This document shows, one piece after another, positions 1 to 64,000 of a DNA stretch of 64,000 bases. Each line of letters begins with the position of its first letter. Position 1 is the first letter of the stretch. The position numbers and the translations under genes are program-made. Where the stretch lies: positions 62,001-126,000 of the forward strand of contig SLCK01000023.1 of NCBI GenBank assembly GCA_007125845.1, read 5' to 3'. The notes under the pieces were generated by a model. The model ran no database searches. It was not told where the DNA came from and saw nothing but the letters and a program-made list of their open reading frames with translations. This DNA comes from Gemmatimonadota bacterium (GTDB lineage Bacteria > Gemmatimonadota > Gemmatimonadetes > Longimicrobiales > Gaopeijiaceae).

Positions 1-585
1 GAGGAGCTCCTCATCCAGTCGCACGGATACCGGCAGGACGAGTTCCTCATGCTCGTGAGATTGGCCGAGGAGTTCGACTTCAGCGTGCGGGCCATCCAGC
101 ACGGGCTCGAGGCCTACAAGATCGCGCCGGAGCTTGCCGCGAGCGGCGTCGGCGCGGTGGTCTGGACGGATTGGTCTTCCTTCAAGATCGAGGCCTACGA
201 CGCCACCACGTACAATGCCCGTATCCTGACGGAGGCGGGTGTTCTCACCTCACTCCACTCGGACAACAGTCAGCTCGCGAGCCGCATGAACTGGGAAGCC
301 GGAAAGATGCTGCGGACGGGGATGGAGGAGGAGGATGCGCTCGCGCTCGTCACGATCAACACCGCGCGTATCCTGGGGATCGAGGACCGGGTCGGCTCCC
401 TGGAGCCGGGAAAGGATGCCGACTTCGTGATCTGGAGCGGACACCCTCTATCGCAGTTCACGATTGCGGAGCAGACCTGGGTGGACGGACGCCGCTACTT
501 CGATCTCGAGGAGGACCGGGAGCTCCGTCAACGGGTCGAGCGTGAACGGGCCCAACTGATTCAGCTCGTCTTGCAAGACGATTGA
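1..585 (+). CDS. Amidohydrolase family protein, C-terminal part (5' truncated by window edge)
   Basis: The reading frame is open from the first base, so the gene starts upstream of the window. The visible 194 residues are the C-terminal part of a metal-dependent amidohydrolase of the imidazolonepropionase/prolidase-like type. The strand-8 catalytic aspartate motif is visible as LHSDNS, followed by the usual tail NTARILGIEDRVGSLEPGKD and a small beta sandwich. Substrate cannot be read from this part. The stop codon is 17 bases before the ATG of the next amidohydrolase, so the two are probably co-transcribed and may act as a pair in the periplasm or outside the cell. Confidence 0.85.
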   Translation, partial: EELLIQSHGYRQDEFLMLVRLAEEFDFSVRAIQHGLEAYKIAPELAASGVGAVVWTDWSSFKIEAYDATTYNARILTEAGVLTSLHSDNSQLASRMNWEAGKMLRTGMEEEDALALVTINTARILGIEDRVGSLEPGKDADFVIWSGHPLSQFTIAEQTWVDGRRYFDLEEDRELRQRVERERAQLIQLVLQDD

Positions 586-602
586 TCCGGGAGGATATCA
601 GA

Positions 603-1958
603 ATGGACAAGTCGAGGAAGCATGTCATGAACGAGACGACGACCCGCCCCCGGAGCCGGTACGCGAAAGCAAACTTTCTGACCTGGGTCGTGCTGTTGGC
701 ATTGCCCGTGGCCGGGTCGTGGTCCGGAGAGGCGGAAGCGCAGATCCCGGCACCACGTCAGGACCGCCCGATTGCCCTGGTCGGGGGCACGATTCACACG
801 GTAGCCAACGGCGTCATCGAGGGAGGCACGCTCGTCTTCGAGGACGGACGGATCACGGCGGTGGGAACGGACGTGGAGCTCCCCTCGGGCACCGAAACCG
901 TGGACGTGACCGGCCGGCACGTCTACCCCGGGCTGATCGACGGCTACAGCGCGATGGGCCTCTACGAGATCGGGGACGTGGACGTGACCCTGGACCTGAA
1001 CGAGCTCGGAGACTTCAATCCCAACGTTCGGGTCGAGGTGGCGGTGAATCCGGAGAGCCGTCACATAGGAACGACCCGGTCGAACGGGGTCCTCGTGACC
1101 CTGACGACGCCCTCCGGGGGCGTGGTGTCGGGACTATCGGCAGCGATGATGTTGGACGGGTGGACGTGGGAGGACATGACGATCAGGGGTGCGACGGCGC
1201 TCAACGTGAACTGGCCGAGTCCCTCCGACGAGGATGCCTACGAGCGGGCCATCCGGGAGCTCCGGGAGATCTTCTCCACGGCCCGGGCCTACCGGGATGC
1301 GCACGCTGCCGGAGGGCGGCATCACACCGATTCTCGCTGGGAGGCCATGATTCCGGTCGTGAACGGAGAGATTCCGGTGGTCGTCTCCGCATCGGAGCTC
1401 CGACAGCTTCAGGACGCCATCGCGTGGGCTGAGGCGGAGGAGCTTCGGCTCGTCCTCCGCGGGGGCGCGGATGCGCTCTACGTGGCCGATCACCTCGCCG
1501 CGAAGGATATTCCGCTCCTCCTCACCTCCGTGATGAGCGCGCCCAGCCGGAGCTGGGAGCCGTACGATCAAGCCTACTCCCTTCCGGCACGTCTCCATGA
1601 GCGCGGCGTGCGCTTTGCGATCACGGGTGGGCCGAGTGCCCCGTACGCCAATCGGCTGCCGTACGAGGCCGGAGTGTCGGTGGCGTTCGGCCTCCCGGAA
1701 GAGGAAGCGGTGAGAGCCGTCACCCTCAATCCGGCCGAGTTCCTGGGTATCGACGACCGGGTCGGGTCGCTCGAGCCTGGAAAGGACGCGACCCTGATTA
1801 TCACCACCGGACATCCCCTCGACCATCTCGCGGATGTGGAGCAGGCGTACATCGAGGGGCGGAGGATCGACATGATGGACGCCCATCGGCACTTCTACGA
1901 GAAGTACTCCGAGAAGGTGCGGCAATGGCAGGAGCAAGGTGGGGTGGGCGTGGACTGA
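603..1958 (+). CDS. Secreted amidohydrolase-like protein lacking metal-binding residues
   Basis: The start is ATG 603, with GGGAGG 8 bases upstream; an in-frame TTG at 582 overlaps the previous stop and is less likely. The 451-residue product has a signal peptide (hydrophobic FLTWVVLLALPVAG, cleavage near EAEA-Q). The amidohydrolase fold is recognisable from the N-terminal strand HVYPGLIDGY and the C-terminal DDRVGSLEPGKDATL. The HxH metal motif that should follow PGLID is replaced by GYSAMG. The region matching the catalytic HSD of the upstream paralogue reads ITGGPS, without an aspartate. It is therefore probably a non-catalytic partner of the upstream enzyme. The ORF is intact and not a decaying pseudogene. 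Confidence 0.85.
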   Translation: MDKSRKHVMNETTTRPRSRYAKANFLTWVVLLALPVAGSWSGEAEAQIPAPRQDRPIALVGGTIHTVANGVIEGGTLVFEDGRITAVGTDVELPSGTETVDVTGRHVYPGLIDGYSAMGLYEIGDVDVTLDLNELGDFNPNVRVEVAVNPESRHIGTTRSNGVLVTLTTPSGGVVSGLSAAMMLDGWTWEDMTIRGATALNVNWPSPSDEDAYERAIRELREIFSTARAYRDAHAAGGRHHTDSRWEAMIPVVNGEIPVVVSASELRQLQDAIAWAEAEELRLVLRGGADALYVADHLAAKDIPLLLTSVMSAPSRSWEPYDQAYSLPARLHERGVRFAITGGPSAPYANRLPYEAGVSVAFGLPEEEAVRAVTLNPAEFLGIDDRVGSLEPGKDATLIITTGHPLDHLADVEQAYIEGRRIDMMDAHRHFYEKYSEKVRQWQEQGGVGVD

Positions 1959-2054
1959 GCTGGAAGTGCCCCGGGGGGCGGCCTCTTGCCAGACCGTCCC
2001 GGGTGGGGTCGATTGGAGGAGAGCGCCGTGGAACGAAAGCCTATGGAGGAACCC

Positions 2055-3668
2055 ATGCGAAGCGTCCGTACCCCGTCCCTTATCGGGGCACTCGTGCTCA
2101 GCCTCCTTCCCGCGCTCCTCCTCGTATCCTGCGGAGAGGCGGAAACCGCCGGGGTCTCCGTCCAGAGTCCGGCGGACGGTGAGGCGTTCCGGGTCGCGGT
2201 GGCACGATTCTCCCATGAGACCTGCACCTTCTGCCCCGGAGGCGACCCGGGCATCGAGGATTGGACCTACTCGGGGCCTCCGCGCGTGGGCGACGAGGTT
2301 CTCGAGGGTGGCTCGTATGTGGGAGGCTTCGTGGACCAGGCGCGGGAGTTTCCGGACCTGGAGCTTCTCGGGCTTCCCTCCCCGAGAGGCGTATTCGGAG
2401 GCAGCTCCCGCTCCTGGAACCAGGAGGAGGTGTTCGACCACTTCGTCGGAGGCATGCTCGAGGAGCTCGAAGCGATCCTCCCCGTCGACGGGGTCTACCT
2501 CTCCCTCCACGGAGCGATGGCGGTTCGGAACATCGCGCGCGCAGAGGCGGAGATGGCGCGGCGTTTCCGCGAGGTGGTGGGACCGGATGTGCCGATCGTG
2601 GCCACCTTCGACCTTCACGGCAATCAGGACACGGAGTTTCTGCAGTGGGCCGACGGCGCCTTCGTGACGAAGCGCTTCCCTCACTACGATTCCTACCGGC
2701 AGGGGCAGCGGGCGGCCCGGTACCTCCGAAACGTCATGAGGGGGGCGTACGAGCCGACCACGGCCGTGCGCACGCCGCCGATTCTTACCGCGACCGTCCT
2801 CCAGTGGACTGGAGCCTCGCCGGTGATGGACATCATGGAGCGGGCGCGCAGATGGGAGGACCGCGAGCCGGGCGCCTTCGTGAGCGTGTTCCTGGGCTTT
2901 CCCTGGTCGGACGTACCGGCCGTGGGGACGAGCGTTCACGTGATGACCAATGGGGATCAGGAATTGGCCGATCACATCGCCGACGATGTCGCAGAGTTCA
3001 TGTGGCGAGTGCGGTCTGATTGGGCGTACGGGGAGTATCCGGGGCCCCAGGAGGCGGTGGCCACCGCGATCGATGCCATCGCCGCAGGCGAGACTCCCGT
3101 CGTCCTGGCCGACTACTGGGACCGACCCGGCGATGGGACCTGGACGTTGAGGGAGCTCCAGGAGCGTGGGGTGGCCAGGGTTCTCTACGCTTCGCTCACG
3201 GACGAACCCGCCCTCGCGGCGATCTGGGACCAGGACCTGCAGCCGGGGGACGCCTTCGACATGGAGGTCGGGGGCTATACCGGGGAGCAGGCGGGTGAGC
3301 CGGTCCGGATCGCGGGGACCCTGATCTGGCGGGGAGAGCGCTTCGGGTACGACCGCGTGGCGGCGATCGAGCACGGTGAGGGGAACGTACTGATCCTCGC
3401 ACCCGGGTACCAGCAGAGCACTACGCCCGAGCAACTCCGCTTCGGCCCGATCGAGCCGGACGCGTTCGACGTCTTCGTCCTCAAGACCCGGGTCCACTTC
3501 CGCCGAGGCTTCGACGAGACGGGCTACGCCCGTACCATTCAGATCGTGGACGCACCGGGGGACTGGTTTGGGACCGTCCGGCTGGAGGCTCTGGACTACG
3601 AGAACGTGGACCTCGACGCGTACTATCCCTTCGGGGATCCGGTCTACGAGCCGTCAGCCGACCGCTGA
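2055..3668 (+). CDS. MlrC-like M81 family metallopeptidase, lipoprotein
   Basis: Residues of the M81/MlrC family are clear: RFSHETCTF near the N terminus, VYLSLHGAM, then TFDLHGN and KRFPHYD, which supply the Asp/His zinc ligands, and a C-terminal domain with ADYWDRPGDGT. MlrC of sphingomonads finishes degradation of the cyclic peptide microcystin; most homologues have unknown peptide substrates. With ATG 2055 (GGAGGA 4 bases upstream) the 537-residue protein begins with a lipoprotein signal, lipobox LLVSC with Cys26. In-frame starts at GTG 2028 (also with GGAGGAGAG upstream) and ATG 2043 are possible. It follows two secreted amidohydrolases, suggesting an exported peptide or amide catabolism group. 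Confidence 0.85.
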   Translation: MRSVRTPSLIGALVLSLLPALLLVSCGEAETAGVSVQSPADGEAFRVAVARFSHETCTFCPGGDPGIEDWTYSGPPRVGDEVLEGGSYVGGFVDQAREFPDLELLGLPSPRGVFGGSSRSWNQEEVFDHFVGGMLEELEAILPVDGVYLSLHGAMAVRNIARAEAEMARRFREVVGPDVPIVATFDLHGNQDTEFLQWADGAFVTKRFPHYDSYRQGQRAARYLRNVMRGAYEPTTAVRTPPILTATVLQWTGASPVMDIMERARRWEDREPGAFVSVFLGFPWSDVPAVGTSVHVMTNGDQELADHIADDVAEFMWRVRSDWAYGEYPGPQEAVATAIDAIAAGETPVVLADYWDRPGDGTWTLRELQERGVARVLYASLTDEPALAAIWDQDLQPGDAFDMEVGGYTGEQAGEPVRIAGTLIWRGERFGYDRVAAIEHGEGNVLILAPGYQQSTTPEQLRFGPIEPDAFDVFVLKTRVHFRRGFDETGYARTIQIVDAPGDWFGTVRLEALDYENVDLDAYYPFGDPVYEPSADR

Positions 3669-3705
3669 CACGGGGACGGCGCCCGGTCGAACACACCCGG
3701 CGGGC

Positions 3706-4914
3706 TCAGCCGGTCTGTTCGGCCAGTTCCCGGTTCAGCACCCGATCGAGCTGACGGAAGGCCTGGCGGATGCGCTGCTCGTTCTCGACCAACGCGATCC
3801 GCACGTACCCCTCTCCCTCCGGGCCGAAAGCGCCTCCCGGACACATGGCCACCTCGGCGCGCTCGATCATGTCGAGACAGAAGTCGATCGTGCTGCCGCC
3901 GTAGGGCTCCAGCTGCTCGGGCTTCACCTTCGCCCAGACGAACATGGTGGCCCTGGGCGGATCGGCGTCCCAGCCGATGCGCTGGAGCGCGTCCACCATG
4001 GTGTCGCGTCGGGACTGATAGATCCGCGCCTGTCGGGCGACCTCCTCGTCGCCATGCCGCATCGCGATGATCGAGGCGATCTGGATCGCCTGGAAGACCC
4101 CGTAGTCGTAGTAGCTCTTGATGGTTGCCAGGGCGTCGATCATCTCCGCGTTGCCGACGCAGAATCCGATTCGCCAGCCGGCCATGTTGTAGGCCTTGCT
4201 CATCGTAGTGAACTCGACGCCCACGTCCTTTCCGCCCCGGGCCTCCATCAGGGAGGGAGCGCGATAGCCGTCGAAGCAGGTCTCTCCGTAGGCCAGATCG
4301 TTCACCACCATCACGTTGTGACGCTCCGCGATTGCGACGACCTCGTCCCAGAAGGGGGGATCGACGCACATGGTGGTGGGATTGTTGGGGAAGTTGAGCA
4401 CCAGCATCTTCGGTTTCGGTTGGAGCTGGTGAATGACGTTCTCGACTCTCTGCAGGAAGACCTCGTCGTTTCCGATCGGCACTCCTATGACGTTGGCGCC
4501 GGCCAGGTTGACCCCGTAGCTATGGATCTGGAAGGCCGGTTTCGTCACGATCGCGGTGTCTCCGGGTCCCAGGAGAGCCAGGCAAAGGTGCGAGAAGCCT
4601 TCCTTCGACCCGATCGTTGCGATGACCTCGCTCTCCGGGTCCAGCTCGACTCCCCAGCGGCGACGGTACTTTCGGGCTACCTCGCGCCGGAGGTTGTAGA
4701 TTCCCGCGCTCGCCGAATACCGATGGTTTCTGGGGTCCTCCGAGGCTTCCCGCAGCTTCTCGACGATCTCGACGGGTGTCGGATCGTTCGGGTTGCCCAT
4801 GTTGAGGTCGATGACGTCGAACCCCGCTCGCCGGCGTTCGTAGGTCATGCGCTTTATACGCCCGAGCATGTAGGGCGGAAGGCGTTCGAGACGATGGGCT
4901 ACCTTGATGTCCAT
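3706..4914 (-). CDS. alaC: Alanine transaminase AlaC-type, class I/II aminotransferase
   Basis: A 402-residue PLP-dependent aminotransferase of fold type I. The pyridoxal lysine lies in TTMSKAYNMAGWRIGFCVGN, very close to the AlaC form, and the N terminus HRLERLPPYMLGRIKRM is characteristic of AlaC/LL-DAP aminotransferase relatives. In other bacteria AlaC makes alanine from pyruvate and glutamate. ATG 4914 is preferred because family members begin here; a GTG at 4956 would add 14 unconserved residues. It converges with the M81 gene (38-base gap), so it belongs to a separate unit. Confidence 0.88.
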   Translation of the reverse strand: MDIKVAHRLERLPPYMLGRIKRMTYERRRAGFDVIDLNMGNPNDPTPVEIVEKLREASEDPRNHRYSASAGIYNLRREVARKYRRRWGVELDPESEVIATIGSKEGFSHLCLALLGPGDTAIVTKPAFQIHSYGVNLAGANVIGVPIGNDEVFLQRVENVIHQLQPKPKMLVLNFPNNPTTMCVDPPFWDEVVAIAERHNVMVVNDLAYGETCFDGYRAPSLMEARGGKDVGVEFTTMSKAYNMAGWRIGFCVGNAEMIDALATIKSYYDYGVFQAIQIASIIAMRHGDEEVARQARIYQSRRDTMVDALQRIGWDADPPRATMFVWAKVKPEQLEPYGGSTIDFCLDMIERAEVAMCPGGAFGPEGEGYVRIALVENEQRIRQAFRQLDRVLNRELAEQTG

Positions 4915-5040
4915 TGCGTTTCGGGCAGGTTCTGGGGACGGCGTGAGGGGGAGCACGGTCTGATGGTTTTCCGGCTCGGGCTCGGATCCAACGCCACCGT
5001 CGGACCCAACGCCACTGGCAGCGAGGCTCGTTCCATTACC

Positions 5041-6042
5041 CTAGGGGCCTGATCCACGATCCCCGGGGGTGAGCGCGAGGAAGTCGGCCAGACCGGAGAG
5101 GCGGGCTCCTGCCGTAGCCTGGTCGAAGTCCTCGGGTGTCTCCACCGGCCAGGCCGTGATGACGAGATCCCTGATCCCCGGCCGATAATGCCGGAGAGCC
5201 TCCGGGATCCCGGTGCGGTTCTCCACGTGAAACGACCCGGTGAGGTGCAGCACGAGGGGCCTGCCTAGTCTGCCCGCCCCGCCGTCTGTCCCGCCGGCCT
5301 CGGTTCCGAGGGCCTCGTGGATCGCGAACGCCATCGAGGCGTCCCAGAGTGCCTGGACCTCGAGCGCGTGCTCGCCCGCATGGGGGTGCGCGATCTGGTC
5401 CATCCGCTCCTCCCACTCCGATCGGTACGCGCTGGAGGCTTCGGGGAAGGGGAGAGGGGGAAGGTGTCGATGCGCCTCGGTCGGCAGATCCCGAAGAGAT
5501 GCGCTTCCCAGACGGCTGACCCGGTCCGAGTAGCGGCGGGGCGTGTTCGCGGCCAGGACCCGGAGGCCCGCCTCCTTTGCGCGGAGCAAGGTGGGTCGGT
5601 AGTCGCTGGCGTAGTTCGGCCAGGGGCGCGCCACGGAGAGGAACTGGTCCTCCGTGATCAGGTCAGCGAGGAACTCGTCCAACACCGCCTGGACGTCGCG
5701 GTCGAACATCTCGAAGGACAGGATGAGCTCCCGCCCCACCTGATCCGCCACCTCGATCAGCGCCTCGAGAAGATGTAGCTGAAGCGCGTGGGTGCCGGGA
5801 TCCCCGTGCCGCTCCCCGAGGAAGATGACGTCCACCGTCGAGGCCTGGTCCATCAGGTCCTCGATACCGGCCTCCGACCCGTCCGGGTGGTGCAGCCGCC
5901 ACGGTCGATCCGGGTCGGCTGCGGTCGGTTGTACCCGCTCCGGCCCCGCAGTCGCGTCGGTCCCCCCGACCCTCTCTCCGCTAGCAAGGAGCTGGGGAAC
6001 GAGCAACAGGGCTGCAGTTGCTCCGGCGGAGCTCAGAAGCAT
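5041..6042 (-). CDS. ChaN-like domain protein (haem-binding uptake family), secreted
   Basis: The ChaN fold is indicated by VIFLGERHGDPGTHALQLHL near residue 90, FEMFDRD, the long helical middle part, and SFHVENRTGIP near the C terminus. ChaN of Campylobacter is a haem-binding outer-membrane lipoprotein tied to iron uptake; in other bacteria the role is unproven. Start ATG 6042 is chosen because it leaves a 10-base overlap with the upstream lipoprotein gene and gives a signal peptide (LLSSAGATAALLLVPQLLAS). An in-frame start at 6186 would run 154 bases into the upstream gene. The two genes are almost certainly translationally coupled. No lipobox is visible. Confidence 0.8.
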   Translation of the reverse strand: MLLSSAGATAALLLVPQLLASGERVGGTDATAGPERVQPTAADPDRPWRLHHPDGSEAGIEDLMDQASTVDVIFLGERHGDPGTHALQLHLLEALIEVADQVGRELILSFEMFDRDVQAVLDEFLADLITEDQFLSVARPWPNYASDYRPTLLRAKEAGLRVLAANTPRRYSDRVSRLGSASLRDLPTEAHRHLPPLPFPEASSAYRSEWEERMDQIAHPHAGEHALEVQALWDASMAFAIHEALGTEAGGTDGGAGRLGRPLVLHLTGSFHVENRTGIPEALRHYRPGIRDLVITAWPVETPEDFDQATAGARLSGLADFLALTPGDRGSGP

Positions 6043-7154
6043 CCCACGGTCCCCGGCGGGATGGAAGCCAGTGGGCTCAGACCTAGCTCCTCGCGATAGG
6101 ACTCGTCTCCGAGCCGGTTCAATTCCCAGTAAGCGAGCCGCTCGGTCGCGATCAACTCGGCTTCCTCTCCGGTGGAAGTCGTCCACCCCAGCACCCGTCC
6201 CGGCGAGTCCCTCTCGACGTCGAAGGTGCGTTCGTAGTCACCGGCTTCGAGCCGGAACCGCGTGACGGGGACTCCCTCGCGTTCTTCCAACGAGCGTGTG
6301 ATCCTCGCTCGTTCCGCCTGCACCGGCCCGTGCCCCGTCCGCAGTCGCCAGAGCTCGGGGACGAGCCAGCCCTCCCAGTCCTCGCCATCGTAGAACGGCC
6401 CGTCCAGCTCCCTGAGCTGGATGAGAAGCGCATCTTCGAAGAGAGTCCCGGCCGGGATCTCCACATCCCTCAACGTCTCCCCCTCCGTGGCGAAATAGGA
6501 CAACCGAAGGGACCGCAGCCGGTCCGTGCCTGGCCAGACGCGGTGGCTGACGCTTCCGCACCACTCCTGGACCTCGAGGTTGACCCGGACCGGCTGGAAG
6601 CGCTCGTCTCGCCAGTGCTCGACCGGAGCGAAGGTGCTTGCCATTACCGAGTACGGATATACACCGGTCATGAAGCTGTTGGTGCGGATCAGCTTGAGAA
6701 CCTCCACCCTGTGGGGGGACTGGGCGTCGTCGTCCTTGATCCAACTCCGGCGGTCGTGTGGCTCGGTGACGTAGATGAGGGATAGCTCGCCTTCCCGCGG
6801 CTCGCCGTAGCGGGTGGTCGTCACCCGATATCCGGAGAGCTCGGCTCGCCCATCTCCCCAATGCTCCCAGAACTCGCTCGACGCCCCGGCGCGCGGGTGT
6901 TCGGGGAGTCCGGTGAGCTCTTCCAGGTCCGTGAAGAGCGCTGCCTCCTCAGGGAACCCACCCTCGCCACCGCGGAAGGTGCTGCCATCGTCAGCGGAAG
7001 CCTGGGGGTCCGGCGCGCACCCCGCGAAGAGAAGGGTCATTGTGACGAGCGCGGTCCCCCCCCGTAGCCCGCCGGGGATGAGGGGGCGTGACGGACGCCG
7101 TCGGGCTGGCGTCGGGCGAATCGCATTCCCGTGCTCGGGGGAGTGGTCGATCAT
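6033..7154 (-). CDS. Conserved lipoprotein of unknown function
   Basis: 373 residues beginning ATG 7154, with GAGGTG 6 bases upstream. The N terminus is a long lipoprotein signal: a basic proline/arginine-rich stretch, then TALVTMTLLFAGC, the Cys at residue 46. The mature part has features such as GYRVTTTRYGEPREGELSL and VEVLKLIRTNSFMTGVYPYS that look like a conserved domain of small secreted proteins, but I cannot name its function. The C terminus overlaps the ChaN-like gene by 10 bases, so a joint envelope role (perhaps haem or iron) is an inference from coupling only. Confidence 0.75.
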   Translation of the reverse strand: MIDHSPEHGNAIRPTPARRRPSRPLIPGGLRGGTALVTMTLLFAGCAPDPQASADDGSTFRGGEGGFPEEAALFTDLEELTGLPEHPRAGASSEFWEHWGDGRAELSGYRVTTTRYGEPREGELSLIYVTEPHDRRSWIKDDDAQSPHRVEVLKLIRTNSFMTGVYPYSVMASTFAPVEHWRDERFQPVRVNLEVQEWCGSVSHRVWPGTDRLRSLRLSYFATEGETLRDVEIPAGTLFEDALLIQLRELDGPFYDGEDWEGWLVPELWRLRTGHGPVQAERARITRSLEEREGVPVTRFRLEAGDYERTFDVERDSPGRVLGWTTSTGEEAELIATERLAYWELNRLGDESYREELGLSPLASIPPGTVGCF

Positions 7155-7404
7155 TGTGGCACCTCTGCATGCAGCGTCAGGAGGGTGTTCTGGTCGTGCG
7201 CCACGCCGCCGGCGATTGGACCGAGGACGCCCCGCTCGGTTCCCCGAACTACGGCTCTCGTTCCGTCGAGGACTCCGACATCAGGAGGTGGGCTCCAATT
7301 TCCCGCGGCACTAGACTAACTTATATGGCTACTGAGTCGACCGGGATCCGGGCCAGGTCCCGCACGCATTTCCGACTCGGGTTACCCTCACGTGGAGCGC
7401 TCTG

Positions 7405-9267
7405 GTGGAAGCTCTCACGAACGCACAGATACGAAATATCGCGATCATCGCCCATGTGGACCATGGGAAGACGACACTGGTCGACAAGATGTTGCGGCAG
7501 TCCGGAGTCTTCCGGCAGAACCAGGAGGTCCAGGAGCGGGTGATGGACATCGACCCTCTGGAGCGAGAGCGGGGCATCACGATCCTCTCGAAGAACACTG
7601 CGGTGCAATGGGCGGGTGTGAAGATCAACATCGTCGATACGCCGGGACACGCCGACTTCGGGGGAGAGGTCGAACGCATTCTCCGGATGGTCGACGGCGT
7701 CCTCATTCTGGTCGATGCCGTGGAAGGGCCCATGCCCCAGACCCGCTTTGTCACTCGCAAGGCGTTGGAGCTGGGTCTCATGCCCGTAGTCGTGATCAAC
7801 AAGGTGGACCGGCCGGCGAGCCGCGCCGAGGCCGTTCACGACGAAGTGCTGGAACTCTTCATGGAGCTGGACGCGACGGATCGCCAGCTCGACGCCCCCT
7901 TCCTGTATGCGTCCGGCCTCGATGGTTGGGCCTCCCTTCGCCCGGACGAGATCGGTGAGGACCTTTCTCCCCTCTTCGAGGCCGTCCTGGAGCGGGTGCC
8001 CCCTCCCTCCGGCGATCCTTCGGGCCCCTTCCAGATGCTCGTGTCCACCCTCGATCACTCCCCGTACGTCGGGCGGATCGCGATCGGGCGGGTCGAGCGA
8101 GGCGGCGTGAAGCTGGGCGAACCGGTAGCGCTCTTGCCCTTCGGCGATCCCGGCCCGGTGTCGGAGGAGGAGGTCGAGCGTTCGCGGGTGGCGAAGCTCT
8201 TCTCCTTCCGCGGGCTCGACCGTGTCGAGGTGGCCGAGGTGAACGCCGGCGACATCGTGGCGCTGGCCGGGTTGGAGGGAGTGGAGATCGGCAAGACGCT
8301 CACTCACCCGGAGCACTGCGAGCGATTGAAGGGCATTCAGGTGGAGGAGCCCACGCTAGCGGTGGACTTCACGGTCAACAACTCGCCCCTCGCCGGTCAG
8401 GCGGGCAAGTACGTGACGACACGGCAGCTTCGCCAGCGCCTCATGAAGGAGTTGGAAAGGAATGTGGCGCTGCGGGTCGAGGACACCGAGGAGCCGGACA
8501 CCTTTCAGGTCGCCGGGCGCGGGGAGCTCCATCTCTCGATACTGATGGAGAACATGAGGAGGGAGGGATACGAGTTTCAGGTGTCCCGGCCGCGCGTGGT
8601 CACGAAGGGTGACGACGAGGGAAACCGGTTGGAGCCATACGAGGAGGTCCTGATCGACGTGCCGGACGGAATGGTCGGCACCGTGATCGAGAAGCTCGGG
8701 CCGAGGCGTGGAGAGGTGCAGGACATGTCTCCCGGAGGACAAGGGACCACTCGCCTGCGCTTCCGGATTCCAGCCCGGGGCCTCTTCGGCTATCGGTCCG
8801 AGTTCCTGACCGATACTCGCGGGGAAGGGGTTCTGAACCATCACTTCGTGGGATACGGTCCGTGGGCGGGTCCGCTCGCCGGCAGGAAGAAGGGCGTGCT
8901 CGTATCCGACCGCGCGGGTGAGTCCGTGGCGTACGCCCTGTTCAATCTGCAGGAACGCGCGAGCATCTTCATCGACCCCGGAGAGACGGTGTACCCCGGG
9001 ATGATCGTGGGCGAGCACGTCCGTCCCGGAGATCTGGATGTGAATGTCTGCAAGGGAAAGAAGCTCACGAACATGCGTGCGGCGGGCGCGGATGAGAACA
9101 TCCGCCTCGAACCCCCTCGAAAGCTGACGCTGGAGTTGGCCCTGGAGTTCATCGAGGACGACGAGCTCATCGAGGTGACTCCGGACGCGCTACGGCTGCG
9201 CAAGCGGGTCCTCGACGCCAACCGGAGGCGGAAGGACGAGAAGGCTCGTCGAGCCGGAGGAGAGTGA
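7405..9267 (+). CDS. typA: Translational GTPase BipA/TypA
   Basis: Full-length 620-residue TypA/BipA. GTPase motifs: P-loop [10 protein letters not shown] (residues 14-23), switch I RGITI, G3 [10 protein letters not shown] and G4 NKVDRP. The elongation-factor domains II, III and V follow, and the BipA-specific C-terminal domain ends with basic residues ([18 protein letters not shown]). BipA is a ribosome-bound GTPase needed for 50S assembly at low temperature and under stress. Start GTG 7405 lies 8 bases after GGAG; this start places the P-loop at the usual distance. The next gene begins 7 bases after the stop. Confidence 0.95.
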
Positions 9268-9274
9268 GGCGGTC

Positions 9275-9832
9275 GTGGCGACCTTGTACAAGGACCTCGT
9301 GCCGGAGAACGCGCATCCCGTCAATGTCGTAGAGGGGGTTTCGGAGGCCGAGGTCGCTGCGCATCGTCCAACTCGCCTGCCCCTCTTCGAGGTCTACATG
9401 CGGATGGCGGAAGAGTTGGCCAAGAGGAGCACTTGCCGGCGGCTCTCCGTGGGGACCGTGATCACCGACCCGGGCCTGGAGAACGTCGTCGCGATCGGCT
9501 ACAACGGAAACGCACGGGGGTTTCCCAACGACTGTGACTCTCCGACCCCGGGAGCGTGTGGCTGCATCCACTCCGAGATGAACGCCCTCGTAAAGGCGCC
9601 GGGCGGACTTGCTGACAAGGTGGCCTTCGTCACCGCCTCTCCCTGTGTCATGTGCGCCAAGCTCATGATTCAGGCGCGGGTCAGCCATCTCTTCTATCGT
9701 GAACCCTACCGGGACCCGTCCGGTCTGCAGATCCTGGGTCAGGGGGGCATCGTGGCCGTCCGCTACGATCGTTGGTCGCTTGCGTGGCGAGCGGAGGATT
9801 CCCCCGAAACGCCGGCGGCACCGGCCCGTTGA
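9275..9832 (+). CDS. Deoxycytidylate (dCMP) deaminase family protein
   Basis: A 185-residue cytidine/deoxycytidylate deaminase. The zinc site is complete: IHSEMNAL supplies His and catalytic Glu, and PCVMCAKLM supplies the two cysteines. The segment SVGTVITDPGLENVVAIGYNG matches dCMP deaminase/ComEB proteins. It deaminates dCMP to dUMP, the substrate for thymidylate synthase; the flavin-dependent synthase ThyX is encoded at 57970. GTG 9275 is 7 bases after the typA stop, implying one transcript. It converges with the P1 peptidase gene; the 73-base gap is GC-rich with no clear terminator. Confidence 0.88.
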   Translation: MATLYKDLVPENAHPVNVVEGVSEAEVAAHRPTRLPLFEVYMRMAEELAKRSTCRRLSVGTVITDPGLENVVAIGYNGNARGFPNDCDSPTPGACGCIHSEMNALVKAPGGLADKVAFVTASPCVMCAKLMIQARVSHLFYREPYRDPSGLQILGQGGIVAVRYDRWSLAWRAEDSPETPAAPAR

Positions 9833-9905
9833 CCGGTAGCGGCCGCCGCGCTGTAGTGGGCCGCCGCCGGCCACCCCAGTGCAACAAACCCTGTTCCGGA
9901 AATCT

Positions 9906-11081
9906 TCAGGGGCGTCCGATCACACCGTGGGCTTCGAGGACGGTGATCACCTCGTCAATCGGGATCGCTTCCGCGGTAGTGCCGTCGACACCGGTGACCG
10001 TAGTGGCCTTGAGGAGCGAGTTCACGACGGCCTCCTCCGTCGCCTCCAGCGTCCCCTGGAAGAGCGCCGAAGTGCGGGCGTTGGGGAGATCGACCAGGGC
10101 GCGCAGCTCCTCGCCTCCGCCGCGCCGCACCCCCTCTGCGGTGGAGAAGGCGATCACGTAGTCCCCCGAACCGTTCCCGGCAAAGGCCCCCGTTCTCGCC
10201 AACCCCATCATCGCCCGCGCGGCCAGGCGTTCCAGGTTCCGATCGGAAAGGGGAGCGTCGGTCGCGACCACGATCATGATCGACCCGTCGCCTGCATCCG
10301 ATCCCTCTACCGCACCCTGGAAGGAGTAGCGTCCGAGCGCCTGGCCGACGGGGGCCCCGTCGATGGTGAGGATGCCTCCGAAGTTCGATTGGACCAGAAC
10401 TCCAATCCGGAAGCCTCCAAGCGATTCGGGCAGGACACGGGAGGAGGTTCCGATTCCGCCCTTCCATCCGAAGGCCCGCGTTCCCGTCCCCGCCCCGACC
10501 GAGCCTTCCGCGACGGGGCCCTCCGCGGCGCCTTCGAGCGCCTCGACGACGTGCTCCTCCCGGATCGGCCGAGCCCGAATGTCGCTCAGTCCACCGTCGT
10601 TCGTCTCCCCGACGAGGGGATTGATCGATCGCACGCCTTCCATCCCGGGTCGTCGAAGCAGCCAATCGACCATCGCGTCCGCCGCGTTCCACACGCACAG
10701 CGTGCAGGTGAGGAGGATGGGGGTTTCGAGCTCTCCGAGCTCGCGCACCTGGGTGATCCCGATGAGCTTTCCGAATCCGTTCCCGACATGGATTGCGGCG
10801 GGTACCCGTTCGCGGAAGAGATCTCCACCATGCGGAAGGATCGCGGTGACCCCGGTCCTCACACCGGGGTCCTCCGAGACGGTCGCATGACCTACCCGCA
10901 CCCCCGGTACGTCCGTGATCGCGTTGTGCTCACCCGGGGTGAAGATGCCGATCTCGATGCCTAGATCTCGGGCTCTGGGGCGATCGTCCGGTGCCTCAGG
11001 CATCGCCTGCCCCTCAAGGGGAACGACGAGGAGCGCGAGGGCGAGGGTGGTGAAGGAGAACGGATGCATGGGTCGCCCCAT
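9906..11081 (-). CDS. P1 family (DmpA/BapA) N-terminal nucleophile aminopeptidase, secreted
   Basis: 391 residues with a signal peptide (TTLALALLVVPLEGQA). The P1/S58 fold is shown by NAITDVPGVRVGHATV, the family's N-terminal signature, and by GSVGAGTGTRAFGWKGGIG. In DmpA-type enzymes the bond before a conserved serine is cut autocatalytically, making an N-terminal Ser nucleophile. The later NGSGDYVIAFS segment is also conserved. Known members release N-terminal D-, beta- or small L-amino acids. The gene lies 18 bases after cyoE on the same strand and is probably read through from it. A second in-frame ATG at 11069 is equally good as a start. Confidence 0.87.
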   Translation of the reverse strand: MGRPMHPFSFTTLALALLVVPLEGQAMPEAPDDRPRARDLGIEIGIFTPGEHNAITDVPGVRVGHATVSEDPGVRTGVTAILPHGGDLFRERVPAAIHVGNGFGKLIGITQVRELGELETPILLTCTLCVWNAADAMVDWLLRRPGMEGVRSINPLVGETNDGGLSDIRARPIREEHVVEALEGAAEGPVAEGSVGAGTGTRAFGWKGGIGTSSRVLPESLGGFRIGVLVQSNFGGILTIDGAPVGQALGRYSFQGAVEGSDAGDGSIMIVVATDAPLSDRNLERLAARAMMGLARTGAFAGNGSGDYVIAFSTAEGVRRGGGEELRALVDLPNARTSALFQGTLEATEEAVVNSLLKATTVTGVDGTTAEAIPIDEVITVLEAHGVIGRP

Positions 11082-11099
11082 TGTCGAGGAAGGTGGTCC

Positions 11100-12032
11100 T
11101 CACAGGCCGGGCGATCCCGGCAACGTGTCTATGAGCATGAGGCCGAGCAAGAGAGGCTGATAGGCGAGCGAACCCAGGAAGACCCGCCTCACGTTCTTCC
11201 GGGTCATCGATCTCTGCGCCGCCCAGGACCACCAGACGAGTACCGTGCCCAGGACCGTGGCTCCGGCGAGGTACAGGACCCCGGTGATGGCCAGCAGCGT
11301 GGGGAAGAGGCTCACGGCCAACAAGGTCATCGAATACAGGATCATCTGGTTCCCGATGAACCTTCCGTCCGGATCGGCGGGTGGGGCGAGAAAGAAGCCG
11401 GCCCGCGCATAGTCCTCCTTGAGGAGCCACGCGAGAGCGAGCACGTGTGGGATCTGCCAGAGAAACGCGATGGCGAACAGCGCCAGTCCGCCGACTCCGA
11501 TCTCGCCGGTCGCCGCGCTCCAGCCGATCAACGCCGGCATGGCACCGGGCACCGCGCCCGCGAAGGTCGCCGAATAGGACCTGGACTTGAGCGGCGTGTA
11601 GACGAGGTTGTATGCCGCGGCCGAGAACAGGGTGAGAAGCGCCGGAAGGAAGCCCACCGTAAGCCAGAGTTGGACCACGCCCGCGGCGAGCAAGGTCAGG
11701 CCGAAGAGGAGGGCGCGACCGGCGGTCAGGCGCCCCGAGGGAAGGGGGCGCCTGCGCGTGCGCTCCATCAGGGCGTCCACCTTTCGCTCGAGGTACTGAT
11801 TGAGCGCCAGAGCGCCAGCGGTTGCGAAGAGGGTGCCCGATACGGTGTGCAGGAGAGGTACGACTTGAGGGCGGCCCGCGGCGGCCACAAAGTACGCGAC
11901 CCCCGCAGTCATCATGACGAAGGCCGCGATCCCCGGCTTCGTCAGCTCGTAGTAAGCCCTGACCCGCGAGGAGGCGGGACCGGCCGCCGTCGCCGGCGCG
12001 GACATCGGACCAGCTTGGTTGGAATCGGTCAC
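11100..12032 (-). CDS. cyoE: Protoheme IX farnesyltransferase (heme O synthase)
   Basis: UbiA-superfamily integral membrane prenyltransferase, 310 residues with about eight to nine hydrophobic segments. The first prenyl-diphosphate/Mg motif is visible as NQYLERKVDALMERT followed by RRPLPSG, and SYSATFAGAVPGAMPALIGW is typical of CyoE/CtaB. It adds farnesyl to heme b to make heme O for terminal oxidases. No oxidase subunits or SCO-like genes are adjacent; the other heme genes of the window (hemE, hemH) are 44 kb away. It is divergent from the TonB-like gene, with 219 bases between them in which I could not pick a convincing promoter. Confidence 0.92.
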   Translation of the reverse strand: MTDSNQAGPMSAPATAAGPASSRVRAYYELTKPGIAAFVMMTAGVAYFVAAAGRPQVVPLLHTVSGTLFATAGALALNQYLERKVDALMERTRRRPLPSGRLTAGRALLFGLTLLAAGVVQLWLTVGFLPALLTLFSAAAYNLVYTPLKSRSYSATFAGAVPGAMPALIGWSAATGEIGVGGLALFAIAFLWQIPHVLALAWLLKEDYARAGFFLAPPADPDGRFIGNQMILYSMTLLAVSLFPTLLAITGVLYLAGATVLGTVLVWWSWAAQRSMTRKNVRRVFLGSLAYQPLLLGLMLIDTLPGSPGL

Positions 12033-12251
12033 GGACCCACGTCAGATGGAGATCCCCGCTCCTGCGCCCATCGAAGTTGTCAACGACCGAGAGAGGGCGC
12101 AACCCGATCAGCCGCCCCGTGCAGGAAACATACACAGGGGTCGGACCGTACTAACGCAGGTGCGGTGCCCGGGGACGACGTTCCCGGCGGAGCCGCAACT
12201 CGGTGCGCCCGACGTGACGCCCCGAACGACCTCTCGGAGCCCCTCTGAGCC

Positions 12252-12977
12252 ATGACTTCACAGCGGGAGCGAGACCAGCAGGCCCGCCACGGGAACGTGA
12301 GCGATCGCCGGAACCGCGAGCGCCGGATCTGGTGGTTTGCCTTTGGCGCGTCCGTCCTCCTGCACGTCCTGATCTTCCTCCTCGGCCCGAGCGGCAGCAT
12401 TCCTGCTTCCCCATTCGCGGCCGCCGGACCGCTGGAGCGCGACTTCGAGGCGGCGGAGGGTGCGTTGCGCGCCGTGGCGCTTTCGTCCGCGCCGCCGGAG
12501 CCCATTCAGCCACCGGTGCTCCCGGAGGTGGAGGTCACCCTCCCGGAGACCGAGTCGCTGGAACCGGAGAGCGATCCCGAGATCGAGGTCGAAGTGCCGG
12601 ATCTACCGGATCCGGGCGTCGGGGCGACCGAAGGCGACGATGCCGACGAAACGACCGAGGTCGGAATCGCGGAGGGACCGGGCGCGGGCGATGCCGGAAC
12701 CGCGGACGAGGGGGTTTCCCGTCTCGTACCTCCGTCTCCCCGCGGCATGATCATTCCGCCCACACACCAGAGCTTGCGAGGACGTGAGATCGAGGTCTGG
12801 GTCTTCGTCAACGAGGATGGGCGAGTCGTCGCTGATTCCACGGAGCTGCGTCCTCCCACCTCCGACCGGGGATTCAATGAGCAGCTCATCCGGGAGGCGG
12901 CGCGCTGGGTCTTTGATCCGGCACGCCGGGACGGCGTTCCGGTCTCCGCCTGGTTCCCCTACACCATCAGCATGTAA
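12252..12977 (+). CDS. TonB-like energy-transducing protein
   Basis: 241 residues. A single membrane anchor (residues about 27-45, WWFAFGASVLLHVLIFLLG) follows a basic cytoplasmic tail. A Pro/Glu/Asp-rich periplasmic linker follows (repeated PEVEVTLPETES-type segments to about residue 160). A C-terminal TonB-type domain comes last (GREIEVWVFVNEDGRVV ... EAARWVFDPARRDGVPVSAWF). This architecture is that of TonB-family proteins, which couple the inner-membrane proton gradient to outer-membrane proteins. No ExbB/ExbD is in the window. The next gene downstream encodes an outer-membrane barrel, a possible partner. Confidence 0.82.
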   Translation: MTSQRERDQQARHGNVSDRRNRERRIWWFAFGASVLLHVLIFLLGPSGSIPASPFAAAGPLERDFEAAEGALRAVALSSAPPEPIQPPVLPEVEVTLPETESLEPESDPEIEVEVPDLPDPGVGATEGDDADETTEVGIAEGPGAGDAGTADEGVSRLVPPSPRGMIIPPTHQSLRGREIEVWVFVNEDGRVVADSTELRPPTSDRGFNEQLIREAARWVFDPARRDGVPVSAWFPYTISM

Positions 12978-13050
12978 CCGGACTCGAAGGACGGTTGTCT
13001 TGCGGCGCCGGCCTCCAATGCGACTCGTCGCCCACCCGAGGCCCTCGACG

Positions 13051-15279
13051 ATGAAGTGCCGTATCCCCTCCCTTCGCACAGCCGTCATGGGTGCCTTCGC
13101 GGTGGCGCTCTCGTGCGGGTCTCCGCTCGGTGCCCAGCGGTCCGACGTTCCCGAGGATCCGATGGAGAGGGCGGAGGCCGCAGTTCCATCCGATACATAC
13201 GGGGACGCCGAGGTGGAGCGAACGCTCCGGCGTGCCTTTGAGGCCCGCCGGCGAACGGTGACCGGGATCGAGAGCTACGAAGCGCGCATCTGGGAAAGGA
13301 TTCAGGTGGGGCTGACCGGAGCCAGCTTTCGGCGGGACCGCGGCCTGTGGACCGAGGAGCGCGCGGCGAGGGTCCGTTGGGAGGAAGGCGAACGCGCGAT
13401 TCGATGGGAGGGGGCGGTACGGGCCTTCCCGGTGGCCGGCCTCAGGAGTGACCAGGACTCCGGGCTGGCCGAGTCCCTCCAGGAGAGCCTTTCCGAGCTG
13501 ACCGGGTGGATCTCGCCCGCGCTCTATGCTCCCGGTTACACGCCGGGGGACGATCGCATCGTTTTCGGAGGCGAGCGGGGAGCCCTGCATCCCGTCTCGG
13601 ATACTGCGGGGGTCCACTACCGCTTCAGCACCGGGGACACCCTCCGCCTCACTCTTCCTCCCGATGGCCGTCGGATCGATCTCGTCGAGGTGCGGGTGGA
13701 GCCTCGGCAAACCATCTCCACCCTGGTCGCGGGGTCCTTCTGGTTCGAGGAAGATGGGGGGCAGCTGGTCCGTGCCTCATACCGGCCCGCCGGTCCGCAT
13801 TACCTGGCGGAGCGATCGGAAGACGGTGAAGAACCGAGAGGGCTGGCCCGGTCCTTCCAGGCGGAGATCCAGCACGTCACGGTGGACTACGGGTTGCACC
13901 ACATGCAGTGGTGGTTGCCCCACCGCATGTCCCTCGCGGTGGAAGTGCGAGCAGGTGACCTTCTTCAGCTCCCACTGCAGGCGGAGTGGCGGATGGACGA
14001 ATACCGGGTCAACGAGCCGCGCAGCGTGGTGTTCGACCCGGCCGAGCTGCCAGAGGGTTGGGAGGAGCGCGTTTCGATGCGGCCGCTGCTCCTCGGCACC
14101 GACGTGGACTCGGATTCTGTGAGAATCGTGACCCTCGTACCGCCTTCCGACCGCCTGCACCTCTCCACTGAGCTGACCTTGACCGGAGAAGGTCGACTCC
14201 TCGCTCCGGGCCTCGTCGGCTTTTCGGACGGGGAGCTCCGGCAGCTCCGGGACGACATCGGACGAATCCTTCCTCCGTCCGCCGTGCTCGCGCCCCGGCT
14301 GGCGTGGGGCGTGGAGGAGGGACTGCTCCGCTACAACCGTGTGGAGGGGCTGAGCCTCGGGGTGGCGGGTGAAGCCCCGCTTGGGCGGGGTCGCTCCGCG
14401 AGACTGGAGGTCCGAGCGGGCACTTCCGATCGCGCACCCCTGGGCGAGCTCCGCTTCCAACGCGGCGCAGATTCCAGGAGGGAGGCCGTTGCGGTGTATC
14501 GCAGGCTCTCGCATTCCTCCGACTGGGGCAATCCGTTCACTCTGTCGTCTTCGCTCGCCACCTTCGTCACCGGTCGGGACGACGGCGAATACTTCCGGAC
14601 CACCGGGATCGAGCTCATCGTGTTCCGGAATGAGCTTCCCGGATCTCCGGAAGCCAGACTCTTTGTCGAGACCCACGATTCGGTCGAGCGCACGACCAGC
14701 TTCCACCTGGCGGGGCTATTCGGCGGCGGCTCGTTGCGCGCGAATCGCCCCGTGCGGGAGGGGACCTGGTCCGGGGGAGCGCTCTCACTTCGAGGCAGTC
14801 GCAGCGCGTCCCCCGGAGCCCTGGAGCTCTTCGGCCGCAGCCGGATGGAGGCCGCCTGGCGAGATGAAGCGAGCTACCGACGTCTCCTCCTCTCCGGGGG
14901 CGTCAGTCGGGAACTGGGTCCGCTCGCAGTGGGGCTGGAAGTCGGTGCGGGCGCCGGATGGGGCGCCCTTCCTCCGCAGCGGGAGTTTCACCTCGCGGGG
15001 TCGTCCACGGTGCGGGGCGTCGCCCCGGGGTCGATCGTCGGAGAGAGCCACTGGTTCGCGCGGGCGGAGCTGTCCCGAGGCACTCCGGCCGCGCGCTTCG
15101 TTCTCTTCTCGGACCTCGGCTGGGCCGGGGCCAGGACGGATTGGGGCTCGGGGCGGCCGGTCCGGACAGCCGGGATTGGATTCTCCCTCCTCGACGGCCT
15201 GATCCGCCTCGACCTCGCCCGCCCGATCGAGTCCGGCCGCTCCTGGAGAGGCCACCTCTATCTGGACGGAATCCTGTGA
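13051..15279 (+). CDS. Outer-membrane beta-barrel protein (Omp85/surface-antigen-like C terminus)
   Basis: ATG 13051 is preferred: GAGG lies 9 bases upstream and it begins a signal peptide (TAVMGAFAVALSCGSPLGAQ). An in-frame ATG at 13018 has no ribosome site. The 742-residue product has an N-terminal part with FEARRRTVTGIESYEARI, then beta-rich sequence. Its last ~300 residues alternate like a barrel, with FHLAGSSTVRGVAPGSIVG, FVLFSDLGWAG and a terminal RLDLARP ... HLYLDGIL, all reminiscent of Omp85/TamA or DUF5686 proteins. Function is unknown; assembly or transport of an envelope component is plausible. Confidence 0.75.
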   Translation: MKCRIPSLRTAVMGAFAVALSCGSPLGAQRSDVPEDPMERAEAAVPSDTYGDAEVERTLRRAFEARRRTVTGIESYEARIWERIQVGLTGASFRRDRGLWTEERAARVRWEEGERAIRWEGAVRAFPVAGLRSDQDSGLAESLQESLSELTGWISPALYAPGYTPGDDRIVFGGERGALHPVSDTAGVHYRFSTGDTLRLTLPPDGRRIDLVEVRVEPRQTISTLVAGSFWFEEDGGQLVRASYRPAGPHYLAERSEDGEEPRGLARSFQAEIQHVTVDYGLHHMQWWLPHRMSLAVEVRAGDLLQLPLQAEWRMDEYRVNEPRSVVFDPAELPEGWEERVSMRPLLLGTDVDSDSVRIVTLVPPSDRLHLSTELTLTGEGRLLAPGLVGFSDGELRQLRDDIGRILPPSAVLAPRLAWGVEEGLLRYNRVEGLSLGVAGEAPLGRGRSARLEVRAGTSDRAPLGELRFQRGADSRREAVAVYRRLSHSSDWGNPFTLSSSLATFVTGRDDGEYFRTTGIELIVFRNELPGSPEARLFVETHDSVERTTSFHLAGLFGGGSLRANRPVREGTWSGGALSLRGSRSASPGALELFGRSRMEAAWRDEASYRRLLLSGGVSRELGPLAVGLEVGAGAGWGALPPQREFHLAGSSTVRGVAPGSIVGESHWFARAELSRGTPAARFVLFSDLGWAGARTDWGSGRPVRTAGIGFSLLDGLIRLDLARPIESGRSWRGHLYLDGIL

Positions 15280-15286
15280 CCACCTC

Positions 15287-15309
15287 GGCAGACGGTGCCG
15301 CCGTCCGCC
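15287..15309. terminator. Candidate bidirectional terminator hairpin
   Basis: Inverted repeat GGCAGACGG / CCGTCCGCC, with one mismatch and a 5-base loop, lies in the 57-base gap between the convergent barrel gene and the Kdo-kinase-like gene. There is no U-tract, so activity is inferred from the stem and position only. Confidence 0.4.
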
Positions 15310-15336
15310 ATCGGCCATAGCGCCATCGGTCACCGT

Positions 15337-16149
15337 TCAGATCCGGTTGAGCTCCTCCTCGAGCGCCCTGCGTTCCGCCGGGGTCAACGGGCGGCTGGTT
15401 GCACGCTCCCATTTGCTGAGGGAGCGTAAGACCCGCCGCTTCATCCTTCGGCCCGAGGCGGGACTGGATCCGCGGCGGCGGAGTCGGCAGCGGTCCAGGT
15501 CGAGCAGGTGGATCCGGGGGGGGCGTCTGCCGGCGAGCGTCACGCCTCGCTCCTGCTGTACGAGGAAGTTTTTGAGGTTGAGGTCGGGGTGCACGATCCC
15601 GATCGCGCATAAGCTGGCCACGAGTCGACCGACCTCCCTCAGGACCGCGATCCGGAACGGTTCGGACGTCGGGTCATCGTCCGCGCCGAACAGGAGCTCG
15701 GCCACGTCCACGCCGTTCGGGACGTACTCCGTGATCAAGTCTCCCCGGTAGAAGGCGCCTGCAGGGTAGTAGGCCGCCGCCAGGACCTGTGGCGTAGGAA
15801 CGTCGAGGGCTCGCAGCTGCTCGCTGACGACGGCTTCCCGAAAGGGTCGGGGCACGCCCACACGAAGGTACCTGTCACCCAACCCGGAAGCGATCGTTCC
15901 TCCTCGCACGTAGTGGCGCACGACCCGGTCCACCGGCGGCGAGCGGAGGAGGAAGACCGGTGCTCTACCTTCCAGCTCGGCGTGCCCCTCAACCTGGGCC
16001 CTGGCCACCTCGTAGAGGCGCTCGCCTGCCGACAATCCGTTGCGCACCCAGGCTTCGATCTCGGGGCGCGTCCAGATGGTCGCGTGATCGCGGCGGATCT
16101 CCCGGAATCCTTCCGGGGGCCGGGGGATCTGGACTGGCATCGCGCTCAT
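15337..16149 (-). CDS. Lipopolysaccharide core kinase, KdkA/WaaP-like
   Basis: 270 residues of a small protein-kinase-fold enzyme of the Kdo kinase/heptose kinase group. VVRHYVRGGTIASGLGDRYL closely resembles the KdkA glycine-loop region. The catalytic loop is visible as GIVHPDLNLKNFLV, with the metal-binding Asp in HLLDLDRCRL. Such enzymes phosphorylate the inner core of lipid A-Kdo from the cytoplasmic side. The gene is divergent from msbA, with about 110 bases between, and this places it in a lipopolysaccharide assembly neighbourhood. Which core sugar is phosphorylated cannot be told. Confidence 0.8.
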   Translation of the reverse strand: MSAMPVQIPRPPEGFREIRRDHATIWTRPEIEAWVRNGLSAGERLYEVARAQVEGHAELEGRAPVFLLRSPPVDRVVRHYVRGGTIASGLGDRYLRVGVPRPFREAVVSEQLRALDVPTPQVLAAAYYPAGAFYRGDLITEYVPNGVDVAELLFGADDDPTSEPFRIAVLREVGRLVASLCAIGIVHPDLNLKNFLVQQERGVTLAGRRPPRIHLLDLDRCRLRRRGSSPASGRRMKRRVLRSLSKWERATSRPLTPAERRALEEELNRI

Positions 16150-16261
16150 GCGTCGGCTCCGGGGGGACGGGCGTTGGCTCTGGAGTTCGCTTGTGGGTAC
16201 CTTTCGCCCGTTCGCATCTCGAAGCCGGACTTCCTGGGTGGCCCCACCGGATTCTACGTAC

Positions 16262-18151
16262 GTGCGTCTCTACCTCAGAATCCTCTCGTACCTGAGACCC
16301 TATTTGTGGGTCTTTCTCGTCGCGGTCCTGGCGACGTCGATCTTCGCGGCCCTCGATGCGTTCTCGCTCGCCCTCCTGATCCCCTTCCTCCGTACCCTTT
16401 TCGCCGACACCGATGCCTCGCAAGAGGGCCCGGTTCCGGACACGCCGGCCGATGCCGCCCTCCTGGACAGCCTCATGGATGGCACCCTGGGCCGCTTCGT
16501 CGATCTGGGGGCGCCGCCGGCGGATGCGATTCAGGGGATCATCATCTTTCTCCTCGGTGTCTTCCTCGTCAAAAACGTCTTCGACTTCCTGCGGACCTAT
16601 CTCGTGGCCTGGATCGAACAGGCGGTGACGCGCGACCTCCGCAACCAGGTATACGGTCATCTGGTGGATCTCGACCTCGTCTTCTTCGCGCGTACCCGCC
16701 TGGGCCAGATCGTGTCCCGGATGACTCACGACGTGGAGCAGCTACGAACGCTCGTCACCAAGGAGTTGGCGCGGATCCTGTCGTCCGTCTTCGAGCTGCT
16801 TGCGGCGATCGGCCTCATGCTTCTGATTTCGTGGAAGCTCACCCTGGCCGCTCTCATCGTGCTGCCTGGGGTCTTCGCCATCTGGGGGCCCTTGCTCAGG
16901 CGTGTGCGCCGGGGGGACCAGACCGTCCTCAATCTTGCCGGCGAGGTGAACAGCCATCTGCAGGAGACCCTCTCGGGGATCCGACTTGTGAAGGCGTCGG
17001 GCGCGGAGGAGCACGAGCGTCGACGCTTCCACAGCCTCACCTGGGATTACTTCAAGCACTTCGTCCGGACGGAGCGCTTCCGGGCGCTGTCTACGCCGAT
17101 CACCGAGATGGTCGGGGCGCTCGGAACGGTGGTCATCCTCTGGTATGGCACCCGCTTGGTCCTGACGGGGGGCGAGATTTCGGGGGAGGAGTTCATCGGC
17201 TTCCTGGCCCTCTCGATGAAGCTCTACTCACCCGTGAAGTATCTGGGGAAGCTGCCCGCGATCCTTCAACCCGGCCTCGTCGCCGCGGAGCGGGCCTTCG
17301 AGTTTCTGGATTCGCCGATCGAGATCCGGACCCAGCCGAGAGCCAGGACCTTCCCCGGTGTCCGGGAGGAGATCACCTATGAAAGGGTGAGCTTCGAGTA
17401 CCTTCCCGACGCCCCGGTCCTGCGGAAGGTCTCCCTGCGGGCACCGGCCGGCTCGGTCACGGCTTTGGTGGGTCCGTCCGGCGCGGGAAAGTCCACCCTC
17501 GTGGATCTCCTGCCGCGTCTCTATGACGTGACCGGAGGGCGGATCCTCGTGGACGGAATCGACCTGCGCGAATTCTCGATTCCGTCTCTGAGGTCGAAGC
17601 TCGGAGTGGTGTCCCAGGACACGGTCCTCTTCCACGATTCGGTCTACGCGAACATCGCCTACGGCCTCGGAGACGTGTCCCTGGATTCGGTCGAGGCCGC
17701 GGCGCGCGCCGCACATGCCCACGAATTCATTCAACGCTTGCCCGACGGCTACGAGACGGTGGTGGGAGAGCGGGGAACGCAGCTCTCCGGCGGCCAGCGG
17801 CAACGCGTGGCGATCGCTCGCGCGATCCTGCGCGATCCTCCGATCCTGATCCTCGACGAGGCCACCTCGGCACTGGATTCCGAGTCCGAGCGCCTGGTCC
17901 AGGACGCGATGGAGCGGCTCCTGTCGGGGAGGACCGTGTTCATCATCGCCCACCGTCTGCCGACCGTTCAGCGGGCGGACCAGATCCTCGTGCTCGACGA
18001 GGGGCGGATCGTGCAACGAGGCACCCACGAGGAGCTCCTGGCCGAGGGCGGCCTGTACCGGCACCTCCACGATCTCCAATTCCAGCCGAGGGTCGAGGCC
18101 GGAGGCACACTTTCCACAGTCCTCGGCCGTGATCGGACGGAGGAGGGGTAG
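16262..18151 (+). CDS. msbA: ABC transporter, MsbA-like lipid A flippase (permease-ATPase fusion)
   Basis: About 629 residues: six transmembrane helices (residues about 15-310) then an ABC ATPase. Walker A is GPSGAGKST, the signature LSGGQRQRVAIARA, and Walker B ILILDEATSALD followed by the H-loop IIAHRLPTVQ. Exporters of this half-transporter type next to lpxL are usually MsbA, which flips lipid A-core across the inner membrane as a homodimer. The start is uncertain. The frame is open back to 16148, but that would overlap the divergent kinase start, so GTG 16262 (first residues RLYLRILSYLRPY) is chosen. GTG 16238 is an alternative. The next gene starts 6 bases after the stop. Confidence 0.88.
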   Translation: MRLYLRILSYLRPYLWVFLVAVLATSIFAALDAFSLALLIPFLRTLFADTDASQEGPVPDTPADAALLDSLMDGTLGRFVDLGAPPADAIQGIIIFLLGVFLVKNVFDFLRTYLVAWIEQAVTRDLRNQVYGHLVDLDLVFFARTRLGQIVSRMTHDVEQLRTLVTKELARILSSVFELLAAIGLMLLISWKLTLAALIVLPGVFAIWGPLLRRVRRGDQTVLNLAGEVNSHLQETLSGIRLVKASGAEEHERRRFHSLTWDYFKHFVRTERFRALSTPITEMVGALGTVVILWYGTRLVLTGGEISGEEFIGFLALSMKLYSPVKYLGKLPAILQPGLVAAERAFEFLDSPIEIRTQPRARTFPGVREEITYERVSFEYLPDAPVLRKVSLRAPAGSVTALVGPSGAGKSTLVDLLPRLYDVTGGRILVDGIDLREFSIPSLRSKLGVVSQDTVLFHDSVYANIAYGLGDVSLDSVEAAARAAHAHEFIQRLPDGYETVVGERGTQLSGGQRQRVAIARAILRDPPILILDEATSALDSESERLVQDAMERLLSGRTVFIIAHRLPTVQRADQILVLDEGRIVQRGTHEELLAEGGLYRHLHDLQFQPRVEAGGTLSTVLGRDRTEEG

Positions 18152-18157
18152 GCGGGG

Positions 18158-19159
18158 GTGAGGCGGATCACCCTGTCCCATCGGATCCAGCACCTCCTGC
18201 TGCTGGGGGTTTCCCGTGTTGTGCGCTTCCTTCCGGAACGCTCGGCTCTCGGAATCGGATCTGCCCTCGGGTGGATCGCTGGAAGCGTCCTGCGAGTGCG
18301 CCGCTCAGTGGTCCTCGAGAATCTGGGGCGCGCCTTCCCGGAGAGAGACGAGCGCTGGCGGCGTCGCATCGCCTCCGCGAGCTACCGGCACCTGGCCCGG
18401 GAAGCCGTATTTCTCCTCCGCCTTCCCTCGATGGACCGGGACGCGTTGATAGGACGCTGCCAGGTGGAGGGACTCGAGCTTGTCCGCAAGGCATTGGAAA
18501 GCGGTCGAGGCGCTGTCATCCTGACAGGCCACTTCGGGAACTGGGAGTTGGGGGGATCGGCCATTGCCGCCCACGGTGTGCCCCTCGACATCGTCGCGCG
18601 CGCCCAGACCAACCCGCTCTTCGACGAGTATCTGGAGCGCACGAGGCAGGTACACGGCCTGCGAGTCATCTACCGGGAGGACGCACCGGGGCGGATCCTG
18701 CGATCCTTGCGGGAGTCCCGAGCGGTGGCGCTCGCGGCTGACCAGAACGTCAGTCGGGGCGGAATCTTCGTAGACTTCTTCGGGCATCCTGCGGCCACCG
18801 CTCGGGGGCCGGCGCTCCTTTCGAAGCGCGCGCGAGCCCCCGCATTCGTCGCGCTGGTCCGGCGACTCGAAGGGCACCTGGCCCGCTACCGGATCACCTT
18901 CGAGCCCCTGGCCGCCCCCGAAGCGAGCGAAGGGAGAGAAGAGTCGGTCCGCTTCCTCAGTCGGTACCTGAGCGCTCTGGAGGCGGCGGTGAGGGACGCG
19001 CCCGAGCAGTACTTCTGGATGCATCGACGCTGGAAGACCCGGCCCGGGGAGGAGGTACAACGTTTGGACGAGGAGGCGCCTCCGCCGGATGAGGAATCGC
19101 CTCTTCCGAATGAGGAGGCGCCCCGTCGAACGAGGAACCGCCCTCGCCGGAGTTGGTAG
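18158..19159 (+). CDS. Lipid A biosynthesis acyltransferase (LpxL/HtrB family) with acidic repeat tail
   Basis: 333 residues. The LpxL/LABLAT acyltransferase domain has the catalytic HX4E motif in LTGHFGNWELGG and further conserved blocks (AADQNVSRGGIFVDFFG, YFWMHRRWKTRPG). It transfers a secondary acyl chain onto Kdo-lipid A or a similar glycolipid at the inner face of the inner membrane. It starts GTG 18158, 6 bases after msbA, so the two are co-expressed. The last ~30 residues are an unusual acidic/proline tail made of three 7-residue units of the type DEEAPPP, then a basic end. This tail is not part of the enzyme family. Confidence 0.9.
   Translation: MRRITLSHRIQHLLLLGVSRVVRFLPERSALGIGSALGWIAGSVLRVRRSVVLENLGRAFPERDERWRRRIASASYRHLAREAVFLLRLPSMDRDALIGRCQVEGLELVRKALESGRGAVILTGHFGNWELGGSAIAAHGVPLDIVARAQTNPLFDEYLERTRQVHGLRVIYREDAPGRILRSLRESRAVALAADQNVSRGGIFVDFFGHPAATARGPALLSKRARAPAFVALVRRLEGHLARYRITFEPLAAPEASEGREESVRFLSRYLSALEAAVRDAPEQYFWMHRRWKTRPGEEVQRLDEEAPPPDEESPLPNEEAPRRTRNRPRRSW
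19067..19129 (+). repeat. Three 21-bp tandem units in the 3' end of the lpxL-like gene
   Basis: Three in-frame 21-base units start at 19067, 19088 and 19109 and encode DEEAPPP, DEESPLP and NEEAPRR. Copies differ at several positions, so the expansion is old or under drift. They lie outside the conserved acyltransferase domain. Confidence 0.7.
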
Positions 19160-19234
19160 CAGGGAACGGTACGGGGCCGAGCCGAGCTCTCGCTCGGCCG
19201 GGCGCCGAGCCAATCCTCTCTCCGGAGTCGCCGG

Positions 19235-19981
19235 TTGATCTACCTTTGCGTCCCCGCTCGCAACGAGGAGCGGACCCTCGGCGTCCTTCTGTGGAAGCTG
19301 CGGAAGGTGATGGCCGAATTCGGTCGAGACTACGAGATCGTGGTCCTCGACGACGCGTCCACCGACGGGACGCCTGAAGTTCTCGCTCGCTACGAGCCCT
19401 TCCTTCCGCTCCGCACCCACAGGTCGGAGATTCAGTTGGGCTATGGCGCCGCGCTGGAGTGGCTCCTCCGCGATGCAGCGGAGCGCGCTCCCTATCCGAA
19501 GCGGGACGTCATCGTGACACTCCAGGCGGACTTCACCGAAGATCCGGCCTCTGTCGTGCCAATGGTGAAGGCGATAGAGGGCGGGGCCGACCTGGTCGCC
19601 GGGGTTCCTGAGACCCCACTTCCACCCGGGTCGAGATCGGTGCGCTTCGCGAGGTGGGCGGCTCCTCGCTTGCTTGGGAGGGCCCACCGGTCTGCTCCCG
19701 TTGCGGATCCACTTTCCGGCTTCCGAGCCTACCGGGTCGTCGTGGTCCTCAAGGCCCTCCGTGAGCTCGACGAAGGCGAGGCTCTCCTCCGTGGGCCCGG
19801 ATGGGCGGCCAATCTCGGATTGCTCGCGCGAGCGGTGCCCCATGCGCGACGGATCGAGGAGGTTCCCTTCCAGGTTCGATCGATTCCCCGACCTCGGGGC
19901 TCACGGTTCCGGTCGCTCTCCACTCTGCGAGCGCTCCTTCCGCTTCGGCGTACCTCGTGGCCCGCGGCCCCCGGGAGATGA
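19235..19981 (+). CDS. Family 2 glycosyltransferase
   Basis: 248 residues, beginning TTG 19235 with GGAG 8 bases upstream. A GT-A fold family 2 glycosyltransferase: YLCVPARNEERTLG is the N-terminal nucleotide-sugar strand, IVVLDDASTDGTPEVL carries the Asp pair, and QADFTEDPASV occupies the DXD position. It resembles dolichol/polyprenol-phosphate sugar transferases but has no C-terminal membrane helices. Location between lpxL and a DUF3108 gene suggests a role in glycolipid or polymer assembly at the inner membrane. The stop overlaps the next start as ATGA. Confidence 0.85.
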   Translation: MIYLCVPARNEERTLGVLLWKLRKVMAEFGRDYEIVVLDDASTDGTPEVLARYEPFLPLRTHRSEIQLGYGAALEWLLRDAAERAPYPKRDVIVTLQADFTEDPASVVPMVKAIEGGADLVAGVPETPLPPGSRSVRFARWAAPRLLGRAHRSAPVADPLSGFRAYRVVVVLKALRELDEGEALLRGPGWAANLGLLARAVPHARRIEEVPFQVRSIPRPRGSRFRSLSTLRALLPLRRTSWPAAPGR

Positions 19982-20805
19982 TACGACTGGGGACGCGAGC
20001 GCTCGTCGTTGCAGGGGTCGCGACTGGCGTGGGCCTGCTCCCGCTCCAGGCGGAGTCTCAAGACACGGACGCTTCCATGACACTCGCGACCGGTGAGGTG
20101 CCCGAGATCCGTTCCGTGCCCTTCGGGCCCGGCGAGCGCGCAGAGTATCAGGTGAAGATGGGAGCGTTCAGCGTTGGTGTGGGGCACATGGAGGTGCACG
20201 GAATCGAGGCTGTTCGAGGGCATGCTACCTACCATCTCTCCATGGGGGTCGAAGGGGGGCGGTTGGGTCTCAGGGTGAACAACCTCTACCAGTCGTGGCT
20301 CGACGTCCGGACTCTGGCAAGTCGTCGGTTCATCCAGGATCAGAACGAGATCCGCACGCGCCGGTTCAGGCACTTCGAGTTCTATCCGGAGGACCGACGC
20401 TACGAGCGCGTCGACGTTTCCGAAAACGGGGACCTTCCGACCGACCTCCCCCTCGACGACATTTCCTTCATCTACTACGTGCGCTCGCTTCCGCTCGAGG
20501 TTGGAGAGACCTACATTCTCAACCTGTACTTCCGCGAGAGCGGGAACCCGGTGGTGATCCACGTCCTCAGAAAGGAGGCCGTCGAGGTCCCGGCGGGCAC
20601 CTTCGAGACGATCGTGGTCCAACCGATCATCCAGACGAGCGGCCTCTTCGGAGACGGCGGGCGGGCCGAGGTCTACTTTTCGGACGACGAACGGCGGCTG
20701 ATGGTGATGATGAACTCGAGGATGCCGGTGATTCGGAGCCTTTCCCTCCATCTCACCGACGTCCACCACGCCCCTCCCCTCCGTCCGACCGGGGCGGGCG
20801 GATGA
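19978..20805 (+). CDS. DUF3108 domain protein, secreted
   Basis: 275 residues with a signal peptide (RALVVAGVATGVGLLPLQAES). The mature part matches DUF3108: GERAEYQVKMGAFSVGVGHM, the RRFIQDQNEIRTRRF region, the SFIYYVRSLPLEVGETY block and AGTFETIVVQP. The family is periplasmic and usually sits beside envelope genes; its biochemical role is not established. The ATG overlaps the glycosyltransferase TGA by four bases, so translation is coupled and the two probably work in one envelope pathway. Longer in-frame starts lie inside the upstream gene and are rejected. Confidence 0.82.
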   Translation: MIRLGTRALVVAGVATGVGLLPLQAESQDTDASMTLATGEVPEIRSVPFGPGERAEYQVKMGAFSVGVGHMEVHGIEAVRGHATYHLSMGVEGGRLGLRVNNLYQSWLDVRTLASRRFIQDQNEIRTRRFRHFEFYPEDRRYERVDVSENGDLPTDLPLDDISFIYYVRSLPLEVGETYILNLYFRESGNPVVIHVLRKEAVEVPAGTFETIVVQPIIQTSGLFGDGGRAEVYFSDDERRLMVMMNSRMPVIRSLSLHLTDVHHAPPLRPTGAGG

Positions 20806-20815
20806 GAGCTTCGCC

Positions 20816-21262
20816 GTGAGGAGCACCCATTCGCTCGCTCGTCGCCTGGTGGCCGCCCTCCTCCTGGTGAGCACGCCTCTACTCGCAGGATTCTCTCCGA
20901 CCTGTCATGTCCCGGGGAGCGATCCCGCTTCAGGTGAGCAGCAATCCGAAGCCACCCGCCAACACCATGACCACCATGCCTCGCATGGGGGGCACGGCGC
21001 TCCAGCCTTGGAGTCGGTCGACTCGCACCGACCCGACCCCCCGAGCGGTGCTTCCGGTGCCGGCGCGGGCCATGACCATCATTCGGGCGACGGGCCGACG
21101 TGTTCGCCAGCGGCCTGGTGCGGAGCACCGGGAGTCCCGGCTCCACCCGGCGTCCTTCCGGGATGGGCGACACTGGATGCCGCTCCGCCTTGCCGCGTCA
21201 ACCACCCCTCTCCTTCTCCCGGGCGCGCATACGAGCCCCCACCTCCTCGCCACCCCTTCTGA
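20816..21262 (+). CDS. Small secreted His-rich protein of unknown function
   Basis: 148 residues, start GTG 20816, 10 bases after the DUF3108 stop. A signal peptide (LARRLVAALLLVSTPLLAGF) is followed by a Cys, then a low-complexity stretch rich in histidine (RQHHDHHASHGGHGAP and GHDHHSGDG) and then CSPAAWCGAPG with further cysteine and many prolines. I recognise no family. Such clusters commonly bind zinc, copper or nickel. It is directly upstream of an outer-membrane barrel whose mature N terminus is also a His run, so a metal-related job for the pair is a reasonable inference. Confidence 0.65.
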   Translation: MRSTHSLARRLVAALLLVSTPLLAGFSPTCHVPGSDPASGEQQSEATRQHHDHHASHGGHGAPALESVDSHRPDPPSGASGAGAGHDHHSGDGPTCSPAAWCGAPGVPAPPGVLPGWATLDAAPPCRVNHPSPSPGRAYEPPPPRHPF

Positions 21263-21270
21263 GCGCCTGT

Positions 21271-21290
21271 CCTCGCGGCATTCCGCGGGG
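21271..21290 (+). terminator. Hairpin between the His-rich gene and the barrel gene
   Basis: CCTCGCGG / CCGCGGGG with a CATT loop forms an 8-bp stem with one G-T pair, 9 bases after the stop of the His-rich protein gene. No U-tract follows. It may end part of the upstream transcript or mark mRNA processing; the barrel gene starts 73 bases further on. Confidence 0.4.
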
Positions 21291-21363
21291 AGGCACGGTC
21301 ACATGTGTGCGCCGGTCACCACCGGCTTCAGCAATCGTACCTACACGACCTCAGGAGTGGTTC

Positions 21364-22824
21364 ATGCGAACCTCGTATATGGAGGGACGGCCTTTGGGCC
21401 TGTCTCCGGCAGTCTTCTTTGTCCTTCTCGGCGGGATTCTCCTTCCTGGTAGTGTGCTCGCACAGCATCCGGACGCGGTCGAGGAGCACGGCCATCACCA
21501 CCATCACCCCGAGGACCCACACGAGAACCACGCGCAGGAGAGCGAGGCGCATGGGCACGCGATGCTCACCGTCCCCGTTGGAGATCGCTGGGTTCTGGCT
21601 GGCATGGCGCAGCTCTTTCCGATGGCGTCCATCGTCCGAGGAGTGGACGACAGTCCCTTCGAACGCTCTGAGGCGCTGCTCAGCCAGGGAGCCGCGATGC
21701 TCCAGCTGGAAAGGCACGACGGGCGATGGGCCGTCCGGTTCACACCGAACTTCGAGGGGTTCACCATGCGGGATGGAGAGCTCACCCCTGGAGGATGGGG
21801 TGAAGGATTCCTGGATGCGCGCCATCCGCACACCCTGCTCCACGAGCTGATGGTGAGCCGGAACCATCGGTCCGCGGTCGGGCTGAGCTGGTCCGTCTCG
21901 GCCGGACGTGGGTTCGTGCCGTTCGGCAGTGACGATCCGATGGGTCGGCCGGTGGCGAAGTATCCCACGAACCACCATCTCGCCCAGATCCTGGAGCGCT
22001 ACACCGTGAATGCGGCGGTCGGAGGAGAGCGGTGGGTGGTCGAGGGAGGAGTCTTCGACGGCACCGAGCCGGAAGATCCCTGGGACGTTGGCAACTGGCG
22101 GGAGTTCGGAAACTCCTTCGCCGTCCGGGTGCTGCGGGCCTGGGGTCCCGGCGCCTCCGCGATCGGGTCCGCGGGGCATGGGGAATCCGCAGCGCACGGG
22201 TGGGAAACCTCGGTCTCCCTGGCTCGCGTCGTCGAGCACGGTGACCCGGACGACGCGACCTGGCTGGTGCACGGAGGCGTTCGATTCGAGGGAACCACTT
22301 CCGCAGGGGACGCCTACCTCCTGCTCGAGGGCGCACGCAGCTTCATCGATCACGGTCCCGTCGACGGATACGAATCCCTCCTCGCAGAGGGCGCGCTGAC
22401 CCGCGGAGGGCTCAGAGGATACGCGCGAGGAGAGTGGGCCACCCGGCCCGAATACCCGCGCTCGTCGGGGGAAGACGGATTCTTCCGGTACGATCACCAC
22501 GATCCGGCCGAGGGCGCGACCCGTTGGATCATCCTCTCGGCCGGGGTGGAGGTGCGAGCCGACTGGGGACCCGTCGCGGTCCGGCCCTTCGGCGAGGCTG
22601 CGCTGCAGCGGGCAAGGCGCCAGGCCGGCGACCTCGACCCGCGCTTCCCGGCGGATCGGTGGTTCACCGGGCTCACCGCGGGCGTGAGGATCTTTCCGGG
22701 CGGAGGCCCGATGCGCATGGGCCCCTACGGCCTCCGCGACGACATGAGCCGCATGCTCAGGGAGCATGGCGTGGAGGGGCCGGATCAGCCGCACCACGAA
22801 GAGATGCACCATCACGAGCACTGA
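21364..22824 (+). CDS. Outer-membrane beta-barrel protein with His-rich N terminus
   Basis: ATG 21364 has AGGAG 6 bases upstream and opens a signal peptide cleaved near VLA-QHPD; the longer ORF from 21100 overlaps the previous gene and is rejected. The mature 486-residue precursor begins with a His run (EEHGHHHHHPEDPHENH, more His to about residue 65), followed by alternating beta-strand sequence ending in a His-rich tail (DQPHHEEMHHHEH). It has no TonB box or plug. It looks like a porin-like barrel with metal-binding ends. Similar proteins accompany copper or zinc handling genes, but no such enzyme is adjacent here. Confidence 0.7.
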   Translation: MRTSYMEGRPLGLSPAVFFVLLGGILLPGSVLAQHPDAVEEHGHHHHHPEDPHENHAQESEAHGHAMLTVPVGDRWVLAGMAQLFPMASIVRGVDDSPFERSEALLSQGAAMLQLERHDGRWAVRFTPNFEGFTMRDGELTPGGWGEGFLDARHPHTLLHELMVSRNHRSAVGLSWSVSAGRGFVPFGSDDPMGRPVAKYPTNHHLAQILERYTVNAAVGGERWVVEGGVFDGTEPEDPWDVGNWREFGNSFAVRVLRAWGPGASAIGSAGHGESAAHGWETSVSLARVVEHGDPDDATWLVHGGVRFEGTTSAGDAYLLLEGARSFIDHGPVDGYESLLAEGALTRGGLRGYARGEWATRPEYPRSSGEDGFFRYDHHDPAEGATRWIILSAGVEVRADWGPVAVRPFGEAALQRARRQAGDLDPRFPADRWFTGLTAGVRIFPGGGPMRMGPYGLRDDMSRMLREHGVEGPDQPHHEEMHHHEH

Positions 22825-22849
22825 GCGAATGCCCGGTTCGTGCTGCGCG

Positions 22850-22886
22850 GGGGAGCCGCCGGAGTCGGTTCGGTCGGCGGCTCCCC
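22850..22886. terminator. Bidirectional terminator hairpin
   Basis: A 12-bp perfect inverted repeat, GGGGAGCCGCCG / CGGCGGCTCCCC, with a 13-base loop, sits between two convergent genes. Stem strength and position fit a bidirectional terminator; the U-tract is missing on both sides. Confidence 0.55.
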
Positions 22887-22890
22887 GGGC

Positions 22891-23319
22891 TCAGGGGAGC
22901 TCCCGTGGCGCTTCCTGATCGTCGGGTGCCTCCATCAGGAAGAGGGAGGGGCCTCGCAGCTTCTTTCCCTTGATCCGAATCTGGAACTGGTACCTCCCCG
23001 GTTCCGGAAAGACGACGTCCTCCAGGGGGAGGATCAATCGCGTCCTTGGGGGAGGAGTGCGTCGGGAGGTCCACTTTTCGACGTCCGTGTGCCCGTCAAC
23101 CGAGAGGGAGGGACGGCCGTTGGGCGTGATGAGGTCCACCCGGAACTGAATCCTCCCTTCATCCTCCCGGCCCCACTCGATCGTGGTGACGAGGACCATT
23201 CGGGCCTGTCTGGCCGGGAACCCGGGCGCCGAGAGATCGTTGAAGACGCCATGGACGTCCATCTTCCCGTCCGGGCGCATGCGGGCGTCGTCGCAGACGA
23301 GGGTGAGCTGTACGTGCAT
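22891..23319 (-). CDS. Conserved hypothetical protein (DUF6941-like)
   Basis: 142 residues from ATG 23319 (MHVQLTLVCDDARMRPDGK). The protein is all-beta in appearance: VHGVFNDLSAPGFPARQARM, VTTIEWGREDEG, SLSVDGHTDVEKW, LILPLEDVVFPEPGRYQFQI. I recall this pattern from a small conserved family of unknown function (tentatively DUF6941). It has no signal peptide or catalytic motif. An in-frame start at 23370 would overlap the hyuB stop; the shorter start leaves a 26-base gap and fits the family N terminus. Likely co-transcribed with hyuB, though a shared function is not evident. Confidence 0.65.
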   Translation of the reverse strand: MHVQLTLVCDDARMRPDGKMDVHGVFNDLSAPGFPARQARMVLVTTIEWGREDEGRIQFRVDLITPNGRPSLSVDGHTDVEKWTSRRTPPPRTRLILPLEDVVFPEPGRYQFQIRIKGKKLRGPSLFLMEAPDDQEAPRELP

Positions 23320-23345
23320 CGTGTTGTGGTGATCCTGCTTTCGGT

Positions 23346-24971
23346 TCACAAGGCCGGAGGTCTGCCCCATCCTCCCCCGCCAGGGGACCGGATGCTCAGG
23401 ACGTCCTCCGGTAGGGCGTCAAAGGTAACCTTCCCGGGGAGTCGGGTCTCCTGTCCGGCCCGGATGAGGGCGTTCTCCCCGGGGGCTCCGGGGTGACCTT
23501 CACCCTGTCCCTCGGGCCCGGCTTTCCGCCTCTCCGAGAGGATGGTCACCCGAGCCGGGGCGAGGAACTCCAGATCCCTCCTCAGGCCGTCCCCACCCGG
23601 GTGGAGTCCCGCTCCTCCCGATCCTCTCCGGATCGCGTAGCGAACGACGCGGAAAGGATAGGCGTGCTCGAGGGCCTCGATCGGGGTGTTCATCGTATTG
23701 GACATGTGACTGTGGACCCCCGACAAGCCGCCGCCCTTCGGGCCCCCGCCCATGCCCCCGCCCACGGTCTCGTAGTAAGCGAAAGGTCGATTCGTGCGCG
23801 GATCGACCCCTCCGGCCGTCACGTTGTTCATCGTTCCCTGGGAAAGCGCCGGCATTCGTTCGGGCAAGGCTCGTCCGAGGGCTCGTAGCAGGACGTCGGT
23901 GATTCTCTGACTCGTTTCCACGTTCCCTGCCGCGACGGCTGCGGGAGGGCGGGCGTTCACCACACTTCCCTCCGGGAGCGACAACTCCACCGACTCCATG
24001 GATCCTCCTCCCGCCGGAAGCGAGAGTTCCAGGAGATCCTCCACCAGGCATCGCAAGACGTAGCGGATGGCCGAGGACGTAATCGCCGAGACCGCGTTCA
24101 CCCCTCCCCGCGTCTGCGCGCCCGTTCCGGAGAAATCGATCACGAGCCGCTCTTCCTCGGCTCGGACCGTCACACGAATGGGAATGGGGTCGTCGCTGAA
24201 CCCATCTCCTTCCAGGTGATCTTCGGCGGACCACTCACCCAGGGGGATGCGGGACAGCCCTGCCCGGAACAGCCGGTCGGCGTAGGCGACGAGCGCCGCC
24301 TGCGCTTCGAGGGTCCGCTCCCCTCCCTTGCGCTCGGCAATCTCGCGCAGGCGGACCGCGCCGGTGTGGAGTGCTCCCAACTGTGCGTCCAGGTCGCCCT
24401 TTCGCTCCTGCGGCGTGCGCACGTTCGCCAGAACGAGCTTCCACACCTCTTCGACTCGCTCCCCTTCACGGAGCAGGAGAAGCGGTGGGATGCGGAGTCC
24501 TTCCTGGAAGATCTCCTCGGCCAACGGCATGGATCCGGGAGCCATTCCGCCGACGTCCGCATGGTGGGCTCGGGCCGAGACGTATCCCAGGAGAGTTGTG
24601 CCGTCGGAGGTGAATACCGGAGAGACGAGGGTGACGTCAGGAAGGTGCGTTCCCCCGTGGAACGGATCGTTTAGGATCGCGACGTCTCCTTGGCGCAGGG
24701 GCCCCAGGTCGGCGAGGGTGGCCGACACGCTCATCGGCATGGCGCCCAGATGAACGGGCATATGATCCCCCTGTGCCACCGCCGTTCCGTCCGGCGAGAA
24801 GAGCGCGCACGAGTAGTCCCTCCGCTCCTTGATGTTCGGGGAGAAGGCAGCCCTGCGAAGGGCCGCGCCCATCTCTTCCGCGAGTGCCGTGAACAGGTGG
24901 CGAAACACCTCGATCTCGATCGGGTCGAGGGTCGGTCCCGGCGGCGTTTTGGTGGTCTCCATAGTTTGCAT
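23346..24971 (-). CDS. Hydantoinase B / oxoprolinase B family protein
   Basis: 541 residues of the hydantoinase B/HyuB/acetophenone carboxylase beta type. Visible blocks are LDPIEIEVFRHLFTALAEEM, NIKERRDYSCALF, AILNDPFHGGTHLPDVTL, the DFSGTGAQTRGGVNA segment, and YETVGGGMGGGPKGGGLSGV. Members work with an ATP-binding HyuA subunit to open hydantoins or oxoproline, or to carboxylate ketones. No hyuA is encoded beside it: upstream is a divergent small gene and downstream a DUF protein. Its partner must be elsewhere or absent. Start ATG 24971; a second ATG lies at 24962. Confidence 0.88.
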   Translation of the reverse strand: MQTMETTKTPPGPTLDPIEIEVFRHLFTALAEEMGAALRRAAFSPNIKERRDYSCALFSPDGTAVAQGDHMPVHLGAMPMSVSATLADLGPLRQGDVAILNDPFHGGTHLPDVTLVSPVFTSDGTTLLGYVSARAHHADVGGMAPGSMPLAEEIFQEGLRIPPLLLLREGERVEEVWKLVLANVRTPQERKGDLDAQLGALHTGAVRLREIAERKGGERTLEAQAALVAYADRLFRAGLSRIPLGEWSAEDHLEGDGFSDDPIPIRVTVRAEEERLVIDFSGTGAQTRGGVNAVSAITSSAIRYVLRCLVEDLLELSLPAGGGSMESVELSLPEGSVVNARPPAAVAAGNVETSQRITDVLLRALGRALPERMPALSQGTMNNVTAGGVDPRTNRPFAYYETVGGGMGGGPKGGGLSGVHSHMSNTMNTPIEALEHAYPFRVVRYAIRRGSGGAGLHPGGDGLRRDLEFLAPARVTILSERRKAGPEGQGEGHPGAPGENALIRAGQETRLPGKVTFDALPEDVLSIRSPGGGGWGRPPAL

Positions 24972-25070
24972 CCGCCTGAGGATATGGGTTAGGTTAGAAA
25001 GCTATCGACAGAAATTTCATCCGAGCAGTTGGGGGATCCAGGCAATCGAGCCGTCGCTCGGGGCCCCGAA

Positions 25071-25100
25071 TTGCCGTGGACTCTGTTTTTCACCTACGAA
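25071..25100 (+). promoter_or_regulatory. Candidate promoter for the small gene at 25133
   Basis: TTGCCG (25071-25076) and TACGAA (25095-25100) are 18 bases apart in a relatively AT-rich patch just upstream of a strong AGGAGG. The match to sigma-70 consensus is only partial. Confidence 0.25.
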
Positions 25101-25132
25101 TTCATGACGAAACGTACCAGAAAGGAGGGCGT

Positions 25133-25441
25133 ATGACCGACAAGGGCAAACTGAAGGACCGTGCGCGCGACGAGTTGTTCAGCCACATCAACCGATGCGG
25201 CGTGTTGAAGGCGGCCGAGGATGACCAGGAGCAGTGGATGGAGGAGACCATGGAGTACCTGGCCGAGCGGTATCCGGACCTGGCCGACTCCGACCTCCGG
25301 GAACTCTATACCCTCGGCATTCGATTCTGCCGGCCGGCGATTCCCCACGGACGGGATGCGGCCGAGTCGAGCGAAGAACCCGAGGATGAAGAGCGCGGCG
25401 AGACCGTGTCCGCCGGTGCAGACGAGAGCGCGGCCGGCTGA
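25133..25441 (+). CDS. Small acidic protein of unknown function
   Basis: 102 residues. ATG 25133 follows AGGAGG (25123-25128) and is preferred to the in-frame start at 25076. The first 70 residues are predicted helical (KLKDRARDELFSHINRC, WMEETMEYLAERYPDL, DLRELYTLGIRFC), followed by an acidic disordered tail. There is no signal peptide and no recognisable motif. It is transcribed divergently from hyuB and alone. I do not recognise the family; the strong ribosome site and codon bias argue that it is real. Confidence 0.65.
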   Translation: MTDKGKLKDRARDELFSHINRCGVLKAAEDDQEQWMEETMEYLAERYPDLADSDLRELYTLGIRFCRPAIPHGRDAAESSEEPEDEERGETVSAGADESAAG

Positions 25442-25670
25442 TCTCGGAGCTGGACGTTCCCGAAGCCTCGCCCGACCCGGGTAGGGTCTCCCAAGGGAGC
25501 CCAGGGGTCGGTCGAGGCTTCCGTCGTATCGGGGTTGACGATCCTCCCCGACCTGGGGTGGCCCGGGCCCGCTCACCGGATTAGATTCCGGCGTGTTCTC
25601 CTGCCGGGTTCCGACGCCTGGAGGGGCCTCGGGACCCTCGCCTCCACTTTCGCCCACGGAGACGCCCCGT

Positions 25671-26792
25671 ATGCCAGATCGCTTCTGGAGCTCCGAGGAG
25701 TATGACGAGCGAGCTCACCATCTCTACAATCAGGGTGACTTCGACGGGGCCCTCGAAGCGTTGAAAGAGGGCCTCGCTCTGTATCCGAACGCGGTGGACC
25801 TCTACGTGGGCCTGGGGTATGCTCGGCTCGCCCGCGAAGAGTTTGCCTGGGCCCGGTCCGCCTTCGAGCGGGCCCTCGTGCTCGATGCCGAGCACGAGGA
25901 CGCGATGGTCGGGATGGGAGAGGTGCTCCTCAGGCTGGGTCGACGCGAGGAAGGCCTGAGGCTTTTCCGCGAGGTCGAGGCTCTGGGCTACCAGGATGAC
26001 ATCGAGCTCATGCTGACCATCGGTCGAGCGCTATACCGGGAGGAGCTGTTCGCGGAGGCCAGGGAAGTGTTCACCCGGCTCGCGGCGACGCGGCCGGACT
26101 GCGCCGATGCGGTAGCGTGTGTGGGATACACCCTGCATCGTCTGGGGGACGCCGTGGACGCCTGTCGTCAGCTTCGGCGGGCCCTGCGGCAGGATCCCGA
26201 TCTTCACGAGGCCCGGATCTACCTCGGCCACATCCTCTACGACCGGAGGAACTGGGCGGGGGCGCTTCGAGAATTCGAGAGGGTTCCTCCGGCGGAGCAC
26301 TGGGACTCGCTGGCCGTGTGGAGGGTCCTGGAGCTGAGAGAGGGAGATAAGGGTGGAGAAGGCGATCCCTCCCTCGAACCCTGGCGCCGCCGCCTGGCGG
26401 AGCTCGAGGCCTATGACAACGACCCCGTCGAAGAGTTGCTTGCCGAAGTGGAGGCGCGATTCAGCGGGGAGGCTCCGGATCGCCTTCGCGACCACCGTCA
26501 GCTCGAGCTCTTCGGAGAAGGGGACGGCCCGGAGTTGATCCAGGTGCGCCTTCCGGGAGGCCGGGTGCTTCGAGGTGGTTGGTACGCGGTGGTCCGCCAG
26601 CTTCGCGAGGAGGCCGGGTTTTCGCACGAGCCCATGTTCGTCTTCATGAGCCGGATGGCGGAGCGCTGGCACGAGCAATACGGAGTGGAGGTGCCCTCCA
26701 CGGACCCGGAGGGGTTCCTCAGGGGCGCCGGGGCCGTGGGACTCCTCCGACTCATCGATGTTCGGGCGGAAGGGGAGGACCCTTCCCCGTGA
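25671..26792 (+). CDS. Tetratricopeptide repeat protein
   Basis: 373 residues from ATG 25671 (MPDRFWSSEEYDERAHHLY). At least five TPR-like helical pairs fill residues 8-230: YNQGDFDGALEALKEGLALY, LAREEFAWARSAFERALVLD, YREELFAEAREVFTRLAATR, LGDAVDACRQLRRALRQDP and DRRNWAGALREFERVPP. A separate C-terminal domain follows (IQVRLPGGRVLRGGWYAVVR ... MFVFMSRMAERWHEQY). No signal peptide, so probably a cytosolic scaffold. It is followed within 65 bases by a zinc-ribbon protein and then by pilus-type ATPase genes on the same strand. Confidence 0.82.
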   Translation: MPDRFWSSEEYDERAHHLYNQGDFDGALEALKEGLALYPNAVDLYVGLGYARLAREEFAWARSAFERALVLDAEHEDAMVGMGEVLLRLGRREEGLRLFREVEALGYQDDIELMLTIGRALYREELFAEAREVFTRLAATRPDCADAVACVGYTLHRLGDAVDACRQLRRALRQDPDLHEARIYLGHILYDRRNWAGALREFERVPPAEHWDSLAVWRVLELREGDKGGEGDPSLEPWRRRLAELEAYDNDPVEELLAEVEARFSGEAPDRLRDHRQLELFGEGDGPELIQVRLPGGRVLRGGWYAVVRQLREEAGFSHEPMFVFMSRMAERWHEQYGVEVPSTDPEGFLRGAGAVGLLRLIDVRAEGEDPSP

Positions 26793-26856
26793 GCAGGACC
26801 GACCCGAGCGCCCGGGTCGTGCAGTCGAACGCTTCTCAGAAGGGCTCAGCTCACCC

Positions 26857-27654
26857 ATGTCAGTGAATTCCAAGTTGATCGAGCGTTTCTTCCGCGTGCT
26901 CGTCGAGGAGATCCGCTCGAAATCTCCCCGGTACCTCCGTGAGAGCTTCACCGTCGCGGAGATCTACCAGTCACTCGTGCCGTACCGAACCCACCGCGAT
27001 CGGATCGGAGTCGAGATCAACGGAGACTACGAGGACGCTCTCCTGCGGCTCCTCGCGGGAGAAGGGGGATTCCTGAACCTCGAGTCGGACGCGGCACGGG
27101 AGCGGATCCGGAGGGAGCTCCAGTATCCGAATCCGAACACCGGGTTGTACCGCGAGTTCGCCGCCGTAGAGGTGAAGATCGATTCGAGTCGGGTCCCGAC
27201 CGATCTCGACCGTCCCCCCTCTCCGACCGCCTCGAAGGAGGATGCGGACGGCGAATCGCCTCGTGGCGACGCCTCCGGTGCCGGATCCCGTTCGGCGGAG
27301 GGCACCTCGGACCGGTCCAGGCCCGGAGGGCGATCCGTTTCCCCGGCGGAGAAGGGAGGGGCGGCACCGGGTCAGGCCGTGGCCCCGGCTCCGAAGGAGT
27401 TGCCCCGAAGCGGTTCTGGATCGGCGGAGACGATGACGGCGAGGAGCCGGGCCAGGGGCGAAAGCCCGTCCGACGATGAGCGAGCGCCGAAGGATTGTCC
27501 GGAGTGCGGAGAGGGTCTGCCCGGAAGGGAGACGCTCAGGTTCTGTCCCTTCTGCGGCACGAACGTATTCGTGATTCCCTGCAGCAAGTGCGGGGAGGTC
27601 CTGGAACGGAGCTGGCGGTACTGCGTGTCCTGTGGAACCGCGGCGACCGACTGA
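26857..27654 (+). CDS. Protein with C-terminal double zinc ribbon
   Basis: 265 residues from ATG 26857. Residues 1-110 form a conserved-looking helical domain (LIERFFRVLVEEIRSKSPRY, FTVAEIYQSLVPYRTHRD) of unknown type. A low-complexity Ser/Gly/Pro-rich linker follows, to about 210. The end carries two zinc ribbons: CPECG with CPFCG, and CSKCG with CVSCG. Double zinc ribbons usually mediate protein or nucleic-acid contacts. The longer in-frame ORF from 26758 overlaps the TPR gene and is not preferred. Function unknown. Confidence 0.75.
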   Translation: MSVNSKLIERFFRVLVEEIRSKSPRYLRESFTVAEIYQSLVPYRTHRDRIGVEINGDYEDALLRLLAGEGGFLNLESDAARERIRRELQYPNPNTGLYREFAAVEVKIDSSRVPTDLDRPPSPTASKEDADGESPRGDASGAGSRSAEGTSDRSRPGGRSVSPAEKGGAAPGQAVAPAPKELPRSGSGSAETMTARSRARGESPSDDERAPKDCPECGEGLPGRETLRFCPFCGTNVFVIPCSKCGEVLERSWRYCVSCGTAATD

Positions 27655-28123
27655 GGGCGGATGGGGAAGGTGGCCTGCGCGGGGGACGACCCGGACCGTC
27701 TCCTGGGCGGCGGTCCTGTGGGTGACCTTCGCGTGCGGCGTGGAGTTTCCGCCTCCGTCGGATCCCGAGCTCCGGGAAGAGCTCGGGATTCCCGATCACG
27801 TGCCGATCCACCGGGTGGATCTGAGTGGGCGGGGGGACGACGTTCGTGTGATTCCGACCACGGTGGAGGCGCGGCCCGGGGATGTCGTCCAGTTCGTCGT
27901 CCTGGATCGGCAAGTGCATCTCCTGGGTTTTCTCGAGGATGAGCTCTCCGCCGAGCAGCTGAGCTTCTTGCGGGAGACCTCGCAGGACGGCTTTCCCCCG
28001 CTCGTCGAACGGGGCGCCCGTGTCGTGCTCTCCTTCGAGGGAGCGCCGTCGGGCGCCTATCCGTTTCGCGTGGAGGGAAATGGCCCTCCGGTCGACGGTG
28101 TGATCCGACTCACCAAGCCGTGA
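27632..28123 (+). CDS. Cupredoxin-like lipoprotein without evident copper site
   Basis: 163 residues from GTG 27632, overlapping the zinc-ribbon gene by 23 bases; no other in-frame start keeps the signal. A lipoprotein signal (SWAAVLWVTFACG) precedes a plastocyanin/nitrosocyanin-like fold: VEARPGDVVQFVVLDRQVHLLGF has the first copper-ligand His, and GAYPFRVEGNGPPVDGVIRL is the last strand. The loop that should hold the Cys-His-Met ligands lacks a cysteine, so type 1 copper binding is unlikely. Role unknown; it sits between the zinc-ribbon and pilus-related genes. Confidence 0.65.
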   Translation: MEPRRPTEGGWGRWPARGTTRTVSWAAVLWVTFACGVEFPPPSDPELREELGIPDHVPIHRVDLSGRGDDVRVIPTTVEARPGDVVQFVVLDRQVHLLGFLEDELSAEQLSFLRETSQDGFPPLVERGARVVLSFEGAPSGAYPFRVEGNGPPVDGVIRLTKP

Positions 28124-28196
28124 GGCCGCGAGCGGACGGGGTTGCCGGGGAGGACAGTCCATCCTCAGCGAGGTGGTCGAGCACGGAGGCGTTGTC

Positions 28197-29471
28197 ATGA
28201 CAGAGCGAAGAACCATCGGCCAGATCCTGCTCGACGTCGGTCGCCTGACCGAGGACGACGTGGAGCGGGCCCTGGAGCACCAGCGCCGGCATGGTGGGTA
28301 CTTCGGCGAGGCTCTCCTGGCCCTCGATCTCGTGACGGAGAACGAGGTGGACTGGAGCCTGGCCGCGCAGTTTGATCTCCCCTACGTGTTTCCCGATGCG
28401 GAAGCGGTCGACCTGGAGGCTGCGGCGCTCGTGACCGCGGATTGGGCGCTTGCAAACCTCGCACTTCCCATCCTCCGCTCGGAGCGCGTATTGACGGTCG
28501 TCGCCGATTCACCGACGAACCCGGAGATCGTGGAGGCGCTCCGGGACCGGACAGGGTTGGAGGTCGAGCTCGCTCTCGCCTCGGGTGAGAAGGTTCGCCA
28601 GCTCATTCGAGAGGTGTACCAGCGATTGGGCGAGGAAGACCCTCCGGTCGTAGAGCGTCCGGTTCCCGTGGGCGAGTGGCTCGACGAGTGCTTCGACGGA
28701 AGGGCTCCCCGGTTCGGTGTGTCGGTGAGGGGGCACCGCGCCATCGGCTGGTACGAGGTTGATGGGGAGCGCCGCAGTCACCAGCTCAACCGGGAGTGGT
28801 CGCAGGCGCTCGACGAGCTCCTCGCGCCCCCACCGTCCGAGCGGGTGAGCGGGAGCACCGGACGTTGGTCAGCCACTCTCGACCCGGCCGGGCATGCAGT
28901 CCCTGTCGAGGTACGGTATCTGGCGAGACAGTCCGCAGATGGCGGGGCAGCCTCGGTCGAATACCTGCTGCGTCCGGCGCCGAGATCCAGTCGACCGATC
29001 GAGCGACATACGGCTCCTCCCGCGGAAGTGACGTCGGAAGTACGCCTCCTGGCCGACTCCGGACCGGTTTGCTTCGGAGTGTCCGTCGTGCCGGAGGAGC
29101 TCCTGGACGAGCTGCTCCCCCACCTTCCCGCGCTCCTCCTTGAATCGTCCAGACGTGCCGTGCACCTCTACCCTACGGCTGGGAACAGCTCTGACGTCTT
29201 CGCGATTCCGGTGCCCGACGATCCCGAGGGACGCAGAGACACTTTTCGTGACCTTGAGGCCTTTCGCTTCGACGCGGCGACCATCAACCTCCCTCTGTCC
29301 GACCAGGACGGGTTGCCGTCCGCGCACGCCGTAGCGCCCACGATCTTCGTGCCGTGCCGGTCGGATGAGGAGCTCGAGAGGCTTGCCAGGGCCGGGTGTC
29401 GTTGGAGCCTTCAGGTGCGCCGCGACGCAGGTGGCCGCACCGACTGGTCCCTCCTCCCCGTGAAGGGCTGA
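28197..29471 (+). CDS. Stand-alone MshEN (GspE N-terminal) domain protein
   Basis: 424 residues; ATG 28197 has GGAGG 7 bases upstream. Residues 1-150 match the MshEN/type II secretion GspE N-terminal domain: RTIGQILLDVGRLTEDDVER, HQRRHGGYFGEALLALDLVT, and the second half LALPILRSERVLTVVADSP. In MshE this domain binds cyclic di-GMP. No ATPase Walker motifs follow; the remaining ~270 residues are unrecognised. It lies directly upstream of pilT. It may link cyclic di-GMP, also handled by the EAL-like protein at 35857, to pilus control, but this is inference. Confidence 0.78.
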   Translation: MTERRTIGQILLDVGRLTEDDVERALEHQRRHGGYFGEALLALDLVTENEVDWSLAAQFDLPYVFPDAEAVDLEAAALVTADWALANLALPILRSERVLTVVADSPTNPEIVEALRDRTGLEVELALASGEKVRQLIREVYQRLGEEDPPVVERPVPVGEWLDECFDGRAPRFGVSVRGHRAIGWYEVDGERRSHQLNREWSQALDELLAPPPSERVSGSTGRWSATLDPAGHAVPVEVRYLARQSADGGAASVEYLLRPAPRSSRPIERHTAPPAEVTSEVRLLADSGPVCFGVSVVPEELLDELLPHLPALLLESSRRAVHLYPTAGNSSDVFAIPVPDDPEGRRDTFRDLEAFRFDAATINLPLSDQDGLPSAHAVAPTIFVPCRSDEELERLARAGCRWSLQVRRDAGGRTDWSLLPVKG

Positions 29472-29550
29472 CGATGGGGAGGACCCCCGCGTGCCGTGCG
29501 CACCCAATGAGTGCACAGATCCCCGCACTTCCCGAGGACGCGACCGAACG

Positions 29551-30630
29551 ATGGCCCAGATCGACCAGTTCCTGACCGCGCTCGCTGAGAAGGAGGGATC
29601 GGACCTCCATCTCACCACGGGTGCGCCGCCGCTGATGCGCCTCCATGGCGAGATCCGCCCATTCCCCTTTCGTGAGCTCACTCCGAAGGACATGGAGACG
29701 CTCGTCTACGAGATCATGGAAGAGGAGTTGCGGATGCGATTCCTCGACGAGAAGGACCTGGACTTCGCCTACGAGATCGAGGGCGTGGCCCGCTTTCGGG
29801 TGAACGTCTTCTGGCAGAGGAAGGGGATGGGCGCCGTATTCCGGACGATCCCCTCGGACATTCTCACCGCAGACGATCTGAATCTGCCCGATGTGGTGCG
29901 ACGCTTCGGAATGCTCACGAAGGGCCTCGTGCTCGTGACCGGCCCGACGGGGTCGGGCAAGTCCACGACCCTCGCGGCGCTCGTGGACCTGATCAATGAG
30001 ACCCGGAAGGATCACATCCTCACCATCGAGGATCCGATCGAGTTCACTCACCCCAACAAGGGATGCCTGGTCAACCAGCGAGAGGTCGGGACGAACACGC
30101 GGTCCTTCGCGGCGGCGCTTCGAGCCGCGTTGCGCGAGGATCCCGATGTGATTCTGGTGGGGGAAATGAGGGACCGGGATACGATCGAGCTCGGAATGAC
30201 CGCCGCGGAGACGGGTCACCTCGTTTTCGGCACCTTGCACACGAACTCTGCCCCCAAGACCGTCGACCGCATCATCGACGTCTTTTCCGCAGACCAGCAG
30301 GAGCAGATCCGCTCGATGCTCGCGGAGTCGCTCAAGGGGGTAGTCTCGCAGGTCCTGCTGCGGAAGAAGGGAGGGAAGGGGCGGGTGGCGGCGATGGAGA
30401 TCATGGTCGGGACCTCCGCTATCGCGAATCTGATCCGGGAGAACAAGATCCACCAGGTCCCGTCGATCATCCAGACGGGAAGGAAGGAAGGGATGCAGCT
30501 CCTGGATCAGCACATCCTCGAGCTTCTGATGTCGGGGGTGATCGAACCGGATGAGGCGTACAGGAAAGCCAACCATAAACAGCCGTTCCTCCAGTACCTG
30601 AAAGAGGAACCGGAAGAAGAGTTCGTCTGA
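29551..30630 (+). CDS. pilT: Type IV pilus retraction ATPase PilT
   Basis: 359 residues from ATG 29551 (MAQIDQFLTALAEKEGSDLH). A complete PilT: N-terminal PAS-like domain, Walker A GPTGSGKST (Lys137), Asp box and Walker B LREDPDVILVGEMRDRDT, His box GHLVFGTLHTNSA, and the C-terminal retraction motif AIANLIRENKIHQ (canonical AIRNLIRE). It powers pilus disassembly and twitching. No pilin or other assembly genes are nearby except the MshEN protein upstream. The stop is 9 bases from the thiolase start, with the shared GAGGAGG. Confidence 0.93.
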   Translation: MAQIDQFLTALAEKEGSDLHLTTGAPPLMRLHGEIRPFPFRELTPKDMETLVYEIMEEELRMRFLDEKDLDFAYEIEGVARFRVNVFWQRKGMGAVFRTIPSDILTADDLNLPDVVRRFGMLTKGLVLVTGPTGSGKSTTLAALVDLINETRKDHILTIEDPIEFTHPNKGCLVNQREVGTNTRSFAAALRAALREDPDVILVGEMRDRDTIELGMTAAETGHLVFGTLHTNSAPKTVDRIIDVFSADQQEQIRSMLAESLKGVVSQVLLRKKGGKGRVAAMEIMVGTSAIANLIRENKIHQVPSIIQTGRKEGMQLLDQHILELLMSGVIEPDEAYRKANHKQPFLQYLKEEPEEEFV

Positions 30631-30639
30631 GGAGGCACC

Positions 30640-31851
30640 ATGGGACAGATCGATCCGGAACGGGAGGTGGTCTTTCTTTCCGGGAAGCGGACGCCTTTCG
30701 GGACCTTCGGGGGCGCGCTCAAGGATTGGTCCGCCACAGATCTCGCCGAGGCGTCTGCGGAGGCCGCGCTGCGGAGTGCGGACATCGACCCGGAGGTCGT
30801 GGATCATGTGATCTACGGCAACACGCTTCAGACCTCGGCCGATGCCATCTACCTCGCCAGGCACGTGGGACTGCGTGTCGGGGTGCCGCAGGAGGTGCCG
30901 GCCGTGACGGTGAATCGTCTGTGCGGATCGGGCTTCCAGGCAATCTCGCAGGGGGCTCAGGAGATCCTCCTGGGCGACGCCGAGGTGGTCCTGTGCGGGG
31001 GAACCGAGTCGATGAGCCAGGCGCCCCATGTGGTGCGGGGCGCCCGGTGGGGACGACTGCGACTCGGCGAGGCAGGCGGCTTCTTCGAGGACTCCCTCTG
31101 GGAGGCGCTCAGGGACACCCAGTGCGGTCTCACCATGGCCGAGACCGCGGAGGAGCTGGGTGCCCGACAGGGGATCACCCGGGAGGAATCCGACGCGGTG
31201 GCTCTCCGAAGCCAGGATCGGGTGCGAAAGGCCCAGGACGAAGGGCGCTTCGGCGCCGAGCTCGCGGGGGTCAAGGTCCGGACCCGGAAGGGCGAGACCC
31301 TGTTCGAGGCGGACGAGCACCCTCGACCCGACACGACGCTCGAGAGCCTCTCGCGGCTCCCTCCGCTGTTCAAGGAGAACGGACTCGTCACGGCGGGGAG
31401 CGCTTCGGGGATCGGCGATGGTGCGGCTTCGGTCGTTCTCGCGTCTCGACAGTGGGCGCTGGAGCGCGGGCTGCGGCCGTTGGGCCGTCTGGTGACATGG
31501 GCCTATGTGGGTGTCGAGCCGAGCGTGATGGGGATCGGGCCTGCGCCGGCGGCACGCAGGGCGCTAGAGCGCGCCGGGCTGAAGCTGAGCCAGATGGATC
31601 TCATCGAAGTGAACGAAGCCTTCGCCGCGCAATGCAAGGCCGTGGAACAGGAGCTCGGACTCGATCCGGATAGGACGAATGTGAATGGGGGAGCGATCGC
31701 GCTCACCCATCCGCTCGCCGCGTCGGGCGCCCGGCTCACGATTCACCTGCTGCACGAGCTGGCAAGGCGCGGAGGGCGCTACGGACTCGCCAGCGCGTGC
31801 ATCGGGGGCGGGCAGGGTGGGGCGCTCGTCATCGAGGTCGAGGGCGAGTAG
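30640..31851 (+). CDS. Acetyl-CoA C-acyltransferase (thiolase)
   Basis: 403 residues; ATG 30640 with GAGGAGG upstream. Catalytic residues of the thiolase family are visible: nucleophile Cys in VNRLCGSGFQAI, His in NGGAIALTHPLAASGARL, and the second Cys in SACIGGGQGG. It condenses two acetyl-CoA or cleaves 3-ketoacyl-CoA. The following gene encodes 3-hydroxyacyl-CoA dehydrogenase and an enoyl-CoA hydratase lies at 37814, so short-chain beta-oxidation or butanoate/PHB metabolism is likely. It is read from the same strand as pilT, perhaps by chance. Confidence 0.93.
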   Translation: MGQIDPEREVVFLSGKRTPFGTFGGALKDWSATDLAEASAEAALRSADIDPEVVDHVIYGNTLQTSADAIYLARHVGLRVGVPQEVPAVTVNRLCGSGFQAISQGAQEILLGDAEVVLCGGTESMSQAPHVVRGARWGRLRLGEAGGFFEDSLWEALRDTQCGLTMAETAEELGARQGITREESDAVALRSQDRVRKAQDEGRFGAELAGVKVRTRKGETLFEADEHPRPDTTLESLSRLPPLFKENGLVTAGSASGIGDGAASVVLASRQWALERGLRPLGRLVTWAYVGVEPSVMGIGPAPAARRALERAGLKLSQMDLIEVNEAFAAQCKAVEQELGLDPDRTNVNGGAIALTHPLAASGARLTIHLLHELARRGGRYGLASACIGGGQGGALVIEVEGE

Positions 31852-31892
31852 GTGCAAGGGGTCTTCTTTCAGCAGCCCTGGAGGAGCCTAGG

Positions 31893-32771
31893 ATGAAGAT
31901 CGAGACTGTCGGTGTCGTGGGGTGCGGCCTGATGGGCAGCGGCATCTCCGAGGTCGCCGCGCGGGCGGGGTACGACGTGCTGGTCCGGGAGGTGGACGAA
32001 CGAGCGGTCGAACAGGGACGCGACAGGATCTCCGCGTCACTGGAACGAGCCGTGGAGCGCGAGAAGATCACCCCGGAGGAGCGGGCCCGCTCGGAGGAAA
32101 GAATCCGCTACACGACTCGCCTCGAGGATCTGGCGGACCGGGATCTCGTGATCGAGGCGATCGTGGAGGACCTTGCGGCCAAGAACGAGGTCTTCAGCAC
32201 GCTGGACCGGCTTGCACCGGGGCATACGATCCTCGCTACGAATACCTCATCGCTGCCGGTGACCGAGCTGGCCTCCGGGGTAGGCCGCCCCGACCGGGTG
32301 ATGGGTTTGCATTTCTTCAACCCCGTGCCGGTCATGAAGCTGGTCGAACTCGTGCGGACGATCGAAACCTCGGACGAAACGTACGCGACCGTTCTGGAGT
32401 TCGCACGCGCCCTGGGCAAGGAACCTGTCACCAGCCCGGACGCCTCCGGCTTTCTGGTGAACCTCCTCCTCGTGCCCTTCGTGCTGGACGCAATTCGCCA
32501 GGTGGAGCGCGGCACCGCGACGATTGCGGAGATCGATACCGCAATGGTTCTCGGGCTGGGTCATCCGATGGGGCCGCTGACCCTCTGCGACTTCGTCGGG
32601 ATCGACACCTTCCACCGCATCTCCGAGATCATGTACGAGGAGTATCGCGAGGTGAGGTATGCCCCACCTCCGCTCCTGAAGCGGATGGTGGCGATGGGGC
32701 GGTACGGGCGGAAATCGGGCAAAGGCTTCTACGACTACGCCGGCGACGAGCCGGTGCCGCTTACTCTGTAA
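31893..32771 (+). CDS. 3-hydroxybutyryl-CoA dehydrogenase
   Basis: 292 residues from ATG 31893, with GGAGGA 7 bases upstream. The Rossmann motif is GVVGCGLMGSGISEVAARAG; catalytic His in MGLHFFNPVPVMKLVE and the following helix SGFLVNLLLVPF are typical, as is the C-terminal LGLGHPMGPLTLCDFVGID. It oxidises 3-hydroxybutyryl-CoA with NAD(P). A GTG-less 41-base gap separates it from the thiolase; the two form an operon. Confidence 0.93.
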   Translation: MKIETVGVVGCGLMGSGISEVAARAGYDVLVREVDERAVEQGRDRISASLERAVEREKITPEERARSEERIRYTTRLEDLADRDLVIEAIVEDLAAKNEVFSTLDRLAPGHTILATNTSSLPVTELASGVGRPDRVMGLHFFNPVPVMKLVELVRTIETSDETYATVLEFARALGKEPVTSPDASGFLVNLLLVPFVLDAIRQVERGTATIAEIDTAMVLGLGHPMGPLTLCDFVGIDTFHRISEIMYEEYREVRYAPPPLLKRMVAMGRYGRKSGKGFYDYAGDEPVPLTL

Positions 32772-32776
32772 CCGAA

Positions 32777-32810
32777 AGCGGTCGCCCCGAATCCATTCGA
32801 GGCGACCGCT
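32777..32810. terminator. Bidirectional terminator palindrome
   Basis: Arms AGCGGTCGCC (32777-32786) and GGCGACCGCT (32801-32810) are perfectly complementary, and CGAAT/ATTCG inside extends the stem. It lies between the dehydrogenase gene and the convergent rpsU, so probably terminates both. Confidence 0.65.
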
Positions 32811-32855
32811 CCTGGACCTGCGTGTTGGGGCCGCGAGGCCTCCGGGCAGGGGGGG

Positions 32856-33068
32856 TCAGCGGCGGGGCTGGCCGTCCCTGCGCTGGCGCCGTCGCTCACG
32901 TCGAATGGCCGCCTCCCGCTTCCTCTTCCTCTGGGCGCTCGGCTTCTCGTAGAAGCGCCTCTTGCGAAGCTCCGAATAGAGCCCGGATCGCTGCACCTTG
33001 CGCTTGAACTTGCGGAGCGCCCTCTCGAGGTTCTCACCATCCTGCACGATGACTTCCAAGAAACTCAC
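32856..33068 (-). CDS. rpsU: Small ribosomal subunit protein bS21
   Basis: 70 residues rich in Arg/Lys. The bS21 core is clear: VIVQDGENLERALRKFKRK, then GLYSELRKRRFYEKPSAQRK, and a basic tail. bS21 sits at the mRNA exit channel of the 30S subunit and helps initiation. GTG 33068 is chosen because it fits the family N terminus and follows GAGGAG; the in-frame TTG at 33104 would add 12 unconserved residues. The gene stands alone, ended by the palindrome at 32777. Confidence 0.88.
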   Translation of the reverse strand: MSFLEVIVQDGENLERALRKFKRKVQRSGLYSELRKRRFYEKPSAQRKRKREAAIRRERRRQRRDGQPRR

Positions 33069-33217
33069 TCTCCTCGGCTGAACTGGACTGACGAGATCGG
33101 ACAAGTGCCCGATACAAGACCTTCAAGCTATCACTAACCCCATTGCGGCTCAATGGTTCGTGGGTCCGGATCCCACCTGTCGGCTCCGGCGATGAAAATC
33201 AAGCTCAGCAAATCGCT

Positions 33218-33898
33218 TCAGGGAAGTCGGCCGGAGCGGTGCAAGGTGTGGGTGTAGAGCCGGTAGGCTTCGGGGTCTGACAAGTAGTCTTCGACCCACA
33301 CCTCGAAGGGGGGAAGGGGAAGGCGGTGTTCGATGAACTCTACCACCATCATCGCGAACTGGAGCTGGTCTTTCGCTCCGAAGTCGAAGCTTCGACCCTC
33401 GAGCATCCGGTCCACGGCCTCGGAGAAGTCCTCGGGGCGAACCAGGGTGATCAGATGTGCCACCTGGTCCAGGCGATAGGATGCGTAGATCGACTGGAGC
33501 TCCGAGAGGCTCCGATCGCTGGCGGCACTTCCGTCCTCTTCCCATTCTCCCGCCAGGCGCCGGGAGTTCTTCTTGAGCAGGGCTCGGAACCATTTGCGAA
33601 GCTGCGGGGGATCTCCCTCGGTCAATCCCCTGGTGTGGAGCGCCGACGAGAGGAGTCCCGAAAGGAGCGGGCGACCGAGTCCACGAGCCTTCCGGTCGAT
33701 CTGATCCTCGGAGTCCTCCACGAAGATCTCGGCGGTACGAATCTCGTCCTCTTCCGCGTCTCCGTCTCCCGGGCGGAAGGAGAAGTACCCGCGCCACCGG
33801 CCGGAATTTCCCCGGTAGGTCACGAGAAAGCAGGACCAGTTCACTCCGTCCCTCTCGATGAAGCCCACTGAGCGGCGTCGGAGTCGGTCGGATTGCAC
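33218..33898 (-). CDS. Conserved hypothetical protein
   Basis: 226 residues, GTG start at 33898 (another GTG at 33868 begins VGFIERDGVNW). No signal peptide or membrane segment. The N-terminal ~60 residues look beta-rich (WSCFLVTYRGNSGRWRGYF ... EIRTAEIFVED), the rest mostly helical and charged (LRKWFRALLKKNSRRL, DRMLEGRSFDFGAKDQLQFA). I do not recognise a family. It is transcribed toward rpsU and divergently from another unknown gene at 34153, with which it shares a 254-base intergenic region. Confidence 0.6.
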   Translation of the reverse strand: MQSDRLRRRSVGFIERDGVNWSCFLVTYRGNSGRWRGYFSFRPGDGDAEEDEIRTAEIFVEDSEDQIDRKARGLGRPLLSGLLSSALHTRGLTEGDPPQLRKWFRALLKKNSRRLAGEWEEDGSAASDRSLSELQSIYASYRLDQVAHLITLVRPEDFSEAVDRMLEGRSFDFGAKDQLQFAMMVVEFIEHRLPLPPFEVWVEDYLSDPEAYRLYTHTLHRSGRLP

Positions 33899-34076
33899 GA
33901 GCCCTCCGGCTGAGCGGTGGCGGGTGTCTGGGCACGGTCGGGAGATGGGAATCTCCCGTGTTTACCGGACCCGAGCGGCAAGGGAGAAGATGTCGGTTGA
34001 CTGGGTGGTGAGCAACCTCGGTGGCGCGGCCCGCCCTCCCGAATTGCCGTGCGAGCATCTCCGCATGCGGGTGCGC

Positions 34077-34106
34077 TTGCGGGCGGCGGAAAACACTCGT
34101 TATTCT
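34077..34106 (+). promoter_or_regulatory. Candidate promoter for the gene at 34153
   Basis: TTGCGG (34077-34082) and TATTCT (34101-34106), 18-base spacer, in a locally AT-richer stretch 46 bases before the start codon. Partial consensus match only. Confidence 0.3.
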
Positions 34107-34152
34107 GGGGACCCCTCGTCGGAATTGCCCCTCCCGCAACGCTCCGGAAGAC

Positions 34153-35052
34153 ATGTCCATGGCGGTTCAACTCGGTGACCATACCGGCCGGGCGACTGGA
34201 TCGCCGCTCACTGGAACCTTCGAGATCCCACTGACCCGTGCCATGGTCGCCTACAGGGATCGCAATGATCGATCCCCCCCGGGAGGGTGGCTGCACGACA
34301 TCGGGCTCGGGGTCGTGATCGACGGGAGCGACGTCGCCCGGGCCGAACTCATCGACCTCGGCAGCGCCCAACTCCGGGTCGCAGACCTGACGGGCCCGGT
34401 CCCGGTGCTCGGTTGGCTCTATCCCTCCGGTCTCAGGAGCCTTCGAAGGGTATCCACGGATGCGGACTCGAAGGACCTGGAGGCCGCCCGCGCCCATACG
34501 TTCGGGACGGCGCTTCGGGCCCTGGCGGACGTAGGATTCGGTCCGCTCACGCGGCCGGTCATGCTTCGCATCGGGTTCAGGGACATCGCGTTCGACCTGG
34601 ATTTGCACGAGGGCACCGGGGTTCGCCTCCTCTTGCCGGCGGGTGGGGTGGCAAGAGCGCACCTGGACTACGACGCCGCCAATCTCGTCCTGCGGACGGG
34701 CAAGTCCCCGAGATCCCCAGAGCTCGAGGCCGGCCTTCTCGAGGCATTCCCGGGGCGAGCGCTCCTGCGCAGCACCGTCGCGGACCCGGTCGGCATCCTG
34801 AGTTACCGGGTGGAGTTTCCGATGCCCAGGAACCTTCCGGAGCTTCGGCGGCTCATGACTCGTCTGAGGAGCGGGCTCGCCAGGCTCCTGGAGCGGTTCG
34901 AACCCGAGCGCTCTCGGACTCTGCGACGGATGTCGGGCGTCTTCGGCGCTCGGGACTCCCTCCGGACCCTTCGGTCGCGGGATGGGGCGGACCGCCTGGA
35001 GCGAGTCACGAGCGTGGAGAAGGCGCCTTCGGGTCTGCGTGAGGTCCACTGA
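34153..35052 (+). CDS. Conserved hypothetical protein
   Basis: 299 residues from ATG 34153 (MSMAVQLGDH), with GGAAG just upstream; a second ATG follows at 34159. The longer in-frame ORF from 34021 reads cysteine-rich nonsense-like sequence and crosses the candidate promoter. No signal peptide, membrane helix or known motif is seen. The middle contains GWLHDIGLGVVIDGSDVARA and VMLRIGFRDIAFDLDLHEG, suggesting a beta-rich fold, followed by a basic, Arg-rich C terminus (LRRLMTRLRSGLARLLERF). Function unknown. Confidence 0.55.
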   Translation: MSMAVQLGDHTGRATGSPLTGTFEIPLTRAMVAYRDRNDRSPPGGWLHDIGLGVVIDGSDVARAELIDLGSAQLRVADLTGPVPVLGWLYPSGLRSLRRVSTDADSKDLEAARAHTFGTALRALADVGFGPLTRPVMLRIGFRDIAFDLDLHEGTGVRLLLPAGGVARAHLDYDAANLVLRTGKSPRSPELEAGLLEAFPGRALLRSTVADPVGILSYRVEFPMPRNLPELRRLMTRLRSGLARLLERFEPERSRTLRRMSGVFGARDSLRTLRSRDGADRLERVTSVEKAPSGLREVH

Positions 35053-35348
35053 CGGGGCAGGAGCCCGAGGGAGTGAGCTGGCCCGTGGAGTCCTCTCCCG
35101 CCCGCCCCCAGGCGTTCGGTCGACGGGTAGCGGTGCCCCCTTGGGAACACTTTCCGCTTTTTCCAGAAAAGCGTGTGGTGGGAGGAGGCCAGTTTCGGAG
35201 GAGATGTCCTCTCACAACCCTTGCTCTCGCTAGGAAATCTGAAGAAAAACCCTGAAAAACAACAACTGCGGGGGCCTCCGGGAACAATTGAAGTACAAAA
35301 ACGGCTATGGTCGTAACTCGTTGTGGTGACACGTCTTAAGTATTTCTC
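35053..35348. other. Intergenic region, AT-richer, no gene seen
   Basis: This stretch has lower GC than its surroundings toward its 3' end, with A-runs around 35240-35300. A small inverted repeat CGCTTTT / AAAAGCG (35153-35171) could end the upstream transcript. I see no tRNA, no conserved RNA motif and no ORF with a ribosome site. Confidence 0.5.
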
Positions 35349-35373
35349 TTTCTGTAACAAGAAGTTACAGAAA
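35349..35373. promoter_or_regulatory. Operator-like perfect inverted repeat
   Basis: TTTCTGTAAC (35349-35358) and GTTACAGAAA (35364-35373) are perfect inverted copies separated by AAGAA. The repeat ends 4 bases before the -35 box at 35378. That is where a dimeric activator or repressor would bind; as RNA it would lie upstream of the transcript, so a protein site is more likely. The cognate regulator is unknown. Confidence 0.6.
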
Positions 35374-35377
35374 TCCC

Positions 35378-35406
35378 TTGCGCTCGGAAAAATCCCCTCC
35401 TATGAT
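35378..35406 (+). promoter_or_regulatory. Promoter (sigma-70 type) for the small gene at 35514
   Basis: TTGCGC (35378-35383), an exact 17-base spacer and TATGAT (35401-35406), five of six matches to the -10 consensus. Transcription would start near 35413 and leave a leader of about 100 bases before the 70-residue ORF. Confidence 0.6.
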
Positions 35407-35513
35407 CGTCAGTCCCGGCGGATCCGATGGCGGCGCGATGGTGATCCCCCTCCATCCCGACGGTCGGATCGACGGACGACAGAATTCGAAGCCTTTTCCT
35501 TTCCCCGGCAGCG

Positions 35514-35726
35514 ATGAGGATCATGTCAGAAACCTGCTCGATCCAGTTGAATGTTCGGCTTCCCACAGACGTCGCAGAGCAGGTTCAGGAGGTGCAGGAA
35601 TCGGATCCCGAGTTTCTCAGTCGGGTCGTGCTCTACGGCCTGACCCGCCGGTCGATCTACCGGCAGCTCCGGGCAGGGGGTGAGCGCGACCCCCGGTTCG
35701 CCGAGGGGGGCCCCTCTCCGCTCTGA
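35514..35726 (+). CDS. Small protein, possibly ribbon-helix-helix-like
   Basis: 70 residues from ATG 35514 (a second ATG at 35523 has GAGGA too close to serve). The N-terminal half TCSIQLNVRLPTDVAEQVQE has the strand-helix pattern seen in ribbon-helix-helix DNA-binding proteins, and YGLTRRSIYRQLRAGG forms a second basic helix. No family can be assigned with confidence. It has its own promoter with a perfect inverted repeat directly upstream, which would fit autoregulation, and it precedes the EAL-type gene. Confidence 0.5.
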   Translation: MRIMSETCSIQLNVRLPTDVAEQVQEVQESDPEFLSRVVLYGLTRRSIYRQLRAGGERDPRFAEGGPSPL

Positions 35727-35733
35727 TTCCCCT

Positions 35734-35751
35734 CCCCGTTTCTTGACGGGG
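35734..35751 (+). terminator. Weak terminator hairpin
   Basis: CCCCGT / ACGGGG with a TTCTTG loop, 7 bases after the stop of the small gene. Six base pairs and no U-tract, so only a weak candidate. Confidence 0.35.
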
Positions 35752-35856
35752 CCCATTCCCGGCGAGAGCTTCAGGAATAGACGTTTCCCGTGAGCTGGTC
35801 GGCAGGACGGCGTCGGCGAATGGGAGCACGCAGGTGACTGCGCCGCGGAGGGGACT

Positions 35857-37044
35857 TTGACCCGTTCGGCAGGCCCCGCCTCGCAGGATGAGGCCGATCC
35901 CGATAGGCCCGACCTCCTGAGGGGAAAGTACCTCGACTACTGCTCGGCGCGTATTGCCGACGTGCTGTTGCGACTTACCGCCGACGAGATGTACCTCCTC
36001 GCCCAGGACGCCGCGCGCGAGCTCGGGAGAAGGGAGGAGGCCTCGCTCTCTTACGATGCTGTGGTGCGATTGGCCACGCAGCGGCTGTCGAGTTCGATCT
36101 CCCTGCCGGATTTCGCTACCTGGTCCCTCGCCTACGAGGAGGATCCGGATCGCTTCGAGCGTGAGCTCCTGGGGCTCTGGGAGGGCGATGCGGCTGGAAT
36201 CGGCCCGACCGTCGCTCCCCAGGGCGGAGATCTTCTGAGGCGGGAACGCGGAGAGGTCCGTTTGGAGCTGCAGCGGTCGCTCGATCAGGGTCGGTTCCGA
36301 CTTCTCTATCAGCCCGTTATGGACCTGGCCTCCGGCCGGATTACGGATTTCGAAGCGCTCCTACGATGGGATCACCCCGAGCACGGGCTTCTGCCCGCAA
36401 TCGAGTTCCTCTCGGATGCTGAGGATCTGGACCTGATCCTTCCGATCGGCCGGTGGGTGATCCGGGAGGCCGTCAGGGAGCTCGCCCGCTGGGAGGACGC
36501 CCGACGCTCCTCCGATCCCCATGTGATCCTCGGGGTCAACCTCTCCCCGGGGCAGCTCCTCGACCCGCGGCTACCCTCCTGGCTTCGTGAAAGCCTGGAG
36601 GACGAAGAGGTGGAGGGAAGCCGGCTTCGGGTGGAAATTCCGGAAGACTTCTTCGCTCGAAATGCGGCCGAGGTGGAGAGTGTGCTCCGGCCCCTTCGAG
36701 AATTGGGGATCCGGATCGGTGTGGACGGATTCGGAGGTCGGCGCCCGGCGCTCGACTACCTGGAACAGATCCCGGTCGATCTCTGGAAGATCGACCGGGA
36801 GTTGATTGCGGGCCTTCCGGTTGATGGCGTAGTCAACGACGCGGAAGCGGCTCCGATCCGTGCCATCCTCGAGTTGGGCGAGCGCCTGGGAGTCCAGGTT
36901 GTGGCGGCCGGAGTCGAGACCTCTCCGCAGGAGGCGTATCTCAGAGAGATCTCCTGTCGCTTTGCCCAGGGTTATCTCTTCTCCGAGCCCGTCGAGGCGG
37001 ACCGGGTGCCTAGTCTGCTCGCCTCGAGCGACCGGATGCGCTGA
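35857..37044 (+). CDS. EAL domain protein with degenerate active site (probable c-di-GMP binder)
   Basis: 395 residues, TTG start at 35857 with GGAGG 5 bases upstream. Residues 1-125 are an unrecognised helical domain; 130-390 are an EAL domain. Present: E166 in FEALLRW, N228 in VNLSPG, E260 in VEIPE, K311 in LWKIDREL and Q371 in AQGYLF. Changed: the second aspartate of the DDFG loop is Gly (VDGFGG, D290-G291), and the glutamate of AEGVET is Ala (A351). Both lost residues are needed for phosphodiesterase metal chemistry, so it probably binds cyclic di-GMP without hydrolysing it. No GGDEF domain is present. Confidence 0.85.
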   Translation: MTRSAGPASQDEADPDRPDLLRGKYLDYCSARIADVLLRLTADEMYLLAQDAARELGRREEASLSYDAVVRLATQRLSSSISLPDFATWSLAYEEDPDRFERELLGLWEGDAAGIGPTVAPQGGDLLRRERGEVRLELQRSLDQGRFRLLYQPVMDLASGRITDFEALLRWDHPEHGLLPAIEFLSDAEDLDLILPIGRWVIREAVRELARWEDARRSSDPHVILGVNLSPGQLLDPRLPSWLRESLEDEEVEGSRLRVEIPEDFFARNAAEVESVLRPLRELGIRIGVDGFGGRRPALDYLEQIPVDLWKIDRELIAGLPVDGVVNDAEAAPIRAILELGERLGVQVVAAGVETSPQEAYLREISCRFAQGYLFSEPVEADRVPSLLASSDRMR

Positions 37045-37052
37045 AGCGCATC
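37035..37052. terminator. Palindrome across the stop codon of the EAL gene
   Basis: GATGCGCT and AGCGCATC are perfect inverted copies separated by GA; the TGA stop lies at the centre. It could form a short terminator stem before the convergent ssb, but the tight loop and absent U-tract weaken this. Confidence 0.3.
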
Positions 37053-37135
37053 GAATCGCACACCTCAAGGCGCTCCAGTCCTGCGCGAAGGTAGGCACCC
37101 GGCTCCGAACTGAGGTCGGCCGCGGCTCCCCGGGT

Positions 37136-37594
37136 TCAGAAGGGGAGGTCGTCGTCCGGCTCGCTCAGGTCGGGACCGGAGTCCTGGCCTCCACGGCCTC
37201 CGCCTCCCCCGCTCGCGAATCCGCCCCCTTCCATCGGGTCGGCGCCCATCCCGGGGCCGCCGCCGGAACCGAGCATGATCAGCTCATGCCCGACAATATC
37301 CGTGAAGTACCGGACGTTTCCCTGTGGGTCCTCGCTCTGCGAGTACTCGATGCGGCCCTCCACGTAGAGGCGGTCTCCCTTCTTCACGTACTGCTCGACA
37401 ATGTCCGAAAGCTTCCCGAAGAAGGTCACCCGGTGCCACTCGGTGCGCTCCTGGCGCTCGCCGCTCCGGTCCTGGAAGCTCCGATTCGTGGCGAGGCTCA
37501 CCTTCGCGAGCTTCGTGCCCGATGGGGTCGTCCGGATCTCCGGGTCTGCCCCGAGATTTCCGATGAGCGTCACCTTGTTCAGGGATCGAGCCAT
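37136..37594 (-). CDS. ssb: Single-stranded DNA-binding protein
   Basis: 152 residues from ATG 37594. The OB fold begins MARSLNKVTLIGNLGADPEI and includes WHRVTFFGKLSDIVEQYVKK and LYVEGRIEYSQ. A glycine-rich linker (residues ~112-140) leads to an acidic tip, EPDDDLPF, the partner-binding tail (canonical DDDIPF). It coats single-stranded DNA and recruits repair and replication proteins. It is divergent from the enoyl-CoA hydratase gene and stands near recF-dciA-gyrB. Confidence 0.95.
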   Translation of the reverse strand: MARSLNKVTLIGNLGADPEIRTTPSGTKLAKVSLATNRSFQDRSGERQERTEWHRVTFFGKLSDIVEQYVKKGDRLYVEGRIEYSQSEDPQGNVRYFTDIVGHELIMLGSGGGPGMGADPMEGGGFASGGGGGRGGQDSGPDLSEPDDDLPF

Positions 37595-37813
37595 GCTGGA
37601 ACGCGCTCCTTGCAGTTGAGAACCTCGGACGAGGACGAAAGCCTCTGGAACCCCCGGGCGACACCGTGGTTGGGGCCGCGCTCGGGAACGTGTTTTTCAA
37701 GGTAAGGGAGTCGCATGGGCGCGGCCATGGCCGTCTGGCCTGGGGCACCCGGGCCCGGTAGTTTCCCGGTGGGCTCGAGTGAGCCGCCGCCGTCTCCCTC
37801 CGCTGGAGTGCGA

Positions 37814-38599
37814 ATGCCTGCATCCGACTCCCTTGGCCTGGACCGTTCCGAAGGGATCGCGATCCTGACCATCAACCGTCCCGAGCGTCTCAACGCAATC
37901 GACCGGGGGCTCCTCCGAGAGCTGGATGCGGCTTTCCAGAGCCTCGAGGCGGATTCGGCCGTGAGAGGAGTTCTGGTGACGGGGGCGGGGGAGCGCGCCT
38001 TCGCCGCCGGAGCCGATCTGACCGAGCTGGCCGAGGCTTCCCCCGCGGAAGCGGAGCAGATCAGTCGCGAAGGTCAGGAGCTTTTCGCGCGCATCGAACG
38101 GTTTCCCGGGCCGGTGGTGGCGGCCGTACGCGGATACGCGCTCGGAGGGGGATGCGAGCTGGCCCTCGCATGTCATCTCCGGGTGGCGGCCGACGACGCT
38201 CGCTTCGGGCTCCCGGAGGTGGGACTCGGACTCCTTCCGGGGTTCGGGGGGACCGTGCGGCTCTCCCGTCTCGTGGGGCTGGGGCGAGCGCTCGAGCTGA
38301 TCCTCACGGGGGAGCCGGTGGACGGGAGGCGAGCCGCGGAGATCGGGCTGGCAAACCGGGCTGTTCCCTCCGGAGAGGTCCTGGAGGAGGGGCGACGGCT
38401 CCTTTCGCGGATCCTGGAGAACGGGCCGCTCGCGGTACGGAGGGCGATCGAGTCGGTCCTTCATGCGCAGGACGTCGCCACCTCCGAGGGCTTGAGGCTC
38501 GAAAGGACGCTCTTCACCCTACTGAGCGGGAGCGAAGACATGCGCGAGGGGGTGTCGGCATTCCAGGAAAAGCGCCCGCCAGAGTTCGAGGGGAGGTGA
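37814..38599 (+). CDS. Enoyl-CoA hydratase/isomerase family protein
   Basis: 261 residues; ATG 37814 follows GGAG by 5 bases, and the longer ORF from 37715 has a proline-rich non-family extension. Crotonase features: INRPERLNAID, the oxyanion-hole segment AFAAGADLTEL, GYALGGGCELALACHL with a catalytic Glu position, and FGLPEVGLGLLPGFGGTVRL with the second Glu. It hydrates enoyl-CoA in beta-oxidation and could work with the thiolase and dehydrogenase at 30640-32771. Only 13 bases separate it from recF. Confidence 0.88.
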   Translation: MPASDSLGLDRSEGIAILTINRPERLNAIDRGLLRELDAAFQSLEADSAVRGVLVTGAGERAFAAGADLTELAEASPAEAEQISREGQELFARIERFPGPVVAAVRGYALGGGCELALACHLRVAADDARFGLPEVGLGLLPGFGGTVRLSRLVGLGRALELILTGEPVDGRRAAEIGLANRAVPSGEVLEEGRRLLSRILENGPLAVRRAIESVLHAQDVATSEGLRLERTLFTLLSGSEDMREGVSAFQEKRPPEFEGR

Positions 38600-38612
38600 T
38601 TCCGGAGGCCTC

Positions 38613-39776
38613 GTGCGTCTGAGCCGTCTCGGCGTGGTGGGGTTCCGAAACCTCCGCGATGCCACGATGGCGGTGCCTCTCGAGGGTGTCGCGATCCTGG
38701 GCGCGAACGCACAGGGAAAGACGAATCTCCTCGAGGCGATCCACTATCTGGAGATCTTCCGGTCCTTCCGGGGCGTACCGGACCGGCAGCTCGTCCGCTT
38801 CGGGGAGGAAGGGTTTCGGGTGTCCGCCGATCTCGCTCCGGAGACGCCGACTGGAGGCGAGGAGGAAGGGACGCACGATCACGGAGAGGCCGCGAAGGAC
38901 TCGGTCGCGGTCGTCTTTCGCAGGGACGGGGGGTCCAAGAGGGTGACGTTGGGCGGCCAACCCGTGGAGCGCCTCGCGGACGCCATAGGCTCGGTCGGGT
39001 CCGTGCTCTTCACTCCGGACGACGTCCGCCTCGTGAGCGACGGCCCTGCCGAGCGACGTCGGTATCTGGACATCCTCCTGTCCCTGAACGTCTCCGGGTA
39101 TCTCGACGCCTTGCAGAGATTCCGGCACGGCCTTTCGCAGCGGAACTCCGCATTGCGGGAGGGTAGGCCGGAGCGGGAGGTTCGGATCTGGGACGAGGCG
39201 ATCATCGGGCCCGGTGCCCAGGTGATGTGGACGAGGGCGGTGTGGATCCGGGACCGGGCCCAGGCGTTCAGGAGCTACTACCGGGAGATTTCGGGTGGAG
39301 AGTCCGCTCGGATCCACTACGCACCCGGGATCTCCGGGACCGCCGAGTGGGCGGATCGATCGGCCGCCGCCGAGGATTTCCGGAGGAGCTTGCGCCGGAC
39401 CGCGGACCGGGAGCGGAGCACGGGGGCGACGGTGGTGGGTCCACAGCGGGACGAGCTCCGGTTCTTCGCGGAATCCCCACACAGGAGCCGGGACGTTCGG
39501 GCATACGGATCCGGAGGAGAGAGACGAACCGCGGCCCTCGCGCTTCGGCTCCTCGAAGCCGACACGGTGCGGGTCGGGCGGGGAACGGAGCCGATACTCC
39601 TCCTGGATGACGTTTTCGGGGAGCTCGACGAAGGGCGAGCCGGGAGGGTGCTCGAGCTTCTGGAGCGCTCGGTCCCGGGACAGGTCTTGATCACCGCTCC
39701 CCGGGAATCGGACCTGCGGTTACGAAGGGAGGTGCTGCCGAGATGGTTCCTACGGGACGGAGAGGTGACGGTTTGA
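38613..39776 (+). CDS. recF: DNA replication/repair protein RecF
   Basis: 387 residues, GTG start with CGGAGG upstream. N terminus RLSRLGVVGFRNLRDATM, Walker A GANAQGKTNLLE (residues 30-41), ABC-like signature SGGERRTAALALRLLEAD and Walker B ILLLDDVFGELDEGR. RecF loads RecA at gaps with RecOR. Residues ~75-95 carry a charged insertion (TGGEEEGTHDHGEAAKD). Neighbours dciA and gyrB match the classic dnaA-dnaN-recF-gyrB order, but dnaA and dnaN are not in the window; an enoyl-CoA hydratase gene takes their place. Confidence 0.93.
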   Translation: MRLSRLGVVGFRNLRDATMAVPLEGVAILGANAQGKTNLLEAIHYLEIFRSFRGVPDRQLVRFGEEGFRVSADLAPETPTGGEEEGTHDHGEAAKDSVAVVFRRDGGSKRVTLGGQPVERLADAIGSVGSVLFTPDDVRLVSDGPAERRRYLDILLSLNVSGYLDALQRFRHGLSQRNSALREGRPEREVRIWDEAIIGPGAQVMWTRAVWIRDRAQAFRSYYREISGGESARIHYAPGISGTAEWADRSAAAEDFRRSLRRTADRERSTGATVVGPQRDELRFFAESPHRSRDVRAYGSGGERRTAALALRLLEADTVRVGRGTEPILLLDDVFGELDEGRAGRVLELLERSVPGQVLITAPRESDLRLRREVLPRWFLRDGEVTV

Positions 39777-40171
39777 ATCCGGAGCGGGGCTTCGGGTCGG
39801 CCTCGAAGCGAGAGTTGGAGTCCAGGGACGCCCAATCCGGGTCCTCCGGCGGTCCGGCTCGCGTGGGCGACCTGCTCGGAGAGCTCTTGTCTCGGCTGGG
39901 GATAGACGAGGAGATCGAGCGCCAGGAGGTCCTGGTCCGGTGGCCCGAGGCCGTTGGGGAGCGAATCGCCTCCGTCACGCGCGCGTCTACGGTTTCACGC
40001 GGAGTTCTCTTCGTGAAGGTGGATTCCAGCGCCTGGATGAACGAGCTGAACTTCATGCGTCACGACATCCTGCGGCGGCTCAACGGAGATCGGGACTCCG
40101 GGAGGGTCGAGCGGATCGTTTTCACCCTCTCCGAGGGCGGGTCCTCCGCAGGGGACGTCCAGGACGGCTGA
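39743..40171 (+). CDS. dciA: DUF721 protein, DciA-like replicative helicase loader
   Basis: 142 residues. The DUF721 core is visible: VGDLLGELLSRLGIDEEIER, VRWPEAVGERIASVTR, and VLFVKVDSSAWMNELNFMRHDILRRLN. DUF721 proteins are named DciA after their role in loading DnaB helicase in bacteria without DnaC/DnaI. The ORF from ATG 39743 overlaps recF by 34 bases; TTG 39773, which overlaps the recF stop as TTGA and has GAGG 6 bases upstream, is an equally credible start. The N-terminal ~35 residues are unconserved. Confidence 0.8.
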   Translation: MVPTGRRGDGLNPERGFGSASKRELESRDAQSGSSGGPARVGDLLGELLSRLGIDEEIERQEVLVRWPEAVGERIASVTRASTVSRGVLFVKVDSSAWMNELNFMRHDILRRLNGDRDSGRVERIVFTLSEGGSSAGDVQDG

Positions 40172-40187
40172 GGGGTGGTGTGGGGAA

Positions 40188-40216
40188 TGGAAAAATTGCC
40201 CGAATTGCGCTAAATT
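40188..40216 (+). promoter_or_regulatory. Candidate gyrB promoter
   Basis: TGGAAA (40188-40193) and TAAATT (40211-40216) with a 17-base spacer, in the only AT-rich stretch between dciA and gyrB. Gives a leader of about 50 bases. Confidence 0.35.
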
Positions 40217-40259
40217 TCAGTGTCTTTGGACGGTTCGCCCACTGAACCACCCTCCCTGA

Positions 40260-42218
<1,959 letters not shown>

Positions 42219-42288
42219 CCCCCCGAGGACATAGGAGCGGCCACCCATTCTCCTCCTTCCCGAAGCCCTCGCCGAGCACCGGGAGGCG

Positions 42289-43620
42289 ATGAAGGAGGCG
42301 CTGGCCGAAGAGCGGTTCACCGACGCCGCGTACGAGGCCAGTCACCTCTCTCCCGGCCGGGTCGCCCAGGTTCTGGCGGACTCGGCTCGCGGAGCCGCGA
42401 TCCCGGCTCTGCGGGAGCTTCGCGAGGAGATGGCGGGCGACGTTCTCGCCCACATGCCCACCCCGCTGGTCGCGGATCTCCTCTCCTCACTCGAGGAGGA
42501 GGAGGCCCGGCACTTCTTCCGCCGGATCCCCCCCGAGTACGCTGCCGATGTCTATCATGCCTGGATGGCCTCGGATCCGGCGTGGGCCGAGACGGTCCTC
42601 GCAGGCGTAGAGGATCCGGCCCGGTCCGTCATCCGCGAGCTTGGTCGCTACCCCCCCGACACGGCGGGTGCCGCGATGGTCGTTCGCCATCTGAGCATCC
42701 GGAGCGGATCGACGGTCAGGGACACGGTGGAGGCGATTCGATCGGCGCCCGTCGGGATGGAGCGTTCGGCCTACGTCTACGTGGTGGACGAGCACGGGCG
42801 TCCGCTGGGCGTCGTCTCGATTCGCCAGCTGCTGACTGCGGACGCGGACGAAGTCGTGGATCGAATCATGGCCTCGGACCTGGTCGTGGTCGAGGCGGAC
42901 GACGATGCGGTCGCTGCGGCGCGGCTCCTGAGGAACCGGGGCCTCGAGCTCCTCCCGGTGGTGAGTGCGGAGTCTCGCCTGCTCGGGGTGATCACGCAGG
43001 ACGACGCCTTCGACCTCCTCCGGGAGGAGCTGGCACAGGATTTCGTGGAGATCGCCCAGGGGTCTCCCGACGAGTCATTCTTCACCCCTCCTATCGGCGC
43101 CGTCCGCAGGCGCCTTCCCTGGATGGGCGCCAACGTCTTCCTGAATCTGGGTGCGGTCTTCGTCATCTCCTCCTTCGAGAGCACGATCGCCCAGGTGGCG
43201 ATTCTCGCAGCCTTCCTCCCGATGATCACGGACATGGGGGGGAACGTCGGCATCCAGGCGCTTTCCGTGGCCATCCGCAGCATCGCGCTCGGTGAAGTGC
43301 GGATCCGGGACTTCTGGCGAGCCGTGCGCAAGGAAGTGGCCGTCGGGCTCATCAACGGAGCCGTGCTGGGCGCTCTCTTCGGAGGAGTCGCCCTTCTATT
43401 GGAGGGGAATCCCTGGCTCGGTCTCGTGGCGGGGACCGCGCTCGGCGTGAACGTGTTCGTGGCCGGAGTGGTCGGGGGGTCGCTCCCCTTCATCATCAAG
43501 CGCTTCGGTCGTGATCCCGCAATGATGACCGGGCCCTTTCTCACGACGGTGACGGACATTACGGGGGTGACGATCTACCTGGGCCTGAGCACCTACTTCC
43601 TGACCCGGATCGTCGCCTGA
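42289..43620 (+). CDS. mgtE: Magnesium transporter MgtE
   Basis: 443 residues: N-terminal superhelical domain (residues 1-110), two CBS domains (110-235) and a five-helix membrane domain (from NVFLNLGAVFVISSFE). The pore segment is visible as GVTIYLGLSTYFL near the end, with MITDMGGNVGIQALSV the conserved Mg-permeation helix. MgtE is a Mg channel gated by intracellular Mg through its N/CBS domains. ATG 42289 has GGGAGG only 2 bases upstream; family members often extend further, and the preceding bases read a compatible EALAEHREA, so an unusual upstream start cannot be excluded. Confidence 0.92.
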   Translation: MKEALAEERFTDAAYEASHLSPGRVAQVLADSARGAAIPALRELREEMAGDVLAHMPTPLVADLLSSLEEEEARHFFRRIPPEYAADVYHAWMASDPAWAETVLAGVEDPARSVIRELGRYPPDTAGAAMVVRHLSIRSGSTVRDTVEAIRSAPVGMERSAYVYVVDEHGRPLGVVSIRQLLTADADEVVDRIMASDLVVVEADDDAVAAARLLRNRGLELLPVVSAESRLLGVITQDDAFDLLREELAQDFVEIAQGSPDESFFTPPIGAVRRRLPWMGANVFLNLGAVFVISSFESTIAQVAILAAFLPMITDMGGNVGIQALSVAIRSIALGEVRIRDFWRAVRKEVAVGLINGAVLGALFGGVALLLEGNPWLGLVAGTALGVNVFVAGVVGGSLPFIIKRFGRDPAMMTGPFLTTVTDITGVTIYLGLSTYFLTRIVA

Positions 43621-43711
43621 CCCCCCGCTGCGCGACGGCGCCCCTTCCATCTCGACCGCTCCTTGCCGATCCTAACGGGATTGCACGAGGAGCCCACTTC
43701 AGAGGCGAACC

Positions 43712-45379
43712 ATGTCCGCACCGATCCACATCTTCGGTCACCGAAATCCCGATGCCGACGCGATCTGCTCGGCAATCGCGTACGCCGACTTCAAGAACCG
43801 CACGGCCGAAGGGGATTTCCGGGCGGCGCGCTGCGGAAACTCGAACGTTCGCATCGACGCGATCCTGGACCACTTCGGCTTGCCCCTTCCCACATTCATC
43901 GGAGAGGTGACCCCCCGCATTCGGGAGGCCATGTCCCGGGAGGTGGTCACGGTGGGTCCGGAGAGTACGTGTGCGGAGGTTCTGGAGCTCATCGAGGAGC
44001 ACGACATTCAGGTCGTGCCCGTGGTGCGCGACGGACATCGGTTGGAGGGTGTGGTTTCGATCTTTCATCTCGGTGGATACTTCACACCGCGGTTGGGTCG
44101 GCGAGCGAAGGAGATGCGGCGGGTGGACACCTCGCTGGATTGTATCGTCGAGGCGCTCAAGGCCGACGTGCTCCACATGGAAAACGGTGACCAGGTCGAG
44201 GAGCTCTACGTTCGGGTGGGTGCCATGGACATCCGCTCGTTCGACCGCTATACCGACGAGGAGCGCATCGAGCCGGGGCGCAGCGTCATCGTGGTCGGCG
44301 ACCGGTGGGACATCCAGCAGCGATCCCTCCAACTCGGCATTCGCCTGCTCGTCGTTTCCGGAGGGCTGGAGGTGGCGCCGGAGATCGTGGAAAATGCCCG
44401 CCAGCAGGGGGTCAGCCTGATCGTGAGCCCCTACGACTCGGCCACCACCGCCTGGACCATCCGCGCCGCGACCCAGGTCGAGCGGGTGATGTCCCGGGAG
44501 TACGAGGAGTTCGGACCCGAGGAGACGGTGGAGCAGGTGCGGCGAAAGACGAGCACGATGGATCCGGCCGTCTTCATGGTCACGAGCGATGAGGGCCGAC
44601 TCCTCGGAGTGTTCACTCGCAGGGACATCCTGAGGCCAAGCGACACGAAGATCATCCTCGTCGACCACAACGAGCTGAGTCAGGCCGTGCCCGGCGCAGA
44701 GGAGGTGGCGGTGGTCGAGGTGGTGGATCATCATCGCCTCGGAGACCTCAGGACCCAGGACCCCATCCTCTTCATCAATCGGCCAGTGGGCTCCACGTGC
44801 ACGATCGTCGCGGACCTTTACCGGCAGGCGGGATTGGCTCCCAGTCGCGAGATCTCGGGGGTCATGATGGGGGGACTCATCTCGGACACGCTGAACCTGA
44901 GAAGCCCCACGACGACCCCGACGGATGCCGAGATCCTGGCATGGCTCGAGCAGCTCGCCGGCGTGAGCGGCGACGAGGTCGCCGAGATCATCTTCTCTTC
45001 CGGATCCGTGATCGGCGCCCGGTCCCCCGAAGAGGTGATCGGCCTCGACAGGAAGGTCTACGAAGAAGGGGAGGTGCGATTTGCGGTTTCGCAGGTGGAG
45101 GAGATCGGATTCCAGGAATTCTGGAATCGATCCGAGGCGTTGACCGCCGCCCTCGGAGCGAGCCGCGAGAAGGAAGGGCTGAACTTCGCCGCGCTCCTGG
45201 TGACGGACATCAAGAGCCAGGACTCCCTGCTCGTCGTGGCGGGCGATCCGGTCATCGTCGACGCGATCACCTATCCGGCGGTGGACGAGGGGGAGGTCTT
45301 CGAGCTTCGGGGAGTCGTGAGCCGGAAAAAGCAGCTCGTCCCCTTCCTCACCGGGATTCTTCGGGGCGGCCGTCGCTGA
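43712..45379 (+). CDS. Family II manganese-dependent inorganic pyrophosphatase with CBS-DRTGG insert
   Basis: 555 residues. DHH/DHHA2 catalytic parts flank a regulatory insert. N-terminal GHRNPDADAICSAIAYA gives the Mn ligands His10, Asp14 and Asp16; the DHH motif is in VVEVVDHHRLGD (near residue 339); C-terminal SRKKQ is the DHHA2 phosphate site. Between them lie a CBS domain (residues ~70-125), a DRTGG-like domain (~140-250) and a second CBS (~260-310). In studied clostridial enzymes this insert makes pyrophosphate hydrolysis respond to adenine nucleotides. It precedes the betaine operon but is separated by a 377-base leader. Confidence 0.9.
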   Translation: MSAPIHIFGHRNPDADAICSAIAYADFKNRTAEGDFRAARCGNSNVRIDAILDHFGLPLPTFIGEVTPRIREAMSREVVTVGPESTCAEVLELIEEHDIQVVPVVRDGHRLEGVVSIFHLGGYFTPRLGRRAKEMRRVDTSLDCIVEALKADVLHMENGDQVEELYVRVGAMDIRSFDRYTDEERIEPGRSVIVVGDRWDIQQRSLQLGIRLLVVSGGLEVAPEIVENARQQGVSLIVSPYDSATTAWTIRAATQVERVMSREYEEFGPEETVEQVRRKTSTMDPAVFMVTSDEGRLLGVFTRRDILRPSDTKIILVDHNELSQAVPGAEEVAVVEVVDHHRLGDLRTQDPILFINRPVGSTCTIVADLYRQAGLAPSREISGVMMGGLISDTLNLRSPTTTPTDAEILAWLEQLAGVSGDEVAEIIFSSGSVIGARSPEEVIGLDRKVYEEGEVRFAVSQVEEIGFQEFWNRSEALTAALGASREKEGLNFAALLVTDIKSQDSLLVVAGDPVIVDAITYPAVDEGEVFELRGVVSRKKQLVPFLTGILRGGRR

Positions 45380-45395
45380 GGAGTGGTTCTTCCCT

Positions 45396-45423
45396 TTGCA
45401 TCAGTCGGAAAGTGTTGTACGAT
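45396..45423 (+). promoter_or_regulatory. Candidate promoter of the betaine operon
   Basis: TTGCAT (45396-45401) and TACGAT (45418-45423) are 16 bases apart inside the most AT-rich patch near the gene (45410-45450). Several other -10-like hexamers overlap here, so the exact element is uncertain. Confidence 0.35.
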
Positions 45424-45756
45424 AAATATCTATTGATCCTTACATTTGCGATCGTCGCACCCGTGTGCGGGATCGAGATTCGGTCCACATATTCCGAGGG
45501 GTAGTCATCCATTTTCCCACGCCCGCAAACGTATCACCAGTGCGTTCCCACGTACTTCCGCTTCTGACCGCCCCGTCTTACCAACGCCGGCCTTGGGCCC
45601 GCGATCCCGGGCATCGCGCCCGTCTTCGACCTGATTCCGATTCCACCGCTGAACGTGAGCTCGCCGCTCCCCGCGCCTCTTGCGCCGGGTCGGCTGCCGT
45701 TTGCCCCGCACATCGCTGAGCTTCGAGTACCGAGGAGACGAGGAGAGGAGAATTCC
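45424..45756 (+). other. Long leader before the betaine synthesis gene, with a strong hairpin
   Basis: If transcription starts near 45430, the mRNA leader exceeds 300 bases. It contains a hairpin, GGGC(CC)GCGAT / ATCGCGCCC with a 7-base CCCGGGC loop (45595-45621), one 2-base bulge. I see no glycine-riboswitch consensus and no ORF with a good ribosome site. The leader ends with GAGGAGAGGAG ahead of ATG 45757. Confidence 0.4.
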
Positions 45757-47412
45757 ATGGCCACGACGACAGAGCAGGAATACGGTGCCGATCCCACCAC
45801 CGTGCGCGATACGGACCACTACCAGAGAGAGTACATAGAGCGTTTCGTGCAGAAATGGGACAGTCTCATCGACTGGGACGCCAGAGCCGAAGCCGAAGGC
45901 GACTTCTTCATCCGGGAGCTCAAGAAGCGAGGAGCCCAAAAGGTTCTCGATGTCGCCACCGGGACGGGCTTCCACTCCGTCCGCCTTCTCGAGGCCGGGT
46001 TCGAGGTGACGAGCGCCGACGGAAACCCCCAGATGCTCGCCAAGGCCTTTGAGAACGCGAGGGAGAGGGGGCACATCCTCCGCACCGTGCAGGCGGATTG
46101 GCGCTGGTTGAACCGGGACATCCACGACCGCTACGATGCGATCATCTGCCTCGGGAACTCCTTCACCCACCTCCATACCGAGCATGATCGTCGGAAGGCG
46201 CTGGCTGAGTTCTACGCCGCGCTGAGGTACCAGGGCGTCCTGATCCTCGATCAGCGCAACTACGACGCGATGCTCGATCACGGCTACTCGTCCAAGCACG
46301 AGTTCTACTACCTGGGCCGGAATGTCCGGGTACAGCCTGAGCACCTCGACCCCGGCCTCGCCCGCTTCCGCTATGACTTTGCGGACGGGGAAAGCTACTA
46401 CCTCAACATGTATCCCCTGCGGAGGCGTTACACCCAGAAGCTCATGCGGGACGTGGGGTTCCAGAAGATATTCGGGTACGGTGATTTCCAGGAGGCCTAC
46501 GAACACGACGAGCCCGACTTCTTCGTGCACGTGGCCGAGAAGAGCTATACCGAACCCGCGCATCTCACCCCGATCGAGGACAACCCGAGGGCGTCCGAGG
46601 TCGTGTCCGCCAGCCGCGACTACTACAACAGCTCCCCTGCGGATCGGTTCTACCACACGATCTGGGGTGGGGAAGACATCCACATCGGGATCTACGAGGA
46701 TGGGGACACGATTGCCGATGCCAGCCAGAGGACCGTGGAGCGCATGGTCTCTCTGCTTCCCGATCTCGCTCCGGACACTGAGGTGGCGGATCTAGGGGCC
46801 GGCTACGGGGGAGCTGCACGGCACCTGGCGGAGAGGCACGGCTGCCGGGTCACCTGCCTCAACCTGAGTGAGGTCCAGAACCGGAGGAACCGGGCCATGA
46901 ATCGGGAGCGCGGCCTCCATTCCCGCATCGATGTCGTGGACGGAAACTTCGAGGATGTGCCCTTTCCGGACGAGCGTTTCGATGTGGTCTGGTCGCAGGA
47001 CTCCTTCCTACACAGCGGCGACCGGGAGAAGGCGATTGCCGAGGCCGCCCGGATCCTCAAGCCGGGAGGCTTTCTGATCTTCACCGATCCGATGCAGAGC
47101 TCGGATGCGGACGCGAAGGAGCTGCAGCCGGTGTACGACCGCATCCACCTCGACTCGATGGGGAGCATTCCCTTCTATCGAGACGTGGCGGCCCAGCAGG
47201 GGCTCCGGGAGGAGAAGTGTCTCGAGATGACGGACCAGCTCACCACCCACTACGCCCGCGTGCGAGAAGAGATCGAGCGACGTCGGGACGAGATGGTCGA
47301 GATGTGCGGCGAGGAGTACATCGAGAAGATGCTCGCTGGGCTCGGGGAGTGGGTGACCAACGGGAAGCGGGGGAACCTGCGCTGGGGTATCCTCGTCTTC
47401 TCGAAACCGTGA
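45757..47412 (+). CDS. Fused glycine/sarcosine and sarcosine/dimethylglycine N-methyltransferase
   Basis: 551 residues from ATG 45757, preceded by GAGGAGAGGAG. Two SAM methyltransferase domains: residues ~15-260 (VLDVATGTGFHSVRLL, near 63-78) resemble glycine sarcosine methyltransferase GSMT, and ~285-551 (VADLGAGYGGAARHL, near 343-357) resemble sarcosine dimethylglycine methyltransferase SDMT. Together they make glycine betaine from glycine with three SAM. Similar one-chain fusions occur in halophiles. The next gene, 28 bases on, is a BCCT transporter, so the operon supplies compatible solute by synthesis and uptake. Confidence 0.93.
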   Translation: MATTTEQEYGADPTTVRDTDHYQREYIERFVQKWDSLIDWDARAEAEGDFFIRELKKRGAQKVLDVATGTGFHSVRLLEAGFEVTSADGNPQMLAKAFENARERGHILRTVQADWRWLNRDIHDRYDAIICLGNSFTHLHTEHDRRKALAEFYAALRYQGVLILDQRNYDAMLDHGYSSKHEFYYLGRNVRVQPEHLDPGLARFRYDFADGESYYLNMYPLRRRYTQKLMRDVGFQKIFGYGDFQEAYEHDEPDFFVHVAEKSYTEPAHLTPIEDNPRASEVVSASRDYYNSSPADRFYHTIWGGEDIHIGIYEDGDTIADASQRTVERMVSLLPDLAPDTEVADLGAGYGGAARHLAERHGCRVTCLNLSEVQNRRNRAMNRERGLHSRIDVVDGNFEDVPFPDERFDVVWSQDSFLHSGDREKAIAEAARILKPGGFLIFTDPMQSSDADAKELQPVYDRIHLDSMGSIPFYRDVAAQQGLREEKCLEMTDQLTTHYARVREEIERRRDEMVEMCGEEYIEKMLAGLGEWVTNGKRGNLRWGILVFSKP

Positions 47413-47440
47413 CGCCTGGGAGGGGGGTGGAAGGAGGGGA

Positions 47441-49072
47441 GTGGGCGGTGATGTCTCTCCTGCCAACACGCGCAACCGGAGGGTGGAAGCGGGCGTGACC
47501 TGGAAAGGTGGATTCCGGCTCAATCCCTGGACCTTCTTCCCGTCGATCGCGGTGATCGGCGTATTCCTGGTCCTGGGGGTCGCCTTCACGGAGCTGACGG
47601 AAGCCGTCTTCGAGGTGATCCAGGATGGGATCGTCACGACGTTCGGCTGGTTCTACATCGCGGCCGTGAGCTTCTTCCTCTTCTTTGTGGTCGCGCTTCT
47701 CTTCAGTCCCTACTCCCGAGTCCGGCTCGGCCCGGACGGATCCCGACCGGAGTACAGCTACGCCTCTTGGTTTGCCATGTTGTTCAGCGCCGGGATGGGG
47801 ATCGGCCTCGTCTTCTTCAGCGTGGCCGAGCCGATCTTCCACTACCTGGCTCCTCCGACGATGGAAGGGGGCACGACGGCCGCCGCGAGGGAGGCGATGC
47901 GCCTCACCTTCTTCCACTGGGGGATTCACGCCTGGGCCATCTACATCGTCGTCGGATTGTCCCTGGCGTACTTCTCCTTTCGGAAGGGCCTTCCCCTGGC
48001 GATCCGCTCCGCATTTCACCCACTTCTGGGAGACCGCATCCACGGGCCGATCGGCAACACGATCGACACCTTCGCGATCTTCGGCACGATGTTCGGGGTG
48101 GCGACCTCGCTCGGTCTCGGGGTGATGCAGGTGAATGCGGGTCTGAGCTACCTGGCCCCGATCGAGATCTCCACGACGGTTCAGATCCTCCTCATCGCGG
48201 GGATCACCGCGATCGCGACCGTGTCCGTCGTGCTGGGTCTGGACCGGGGGATCCGGAGGCTCTCCAACTTCAACATGGTGGTCGCGCTCGTCCTGATCCT
48301 CTTCGTCTTCATTGCCGGACCCACGACCTTCCTGCTCGACGCGTGGGTGGAGAACACCGGCCTCTACCTTCAATCCCTGGTGCAGTCCAGCTTCTGGATC
48401 GATGCATACGGGGACGGCGAGTGGTTGGGAGACTGGACCCTCTTCTACTGGGGATGGTGGATCGCCTGGTCCCCCTTCGTGGGACTCTTCATCGCCCGGA
48501 TATCGAGGGGACGGACGATGCGGGAGTTCATCGTGGGGGTTCTCCTCGTCCCGACCGCCCTGACCACCTTCTGGCTCACTGTTTTCGGGAACACGGCGCT
48601 CCACCGTGAGGTCCTGGGGGCGGGAGGAGTCGCGACGGGTGGAGCGACCGAGGAGGAGATGCTCTTCACGATGCTGCAGGGTCTTCCCCTGTCGGCTGTC
48701 ACGTCCGTGCTGGCCATCCTGGTGATCATCAATTTCTTCGTGACATCCTCCGATTCGGGCTCCCTCGTGATCGACATGCTCGCGTCGGGAGGGGATCCGG
48801 ACCCTCCCGCCGCCCAGCGCGTCTTCTGGGCGCTCACCGAGGGGGCGGTCGCGGCGGTTCTGCTCCTCGCCGGGGGGCTCATGGCCCTGAGGACGGCGGC
48901 GATCACGACGGGCCTACCCTTCGCGATCGTGCTGGTCGTGATGTGTTGGAGTCTCTTCACCGCCCTCCGCCGGGAGCGCCGGGAAAGGGAGGATGCGGGT
49001 CGAGGAGAGGGGGCTCGCTCCCGCGGGACTGAGGAGCGGAGGCGTGAGGTGGGCTCCACCGCCGGAGGATGA
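47441..49072 (+). CDS. BCCT family betaine/choline/carnitine transporter
   Basis: 543 residues with twelve expected membrane helices. The glycine-rich substrate/sodium segment is SAGMGIGLVFFSVAEP, and the conserved helix-8 region reads FYWGWWIAWSPFVGLFIARI followed by SRGRTMREF. Family members import glycine betaine, choline or ectoine with Na+ or H+ and many sense osmotic stress. Start GTG 47441 has AGGAGGGG close upstream; GTG 47497 (TWKGGFRLNPWTFFP) is an alternative. Co-transcribed with the methyltransferase. The last ~30 residues are basic and disordered. Confidence 0.93.
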   Translation: MGGDVSPANTRNRRVEAGVTWKGGFRLNPWTFFPSIAVIGVFLVLGVAFTELTEAVFEVIQDGIVTTFGWFYIAAVSFFLFFVVALLFSPYSRVRLGPDGSRPEYSYASWFAMLFSAGMGIGLVFFSVAEPIFHYLAPPTMEGGTTAAAREAMRLTFFHWGIHAWAIYIVVGLSLAYFSFRKGLPLAIRSAFHPLLGDRIHGPIGNTIDTFAIFGTMFGVATSLGLGVMQVNAGLSYLAPIEISTTVQILLIAGITAIATVSVVLGLDRGIRRLSNFNMVVALVLILFVFIAGPTTFLLDAWVENTGLYLQSLVQSSFWIDAYGDGEWLGDWTLFYWGWWIAWSPFVGLFIARISRGRTMREFIVGVLLVPTALTTFWLTVFGNTALHREVLGAGGVATGGATEEEMLFTMLQGLPLSAVTSVLAILVIINFFVTSSDSGSLVIDMLASGGDPDPPAAQRVFWALTEGAVAAVLLLAGGLMALRTAAITTGLPFAIVLVVMCWSLFTALRRERREREDAGRGEGARSRGTEERRREVGSTAGG

Positions 49073-49097
49073 GGTCGCCTGGAGCGCTCAGGCGCCC
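49073..49097. terminator. Bidirectional terminator over convergent stops
   Basis: GGTCGCCTG / CAGGCGCCC (one mismatch, 7-base loop) spans the 15-base gap between the transporter and pruA. It includes the last two bases of the pruA stop region. Confidence 0.5.
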
Positions 49098-50716
49098 ATG
49101 TGGGGATAGCGCCAATCTTCCGCAGGTACGGAGACTTCCTTGATGGCCCGCGGGCTGACCCAGCGGAGCATGTTCATCACCGACCCAGCCTTGTCGTTCG
49201 TGCCCGAGCGCCGGGCGCCCCCGAAGGGTTGCTGACCGACGATCGCTCCAGTGGGCTTGTCGTTGACGTAGAAATTTCCGGCCGCCTGGCGGAGGCGATC
49301 GGTCGCTTCCCGGATCGCCCCCCGGTCGCGCGCGAAGACCGCCCCGGTCAGGCCGTACGGGCTCGTCGAGTCAACCAGATCGAGCGTCTCCTCCCACCGA
49401 GCGTCCTCGTAGACGAAAACCGTAAGGATCGGCCCGAAGAGCTCCCGGACCATCGTGTCCGACTGGGGGTCCTCCGTGCGGAGGACGGTGGGCTCCACGA
49501 ACCACCCCTCCGACTCGTCGGTGCCACCGCCGGCCACGACCTCCAGGCCCTCTCGCCTCGCCCGCGCGATCGCTTCCCGGTGCTTCCGGAACGCCGCATC
49601 GTCGATGACGGCGCCCATGAACGTCGACAGGTCGCCTCCCACGTCTCCCACGGTGATCTCGTCGACCATCGCACGGACCCCGTCCTCGACGGCAGGCCAG
49701 AGGGACCGCGGGATGTACGCGCGCGAAGCGGCGGAGCACTTCTGCCCCTGGTATTCGAAGGCTCCGCGTCCCAGAGCCACTACGAGCGATTCGACTCCCG
49801 CGCTCGGGTGGGCGATGACGAAGTCCTTGCCCCCCGTTTCCCCGACGATTCGCGGGAAGGACCGGTATCTTCCGAGATTCTCGCCGGTCTTCTTCCACAG
49901 GTGCTCCAGCACGGGCAGCGACCCCGTGAAATGCAAGCCGGCGAAGTCCTCGTGGGTCATCGCGACGTCGGAGACCAGGGCACCGTCGCCATGGAGGAGG
50001 TTGATCACCCCGTCGGGAAGGCCTGCCTCGACGAGAGCCTCCATCGTGTAGTGCGCTGCCAGGACCTGCTTTTCGGACGGCTTCCAGAGCGCCACGTTGC
50101 CCATCATGGCCGGAGCCGTAGGCAGATTCGCCGCGATCGCGGTGAAGTTGAACGGGGTAATGGCGAGCACGAACCCCTCGAGCGGGCGGTAGTCGGTCCG
50201 GTTCCGGACCCCGGGGACGGAAAGAGGCTGGTCGGCGTAGATGCGTTCCGCGTAGTGCGCATTGAATCGAAGGAAGTCCGCGAGCTCGCAAGCGGCCTCG
50301 ATCTCCGCCTGATGGACCGACTTCGACTGTCCCAGGATCGTCGCGGCGTTGATCGTGTCGCGATACGGCCCCGCGATGAGGTCGGCCGCCTTGAGGAAGA
50401 TCTCCGCCCTGTCTTTCCAGGGGGTTCGGGCCCACTCCCCGGAGGCGGTCGAGGCCGCCTGGATGGCCCGTTCCACGTCCTCGGCCCTGGCCCCATGAGC
50501 GCGAGCCAGCTCCAGCTCAAGGCGATGGGGAGCCCGGCGCTCGAAGGTCTCCCCGCTGGTGACCGCCTTCCCGCCGATCACCATCGGTAGCTCTGCGGTC
50601 TCCGTCGCCATCGATCCGAGGCGACGCTCCAGAGACGTACGCTCGGTCGTACCGGGCCGGTACTCGCGTACCGGCTCGTTTCTGGGTTCGGGGATCGTAA
50701 CGTGTCCGTCGTTCAT
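49088..50716 (-). CDS. pruA: 1-pyrroline-5-carboxylate (L-glutamate gamma-semialdehyde) dehydrogenase
   Basis: 542 residues of the aldehyde dehydrogenase superfamily, of the stand-alone P5CDH type. The catalytic Cys is in YQGQKCSAASR and the general-base Glu in VGETGGKDF; NAD-site blocks ITPFNFTAIAANLPTAPA and LHFTGSLPVLEHLW match P5CDH. It oxidises glutamate semialdehyde to glutamate in proline/arginine catabolism. ATG 50716 follows GGAGCGGAG. An internal ATG (residue 36) would remove a Pro/Arg-rich N terminus. Proline dehydrogenase is not in the window. Confidence 0.92.
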   Translation of the reverse strand: MNDGHVTIPEPRNEPVREYRPGTTERTSLERRLGSMATETAELPMVIGGKAVTSGETFERRAPHRLELELARAHGARAEDVERAIQAASTASGEWARTPWKDRAEIFLKAADLIAGPYRDTINAATILGQSKSVHQAEIEAACELADFLRFNAHYAERIYADQPLSVPGVRNRTDYRPLEGFVLAITPFNFTAIAANLPTAPAMMGNVALWKPSEKQVLAAHYTMEALVEAGLPDGVINLLHGDGALVSDVAMTHEDFAGLHFTGSLPVLEHLWKKTGENLGRYRSFPRIVGETGGKDFVIAHPSAGVESLVVALGRGAFEYQGQKCSAASRAYIPRSLWPAVEDGVRAMVDEITVGDVGGDLSTFMGAVIDDAAFRKHREAIARARREGLEVVAGGGTDESEGWFVEPTVLRTEDPQSDTMVRELFGPILTVFVYEDARWEETLDLVDSTSPYGLTGAVFARDRGAIREATDRLRQAAGNFYVNDKPTGAIVGQQPFGGARRSGTNDKAGSVMNMLRWVSPRAIKEVSVPAEDWRYPHMGA

Positions 50717-50773
50717 CGCTCCGCTCCTAATTCTCCCGATATCATCTACGGGGTGCGGGGGCGGGTGGGGTGC

Positions 50774-51823
50774 TCAGGGAAGGGCACCCTCGGCCGAGGC
50801 GAACGTTCCGGTGGGCGCAGCGTCTCCGAGCCCCAGGCGTCGTTCAAGCAGCGCTTCCCCTTCCCGGTCGACCACGCCGAGGAAATCGAGGACCGTGTTC
50901 ACGGCATGCACGTAGAACTCGGGGGTGATGTTCTCGAAGGTGTCCGAGGGGTGGTGGTATCCGGGGTGGTCCTCCACTCCGAAGTAGACGAAGGGTATGT
51001 CCACCTCGTGGAAGGCGCCGTGGTCAGACGCCATTGTCCAGTCGTCGCCGGGGGGGAGATCCGGCGAGTCGTGCCCGGTCGGGAGGTGGATCGGCGCACG
51101 GGCCGCGACCTTCTCTATGAGCGGCATGAGAAAGGGGTAGTGGAAGGTCCCGGCGGCGTAGAGCTCATCCACCTCACTTCGACTCACCATGTCCAGATTC
51201 ACGTTCACGATGACCGAATCGAGGGACACAGGGGAATCGGCCACGAAGGCTCGAGCGCCGAGGAGCCCGATCTCCTCGGCGTCGAGCGCGACGAAGAGGA
51301 CGGAGTGGGCGGGCCTGTGTTCGGAGAGGACTTCCGCGAGCGCGAGGAGCGCGGCGGTTCCGGAGGCGTTGTCGTCCGCTCCATTGTAGATGTCGCCGTT
51401 CCTGACTCCGAGGTGGTCGTAGTGCGCGGTCACGACGACGAAGAGCTCCGGACGTTCCGTCCCCTGGACCATCCCAAGGACGTTCACCCCTTCCGTCGCG
51501 TCTCCGGTGAGGGGATCGTGGAAGGTGAAGGTCTGGGTCTCCAGTCCACGAATCGGGGCCAGGCCCCGCTCGGGAAAGGCCTCGAGCAGATGGCGCCGCG
51601 CCCGCTCCGCTCCCGGCGTGCCGGCACGCCGTCCCTCCATGGAATCGTGCGAAAGGATCCGCAGGTCCTCCAGGAGCCGCTCTCCGTCGACGGATCGATC
51701 AGGCGCCGACGCCTGCGGCGGTGACCACGTCGCTGAGAAGAGGAGCAGGAAGAGGGCGGTCACGACGGCCCCGGATCGGAGTCTGGACCGGTGAGCCAAT
51801 GTGGATTCGGTGGACGGTTTCAT
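50774..51823 (-). CDS. M28 family zinc aminopeptidase, secreted
   Basis: 349 residues with a signal peptide (SGAVVTALFLLLFSATW). The two-zinc site of M28 is complete: VTAHYDHLG (His), NGADDNASGTAALL (bridging Asp), ALDAEEIGLLGA (catalytic Glu pair), NLDMV (Asp) and GYHHPSDT (His). It removes N-terminal residues from peptides outside the cytoplasm. Divergent from the M24 peptidase; the 251-base region between them is GC-rich and shows no clear promoter. Confidence 0.9.
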   Translation of the reverse strand: MKPSTESTLAHRSRLRSGAVVTALFLLLFSATWSPPQASAPDRSVDGERLLEDLRILSHDSMEGRRAGTPGAERARRHLLEAFPERGLAPIRGLETQTFTFHDPLTGDATEGVNVLGMVQGTERPELFVVVTAHYDHLGVRNGDIYNGADDNASGTAALLALAEVLSEHRPAHSVLFVALDAEEIGLLGARAFVADSPVSLDSVIVNVNLDMVSRSEVDELYAAGTFHYPFLMPLIEKVAARAPIHLPTGHDSPDLPPGDDWTMASDHGAFHEVDIPFVYFGVEDHPGYHHPSDTFENITPEFYVHAVNTVLDFLGVVDREGEALLERRLGLGDAAPTGTFASAEGALP

Positions 51824-52074
51824 GGAAGGGCGCTTCGTCGTCGTCGGGAGGATCCGGAACCCGGGATCCGAGGGATGCGTACCAGGGCGGACCGCCTTCG
51901 CGTACCCGAATCGCCGGCGGGGGGTTCACCCCGCGGCGGGTGATTCCGGTCGCAAGCTCTTGGCCCGCGCGGGACGCGCATTCGGAACCCGCATGCGGCC
52001 GAGCTACCGGCTCGCAAGGAGCCGAGGCGACCCGCAAGCCGTTCCCCAGGTTCTCTCCCGTTGGAGGAAGACCC

Positions 52075-53547
52075 GTGAAGCGACGCACCAACATCTGGCG
52101 AGGAGGCATCCTCGTCCTCCTCTCGGTCCTCTTCGCCACCGCTCTCGAGGCCCAGATCTCGGTTGAGGAGCACGCGGACCGTCGGGCCGCGCTCGCCGAG
52201 CGGGTCGGGGACGGTCTCGTCCTGGCGGTCGGAAGCGCCGAGCCGCCGCAAGACTACATCCCCTTTCACCAGAACTCTCCCTTCCGCTACCTCACCGGGT
52301 TCATCGAACCCAACGCCGCTCTCCTCATGGAGGTGAGCGCAGGTGAGATCGAGTCCGAGATCCTCTTCGTCAATCCGAGGGATCCGGCGATGGAGACCTG
52401 GGAGGGCTATCGGATCGGTCCCGATGGCACGCTCGAGGCCACCGGGATTTCCGGTCGGAGCGTGGACGAGTTGGGAGAGGCCTTTGGCTCGCTTCTGGGG
52501 GACCGCGGCGAAGTCAAGGTGGTCGGGAACTACAATCCCGGCGCCTCGATCCGCAACGACGTGACCCAGCGCGTGGATGCGCTCCTGGACGGTCGCAGCG
52601 GCGTGGAGGTCGTGCCTGTGACCCAGGAGGTGGCCGCGCTGCGTAGGGTGAAGTCCGAGGCGGAGTTGGAGCTCCTTCGCCGGAGCACCGTGATCACGGT
52701 CCAGGCTCACCGCGAGATTCTGGGTGTCCTCGCCCCGGGCAGGAACGAATTCGAGGTCCAGGCGGTGCTCGAGTACACCTTCCGGCGCTATGGATCCGAA
52801 CGCCCGGCTTTCGCCTCGATCGTGGGCTCGGGCCCGAACTCGACGGTGCTTCACTACAATGTGAACAACCGGTTCATGGAAGATGGAGACGTGGTCGTGG
52901 TCGACATCGGAGCGAGCTACGGCGGGTATGCCGCCGACGTGACGCGCACGCTCCCCGTCAACGGCACGTTCAGCGAGGCCCAGGCGGAGATCTACCAGAT
53001 CGTGCGGGATGCCCAGGCCCGGGCCGAGGAGATGGGCAGACCCGGCACGGTGGTGGGTCAGATGGACCAGGCGGCCGCGCAGGTCGTCGCAGAGGGACTG
53101 GCGGAGGTCGGACTCATCGAGGCTCCCGACGCGACGTACGAGGCCGAGAACGGACAGAGAATTCCCCAGTTCCGGCTCTTCTACATGCACGCGATGGGGC
53201 ACGGAATCGGGCTCGACGTGCACGATCCCTGGCCCGGCGTCCTCGAGCCCGGGGTGGCGTTCACGATCGAACCCGGAATCTATGTACGTCCGAACCTGTT
53301 CGACGAGATCATTCCGGACGTGCCCGCCAACGAGGGGTTGAGGGAGGCGATTCGCCCGGCCTTCGAACGCTATGTGAACATCGGGGTCAGGATCGAAGAC
53401 GACTACATCGTGACCGAGGACGGACTCGAGTGGATCTCGCCCGCCCCGAGGGAGATCGACGAGATCGAGGCGGCGATGGCCGAGCCCTGGGACGGTCCGG
53501 AGGCCAGAAACGCGGACTGGGTGGAGTGGTTTCGAGGCATGGAGTAG
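52075..53547 (+). CDS. Xaa-Pro aminopeptidase (M24B), secreted
   Basis: 490 residues from GTG 52075, GGAGGA 6 bases upstream. Signal peptide RGGILVLLSVLFATALEA. The N-terminal creatinase-like domain (NSPFRYLTGFIEPNAALL) precedes the pita-bread domain with metal ligands VVDIGASYGGYAADVTRTL (two Asp), GHGIGLDVHD (His), IEPGIY (Glu) and RIEDDYIV (Glu). It removes N-terminal residues before proline. As an exported enzyme opposite an M28 peptidase, it likely serves extracellular peptide use. Confidence 0.92.
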   Translation: MKRRTNIWRGGILVLLSVLFATALEAQISVEEHADRRAALAERVGDGLVLAVGSAEPPQDYIPFHQNSPFRYLTGFIEPNAALLMEVSAGEIESEILFVNPRDPAMETWEGYRIGPDGTLEATGISGRSVDELGEAFGSLLGDRGEVKVVGNYNPGASIRNDVTQRVDALLDGRSGVEVVPVTQEVAALRRVKSEAELELLRRSTVITVQAHREILGVLAPGRNEFEVQAVLEYTFRRYGSERPAFASIVGSGPNSTVLHYNVNNRFMEDGDVVVVDIGASYGGYAADVTRTLPVNGTFSEAQAEIYQIVRDAQARAEEMGRPGTVVGQMDQAAAQVVAEGLAEVGLIEAPDATYEAENGQRIPQFRLFYMHAMGHGIGLDVHDPWPGVLEPGVAFTIEPGIYVRPNLFDEIIPDVPANEGLREAIRPAFERYVNIGVRIEDDYIVTEDGLEWISPAPREIDEIEAAMAEPWDGPEARNADWVEWFRGME

Positions 53548-54683
53548 CCGAGATCCCTTCGTGCCCCCTCCTGGGACGTCGGCTGCTCGGGGTGGGGGTG
53601 GGGATATTGGCCTGGCTCGGGTACCGGGTCCTCTCCGCTCGCCCCGAGCTCGCCGAGTCGGTCGCAGGCACAGGGCCGATCCCAGAGAGCGCGCGACTCC
53701 TGTCGCTCGTCACGGGCAGTGTGCCCGTCTCGCTGGCCGAGCTCCTTGTCGCGTTGTTCCTCGTGAGGCAGATGTTGGGGCTCGCTCGGGGGGTCCGCGA
53801 GCTTCGGTCAGGGAGGACGCCCCTCGGAAGAATCGTCACCGGGGGGACGCTCAGGCTCGCCCAGGACGTCGGCGTCCTTGTCTTCCTCTTCTATGCGCTC
53901 TGGGGATTCCAGTACGCCCGCGAGGGAGTGGCCGAGCGTCTCGGGGTCGCCTCATCGGGTGAGGTGTCCGCGTCGGAGGTCCAGCGCCTCGCTCTACTGG
54001 CTGTGGACCGAACGAACGAACTCTACCGGGAGATGCACGGCGTCCCCGACATCGGTCGCCCAACGCCCGCTCCACCTGTGTCAGAGCTCACGCTCGGCCT
54101 GGAGGAGGGTTGGAGCCGGGTGCTTGCGGACTTCGAGCTCCCCGCTCGCCTGGAGCGTGCCCATGGAGCTCCGAAGCCGTTTCTGGCCTCTCCGCTGGTC
54201 AAGCGCTTCGGAGTGGGCGGGATGTATTTCCCCTACACCGGAGAGGCGCTCGTCCTCGCGGACCTCCCGGCCCCATTGATGGGGAAAAGCCTGGCCCACG
54301 AGATGGCGCACCAGCGGGGAATCGCCTCGGAGTCGGATGCGAACGTCCTGGCCTTCCTCGTCGCCCGCGAGTCCCGGGATCCGGTCTCCCGATATTCGGC
54401 ATATGTCTTCTTGCAGCAGCAACTGCTCTCGATCCTCCAGGGGCTGGATCCGGAGGAGAGTGCGAGGGTGACCGCGGTCCGCTACCCGGGGGTGCAGCGC
54501 GACCTGCTCGACGCTCACCTCTACTGGGAGCCGGCACGAGGGATCGCTGGAGCCGCCGCCACCCGGATGAACGATGCGATGTTGCGTTCTCACGGAATCC
54601 CGGAAGGCGTGGCGAGCTATCGTGGGAGCGGTTGGATCTTCCTTGCCCTGGCCAGGGAGAGGGGGGAAGGCGTCCTCTTCTGA
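53526..54683 (+). CDS. DUF3810 membrane protein with HExxH motif
   Basis: About 385 residues. Three N-terminal membrane segments (GVGVGILAWLGYRV, VSLAELLVALFLV, QDVGVLVFLFYALWGF) precede a soluble part with SLAHEMAHQRG, an HExxH zinc motif, and GGMYFPYTGEALV, features of DUF3810. This family looks like a membrane metallopeptidase, but no activity is established. Start is uncertain: GTG 53526 overlaps the M24 gene by 22 bases and is used here; GTG 53592 or 53598 would cut into the first helix. Probably co-transcribed with the M24 peptidase. Confidence 0.78.
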   Translation: MVSRHGVAEIPSCPLLGRRLLGVGVGILAWLGYRVLSARPELAESVAGTGPIPESARLLSLVTGSVPVSLAELLVALFLVRQMLGLARGVRELRSGRTPLGRIVTGGTLRLAQDVGVLVFLFYALWGFQYAREGVAERLGVASSGEVSASEVQRLALLAVDRTNELYREMHGVPDIGRPTPAPPVSELTLGLEEGWSRVLADFELPARLERAHGAPKPFLASPLVKRFGVGGMYFPYTGEALVLADLPAPLMGKSLAHEMAHQRGIASESDANVLAFLVARESRDPVSRYSAYVFLQQQLLSILQGLDPEESARVTAVRYPGVQRDLLDAHLYWEPARGIAGAAATRMNDAMLRSHGIPEGVASYRGSGWIFLALARERGEGVLF

Positions 54684-54853
54684 GCTCTGAGCCCACGTCG
54701 CGGCGGGCCCTGTACTTCTTCAACGGCCTTCGAGTACTTTGAACGGGTCGGCCGGAGCTCCTTCACGAGTGCCGGCTCCCGCGCCCGTGCCGCCCCGACG
54801 GGGGGCACGGCGGATACCACGAACCCCGAGACACCGTTGCAGGTAGAGGTCCC

Positions 54854-55558
54854 ATGGATTCGACCAGACATATCTCCCTCCTGCTCCTCACCGCCCTGCT
54901 TCCGGCGTGCGCCGGTGGCAACGAACGCGTGACGGAGCTCCCGGACTTTGAACAACGTGCAGCCTACGCCATCGGGCAGGACGTCGGCAATTCTCTGGCG
55001 GAAGCCGGAGTCGAGCTCGACTTCGACGCCCTCGTCCAAGGCCTCAGGGATGCCATGGATGACGAGGACTCCCTCCTCGAGCCGCAGGAGATCATGGAGG
55101 TGGTCCAGGAGTTCCAGATGCGGGCCCAGGAGGCGATGGCGGCCCGGGAAGAGGCGGCCGTCGAGGACAATCGGGCGGAGGGGGAGGCGTTCCGCCGCGA
55201 GCATGCCGAGCGGGACGGGGTGGTCACGACCGACAGCGGGCTACAGTACCGATTCGTAACGGAGGGCGACGGGCCGATTCCGGGCCCGGCTGACCGCGTG
55301 CGCGTTCACTATCGGGGCACCTTCATCGACGGTGAGGTCTTCGACAGCTCCTACGAGCGGGACGAACCGGCGGTCTTCCAGGTGCAGCAGGTGATCCCGG
55401 GGTGGTCGGAGGCGTTGCAGCTCACTCCGGTGGGCAGCACGGTCGAGCTGGTGATTCCGCCCAACCTCGGGTACGGGATGAGCGCACCGGCCTCGATCGG
55501 TCCGGAACGCACCCTTCTCTTCGAGGTGGAGGTCCTGGGGATCGAGGACGACGATTGA
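54854..55558 (+). CDS. FKBP-type peptidyl-prolyl isomerase, lipoprotein
   Basis: 234 residues from ATG 54854. Lipoprotein signal SLLLLTALLPACAGG. The N-terminal dimerisation helices of FkpA/Mip type are seen (AAYAIGQDVGNSLAEAG and the long EIMEVVQEFQMRAQEAMAAR helix). The C-terminal FKBP domain has VHYRGTFIDGEVFDSSYERD, VIPGWSEALQLTPVGS and IPPNLGYGM. It assists folding of envelope proteins. The 170-base gap upstream shows no clear promoter. Confidence 0.92.
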   Translation: MDSTRHISLLLLTALLPACAGGNERVTELPDFEQRAAYAIGQDVGNSLAEAGVELDFDALVQGLRDAMDDEDSLLEPQEIMEVVQEFQMRAQEAMAAREEAAVEDNRAEGEAFRREHAERDGVVTTDSGLQYRFVTEGDGPIPGPADRVRVHYRGTFIDGEVFDSSYERDEPAVFQVQQVIPGWSEALQLTPVGSTVELVIPPNLGYGMSAPASIGPERTLLFEVEVLGIEDDD

Positions 55559-55561
55559 GCT

Positions 55562-55596
55562 GGCGCGGCGGACCCTACTCGTCCACGCACCGCGCC
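55562..55596. terminator. Candidate bidirectional terminator
   Basis: GGCGCGG (55562-55568) pairs with CCGCGCC (55590-55596); an inner GGAC/GTCC extends the fold. It lies between the convergent FKBP gene and hemH. No U-tract. Confidence 0.4.
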
Positions 55597-55604
55597 GCGT
55601 AGGC

Positions 55605-56693
55605 TCAGGTCCCGGCGACCGGTTCCGGAGCCGGAGCCGCCCTCTCCCTGGGGAGCGCATTCAGGCAAACGGTGCCGGCCTTGGGCCGGCAGCGGCACGG
55701 GGCGAGTTGAAGGCCCAACGTGCTGTCCTGACCTGTGAGAAGCGGCTCGAGCACGTCGGCGAGAATCCCTGCGAAGCGGGGGTCGTCGTGCGGGACGGGG
55801 ACCCGGTGAAAGTCCAGCCCCACCTCCTCGGCCTCCTCGCGTAGCTCGTGGTCGAGCTCGGCCAGGGTCTCGGACTGTTCGTGCATGAAGGAGACGGGTT
55901 CTACCAGGACGGCTCCGCCGTCCACGTCCCGGATCACCGCCTCCACGTCGGGCTGCGTCCAGGGGATACCGCGATTGGAGTGATTCTGGTAGCCCAGGAG
56001 GTAATCGTCCACGCCCAGGATACGGGCGACCTCTTCGCAGAACTCTTCAACGTACTCCACGTACCGGCTCCCCTCGTCCAGGTACTTCTGCGGGGTGCCA
56101 TGTGCGGAGAAGACGAGGTGGGTCCGGGGGGCCCGCAAGTCCAGGCCCCGCTCTTCGGCGAGTCGCCGCACGGCGTCGGCCCGCAGCTCGATGTAGGCGG
56201 GATGGCGATGCCAGCCGGTGACGCCGCCGAATTCCACCGTCCACTCGAGGTCGTCGAGGGCCCTCTGGATTCCGTCGAGTGCGGCCACGTTGGTCGAGGG
56301 GCCGCAAAGAGGGTAGACCGGCAGGCCCACGATCCGTTCCACACCGTCTGCGCGGGCCTGCTTCACCACGTCGGGGATCAGGGGGTGCGTGAACTGGAAG
56401 GCGGAGTAGACGTGGACCTGGTGTCCACGCCGAAGAAGCTCCAGCCCCAGCGCCCGGCCCTGCGCGTCGGCCTGCTCGTTCAGGGGTGACCCGCCGATCT
56501 CCTCGTATTCCTCGATCAGGCTGGGAGCCCGTCTTTCGGCCAGCTCTCGGCTCCGCCGCTCTCGAGCGGCCTGGTCCGGCAGGTCCTCAAGATTCGCGTT
56601 CGCAAGGAAGATCCTCTCCAGAAAGGGGACGACTTCCTCGAGGGTTGCCTTTCTCGGCTCTCCGAAGTGCAGCGCGATGACTGCGGTCTTCAT
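55605..56693 (-). CDS. hemH: Ferrochelatase, possibly [2Fe-2S]-containing
   Basis: 362 residues. Family motifs: IALHFGEP at the N terminus, GSPLNEQADAQG, the catalytic His198 in VFSAHGTPQKY, YQNHSNRGIPWTQP, and FMHEQSETLAELDHE with the conserved Glu. It inserts iron into protoporphyrin IX. Cys130 (YPLCGPST) with a C-terminal C333-x-C335-x7-C343 group could bind a [2Fe-2S] cluster, as some bacterial and animal ferrochelatases do with four cysteines. ATG overlaps the hemE stop as ATGA. No protoporphyrinogen oxidase gene is beside it. Confidence 0.93.
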   Translation of the reverse strand: MKTAVIALHFGEPRKATLEEVVPFLERIFLANANLEDLPDQAARERRSRELAERRAPSLIEEYEEIGGSPLNEQADAQGRALGLELLRRGHQVHVYSAFQFTHPLIPDVVKQARADGVERIVGLPVYPLCGPSTNVAALDGIQRALDDLEWTVEFGGVTGWHRHPAYIELRADAVRRLAEERGLDLRAPRTHLVFSAHGTPQKYLDEGSRYVEYVEEFCEEVARILGVDDYLLGYQNHSNRGIPWTQPDVEAVIRDVDGGAVLVEPVSFMHEQSETLAELDHELREEAEEVGLDFHRVPVPHDDPRFAGILADVLEPLLTGQDSTLGLQLAPCRCRPKAGTVCLNALPRERAAPAPEPVAGT

Positions 56694-57733
56694 TCGTGAC
56701 CTCCTCTCAACGCGTTCAGATCTACCGATTGCACGTGCTCCACGACGGCTCCGATGACCTCGGGATCGGTCTGCGGAAGGAGACCGTGGCCTACGTTGAA
56801 TACGTGCCCCGGCCTCCCCGCGACCCGGCGGAGGATCTCGTCCGCCCTGGCGATCGCCACCTCCCTACCCGCGAGGAGAGAGACGGGGTCCAGGTTGCCC
56901 TGGACCGCGCGATCGTAGCCGACGATCCTCCAGCCCTCGTCGATCTGGATGCGCCAGTCCAGACCGATTCCGTCGCCTCCGGCCTCCGCGAGGAGCGGGA
57001 GGAGAGCCGGGTTTCCGGTAGCGAAGTGAATGGAGAGGACGTGCCGCTCCGCGAGGCCCGCCAGAATCCTGCGCGAGTACGGAAGCACGTGCTCCCTGTA
57101 GTCCTCAGGTCCCAGAGCACCTGCCCAGGAGTCGAAGAGCTGGATCCCCGCTGCCCCCGCCTCGACCTGGGCGGCGGCGAACTCCAGGAGGTGCTCTGCC
57201 CAGTACGACATGAGCTCGTCCCAGAGCTCGCGTTCGCGCCACATGAAGGTCTTGGTGCCATGGCGATCCTTCGATCTGGGCGACTCGACGAGGTAGGTCA
57301 TGAGGGTGAAGGGCGCGCCGACGAAACCGACCACCGGCACGTCGAGGCGAGCTCGGAGGATCTGGAGGGTCTCGAGCACGAAATCGAGGGTGTCCCGCGG
57401 ATCGAAGGGCCGGAGTGAGCGGATCCGCTCGGCCGTGTCGTAGGGGTGGGGCAGCACGGGCCCGACTCCCTTCTCGATGCGGACGTCGAGCCCGGCACCT
57501 ACGAAGATGGTGGAGATGTCCGCGAAGAGCACCGCCGCATCCAGGGGAAAGTAGTCGAGGGGAAGAGCCGTGATTCGGGCCGCGAGCTCGGCGTCGCGGG
57601 TCACCTCCAGCAGGTCCCGTCCTCCCTTGAGCTCGTGGTAGCGGGGCAGGGATCGGCCCGCTTGCCTCATGAACCACACGGGCGTGCGGTCCAGGGGCTC
57701 GCGGCGGAGGGCGCGGATGAAGCGATCGTTCAT
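56690..57733 (-). CDS. hemE: Uroporphyrinogen decarboxylase
   Basis: 347 residues from ATG 57733; a GTG at 57745 adds four residues. Motifs: PVWFMRQAGRSLPRY (substrate-binding Arg/Gln), DAAVLFADISTI with catalytic Asp, FVGAPFTLMTYLVE, FDSWAGALGPEDY, and GLDWRIQIDEG ... QGNLDP. It removes four carboxyls from uroporphyrinogen III to give coproporphyrinogen III. It is translationally coupled to hemH by a 4-base overlap. Divergent from thyX. Confidence 0.95.
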   Translation of the reverse strand: MNDRFIRALRREPLDRTPVWFMRQAGRSLPRYHELKGGRDLLEVTRDAELAARITALPLDYFPLDAAVLFADISTIFVGAGLDVRIEKGVGPVLPHPYDTAERIRSLRPFDPRDTLDFVLETLQILRARLDVPVVGFVGAPFTLMTYLVESPRSKDRHGTKTFMWRERELWDELMSYWAEHLLEFAAAQVEAGAAGIQLFDSWAGALGPEDYREHVLPYSRRILAGLAERHVLSIHFATGNPALLPLLAEAGGDGIGLDWRIQIDEGWRIVGYDRAVQGNLDPVSLLAGREVAIARADEILRRVAGRPGHVFNVGHGLLPQTDPEVIGAVVEHVQSVDLNALRGGHE

Positions 57734-57862
57734 GGATCGTCCCACGGAGGATGTCGGTGGCGCGAAGCGATCGTGACAGGGGGCCTCTTGAACGAGGAGA
57801 AGCTAGTAGGGTGCCGGCGTTCCGTCATGGGGGTGTGGACCGGCGGCCCCTCCCATCTCCGG

Positions 57863-57891
57863 TTGCTAGGAGGTGGCCGGTCGCGTTTAAT
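57863..57891 (+). promoter_or_regulatory. thyX promoter (sigma-70 type)
   Basis: TTGCTA (57863-57868), 17-base spacer, TTTAAT (57886-57891): four and five of six consensus matches. Predicted start near 57898, leader about 72 bases. Confidence 0.55.
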
Positions 57892-57969
57892 TGAGTCCTC
57901 TCGTCATCGGCCGGATCGCTTTGCCCGCGCCGCCGATTCCGGAGATCATCCGAATTTGTTTCGAGGGCC

Positions 57970-58953
57970 ATGCAGACCAAACGTCCTACCAATCCACAGG
58001 CGGAGGAGATCCTGGGGGGCTACTTCCGGGTCCTGGATCACGGGTTCGTGGCTCTGGTGGACTACATGGGATCCGACGAAGACGTCGAGAGAGCCGCCCG
58101 CGTGAGCTATGGGTACGGCACCCGGAAACGTTCGGCGACCCGCGGCCTCGTCCGGTACCTCAGGCGCCACCGCCACACCACCCCTTCGGAGATGGTGGAG
58201 CTGAAGTTCCACTGCGCGATGCCCATGTTCATCGCCCGGCAGTGGATTCGACACCGGACGGCCTCCGTGAACGAGTACAGCGGACGCTACTCGCTGATGC
58301 CGCTCCTCTTCTACCGTCCCGAGCAGGAGCAGTTTGGACTCCAGAGCCGATCCAATCGTCAGGGAAGGGAGTCGGTGGCGAACCGGAAGGTCTGGGCCGA
58401 GGCGGTGTCTCGTTGGGATGCCCTGCGCTCCGAGGCCGCCGCACACTACGAATGGCTCGTCGAGGAGGAGGTGGCCCGCGAGCTCGCCCGCATCGACCTT
58501 CCCCTCTCGACCTACACGCAGTGGTACTGGAAGGTGGACCTGCACAACCTCCTCCACTTCCTCTCGCTCAGGGCGGATCCACACGCCCAGTGGGAGATTC
58601 GCGCGTACGCCGAAGTGATCGCGGGGATGGTCAAACGGGTCGCACCCCTCTCCTACGAAGCCTGGGTGGACTACGACCTGGGCGGTGCCACCCTCAGCCG
58701 GGGGGAGTTGGAGGCGCTGGGTCGGCTCCTCGAGCCCACGGGTGAGGATGCCGTGGCGGTGCGGGACGGAAGTGACAAGCTCGACGGCCCCGCCCTCGCT
58801 GCCCTGGGGCTTTCATCCAGAGAGATCCAGGAATTTCGGGACAAGCTCCGGCCCGGGCGGCGACCGAACCATGAGCTCGATCTCACCCGCATGCGCTCTG
58901 CCGAGTCGATCTCGGAGGAGATGGCGCGCGCCGTGCCGGAGGTTTTCGAGTAG
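57970..58953 (+). CDS. thyX: Flavin-dependent thymidylate synthase ThyX
   Basis: 327 residues, longer than typical ThyX (220-260) because of a C-terminal extension of ~80 residues (DGPALAALGLSSREIQEFRD). The ThyX signature RHRxxSxNExSxR is at residues 94-106 (RHRTASVNEYSGR); the flavin/substrate helix HNLLHFLSLRADPHAQWEIR is also present. It makes dTMP from dUMP with methylene-THF, FAD and NADPH. dUMP can come from the dCMP deaminase at 9275. ThyA is not in the window. Confidence 0.95.
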   Translation: MQTKRPTNPQAEEILGGYFRVLDHGFVALVDYMGSDEDVERAARVSYGYGTRKRSATRGLVRYLRRHRHTTPSEMVELKFHCAMPMFIARQWIRHRTASVNEYSGRYSLMPLLFYRPEQEQFGLQSRSNRQGRESVANRKVWAEAVSRWDALRSEAAAHYEWLVEEEVARELARIDLPLSTYTQWYWKVDLHNLLHFLSLRADPHAQWEIRAYAEVIAGMVKRVAPLSYEAWVDYDLGGATLSRGELEALGRLLEPTGEDAVAVRDGSDKLDGPALAALGLSSREIQEFRDKLRPGRRPNHELDLTRMRSAESISEEMARAVPEVFE

Positions 58954-59096
58954 GTTCGGACTCTCCCTCACTCCCCGATCCTTTTACCTTTGCAGGGGCT
59001 TGGAGGCGGGAGGCGCGGCGCGTTCGCGCGGCTGTCGCGGATGCCGCCGGACTGCCGATCGAGCCACAACATTCGCGGACTACGATCAGGGCGTAC

Positions 59097-60047
59097 ATGT
59101 CAAAGCAGACGTTCGAGCCCCACCAGTGGGCGGTAATCCTCGGAGGATCCAGCGGATTCGGGCTGGCCGCGGCAAAGAAGCTCGCGAGGCACGGGATGAA
59201 CCTCTGCATCGCGCACCGGGACCGGCGCGGTGCCATGCGTCGCATCGAGCCCGAGTTCGACGCGCTGCGCGCAGAGGGCGTCTCCGTCGAGACGTTCAAT
59301 GCCGACGCGCTCAGGGACGACGCGCCGGCGGAGATTCTGGACGCTCTCCAGGAGGTGATGGGTGGGGACGGCGAGGTACGGGTCCTCCTGCACTCCATTG
59401 CCTTTGGGAACCTCAAGCTCATTGGACCGGACGCCCCGTCCTCGAACGAGGCCTCTGAGCGGTTGGCGGCCGAGCTCGGGGTGGAGAGGGACCGCATCCG
59501 TGAAGTCGCGGACCGGTTGTTCGCCGAAGGTGTCGACGGGCTTCAGGGACTGGCCAGTCCCCCCGAATATCCGGAGGGGATGTACCTGGAGGCCGAAGAC
59601 ATGGCCCGGACCGTCTACGCAATGGGGACCAGCCTCCTGAGCTGGACCCAGGAGATTGTGGGGCGGGAGATGTTCGGGGCCGACGCGAGAGTGCTCGGGC
59701 TCACCAGCGAAGGGAACGCGGTGGCCTGGAAGGGCTACGCCGCGGTTTCCGCGGCGAAGGCGGCGTTGGAGGCGGTGTCCCGGGCCATTGCCGTCGAGCT
59801 CGCGCACCTTGGCCTCCGGTCGAACATCATTCAGGCGGGTGTGACGGACACTCCGGCGCTTCGCGTGATTCCCGGGAGCGCCTATCTCACGGCTCAGGCC
59901 CGGACGAGAAATCCCTTCAAACGACTTACGACCCCCGATGACGTGGCAGACGTGATCTACCTTCTCGCCCTCCCGGAGTCGGCGTGGATCAACGGAGACG
60001 TGATTCGCGTGGACGGAGGCGAGAGCGTGTCCGGGGCATCGCGATGA
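59097..60047 (+). CDS. Enoyl-ACP reductase-like SDR (FabI/FabL type)
   Basis: 316 residues of the short-chain dehydrogenase fold. The nucleotide motif GGSSGFGLAAAKKLARHG is SDR-like rather than the usual FabI loop, but the catalytic pair is Tyr214-x6-Lys221 (GYAAVSAAKAAL), the spacing of enoyl-ACP reductases, and LLHSIAFGNLKL matches the FabI strand-5 motif. It probably reduces enoyl-ACP with NAD(P)H as the last step of each elongation cycle. It opens a seven-gene operon; its stop overlaps the fabH-like start as ATGA. Confidence 0.85.
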   Translation: MSKQTFEPHQWAVILGGSSGFGLAAAKKLARHGMNLCIAHRDRRGAMRRIEPEFDALRAEGVSVETFNADALRDDAPAEILDALQEVMGGDGEVRVLLHSIAFGNLKLIGPDAPSSNEASERLAAELGVERDRIREVADRLFAEGVDGLQGLASPPEYPEGMYLEAEDMARTVYAMGTSLLSWTQEIVGREMFGADARVLGLTSEGNAVAWKGYAAVSAAKAALEAVSRAIAVELAHLGLRSNIIQAGVTDTPALRVIPGSAYLTAQARTRNPFKRLTTPDDVADVIYLLALPESAWINGDVIRVDGGESVSGASR

Positions 60048-61042
60048 GCCTCTACCTGCACGCCCTCGGACACTTTCATCCCGAGAACGAGATTACGAAT
60101 CGCTTCCTGGAAGAGCTCGACATCGGGACGAGCGACGATTGGATCATGGAGCGGGTGGGGATCCGGAGTCGTCGGACCGTGATGCCGCTCGACTACATCC
60201 GGGAGACGCGAAACCGGAATCCGGTCGAGGCCAGCGAGGTCGCTCTCTACAGTCATGCCGAGACCGGCCGGCTCGCTACTGAGATGGCCATGGAGCGGGC
60301 GGGCATCAGCCGGGACGACATCGGGTGGGTGATCGCCGGATCCAGTCGGCCGGACACTCTCTCGCCCGCCGACGCCTGCAACGTAGCCGAAGCGCTGGGC
60401 ATCGAGGCGCCCGCGTTCGACATGAACTCCGCATGCACCAGCATGTTCGTAGCGATCCACACGCTGGCCGCGATGCGCCCGGAGGCCGTACCGGAGTACG
60501 TTCTCATCGTGACGCCGGAGACGTTGACCATGTCCGTCGACTACGCGGACCGCTCGGCTTCGGTGCTCTGGGGCGATGGGACGACGGCCGCGATTCTGTC
60601 CACGAAGGTGCCGTCCGCGATCGAGATTCTGGGCACAGAGCTCGAATCCAGCCCGGCGGGCCGTGAGAAGGTCGTCGTGCCGCTTGGACGTCACTTCTTC
60701 CAGGAGGGCCGAACGGTCCAGATGTTCGCGATCAAGAAGACGATCCGGCTGCTGCGGCGTCTTCAGGCGAGCTTCGGTAAGGATCCGGAGCGGAGCTTCC
60801 GATTCGTCGGGCACCAGGCGAACCTGCGCATGCTGGAAGCCGTATGCGAGCAGTGCGATATTGCGGAAGCCCGCCACCACAGCAACGTGGCCAACTATGG
60901 GAACACGGGAGCGGCGGGTGCCGCAGCGGTGATCTCCATGGAATGGGATCAATGGGGGCCGGGCGATGACATCGCGGTGGTCGGAGTAGGGTCCGGTCTG
61001 ACCTGGTCCAGCTTCCTTCTGAGATTCGGAGAGGCACCGTGA
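60044..61042 (+). CDS. 3-oxoacyl-ACP synthase III (FabH-like)
   Basis: 332 residues. Thiolase-fold KAS III: nucleophile Cys131 in FDMNSACTSMF, His257 in FVGHQANLRMLEAV and Asn287 in ANYGNTGAAG; the C terminus VGVGSGLTWSSFLLRF is typical. FabH primes chain synthesis by condensing acyl-CoA with malonyl-ACP. An insertion (residues ~44-70, TVMPLDYIRETRNRNPVEAS) sets it apart from housekeeping FabH. Start ATG 60044 overlaps the reductase stop, and its stop overlaps the fabA start as GTGA. Confidence 0.9.
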   Translation: MSLYLHALGHFHPENEITNRFLEELDIGTSDDWIMERVGIRSRRTVMPLDYIRETRNRNPVEASEVALYSHAETGRLATEMAMERAGISRDDIGWVIAGSSRPDTLSPADACNVAEALGIEAPAFDMNSACTSMFVAIHTLAAMRPEAVPEYVLIVTPETLTMSVDYADRSASVLWGDGTTAAILSTKVPSAIEILGTELESSPAGREKVVVPLGRHFFQEGRTVQMFAIKKTIRLLRRLQASFGKDPERSFRFVGHQANLRMLEAVCEQCDIAEARHHSNVANYGNTGAAGAAAVISMEWDQWGPGDDIAVVGVGSGLTWSSFLLRFGEAP

Positions 61043-61632
61043 AGTACAGCGAGTTCAGAGAGCGGGATCATTTCACGGCCACCGAGATTCTCGCAATGGC
61101 CTATGGGCGACTCGTCGAGGACGCGCCCCGGGAGTTCAACTCGCGTCTCCCGCTTCCACCGATGCTCATGGTGGATCGCGTCGAGCACATCGCCGGCGGC
61201 GGGAGGAAGGGGCGCATCGAGGCCTCGCGCGACGTGAGGCTCGACGATTGGTTCTTCCAGTGTCACTTCCTCGGAGATCCTGTACAGCCGGGATGCCTCG
61301 GGGTCGACGCGATCTGGCAGCTCATCGGGTTCTATTGCTGCTGGAGTGGGGCCCTCGGAACGGGGCGCGCCCTGGGGTGCGGAGAGGTGGAGTTCGCGGG
61401 ACAGATCCGCCCCCGCGACACTGTCGTCACGTATGAGGTCGACATCGTTCGCTACCAGGAGCTTCCTCGTTCCGGATCGTCCATCGCGATCGGGGACGCT
61501 CGGGTCATGGTCGACGGGGAGGAGATCTATCAGGTGAGACGCGCGAAGGTCGGAGTCTTCAAGGACATCGACTATCCTGATTATCCGTGGCCTTCGAAGA
61601 ACGCACGTGGTGGACAGATGGAGGGAGGATGA
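61039..61632 (+). CDS. 3-hydroxydecanoyl-ACP dehydratase-like protein (FabA family)
   Basis: 197 residues, GTG start. The FabA hot-dog fold is very clear: RLPLPPMLMVDRV, then CHFLGDPVQPGCLGVDAIWQ with catalytic His76 and Asp90, and ALGCGEVEFAGQIRPRD. FabA dehydrates 3-hydroxyacyl-ACP and, in gamma-proteobacteria, isomerises trans-2 to cis-3-decenoyl-ACP, the branch to unsaturated acids. Here a FabZ gene follows directly, so the two dehydratases may have different chain or isomerase roles. Stop overlaps the next start as ATGA. Confidence 0.9.
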   Translation: MKYSEFRERDHFTATEILAMAYGRLVEDAPREFNSRLPLPPMLMVDRVEHIAGGGRKGRIEASRDVRLDDWFFQCHFLGDPVQPGCLGVDAIWQLIGFYCCWSGALGTGRALGCGEVEFAGQIRPRDTVVTYEVDIVRYQELPRSGSSIAIGDARVMVDGEEIYQVRRAKVGVFKDIDYPDYPWPSKNARGGQMEGG

Positions 61633-62087
61633 CCCAGGTGCTCCGGCCGGACCAGGTCCTCGAGCTGCTCCCGCAGCAGGAGCCGTTTCGCTTCGTGGAC
61701 GAGATCCTCGAGGTGGACGAGGACCACATCGTGGCCCAATGCCGATTCCCCCCGGAATCGGACTTCTACCGCGGACATTTCCCGGGCAATCCGGTCACTC
61801 CAGGGGTGATCCTCCTGGAATCGATGGCGCAGGTGGGTGTGGTCGCTCTCGGTATCTACCTCTACGCCGTGCAGGACGGAATGGAGGAGGTCCGTAAGCG
61901 CCTGGCGTACTTCACGGATGCCGAGGTCGAGTTTTCCGGGCTGGTCGGGCCCGGGCAGCGGGTGACGACGAGAGCCCGGAAGGTGTTCTTTCGCAGGAAC
62001 AAGATTCGCAGTGAGGCGGAGATGAGGCTGGACGACGGTACGTTGGTCTGCTCAGGTACGATTTCAGGGATGGGAGTACGGCAATGA
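61629..62087 (+). CDS. 3-hydroxyacyl-ACP dehydratase (FabZ-like)
   Basis: 152 residues from ATG 61629, which overlaps the fabA stop; GTG 61638, with GGGAGG 9 bases upstream, is an alternative. The FabZ hot-dog motif reads FYRGHFPGNPVTPGVILLES, with catalytic His50 and Glu64. It dehydrates 3-hydroxyacyl-ACP to trans-2-enoyl-ACP without isomerisation. Compared with FabZ it has a slightly longer C terminus. The stop overlaps the fabF start by four bases. Confidence 0.9.
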   Translation: MTQVLRPDQVLELLPQQEPFRFVDEILEVDEDHIVAQCRFPPESDFYRGHFPGNPVTPGVILLESMAQVGVVALGIYLYAVQDGMEEVRKRLAYFTDAEVEFSGLVGPGQRVTTRARKVFFRRNKIRSEAEMRLDDGTLVCSGTISGMGVRQ

Positions 62088-63373
62088 GTCGCAGGGTCGT
62101 GGTGACCGGCATGGGTGTGGTGGCCCCCAATGGGGTCGGCCTCGAGTCCTACACTTCCGCCCTCCGGGAGGGGCGCTCCGGCTTGGCCCACGTCCCGATC
62201 ATGGAGGAGTTGAATTTCGCCTGCCAGGTCGCGGGCGTGCCCGATCAGCAACGGGTGGACGAGATCTGCGAGGCGTCCTTTCCCGAGGACGAGCTTCTCG
62301 CGATGAACTCGAGCCACCGGTTCGGATGCGTCGCGGCGGTGGAGGCATGGACCGACGCGGGGTTTGAGCCTCCGGAGCGCGTGGACGAGACCGTGTATTG
62401 GGATGCGGGCGCGGTGATCGGCACGGGAATCGGAGGTCTCGACACCACGGGTGAGAAGCTCATTCCGCTCACCGACGCGGGCCGCGTCAGGCGTCTGGGA
62501 AGCACGCTGGTCGAACAGATCATGGGAAGCGGCGTGTCGGCCAGGGTGTCCGGGCTTCTTGCGCTTGGCAATCAGGTCACGTCCAACTCGAGCGCCTGCA
62601 GCACCGGTACCGAGGCCATCATCGAAGGCTACCAGAGGATCCAGATCGGTCGGGCGGACCGCATGCTCTGCGGTGGGACGGAGGCGGCCACCCACTACAT
62701 CTGGGCCGGCTTCGACTCCATGAGGGTGCTCTGCCGCAAGCACAACGACGATCCGGAGGCGGCCTCTCGGCCGATGAGCGCTTCGGCATGCGGATTCGTT
62801 CCGGGAAGCGGGGCCGCCATCCTCCACCTCGAGAGCCTCGAGAGTGCGCAGGAGCGGGGTGCTCGCATCTACGCGGAAATTCTGGGTGGAGCCTTGAACT
62901 GTGGCGGCCACCGGAAGGGCGGAAGCATGACCGCTCCGAATCCCGAGAGCGTACGCCGGTGTATTCAGGATGCGGTGGAGGATGCCGGGATCCCATCCGA
63001 GGAGATCGATCTGATCAACGGTCACCTGACCGCGACGGGCGCGGATCCCGGAGAGGTGGAGAACTGGGCGCTCGCCCTCGGGCGCTCTCCGGAAGACTTT
63101 CCGGCGATCCATTCCACGAAGTCATTGATCGGCCATGGGTTGGGTGCGGCCGGGGCGCTGGAGTCGGTGGCCTGCGTCCTCATGCTGCGTGACGGATTCC
63201 TGCATCCTTCGTTAAACTGTGAAGATGTGCATCCGGAGATCGAGGCGTACGGCGATTCGATCCCCCACGAGACCCGGGAGATGCCGGAGTTGCGCACGAT
63301 CATCAAGTCCGGCTTCGGATTCGGTGACGTGAACGCCTGTGTGATCTTCCGTCGCTGGGATGACGCGACCTGA
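62084..63373 (+). CDS. 3-oxoacyl-ACP synthase II (FabF/FabB-like)
   Basis: 429 residues. KAS II catalytic triad Cys172 (NSSACSTGTEAI), His314 (INGHLTATGADPGE) and His351 (STKSLIGHGLGAAG, with Lys346). It elongates acyl-ACP with malonyl-ACP. Two regions depart from housekeeping FabF: the usual HGTST loop reads HLTAT, and the PFDxxRDGF gating segment reads PMSASACGF. This suggests a specialised synthase. It is coupled to the FabZ gene by ATGA and followed 32 bases later by an ACP. Confidence 0.9.
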   Translation: MSRRVVVTGMGVVAPNGVGLESYTSALREGRSGLAHVPIMEELNFACQVAGVPDQQRVDEICEASFPEDELLAMNSSHRFGCVAAVEAWTDAGFEPPERVDETVYWDAGAVIGTGIGGLDTTGEKLIPLTDAGRVRRLGSTLVEQIMGSGVSARVSGLLALGNQVTSNSSACSTGTEAIIEGYQRIQIGRADRMLCGGTEAATHYIWAGFDSMRVLCRKHNDDPEAASRPMSASACGFVPGSGAAILHLESLESAQERGARIYAEILGGALNCGGHRKGGSMTAPNPESVRRCIQDAVEDAGIPSEEIDLINGHLTATGADPGEVENWALALGRSPEDFPAIHSTKSLIGHGLGAAGALESVACVLMLRDGFLHPSLNCEDVHPEIEAYGDSIPHETREMPELRTIIKSGFGFGDVNACVIFRRWDDAT

Positions 63374-63405
63374 ACGAACCGACTGCAAATCGAGGAGACT
63401 GGTTC

Positions 63406-63654
63406 ATGAAGAGAGACGAGGTGTTCACGAAAGTGGTGGAGATCATTGCGCCTTTCGCAAAGGACAAGGAGGCGCTGGACTCCGTTTCGGATGACACGAA
63501 CATCCTCCAGGATCTGAAGGTCAACTCCGCCCGGCTGGTAGATGTGATTCTCGACTTCGAAGACGAGTTCGACATCGAGGTCGAGGACGAGGACGCCGAT
63601 GCAGTGAACACGGTCGGCGACGCGGTGGATCTCATCCTGGCCAGGGTCTCCTAG
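63406..63654 (+). CDS. Acyl carrier protein
   Basis: 82 residues, acidic, four-helix ACP fold (VFTKVVEIIAPFAKDKEAL, DDTNILQDLKVNSARL, VILDFEDEFDIEVEDEDADA). The phosphopantetheine serine is Ser41 in KVNSARLVD; the usual GxDSLxxVE is altered, with Asn for Asp before and Ala for Leu after the serine. Such changes mark carriers dedicated to one pathway. It presumably holds the chain built by the preceding five enzymes. GAGGAG lies upstream of ATG 63406. Confidence 0.9.
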   Translation: MKRDEVFTKVVEIIAPFAKDKEALDSVSDDTNILQDLKVNSARLVDVILDFEDEFDIEVEDEDADAVNTVGDAVDLILARVS

Positions 63655-63658
63655 CGGG

Positions 63659-64000
63659 TTGAGCTTGGCCGGACTCCCCCTGAGGTCCAGAGCCGGGGTC
63701 GCGCTTCAGAGGACCGTCGGACGGGTGCTGAGCCCCTTCTGGATCCTCGGCGGCGCCTTCCTTCTCGTCGTCGTGATGGGGTACCGGATTCGAAATGCAA
63801 GAGAGGTTCGAGCGCGGTTCCGGAAGTTGATCCGGGGGGATCGACGCCCCCTCCTCATCTGCGCAAACCACCTCACGATGATCGATTCAGCTCTCGTGGC
63901 GTGGGCGCTCGGCGGAAGCTGGTGGTATCTCGTGAACTTCTCGCGCATGCCCTGGAACCTGCCCGAGCAGGCCAACTTCTCCCAGAACCCCCTGAACCGG
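63659..64000 (+). CDS. Acyltransferase (PlsC-like), N-terminal part, cut by window end
   Basis: An open frame from TTG 63659 runs off the window (114 codons). It encodes a membrane helix (LSPFWILGGAFLLVVVMGYR), basic residues, and ICANHLTMIDSALVAWAL. This is the NHX4D acyltransferase motif of the glycerolipid acyltransferase group, in the looser form NHLTMID. Start is uncertain: TTG 63659, TTG 63665 and GTG 63725 are all in frame. As the last visible gene of the operon it may transfer the finished acyl chain from the dedicated ACP. Confidence 0.7.
   Translation, partial: MSLAGLPLRSRAGVALQRTVGRVLSPFWILGGAFLLVVVMGYRIRNAREVRARFRKLIRGDRRPLLICANHLTMIDSALVAWALGGSWWYLVNFSRMPWNLPEQANFSQNPLNR

Follow-up and report, generated by a model that had tools for sequence, protein, structure and literature searches.

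Seven genes for acyl-chain synthesis lie in one row at the end of the window (the whole analyzed stretch of DNA, 64,000 nucleotides), which raises the question of whether they serve bulk fatty acid synthesis or a pathway of their own. The preliminary description had proposed a dedicated pathway, perhaps for an unusual envelope lipid or a polyene-type chain, and had suggested that the two missing steps, a ketoreductase and a malonyl transferase, might be encoded beyond position 64000.

Gene content of the operon

The row of seven co-directional genes (enoyl reductase (ER), KSIII, FabA, FabZ, KSII, ACP, and PlsC-type acyltransferase) was seen just as first described, and a phosphopantetheinyl transferase (PPTase) gene was located past the window edge. 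The features are as follows.

59097–60047, + strand: enoyl-ACP reductase, a FabI/FabL-type SDR of 316 aa with an insertion of ~60 residues (adh_short_C2)
60044–61042, + strand: beta-ketoacyl-ACP synthase III (FabH-like; ACP_syn_III), Cys-His-Asn intact, with a conserved insertion of ~20 residues
61039–61632, + strand: FabA-type dehydratase/isomerase (PRK05174), His/Asp active site
61629–62087, + strand: FabZ-type dehydratase, His/Glu active site
62084–63373, + strand: elongating beta-ketoacyl-ACP synthase II, catalytic residues retained, gating residues replaced, separate clade
63406–63654, + strand: acyl carrier protein (PP-binding), serine in VNSAR as against ADSL
63659–64000 in the window (N-terminal part; gene end at 64417), + strand: PlsC/GPAT-type acyltransferase (Pfam Acyltransferase)
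64401–65039, past the window edge and overlapping the acyltransferase gene: PPTase of 212 residues (Pfam ACPS)

The first five genes were joined at their four junctions by 4-base ATGA/GTGA overlaps (at 60044, 61039, 61629, and 62084), in agreement with the preliminary description; 32 bases separated KSII from ACP, and 4 bases separated ACP from the acyltransferase. The strong family match of each gene, together with orthologues across phyla, ruled out chance or a frame artefact. The serine context of the ACP, the loop changes of KSII, and the insertion of KSIII (about residues 48–67), all of which had been noticed at the outset, proved to be real; sequencing error was excluded because all three were conserved among orthologues. 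The suggestion about the missing steps did not hold. Neither a ketoreductase nor FabD was found after the acyltransferase and PPTase genes past position 64000, where only the end of the acyltransferase and the PPTase are encoded, followed by a dsbB-like gene. Because this neighbor is on the opposite strand, the PPTase was taken as the last gene of the operon.

The FabA protein scored 203.9 bits with PRK05174 (cut-off 124) and 179.4 bits with TIGR01749, below the cut-off of 238.15. Its active-site residues His70 and Asp84 and the motif CHF-GDPV-PGCLG-D-WQL aligned with E. coli FabA and were conserved in 64 aligned orthologues. For FabZ, the best models were matched under their cut-offs, while KSIII retained its catalytic triad along with the insertion conserved in orthologues. 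The ER has an SDR fold with a catalytic Y214-x6-K221 that was invariant in 21 orthologues, and its AlphaFold model (pLDDT 88) gave FabL and Thermus FabI as the best PDB matches, with many other SDRs nearly equal. The only Pfam match of the acyltransferase was PF01553, and its NHx4D motif was invariant in 27 orthologues. Its structural model (pLDDT 93) showed weak matches to GPAT1, squash GPAT, and PatA (best E 7.7e-6, TM 0.54); this predicted fold supports lipid acylation and leaves the acceptor unnamed.

Carrier protein, ketosynthase II, and the housekeeping set

The ACP serine motif was NSAR in all 80 aligned orthologues, whereas it was DSL in 12 of the 12 canonical-cluster ACPs checked. The ACP of the operon scored under all curated NCBIfam cut-offs and does not have the DSL motif of canonical AcpP; its NSA motif may require the PPTase of the operon. 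In KSII, the Cys-His-His triad (Cys163, His303, and His340) was retained in 76 of 76 aligned orthologues, as were Lys335, Thr305, and Thr307. The gating residues were replaced in every one of these orthologues (D265G, N396A/S, and G402D; the operon KSII itself has N396S), whereas D265, N396, and G402 were kept in 21 of 21 housekeeping FabFs. Loop 2 of KSII also carried a four-residue insertion. In the gate of E. coli FabF, Gly402 acts as a pivot and Asp265 links loops 1 and 2, with Asn396 next to the GFGG motif (PMC7138838). Among the synthases compared in that study, only actKS was without Asp265, and the proposed effect was that opening of the gate is disfavored (PMC7138838).

KSII matched FabF models at about 303–307 bits, below their cut-offs (302.8 against 493.75 for TIGR03150) and better than FabB models, and it fell in neither clade. 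In a phylogenetic tree from a quick search, in which very long outgroup branches (C111, ApeO, ApeR, and FabB) leave the deep placement unsure, the 26 sampled KSII orthologues formed a single clade (SH-aLRT 100) at 1.76 substitutions per site from FabF/FabB. Because of those long branches, our claim is limited to the orthologues being one separate clade; the operon KSII branches outside the housekeeping FabF clade, with which the canonical FabF of the same genome was grouped.

The source assembly (3.2 Mb, 95% complete), from an uncultured Gemmatimonadota-type bacterium and with the window on contig C128 (positions 62001–126000), contained a canonical rpmF-plsX-fabD-fabG-acpP-fabF cluster on contig C37, whose carrier has the ordinary DSL motif. 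A FabZ fused to LpxC was encoded on contig C34 within an lpxD/lpxA neighborhood, a second Y-x6-K enoyl reductase on contig C65, and two further AcpS-type proteins, both with strong scores, elsewhere in the genome. The operon is thus not the sole fab locus in its genome, a possibility ruled out by the genes on contigs C37, C65, and C34, and with the AcpS genes included it duplicates functions already present, KSIII excepted. The preliminary description had named a second canonical fabD-fabG-acpP-fabF set as the thing to look for; with that set found and KSII outside the housekeeping FabF clade, its view of the genes as a dedicated set apart from bulk synthesis is supported. We class the operon as a secondary type II fatty acid synthase (FAS) module that has a carrier class and a ketosynthase class of its own; its private ACP, adjoining PPTase, and terminal acyltransferase would constitute a channel apart from bulk synthesis.

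Distribution and conservation of the module

Among 98 relatives, KSII identity was two-tiered, reaching 71–88% in nine further genomes from the source organism's family and at most 40% elsewhere. In an even draw of the phylum, which included the source genome, a KSII orthologue was present in 18 of 395 genomes, from three families. When one genome per species was scanned, 172 related loci were found. The best 80 of these 172 (KSII identity 59–88%) were examined, and they were labeled as Myxococcota (36), Gemmatimonadota (16), Thermodesulfobacteriota (10), Pseudomonadota (5), Acidobacteriota (3), Spirochaetota, and others; the carriers included Syntrophales, which are strict anaerobes. The matches in plasmid records were all of an ordinary FabF-like kind, with at most 37% for the best among the matches listed. 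The module is patchily distributed, and orthologous loci from six or more phyla share its gene order. Horizontal spread is likely, though not proven, because the KSII tree mixes phylum labels; most of the data are draft MAGs, in whose records these labels may be wrong.

The recurrent order was (ER)-KSIII-FabA-(KR)-FabZ-KSII-ACP-acyltransferase-PPTase. In 51 well-flanked loci, KSIII and FabZ were each encoded 50 times, the acyltransferase 48 times, FabA 45 times, and the PPTase 44 times. Among the relatives, seven loci had no FabA between the neighboring genes. A FabG-like ketoreductase (Y-x3-K) was present in 35 of the 51 well-flanked loci, mostly between FabA and FabZ. It was absent from the Gemmatimonadota copies examined and present in many non-Gemmatimonadota loci. 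The ER was found in 27 well-flanked loci and was absent from the other 24, and an acyl-CoA dehydrogenase was found in 12. The two occurred together in one locus only, which suggests, without proving it, that they substitute for one another. The polyene-type chain considered in the preliminary description fits poorly, because an ER or an acyl-CoA dehydrogenase was present in 38 of the 51 loci. The unusual envelope lipid considered there would suit the presence of an acyltransferase gene in the operon. Downstream of the module, 28 of the 51 loci encoded an acetyl-CoA carboxylase fusion of ~1880 residues, a source of malonyl-CoA. The pairwise divergence of every other gene tracked that of KSII (Spearman 0.66–0.85; 0 of 500 permutations as high), as expected for genes that travel and evolve together.

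Proposed function and alternatives

The operon has enzyme families and reaction types in common with canonical FAS-II (plsX-fabH-fabD-fabG-acpP-fabF), with which it coexists in the same genome, but it differs in gene order, in the combination of FabA, FabZ, and ER, in having its own acyltransferase and PPTase, in the NSAR carrier, and in the re-gated KS. Aryl polyene (APE) clusters are similar in their FAS-like KS, DH, and ACP genes and in a lysophospholipid-type acyltransferase. In contrast to them, the operon has an ER and FabA and is without a chain-length factor, and no acyl-CoA synthetase, glycosyltransferase, LolA, or MMPL transporter gene was recognized in it or among the recurrent neighbors of the 80 loci; an APE cluster was ruled out by this gene content. 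Extra divergent KS and ACP paralogues cluster with FAS-II genes in deltaproteobacteria, a likeness to the operon, and the ladderane-type FAS-II clusters of Kuenenia and Desulfotalea contain radical SAM and phytoene-desaturase-like genes, with FabA not located in Kuenenia (PMC2649909). The operon differs from the ladderane-type clusters in having FabA and in gene content, by which this type was ruled out: no radical SAM or phytoene-desaturase-like gene was found in it or among the recurrent neighbors scanned. A type I PUFA synthase (Pfa), which is a multidomain KS-MAT-tandem ACP-KR polyprotein, was ruled out by the location of the operon activities on separate small proteins.

We regard it as highly probable that the operon is a dedicated line. 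The fuller reading that we prefer, a self-contained dedicated type II FAS line that makes one particular acyl chain and delivers it to a membrane lipid, has in our judgment about an even chance of being correct. The NSAR carrier would be activated by the operon PPTase, and the chain would be started on this carrier by KSIII and extended by KSII through its altered gate. In ordinary rounds, FabZ would dehydrate and the FabL-type reductase would saturate; at one chosen length, FabA would preserve the double bond by isomerizing it to cis-3. The PlsC-type enzyme would then take the finished chain off the carrier and transfer it to an acceptor of the glycerolipid type, a destination that we somewhat favor. 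In Gemmatimonadota, the ketoreductase and malonyl transfer would be borrowed from the housekeeping set, and elsewhere these would be partly encoded at the locus. The sequences themselves establish which genes are present, that these are conserved as a unit, that the catalytic residues are intact, that the ACP and KS classes are distinct, and that a canonical set exists in parallel; we infer the ACP/PPTase pairing, the isomerase activity of FabA, the order of reactions, and the lipid acceptor; a cis-unsaturated product formed by way of FabA is proposed tentatively, as somewhat short of an even prospect. The cluster is without FabA in seven relatives, which rules out a cis double bond as a product common to the whole family, and these loci, together with the desaturase-family genes of other carriers, disfavor it as the defining product.

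The intact FabA active site, with a surrounding motif like that of E. coli FabA, would also suit an oxygen-independent bulk route of the FabA/FabB kind, which would provide ordinary phospholipids with cis-unsaturated chains. In this genome, FabA is the one route to unsaturation that was found, because no PF00487 or PF03405 desaturase match was detected in it or in its genus mate, and strict anaerobes such as Syntrophales are among the carriers. However, the partner KS is not of the FabB type, being closer to FabF than to FabB models and in neither clade; such a route would have no need of a private ACP, PPTase, and acyltransferase; and FabA is missing from seven loci. A PF00487 desaturase-family gene was found in eight other carriers (8 of 10 Gemmatimonadota carriers tested), which does not support the operon as a simple desaturase substitute as a rule. 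We consider the bulk route unlikely. KSIII was the sole ACP_syn_III match in the 95%-complete genome, as was its orthologue in the genus mate, and the canonical cluster carries no fabH between plsX and fabD. Because no other FabH-type enzyme was found in the genome, KSIII may also serve general fatty acid synthesis in this genus. That the operon took over part of primary synthesis there, with KSIII as the only FabH starting all chains, is nevertheless improbable: the genome is 95% complete, additional FabH-type genes were present in most other carriers, and two non-carriers (one 99% complete) had no ACP_syn_III match at all, so that FabH is not indispensable in the family.

The rhizobial AcpXL/LpxXL cluster combines a private ACP, a dedicated dehydratase, a KS, a reductase, and a terminal acyltransferase, and the operon is alike in this. 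Two reports deal with the very-long-chain fatty acid of lipid A in that system (PMC11901934, PMC5613085). By the same logic, the operon could be a lipid A or very-long-chain line that places a special chain on a non-phospholipid envelope lipid, and a high consumption of malonyl-CoA is suggested by the acetyl-CoA carboxylase encoded after the module in 28 of the 51 loci. Unlike the rhizobial cluster, the operon has FabA, KSIII, and a PPTase, and its acyltransferase (PF01553 with NHx4D, nearest in fold to GPAT/PatA) had no LpxL-type match. With no sugar-nucleotide or lipid A genes recognized among the recurrent neighbors either, we give this line a rather low probability. Most doubtful is a dissociated (type II) synthase making chains that are polyunsaturated or very long, in which the rewired KSII gate, its D265 network lost, would hold the chain between rounds while FabA and FabZ alternate to leave several cis bonds. 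Chemistry of this kind is known to us only from giant type I PUFA synthases.

A search of the open literature found no description of the cluster, and on this basis we call it undescribed only provisionally. Neither lipid data for any carrier nor the lipid composition of Syntrophus was found in the literature. For the dedicated line that we prefer, carrier and ketosynthase classes that have a fixed non-standard signature and occur together in six or more phyla point to a membrane lipid that is widespread and for which no assignment was found. The NSAR carrier can serve as a marker gene when lipid chemists look for correlations with orphan lipids from the environment. For enzymologists, the family is a naturally occurring test case for the FabF gating model, because three residues reported to belong to the gate are replaced in every member examined.

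Ketosynthases encoded apart from the module

The genome of the Gemmatimonadota bacterium (GCA_007125845.1) contained a third FabF-like ketosynthase and a very divergent ketosynthase-like gene:

Contig C102, L010:1389-2819, third FabF-like ketosynthase
Contig C111, L011:8708-10426, very divergent ketosynthase-like gene

The C102 ketosynthase fell outside the well-supported clade of Gemmatimonadota housekeeping FabFs; of its neighbours, one encoded a geranylgeranyl-reductase-like flavoprotein and another a fumarate-reductase-like subunit. The C111 gene, with a citrate synthase gene and an MBL-fold gene upstream, had an end branch of 10 in the KSII tree. In two relatives from the same family, G030 and G033, one of them 99% complete, the search for FabH-type genes gave zero matches in either genome.

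Nearly duplicate SDR genes were present on contigs C144 and C43 (L016, L017), as were two AcpS frames of 138 residues each, with almost equal scores, on C92 and C68; each pair in the assembly may stem from strain duplicates or from recent duplication of the gene.

Composition and flanks of orthologous loci

FabA was absent from seven orthologous loci of the module (L115, L136, L138, L150, L143, L151, and L153), in which KSIII was followed directly by the ketoreductase; the product of these loci may be a saturated form of the module's usual one. In Myxococcota-type loci (L099, L101, L102, L105, L132, and others), the module was repeatedly preceded by genes for a helicase of ~920-1000 amino acids and a TPP-dependent enzyme, and followed by one for a single-chain acetyl-CoA carboxylase fusion. 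At L121 (CP070716.1), a stretch with masked N runs, a KSII-ACP pair apparently stood alone, without other module genes.
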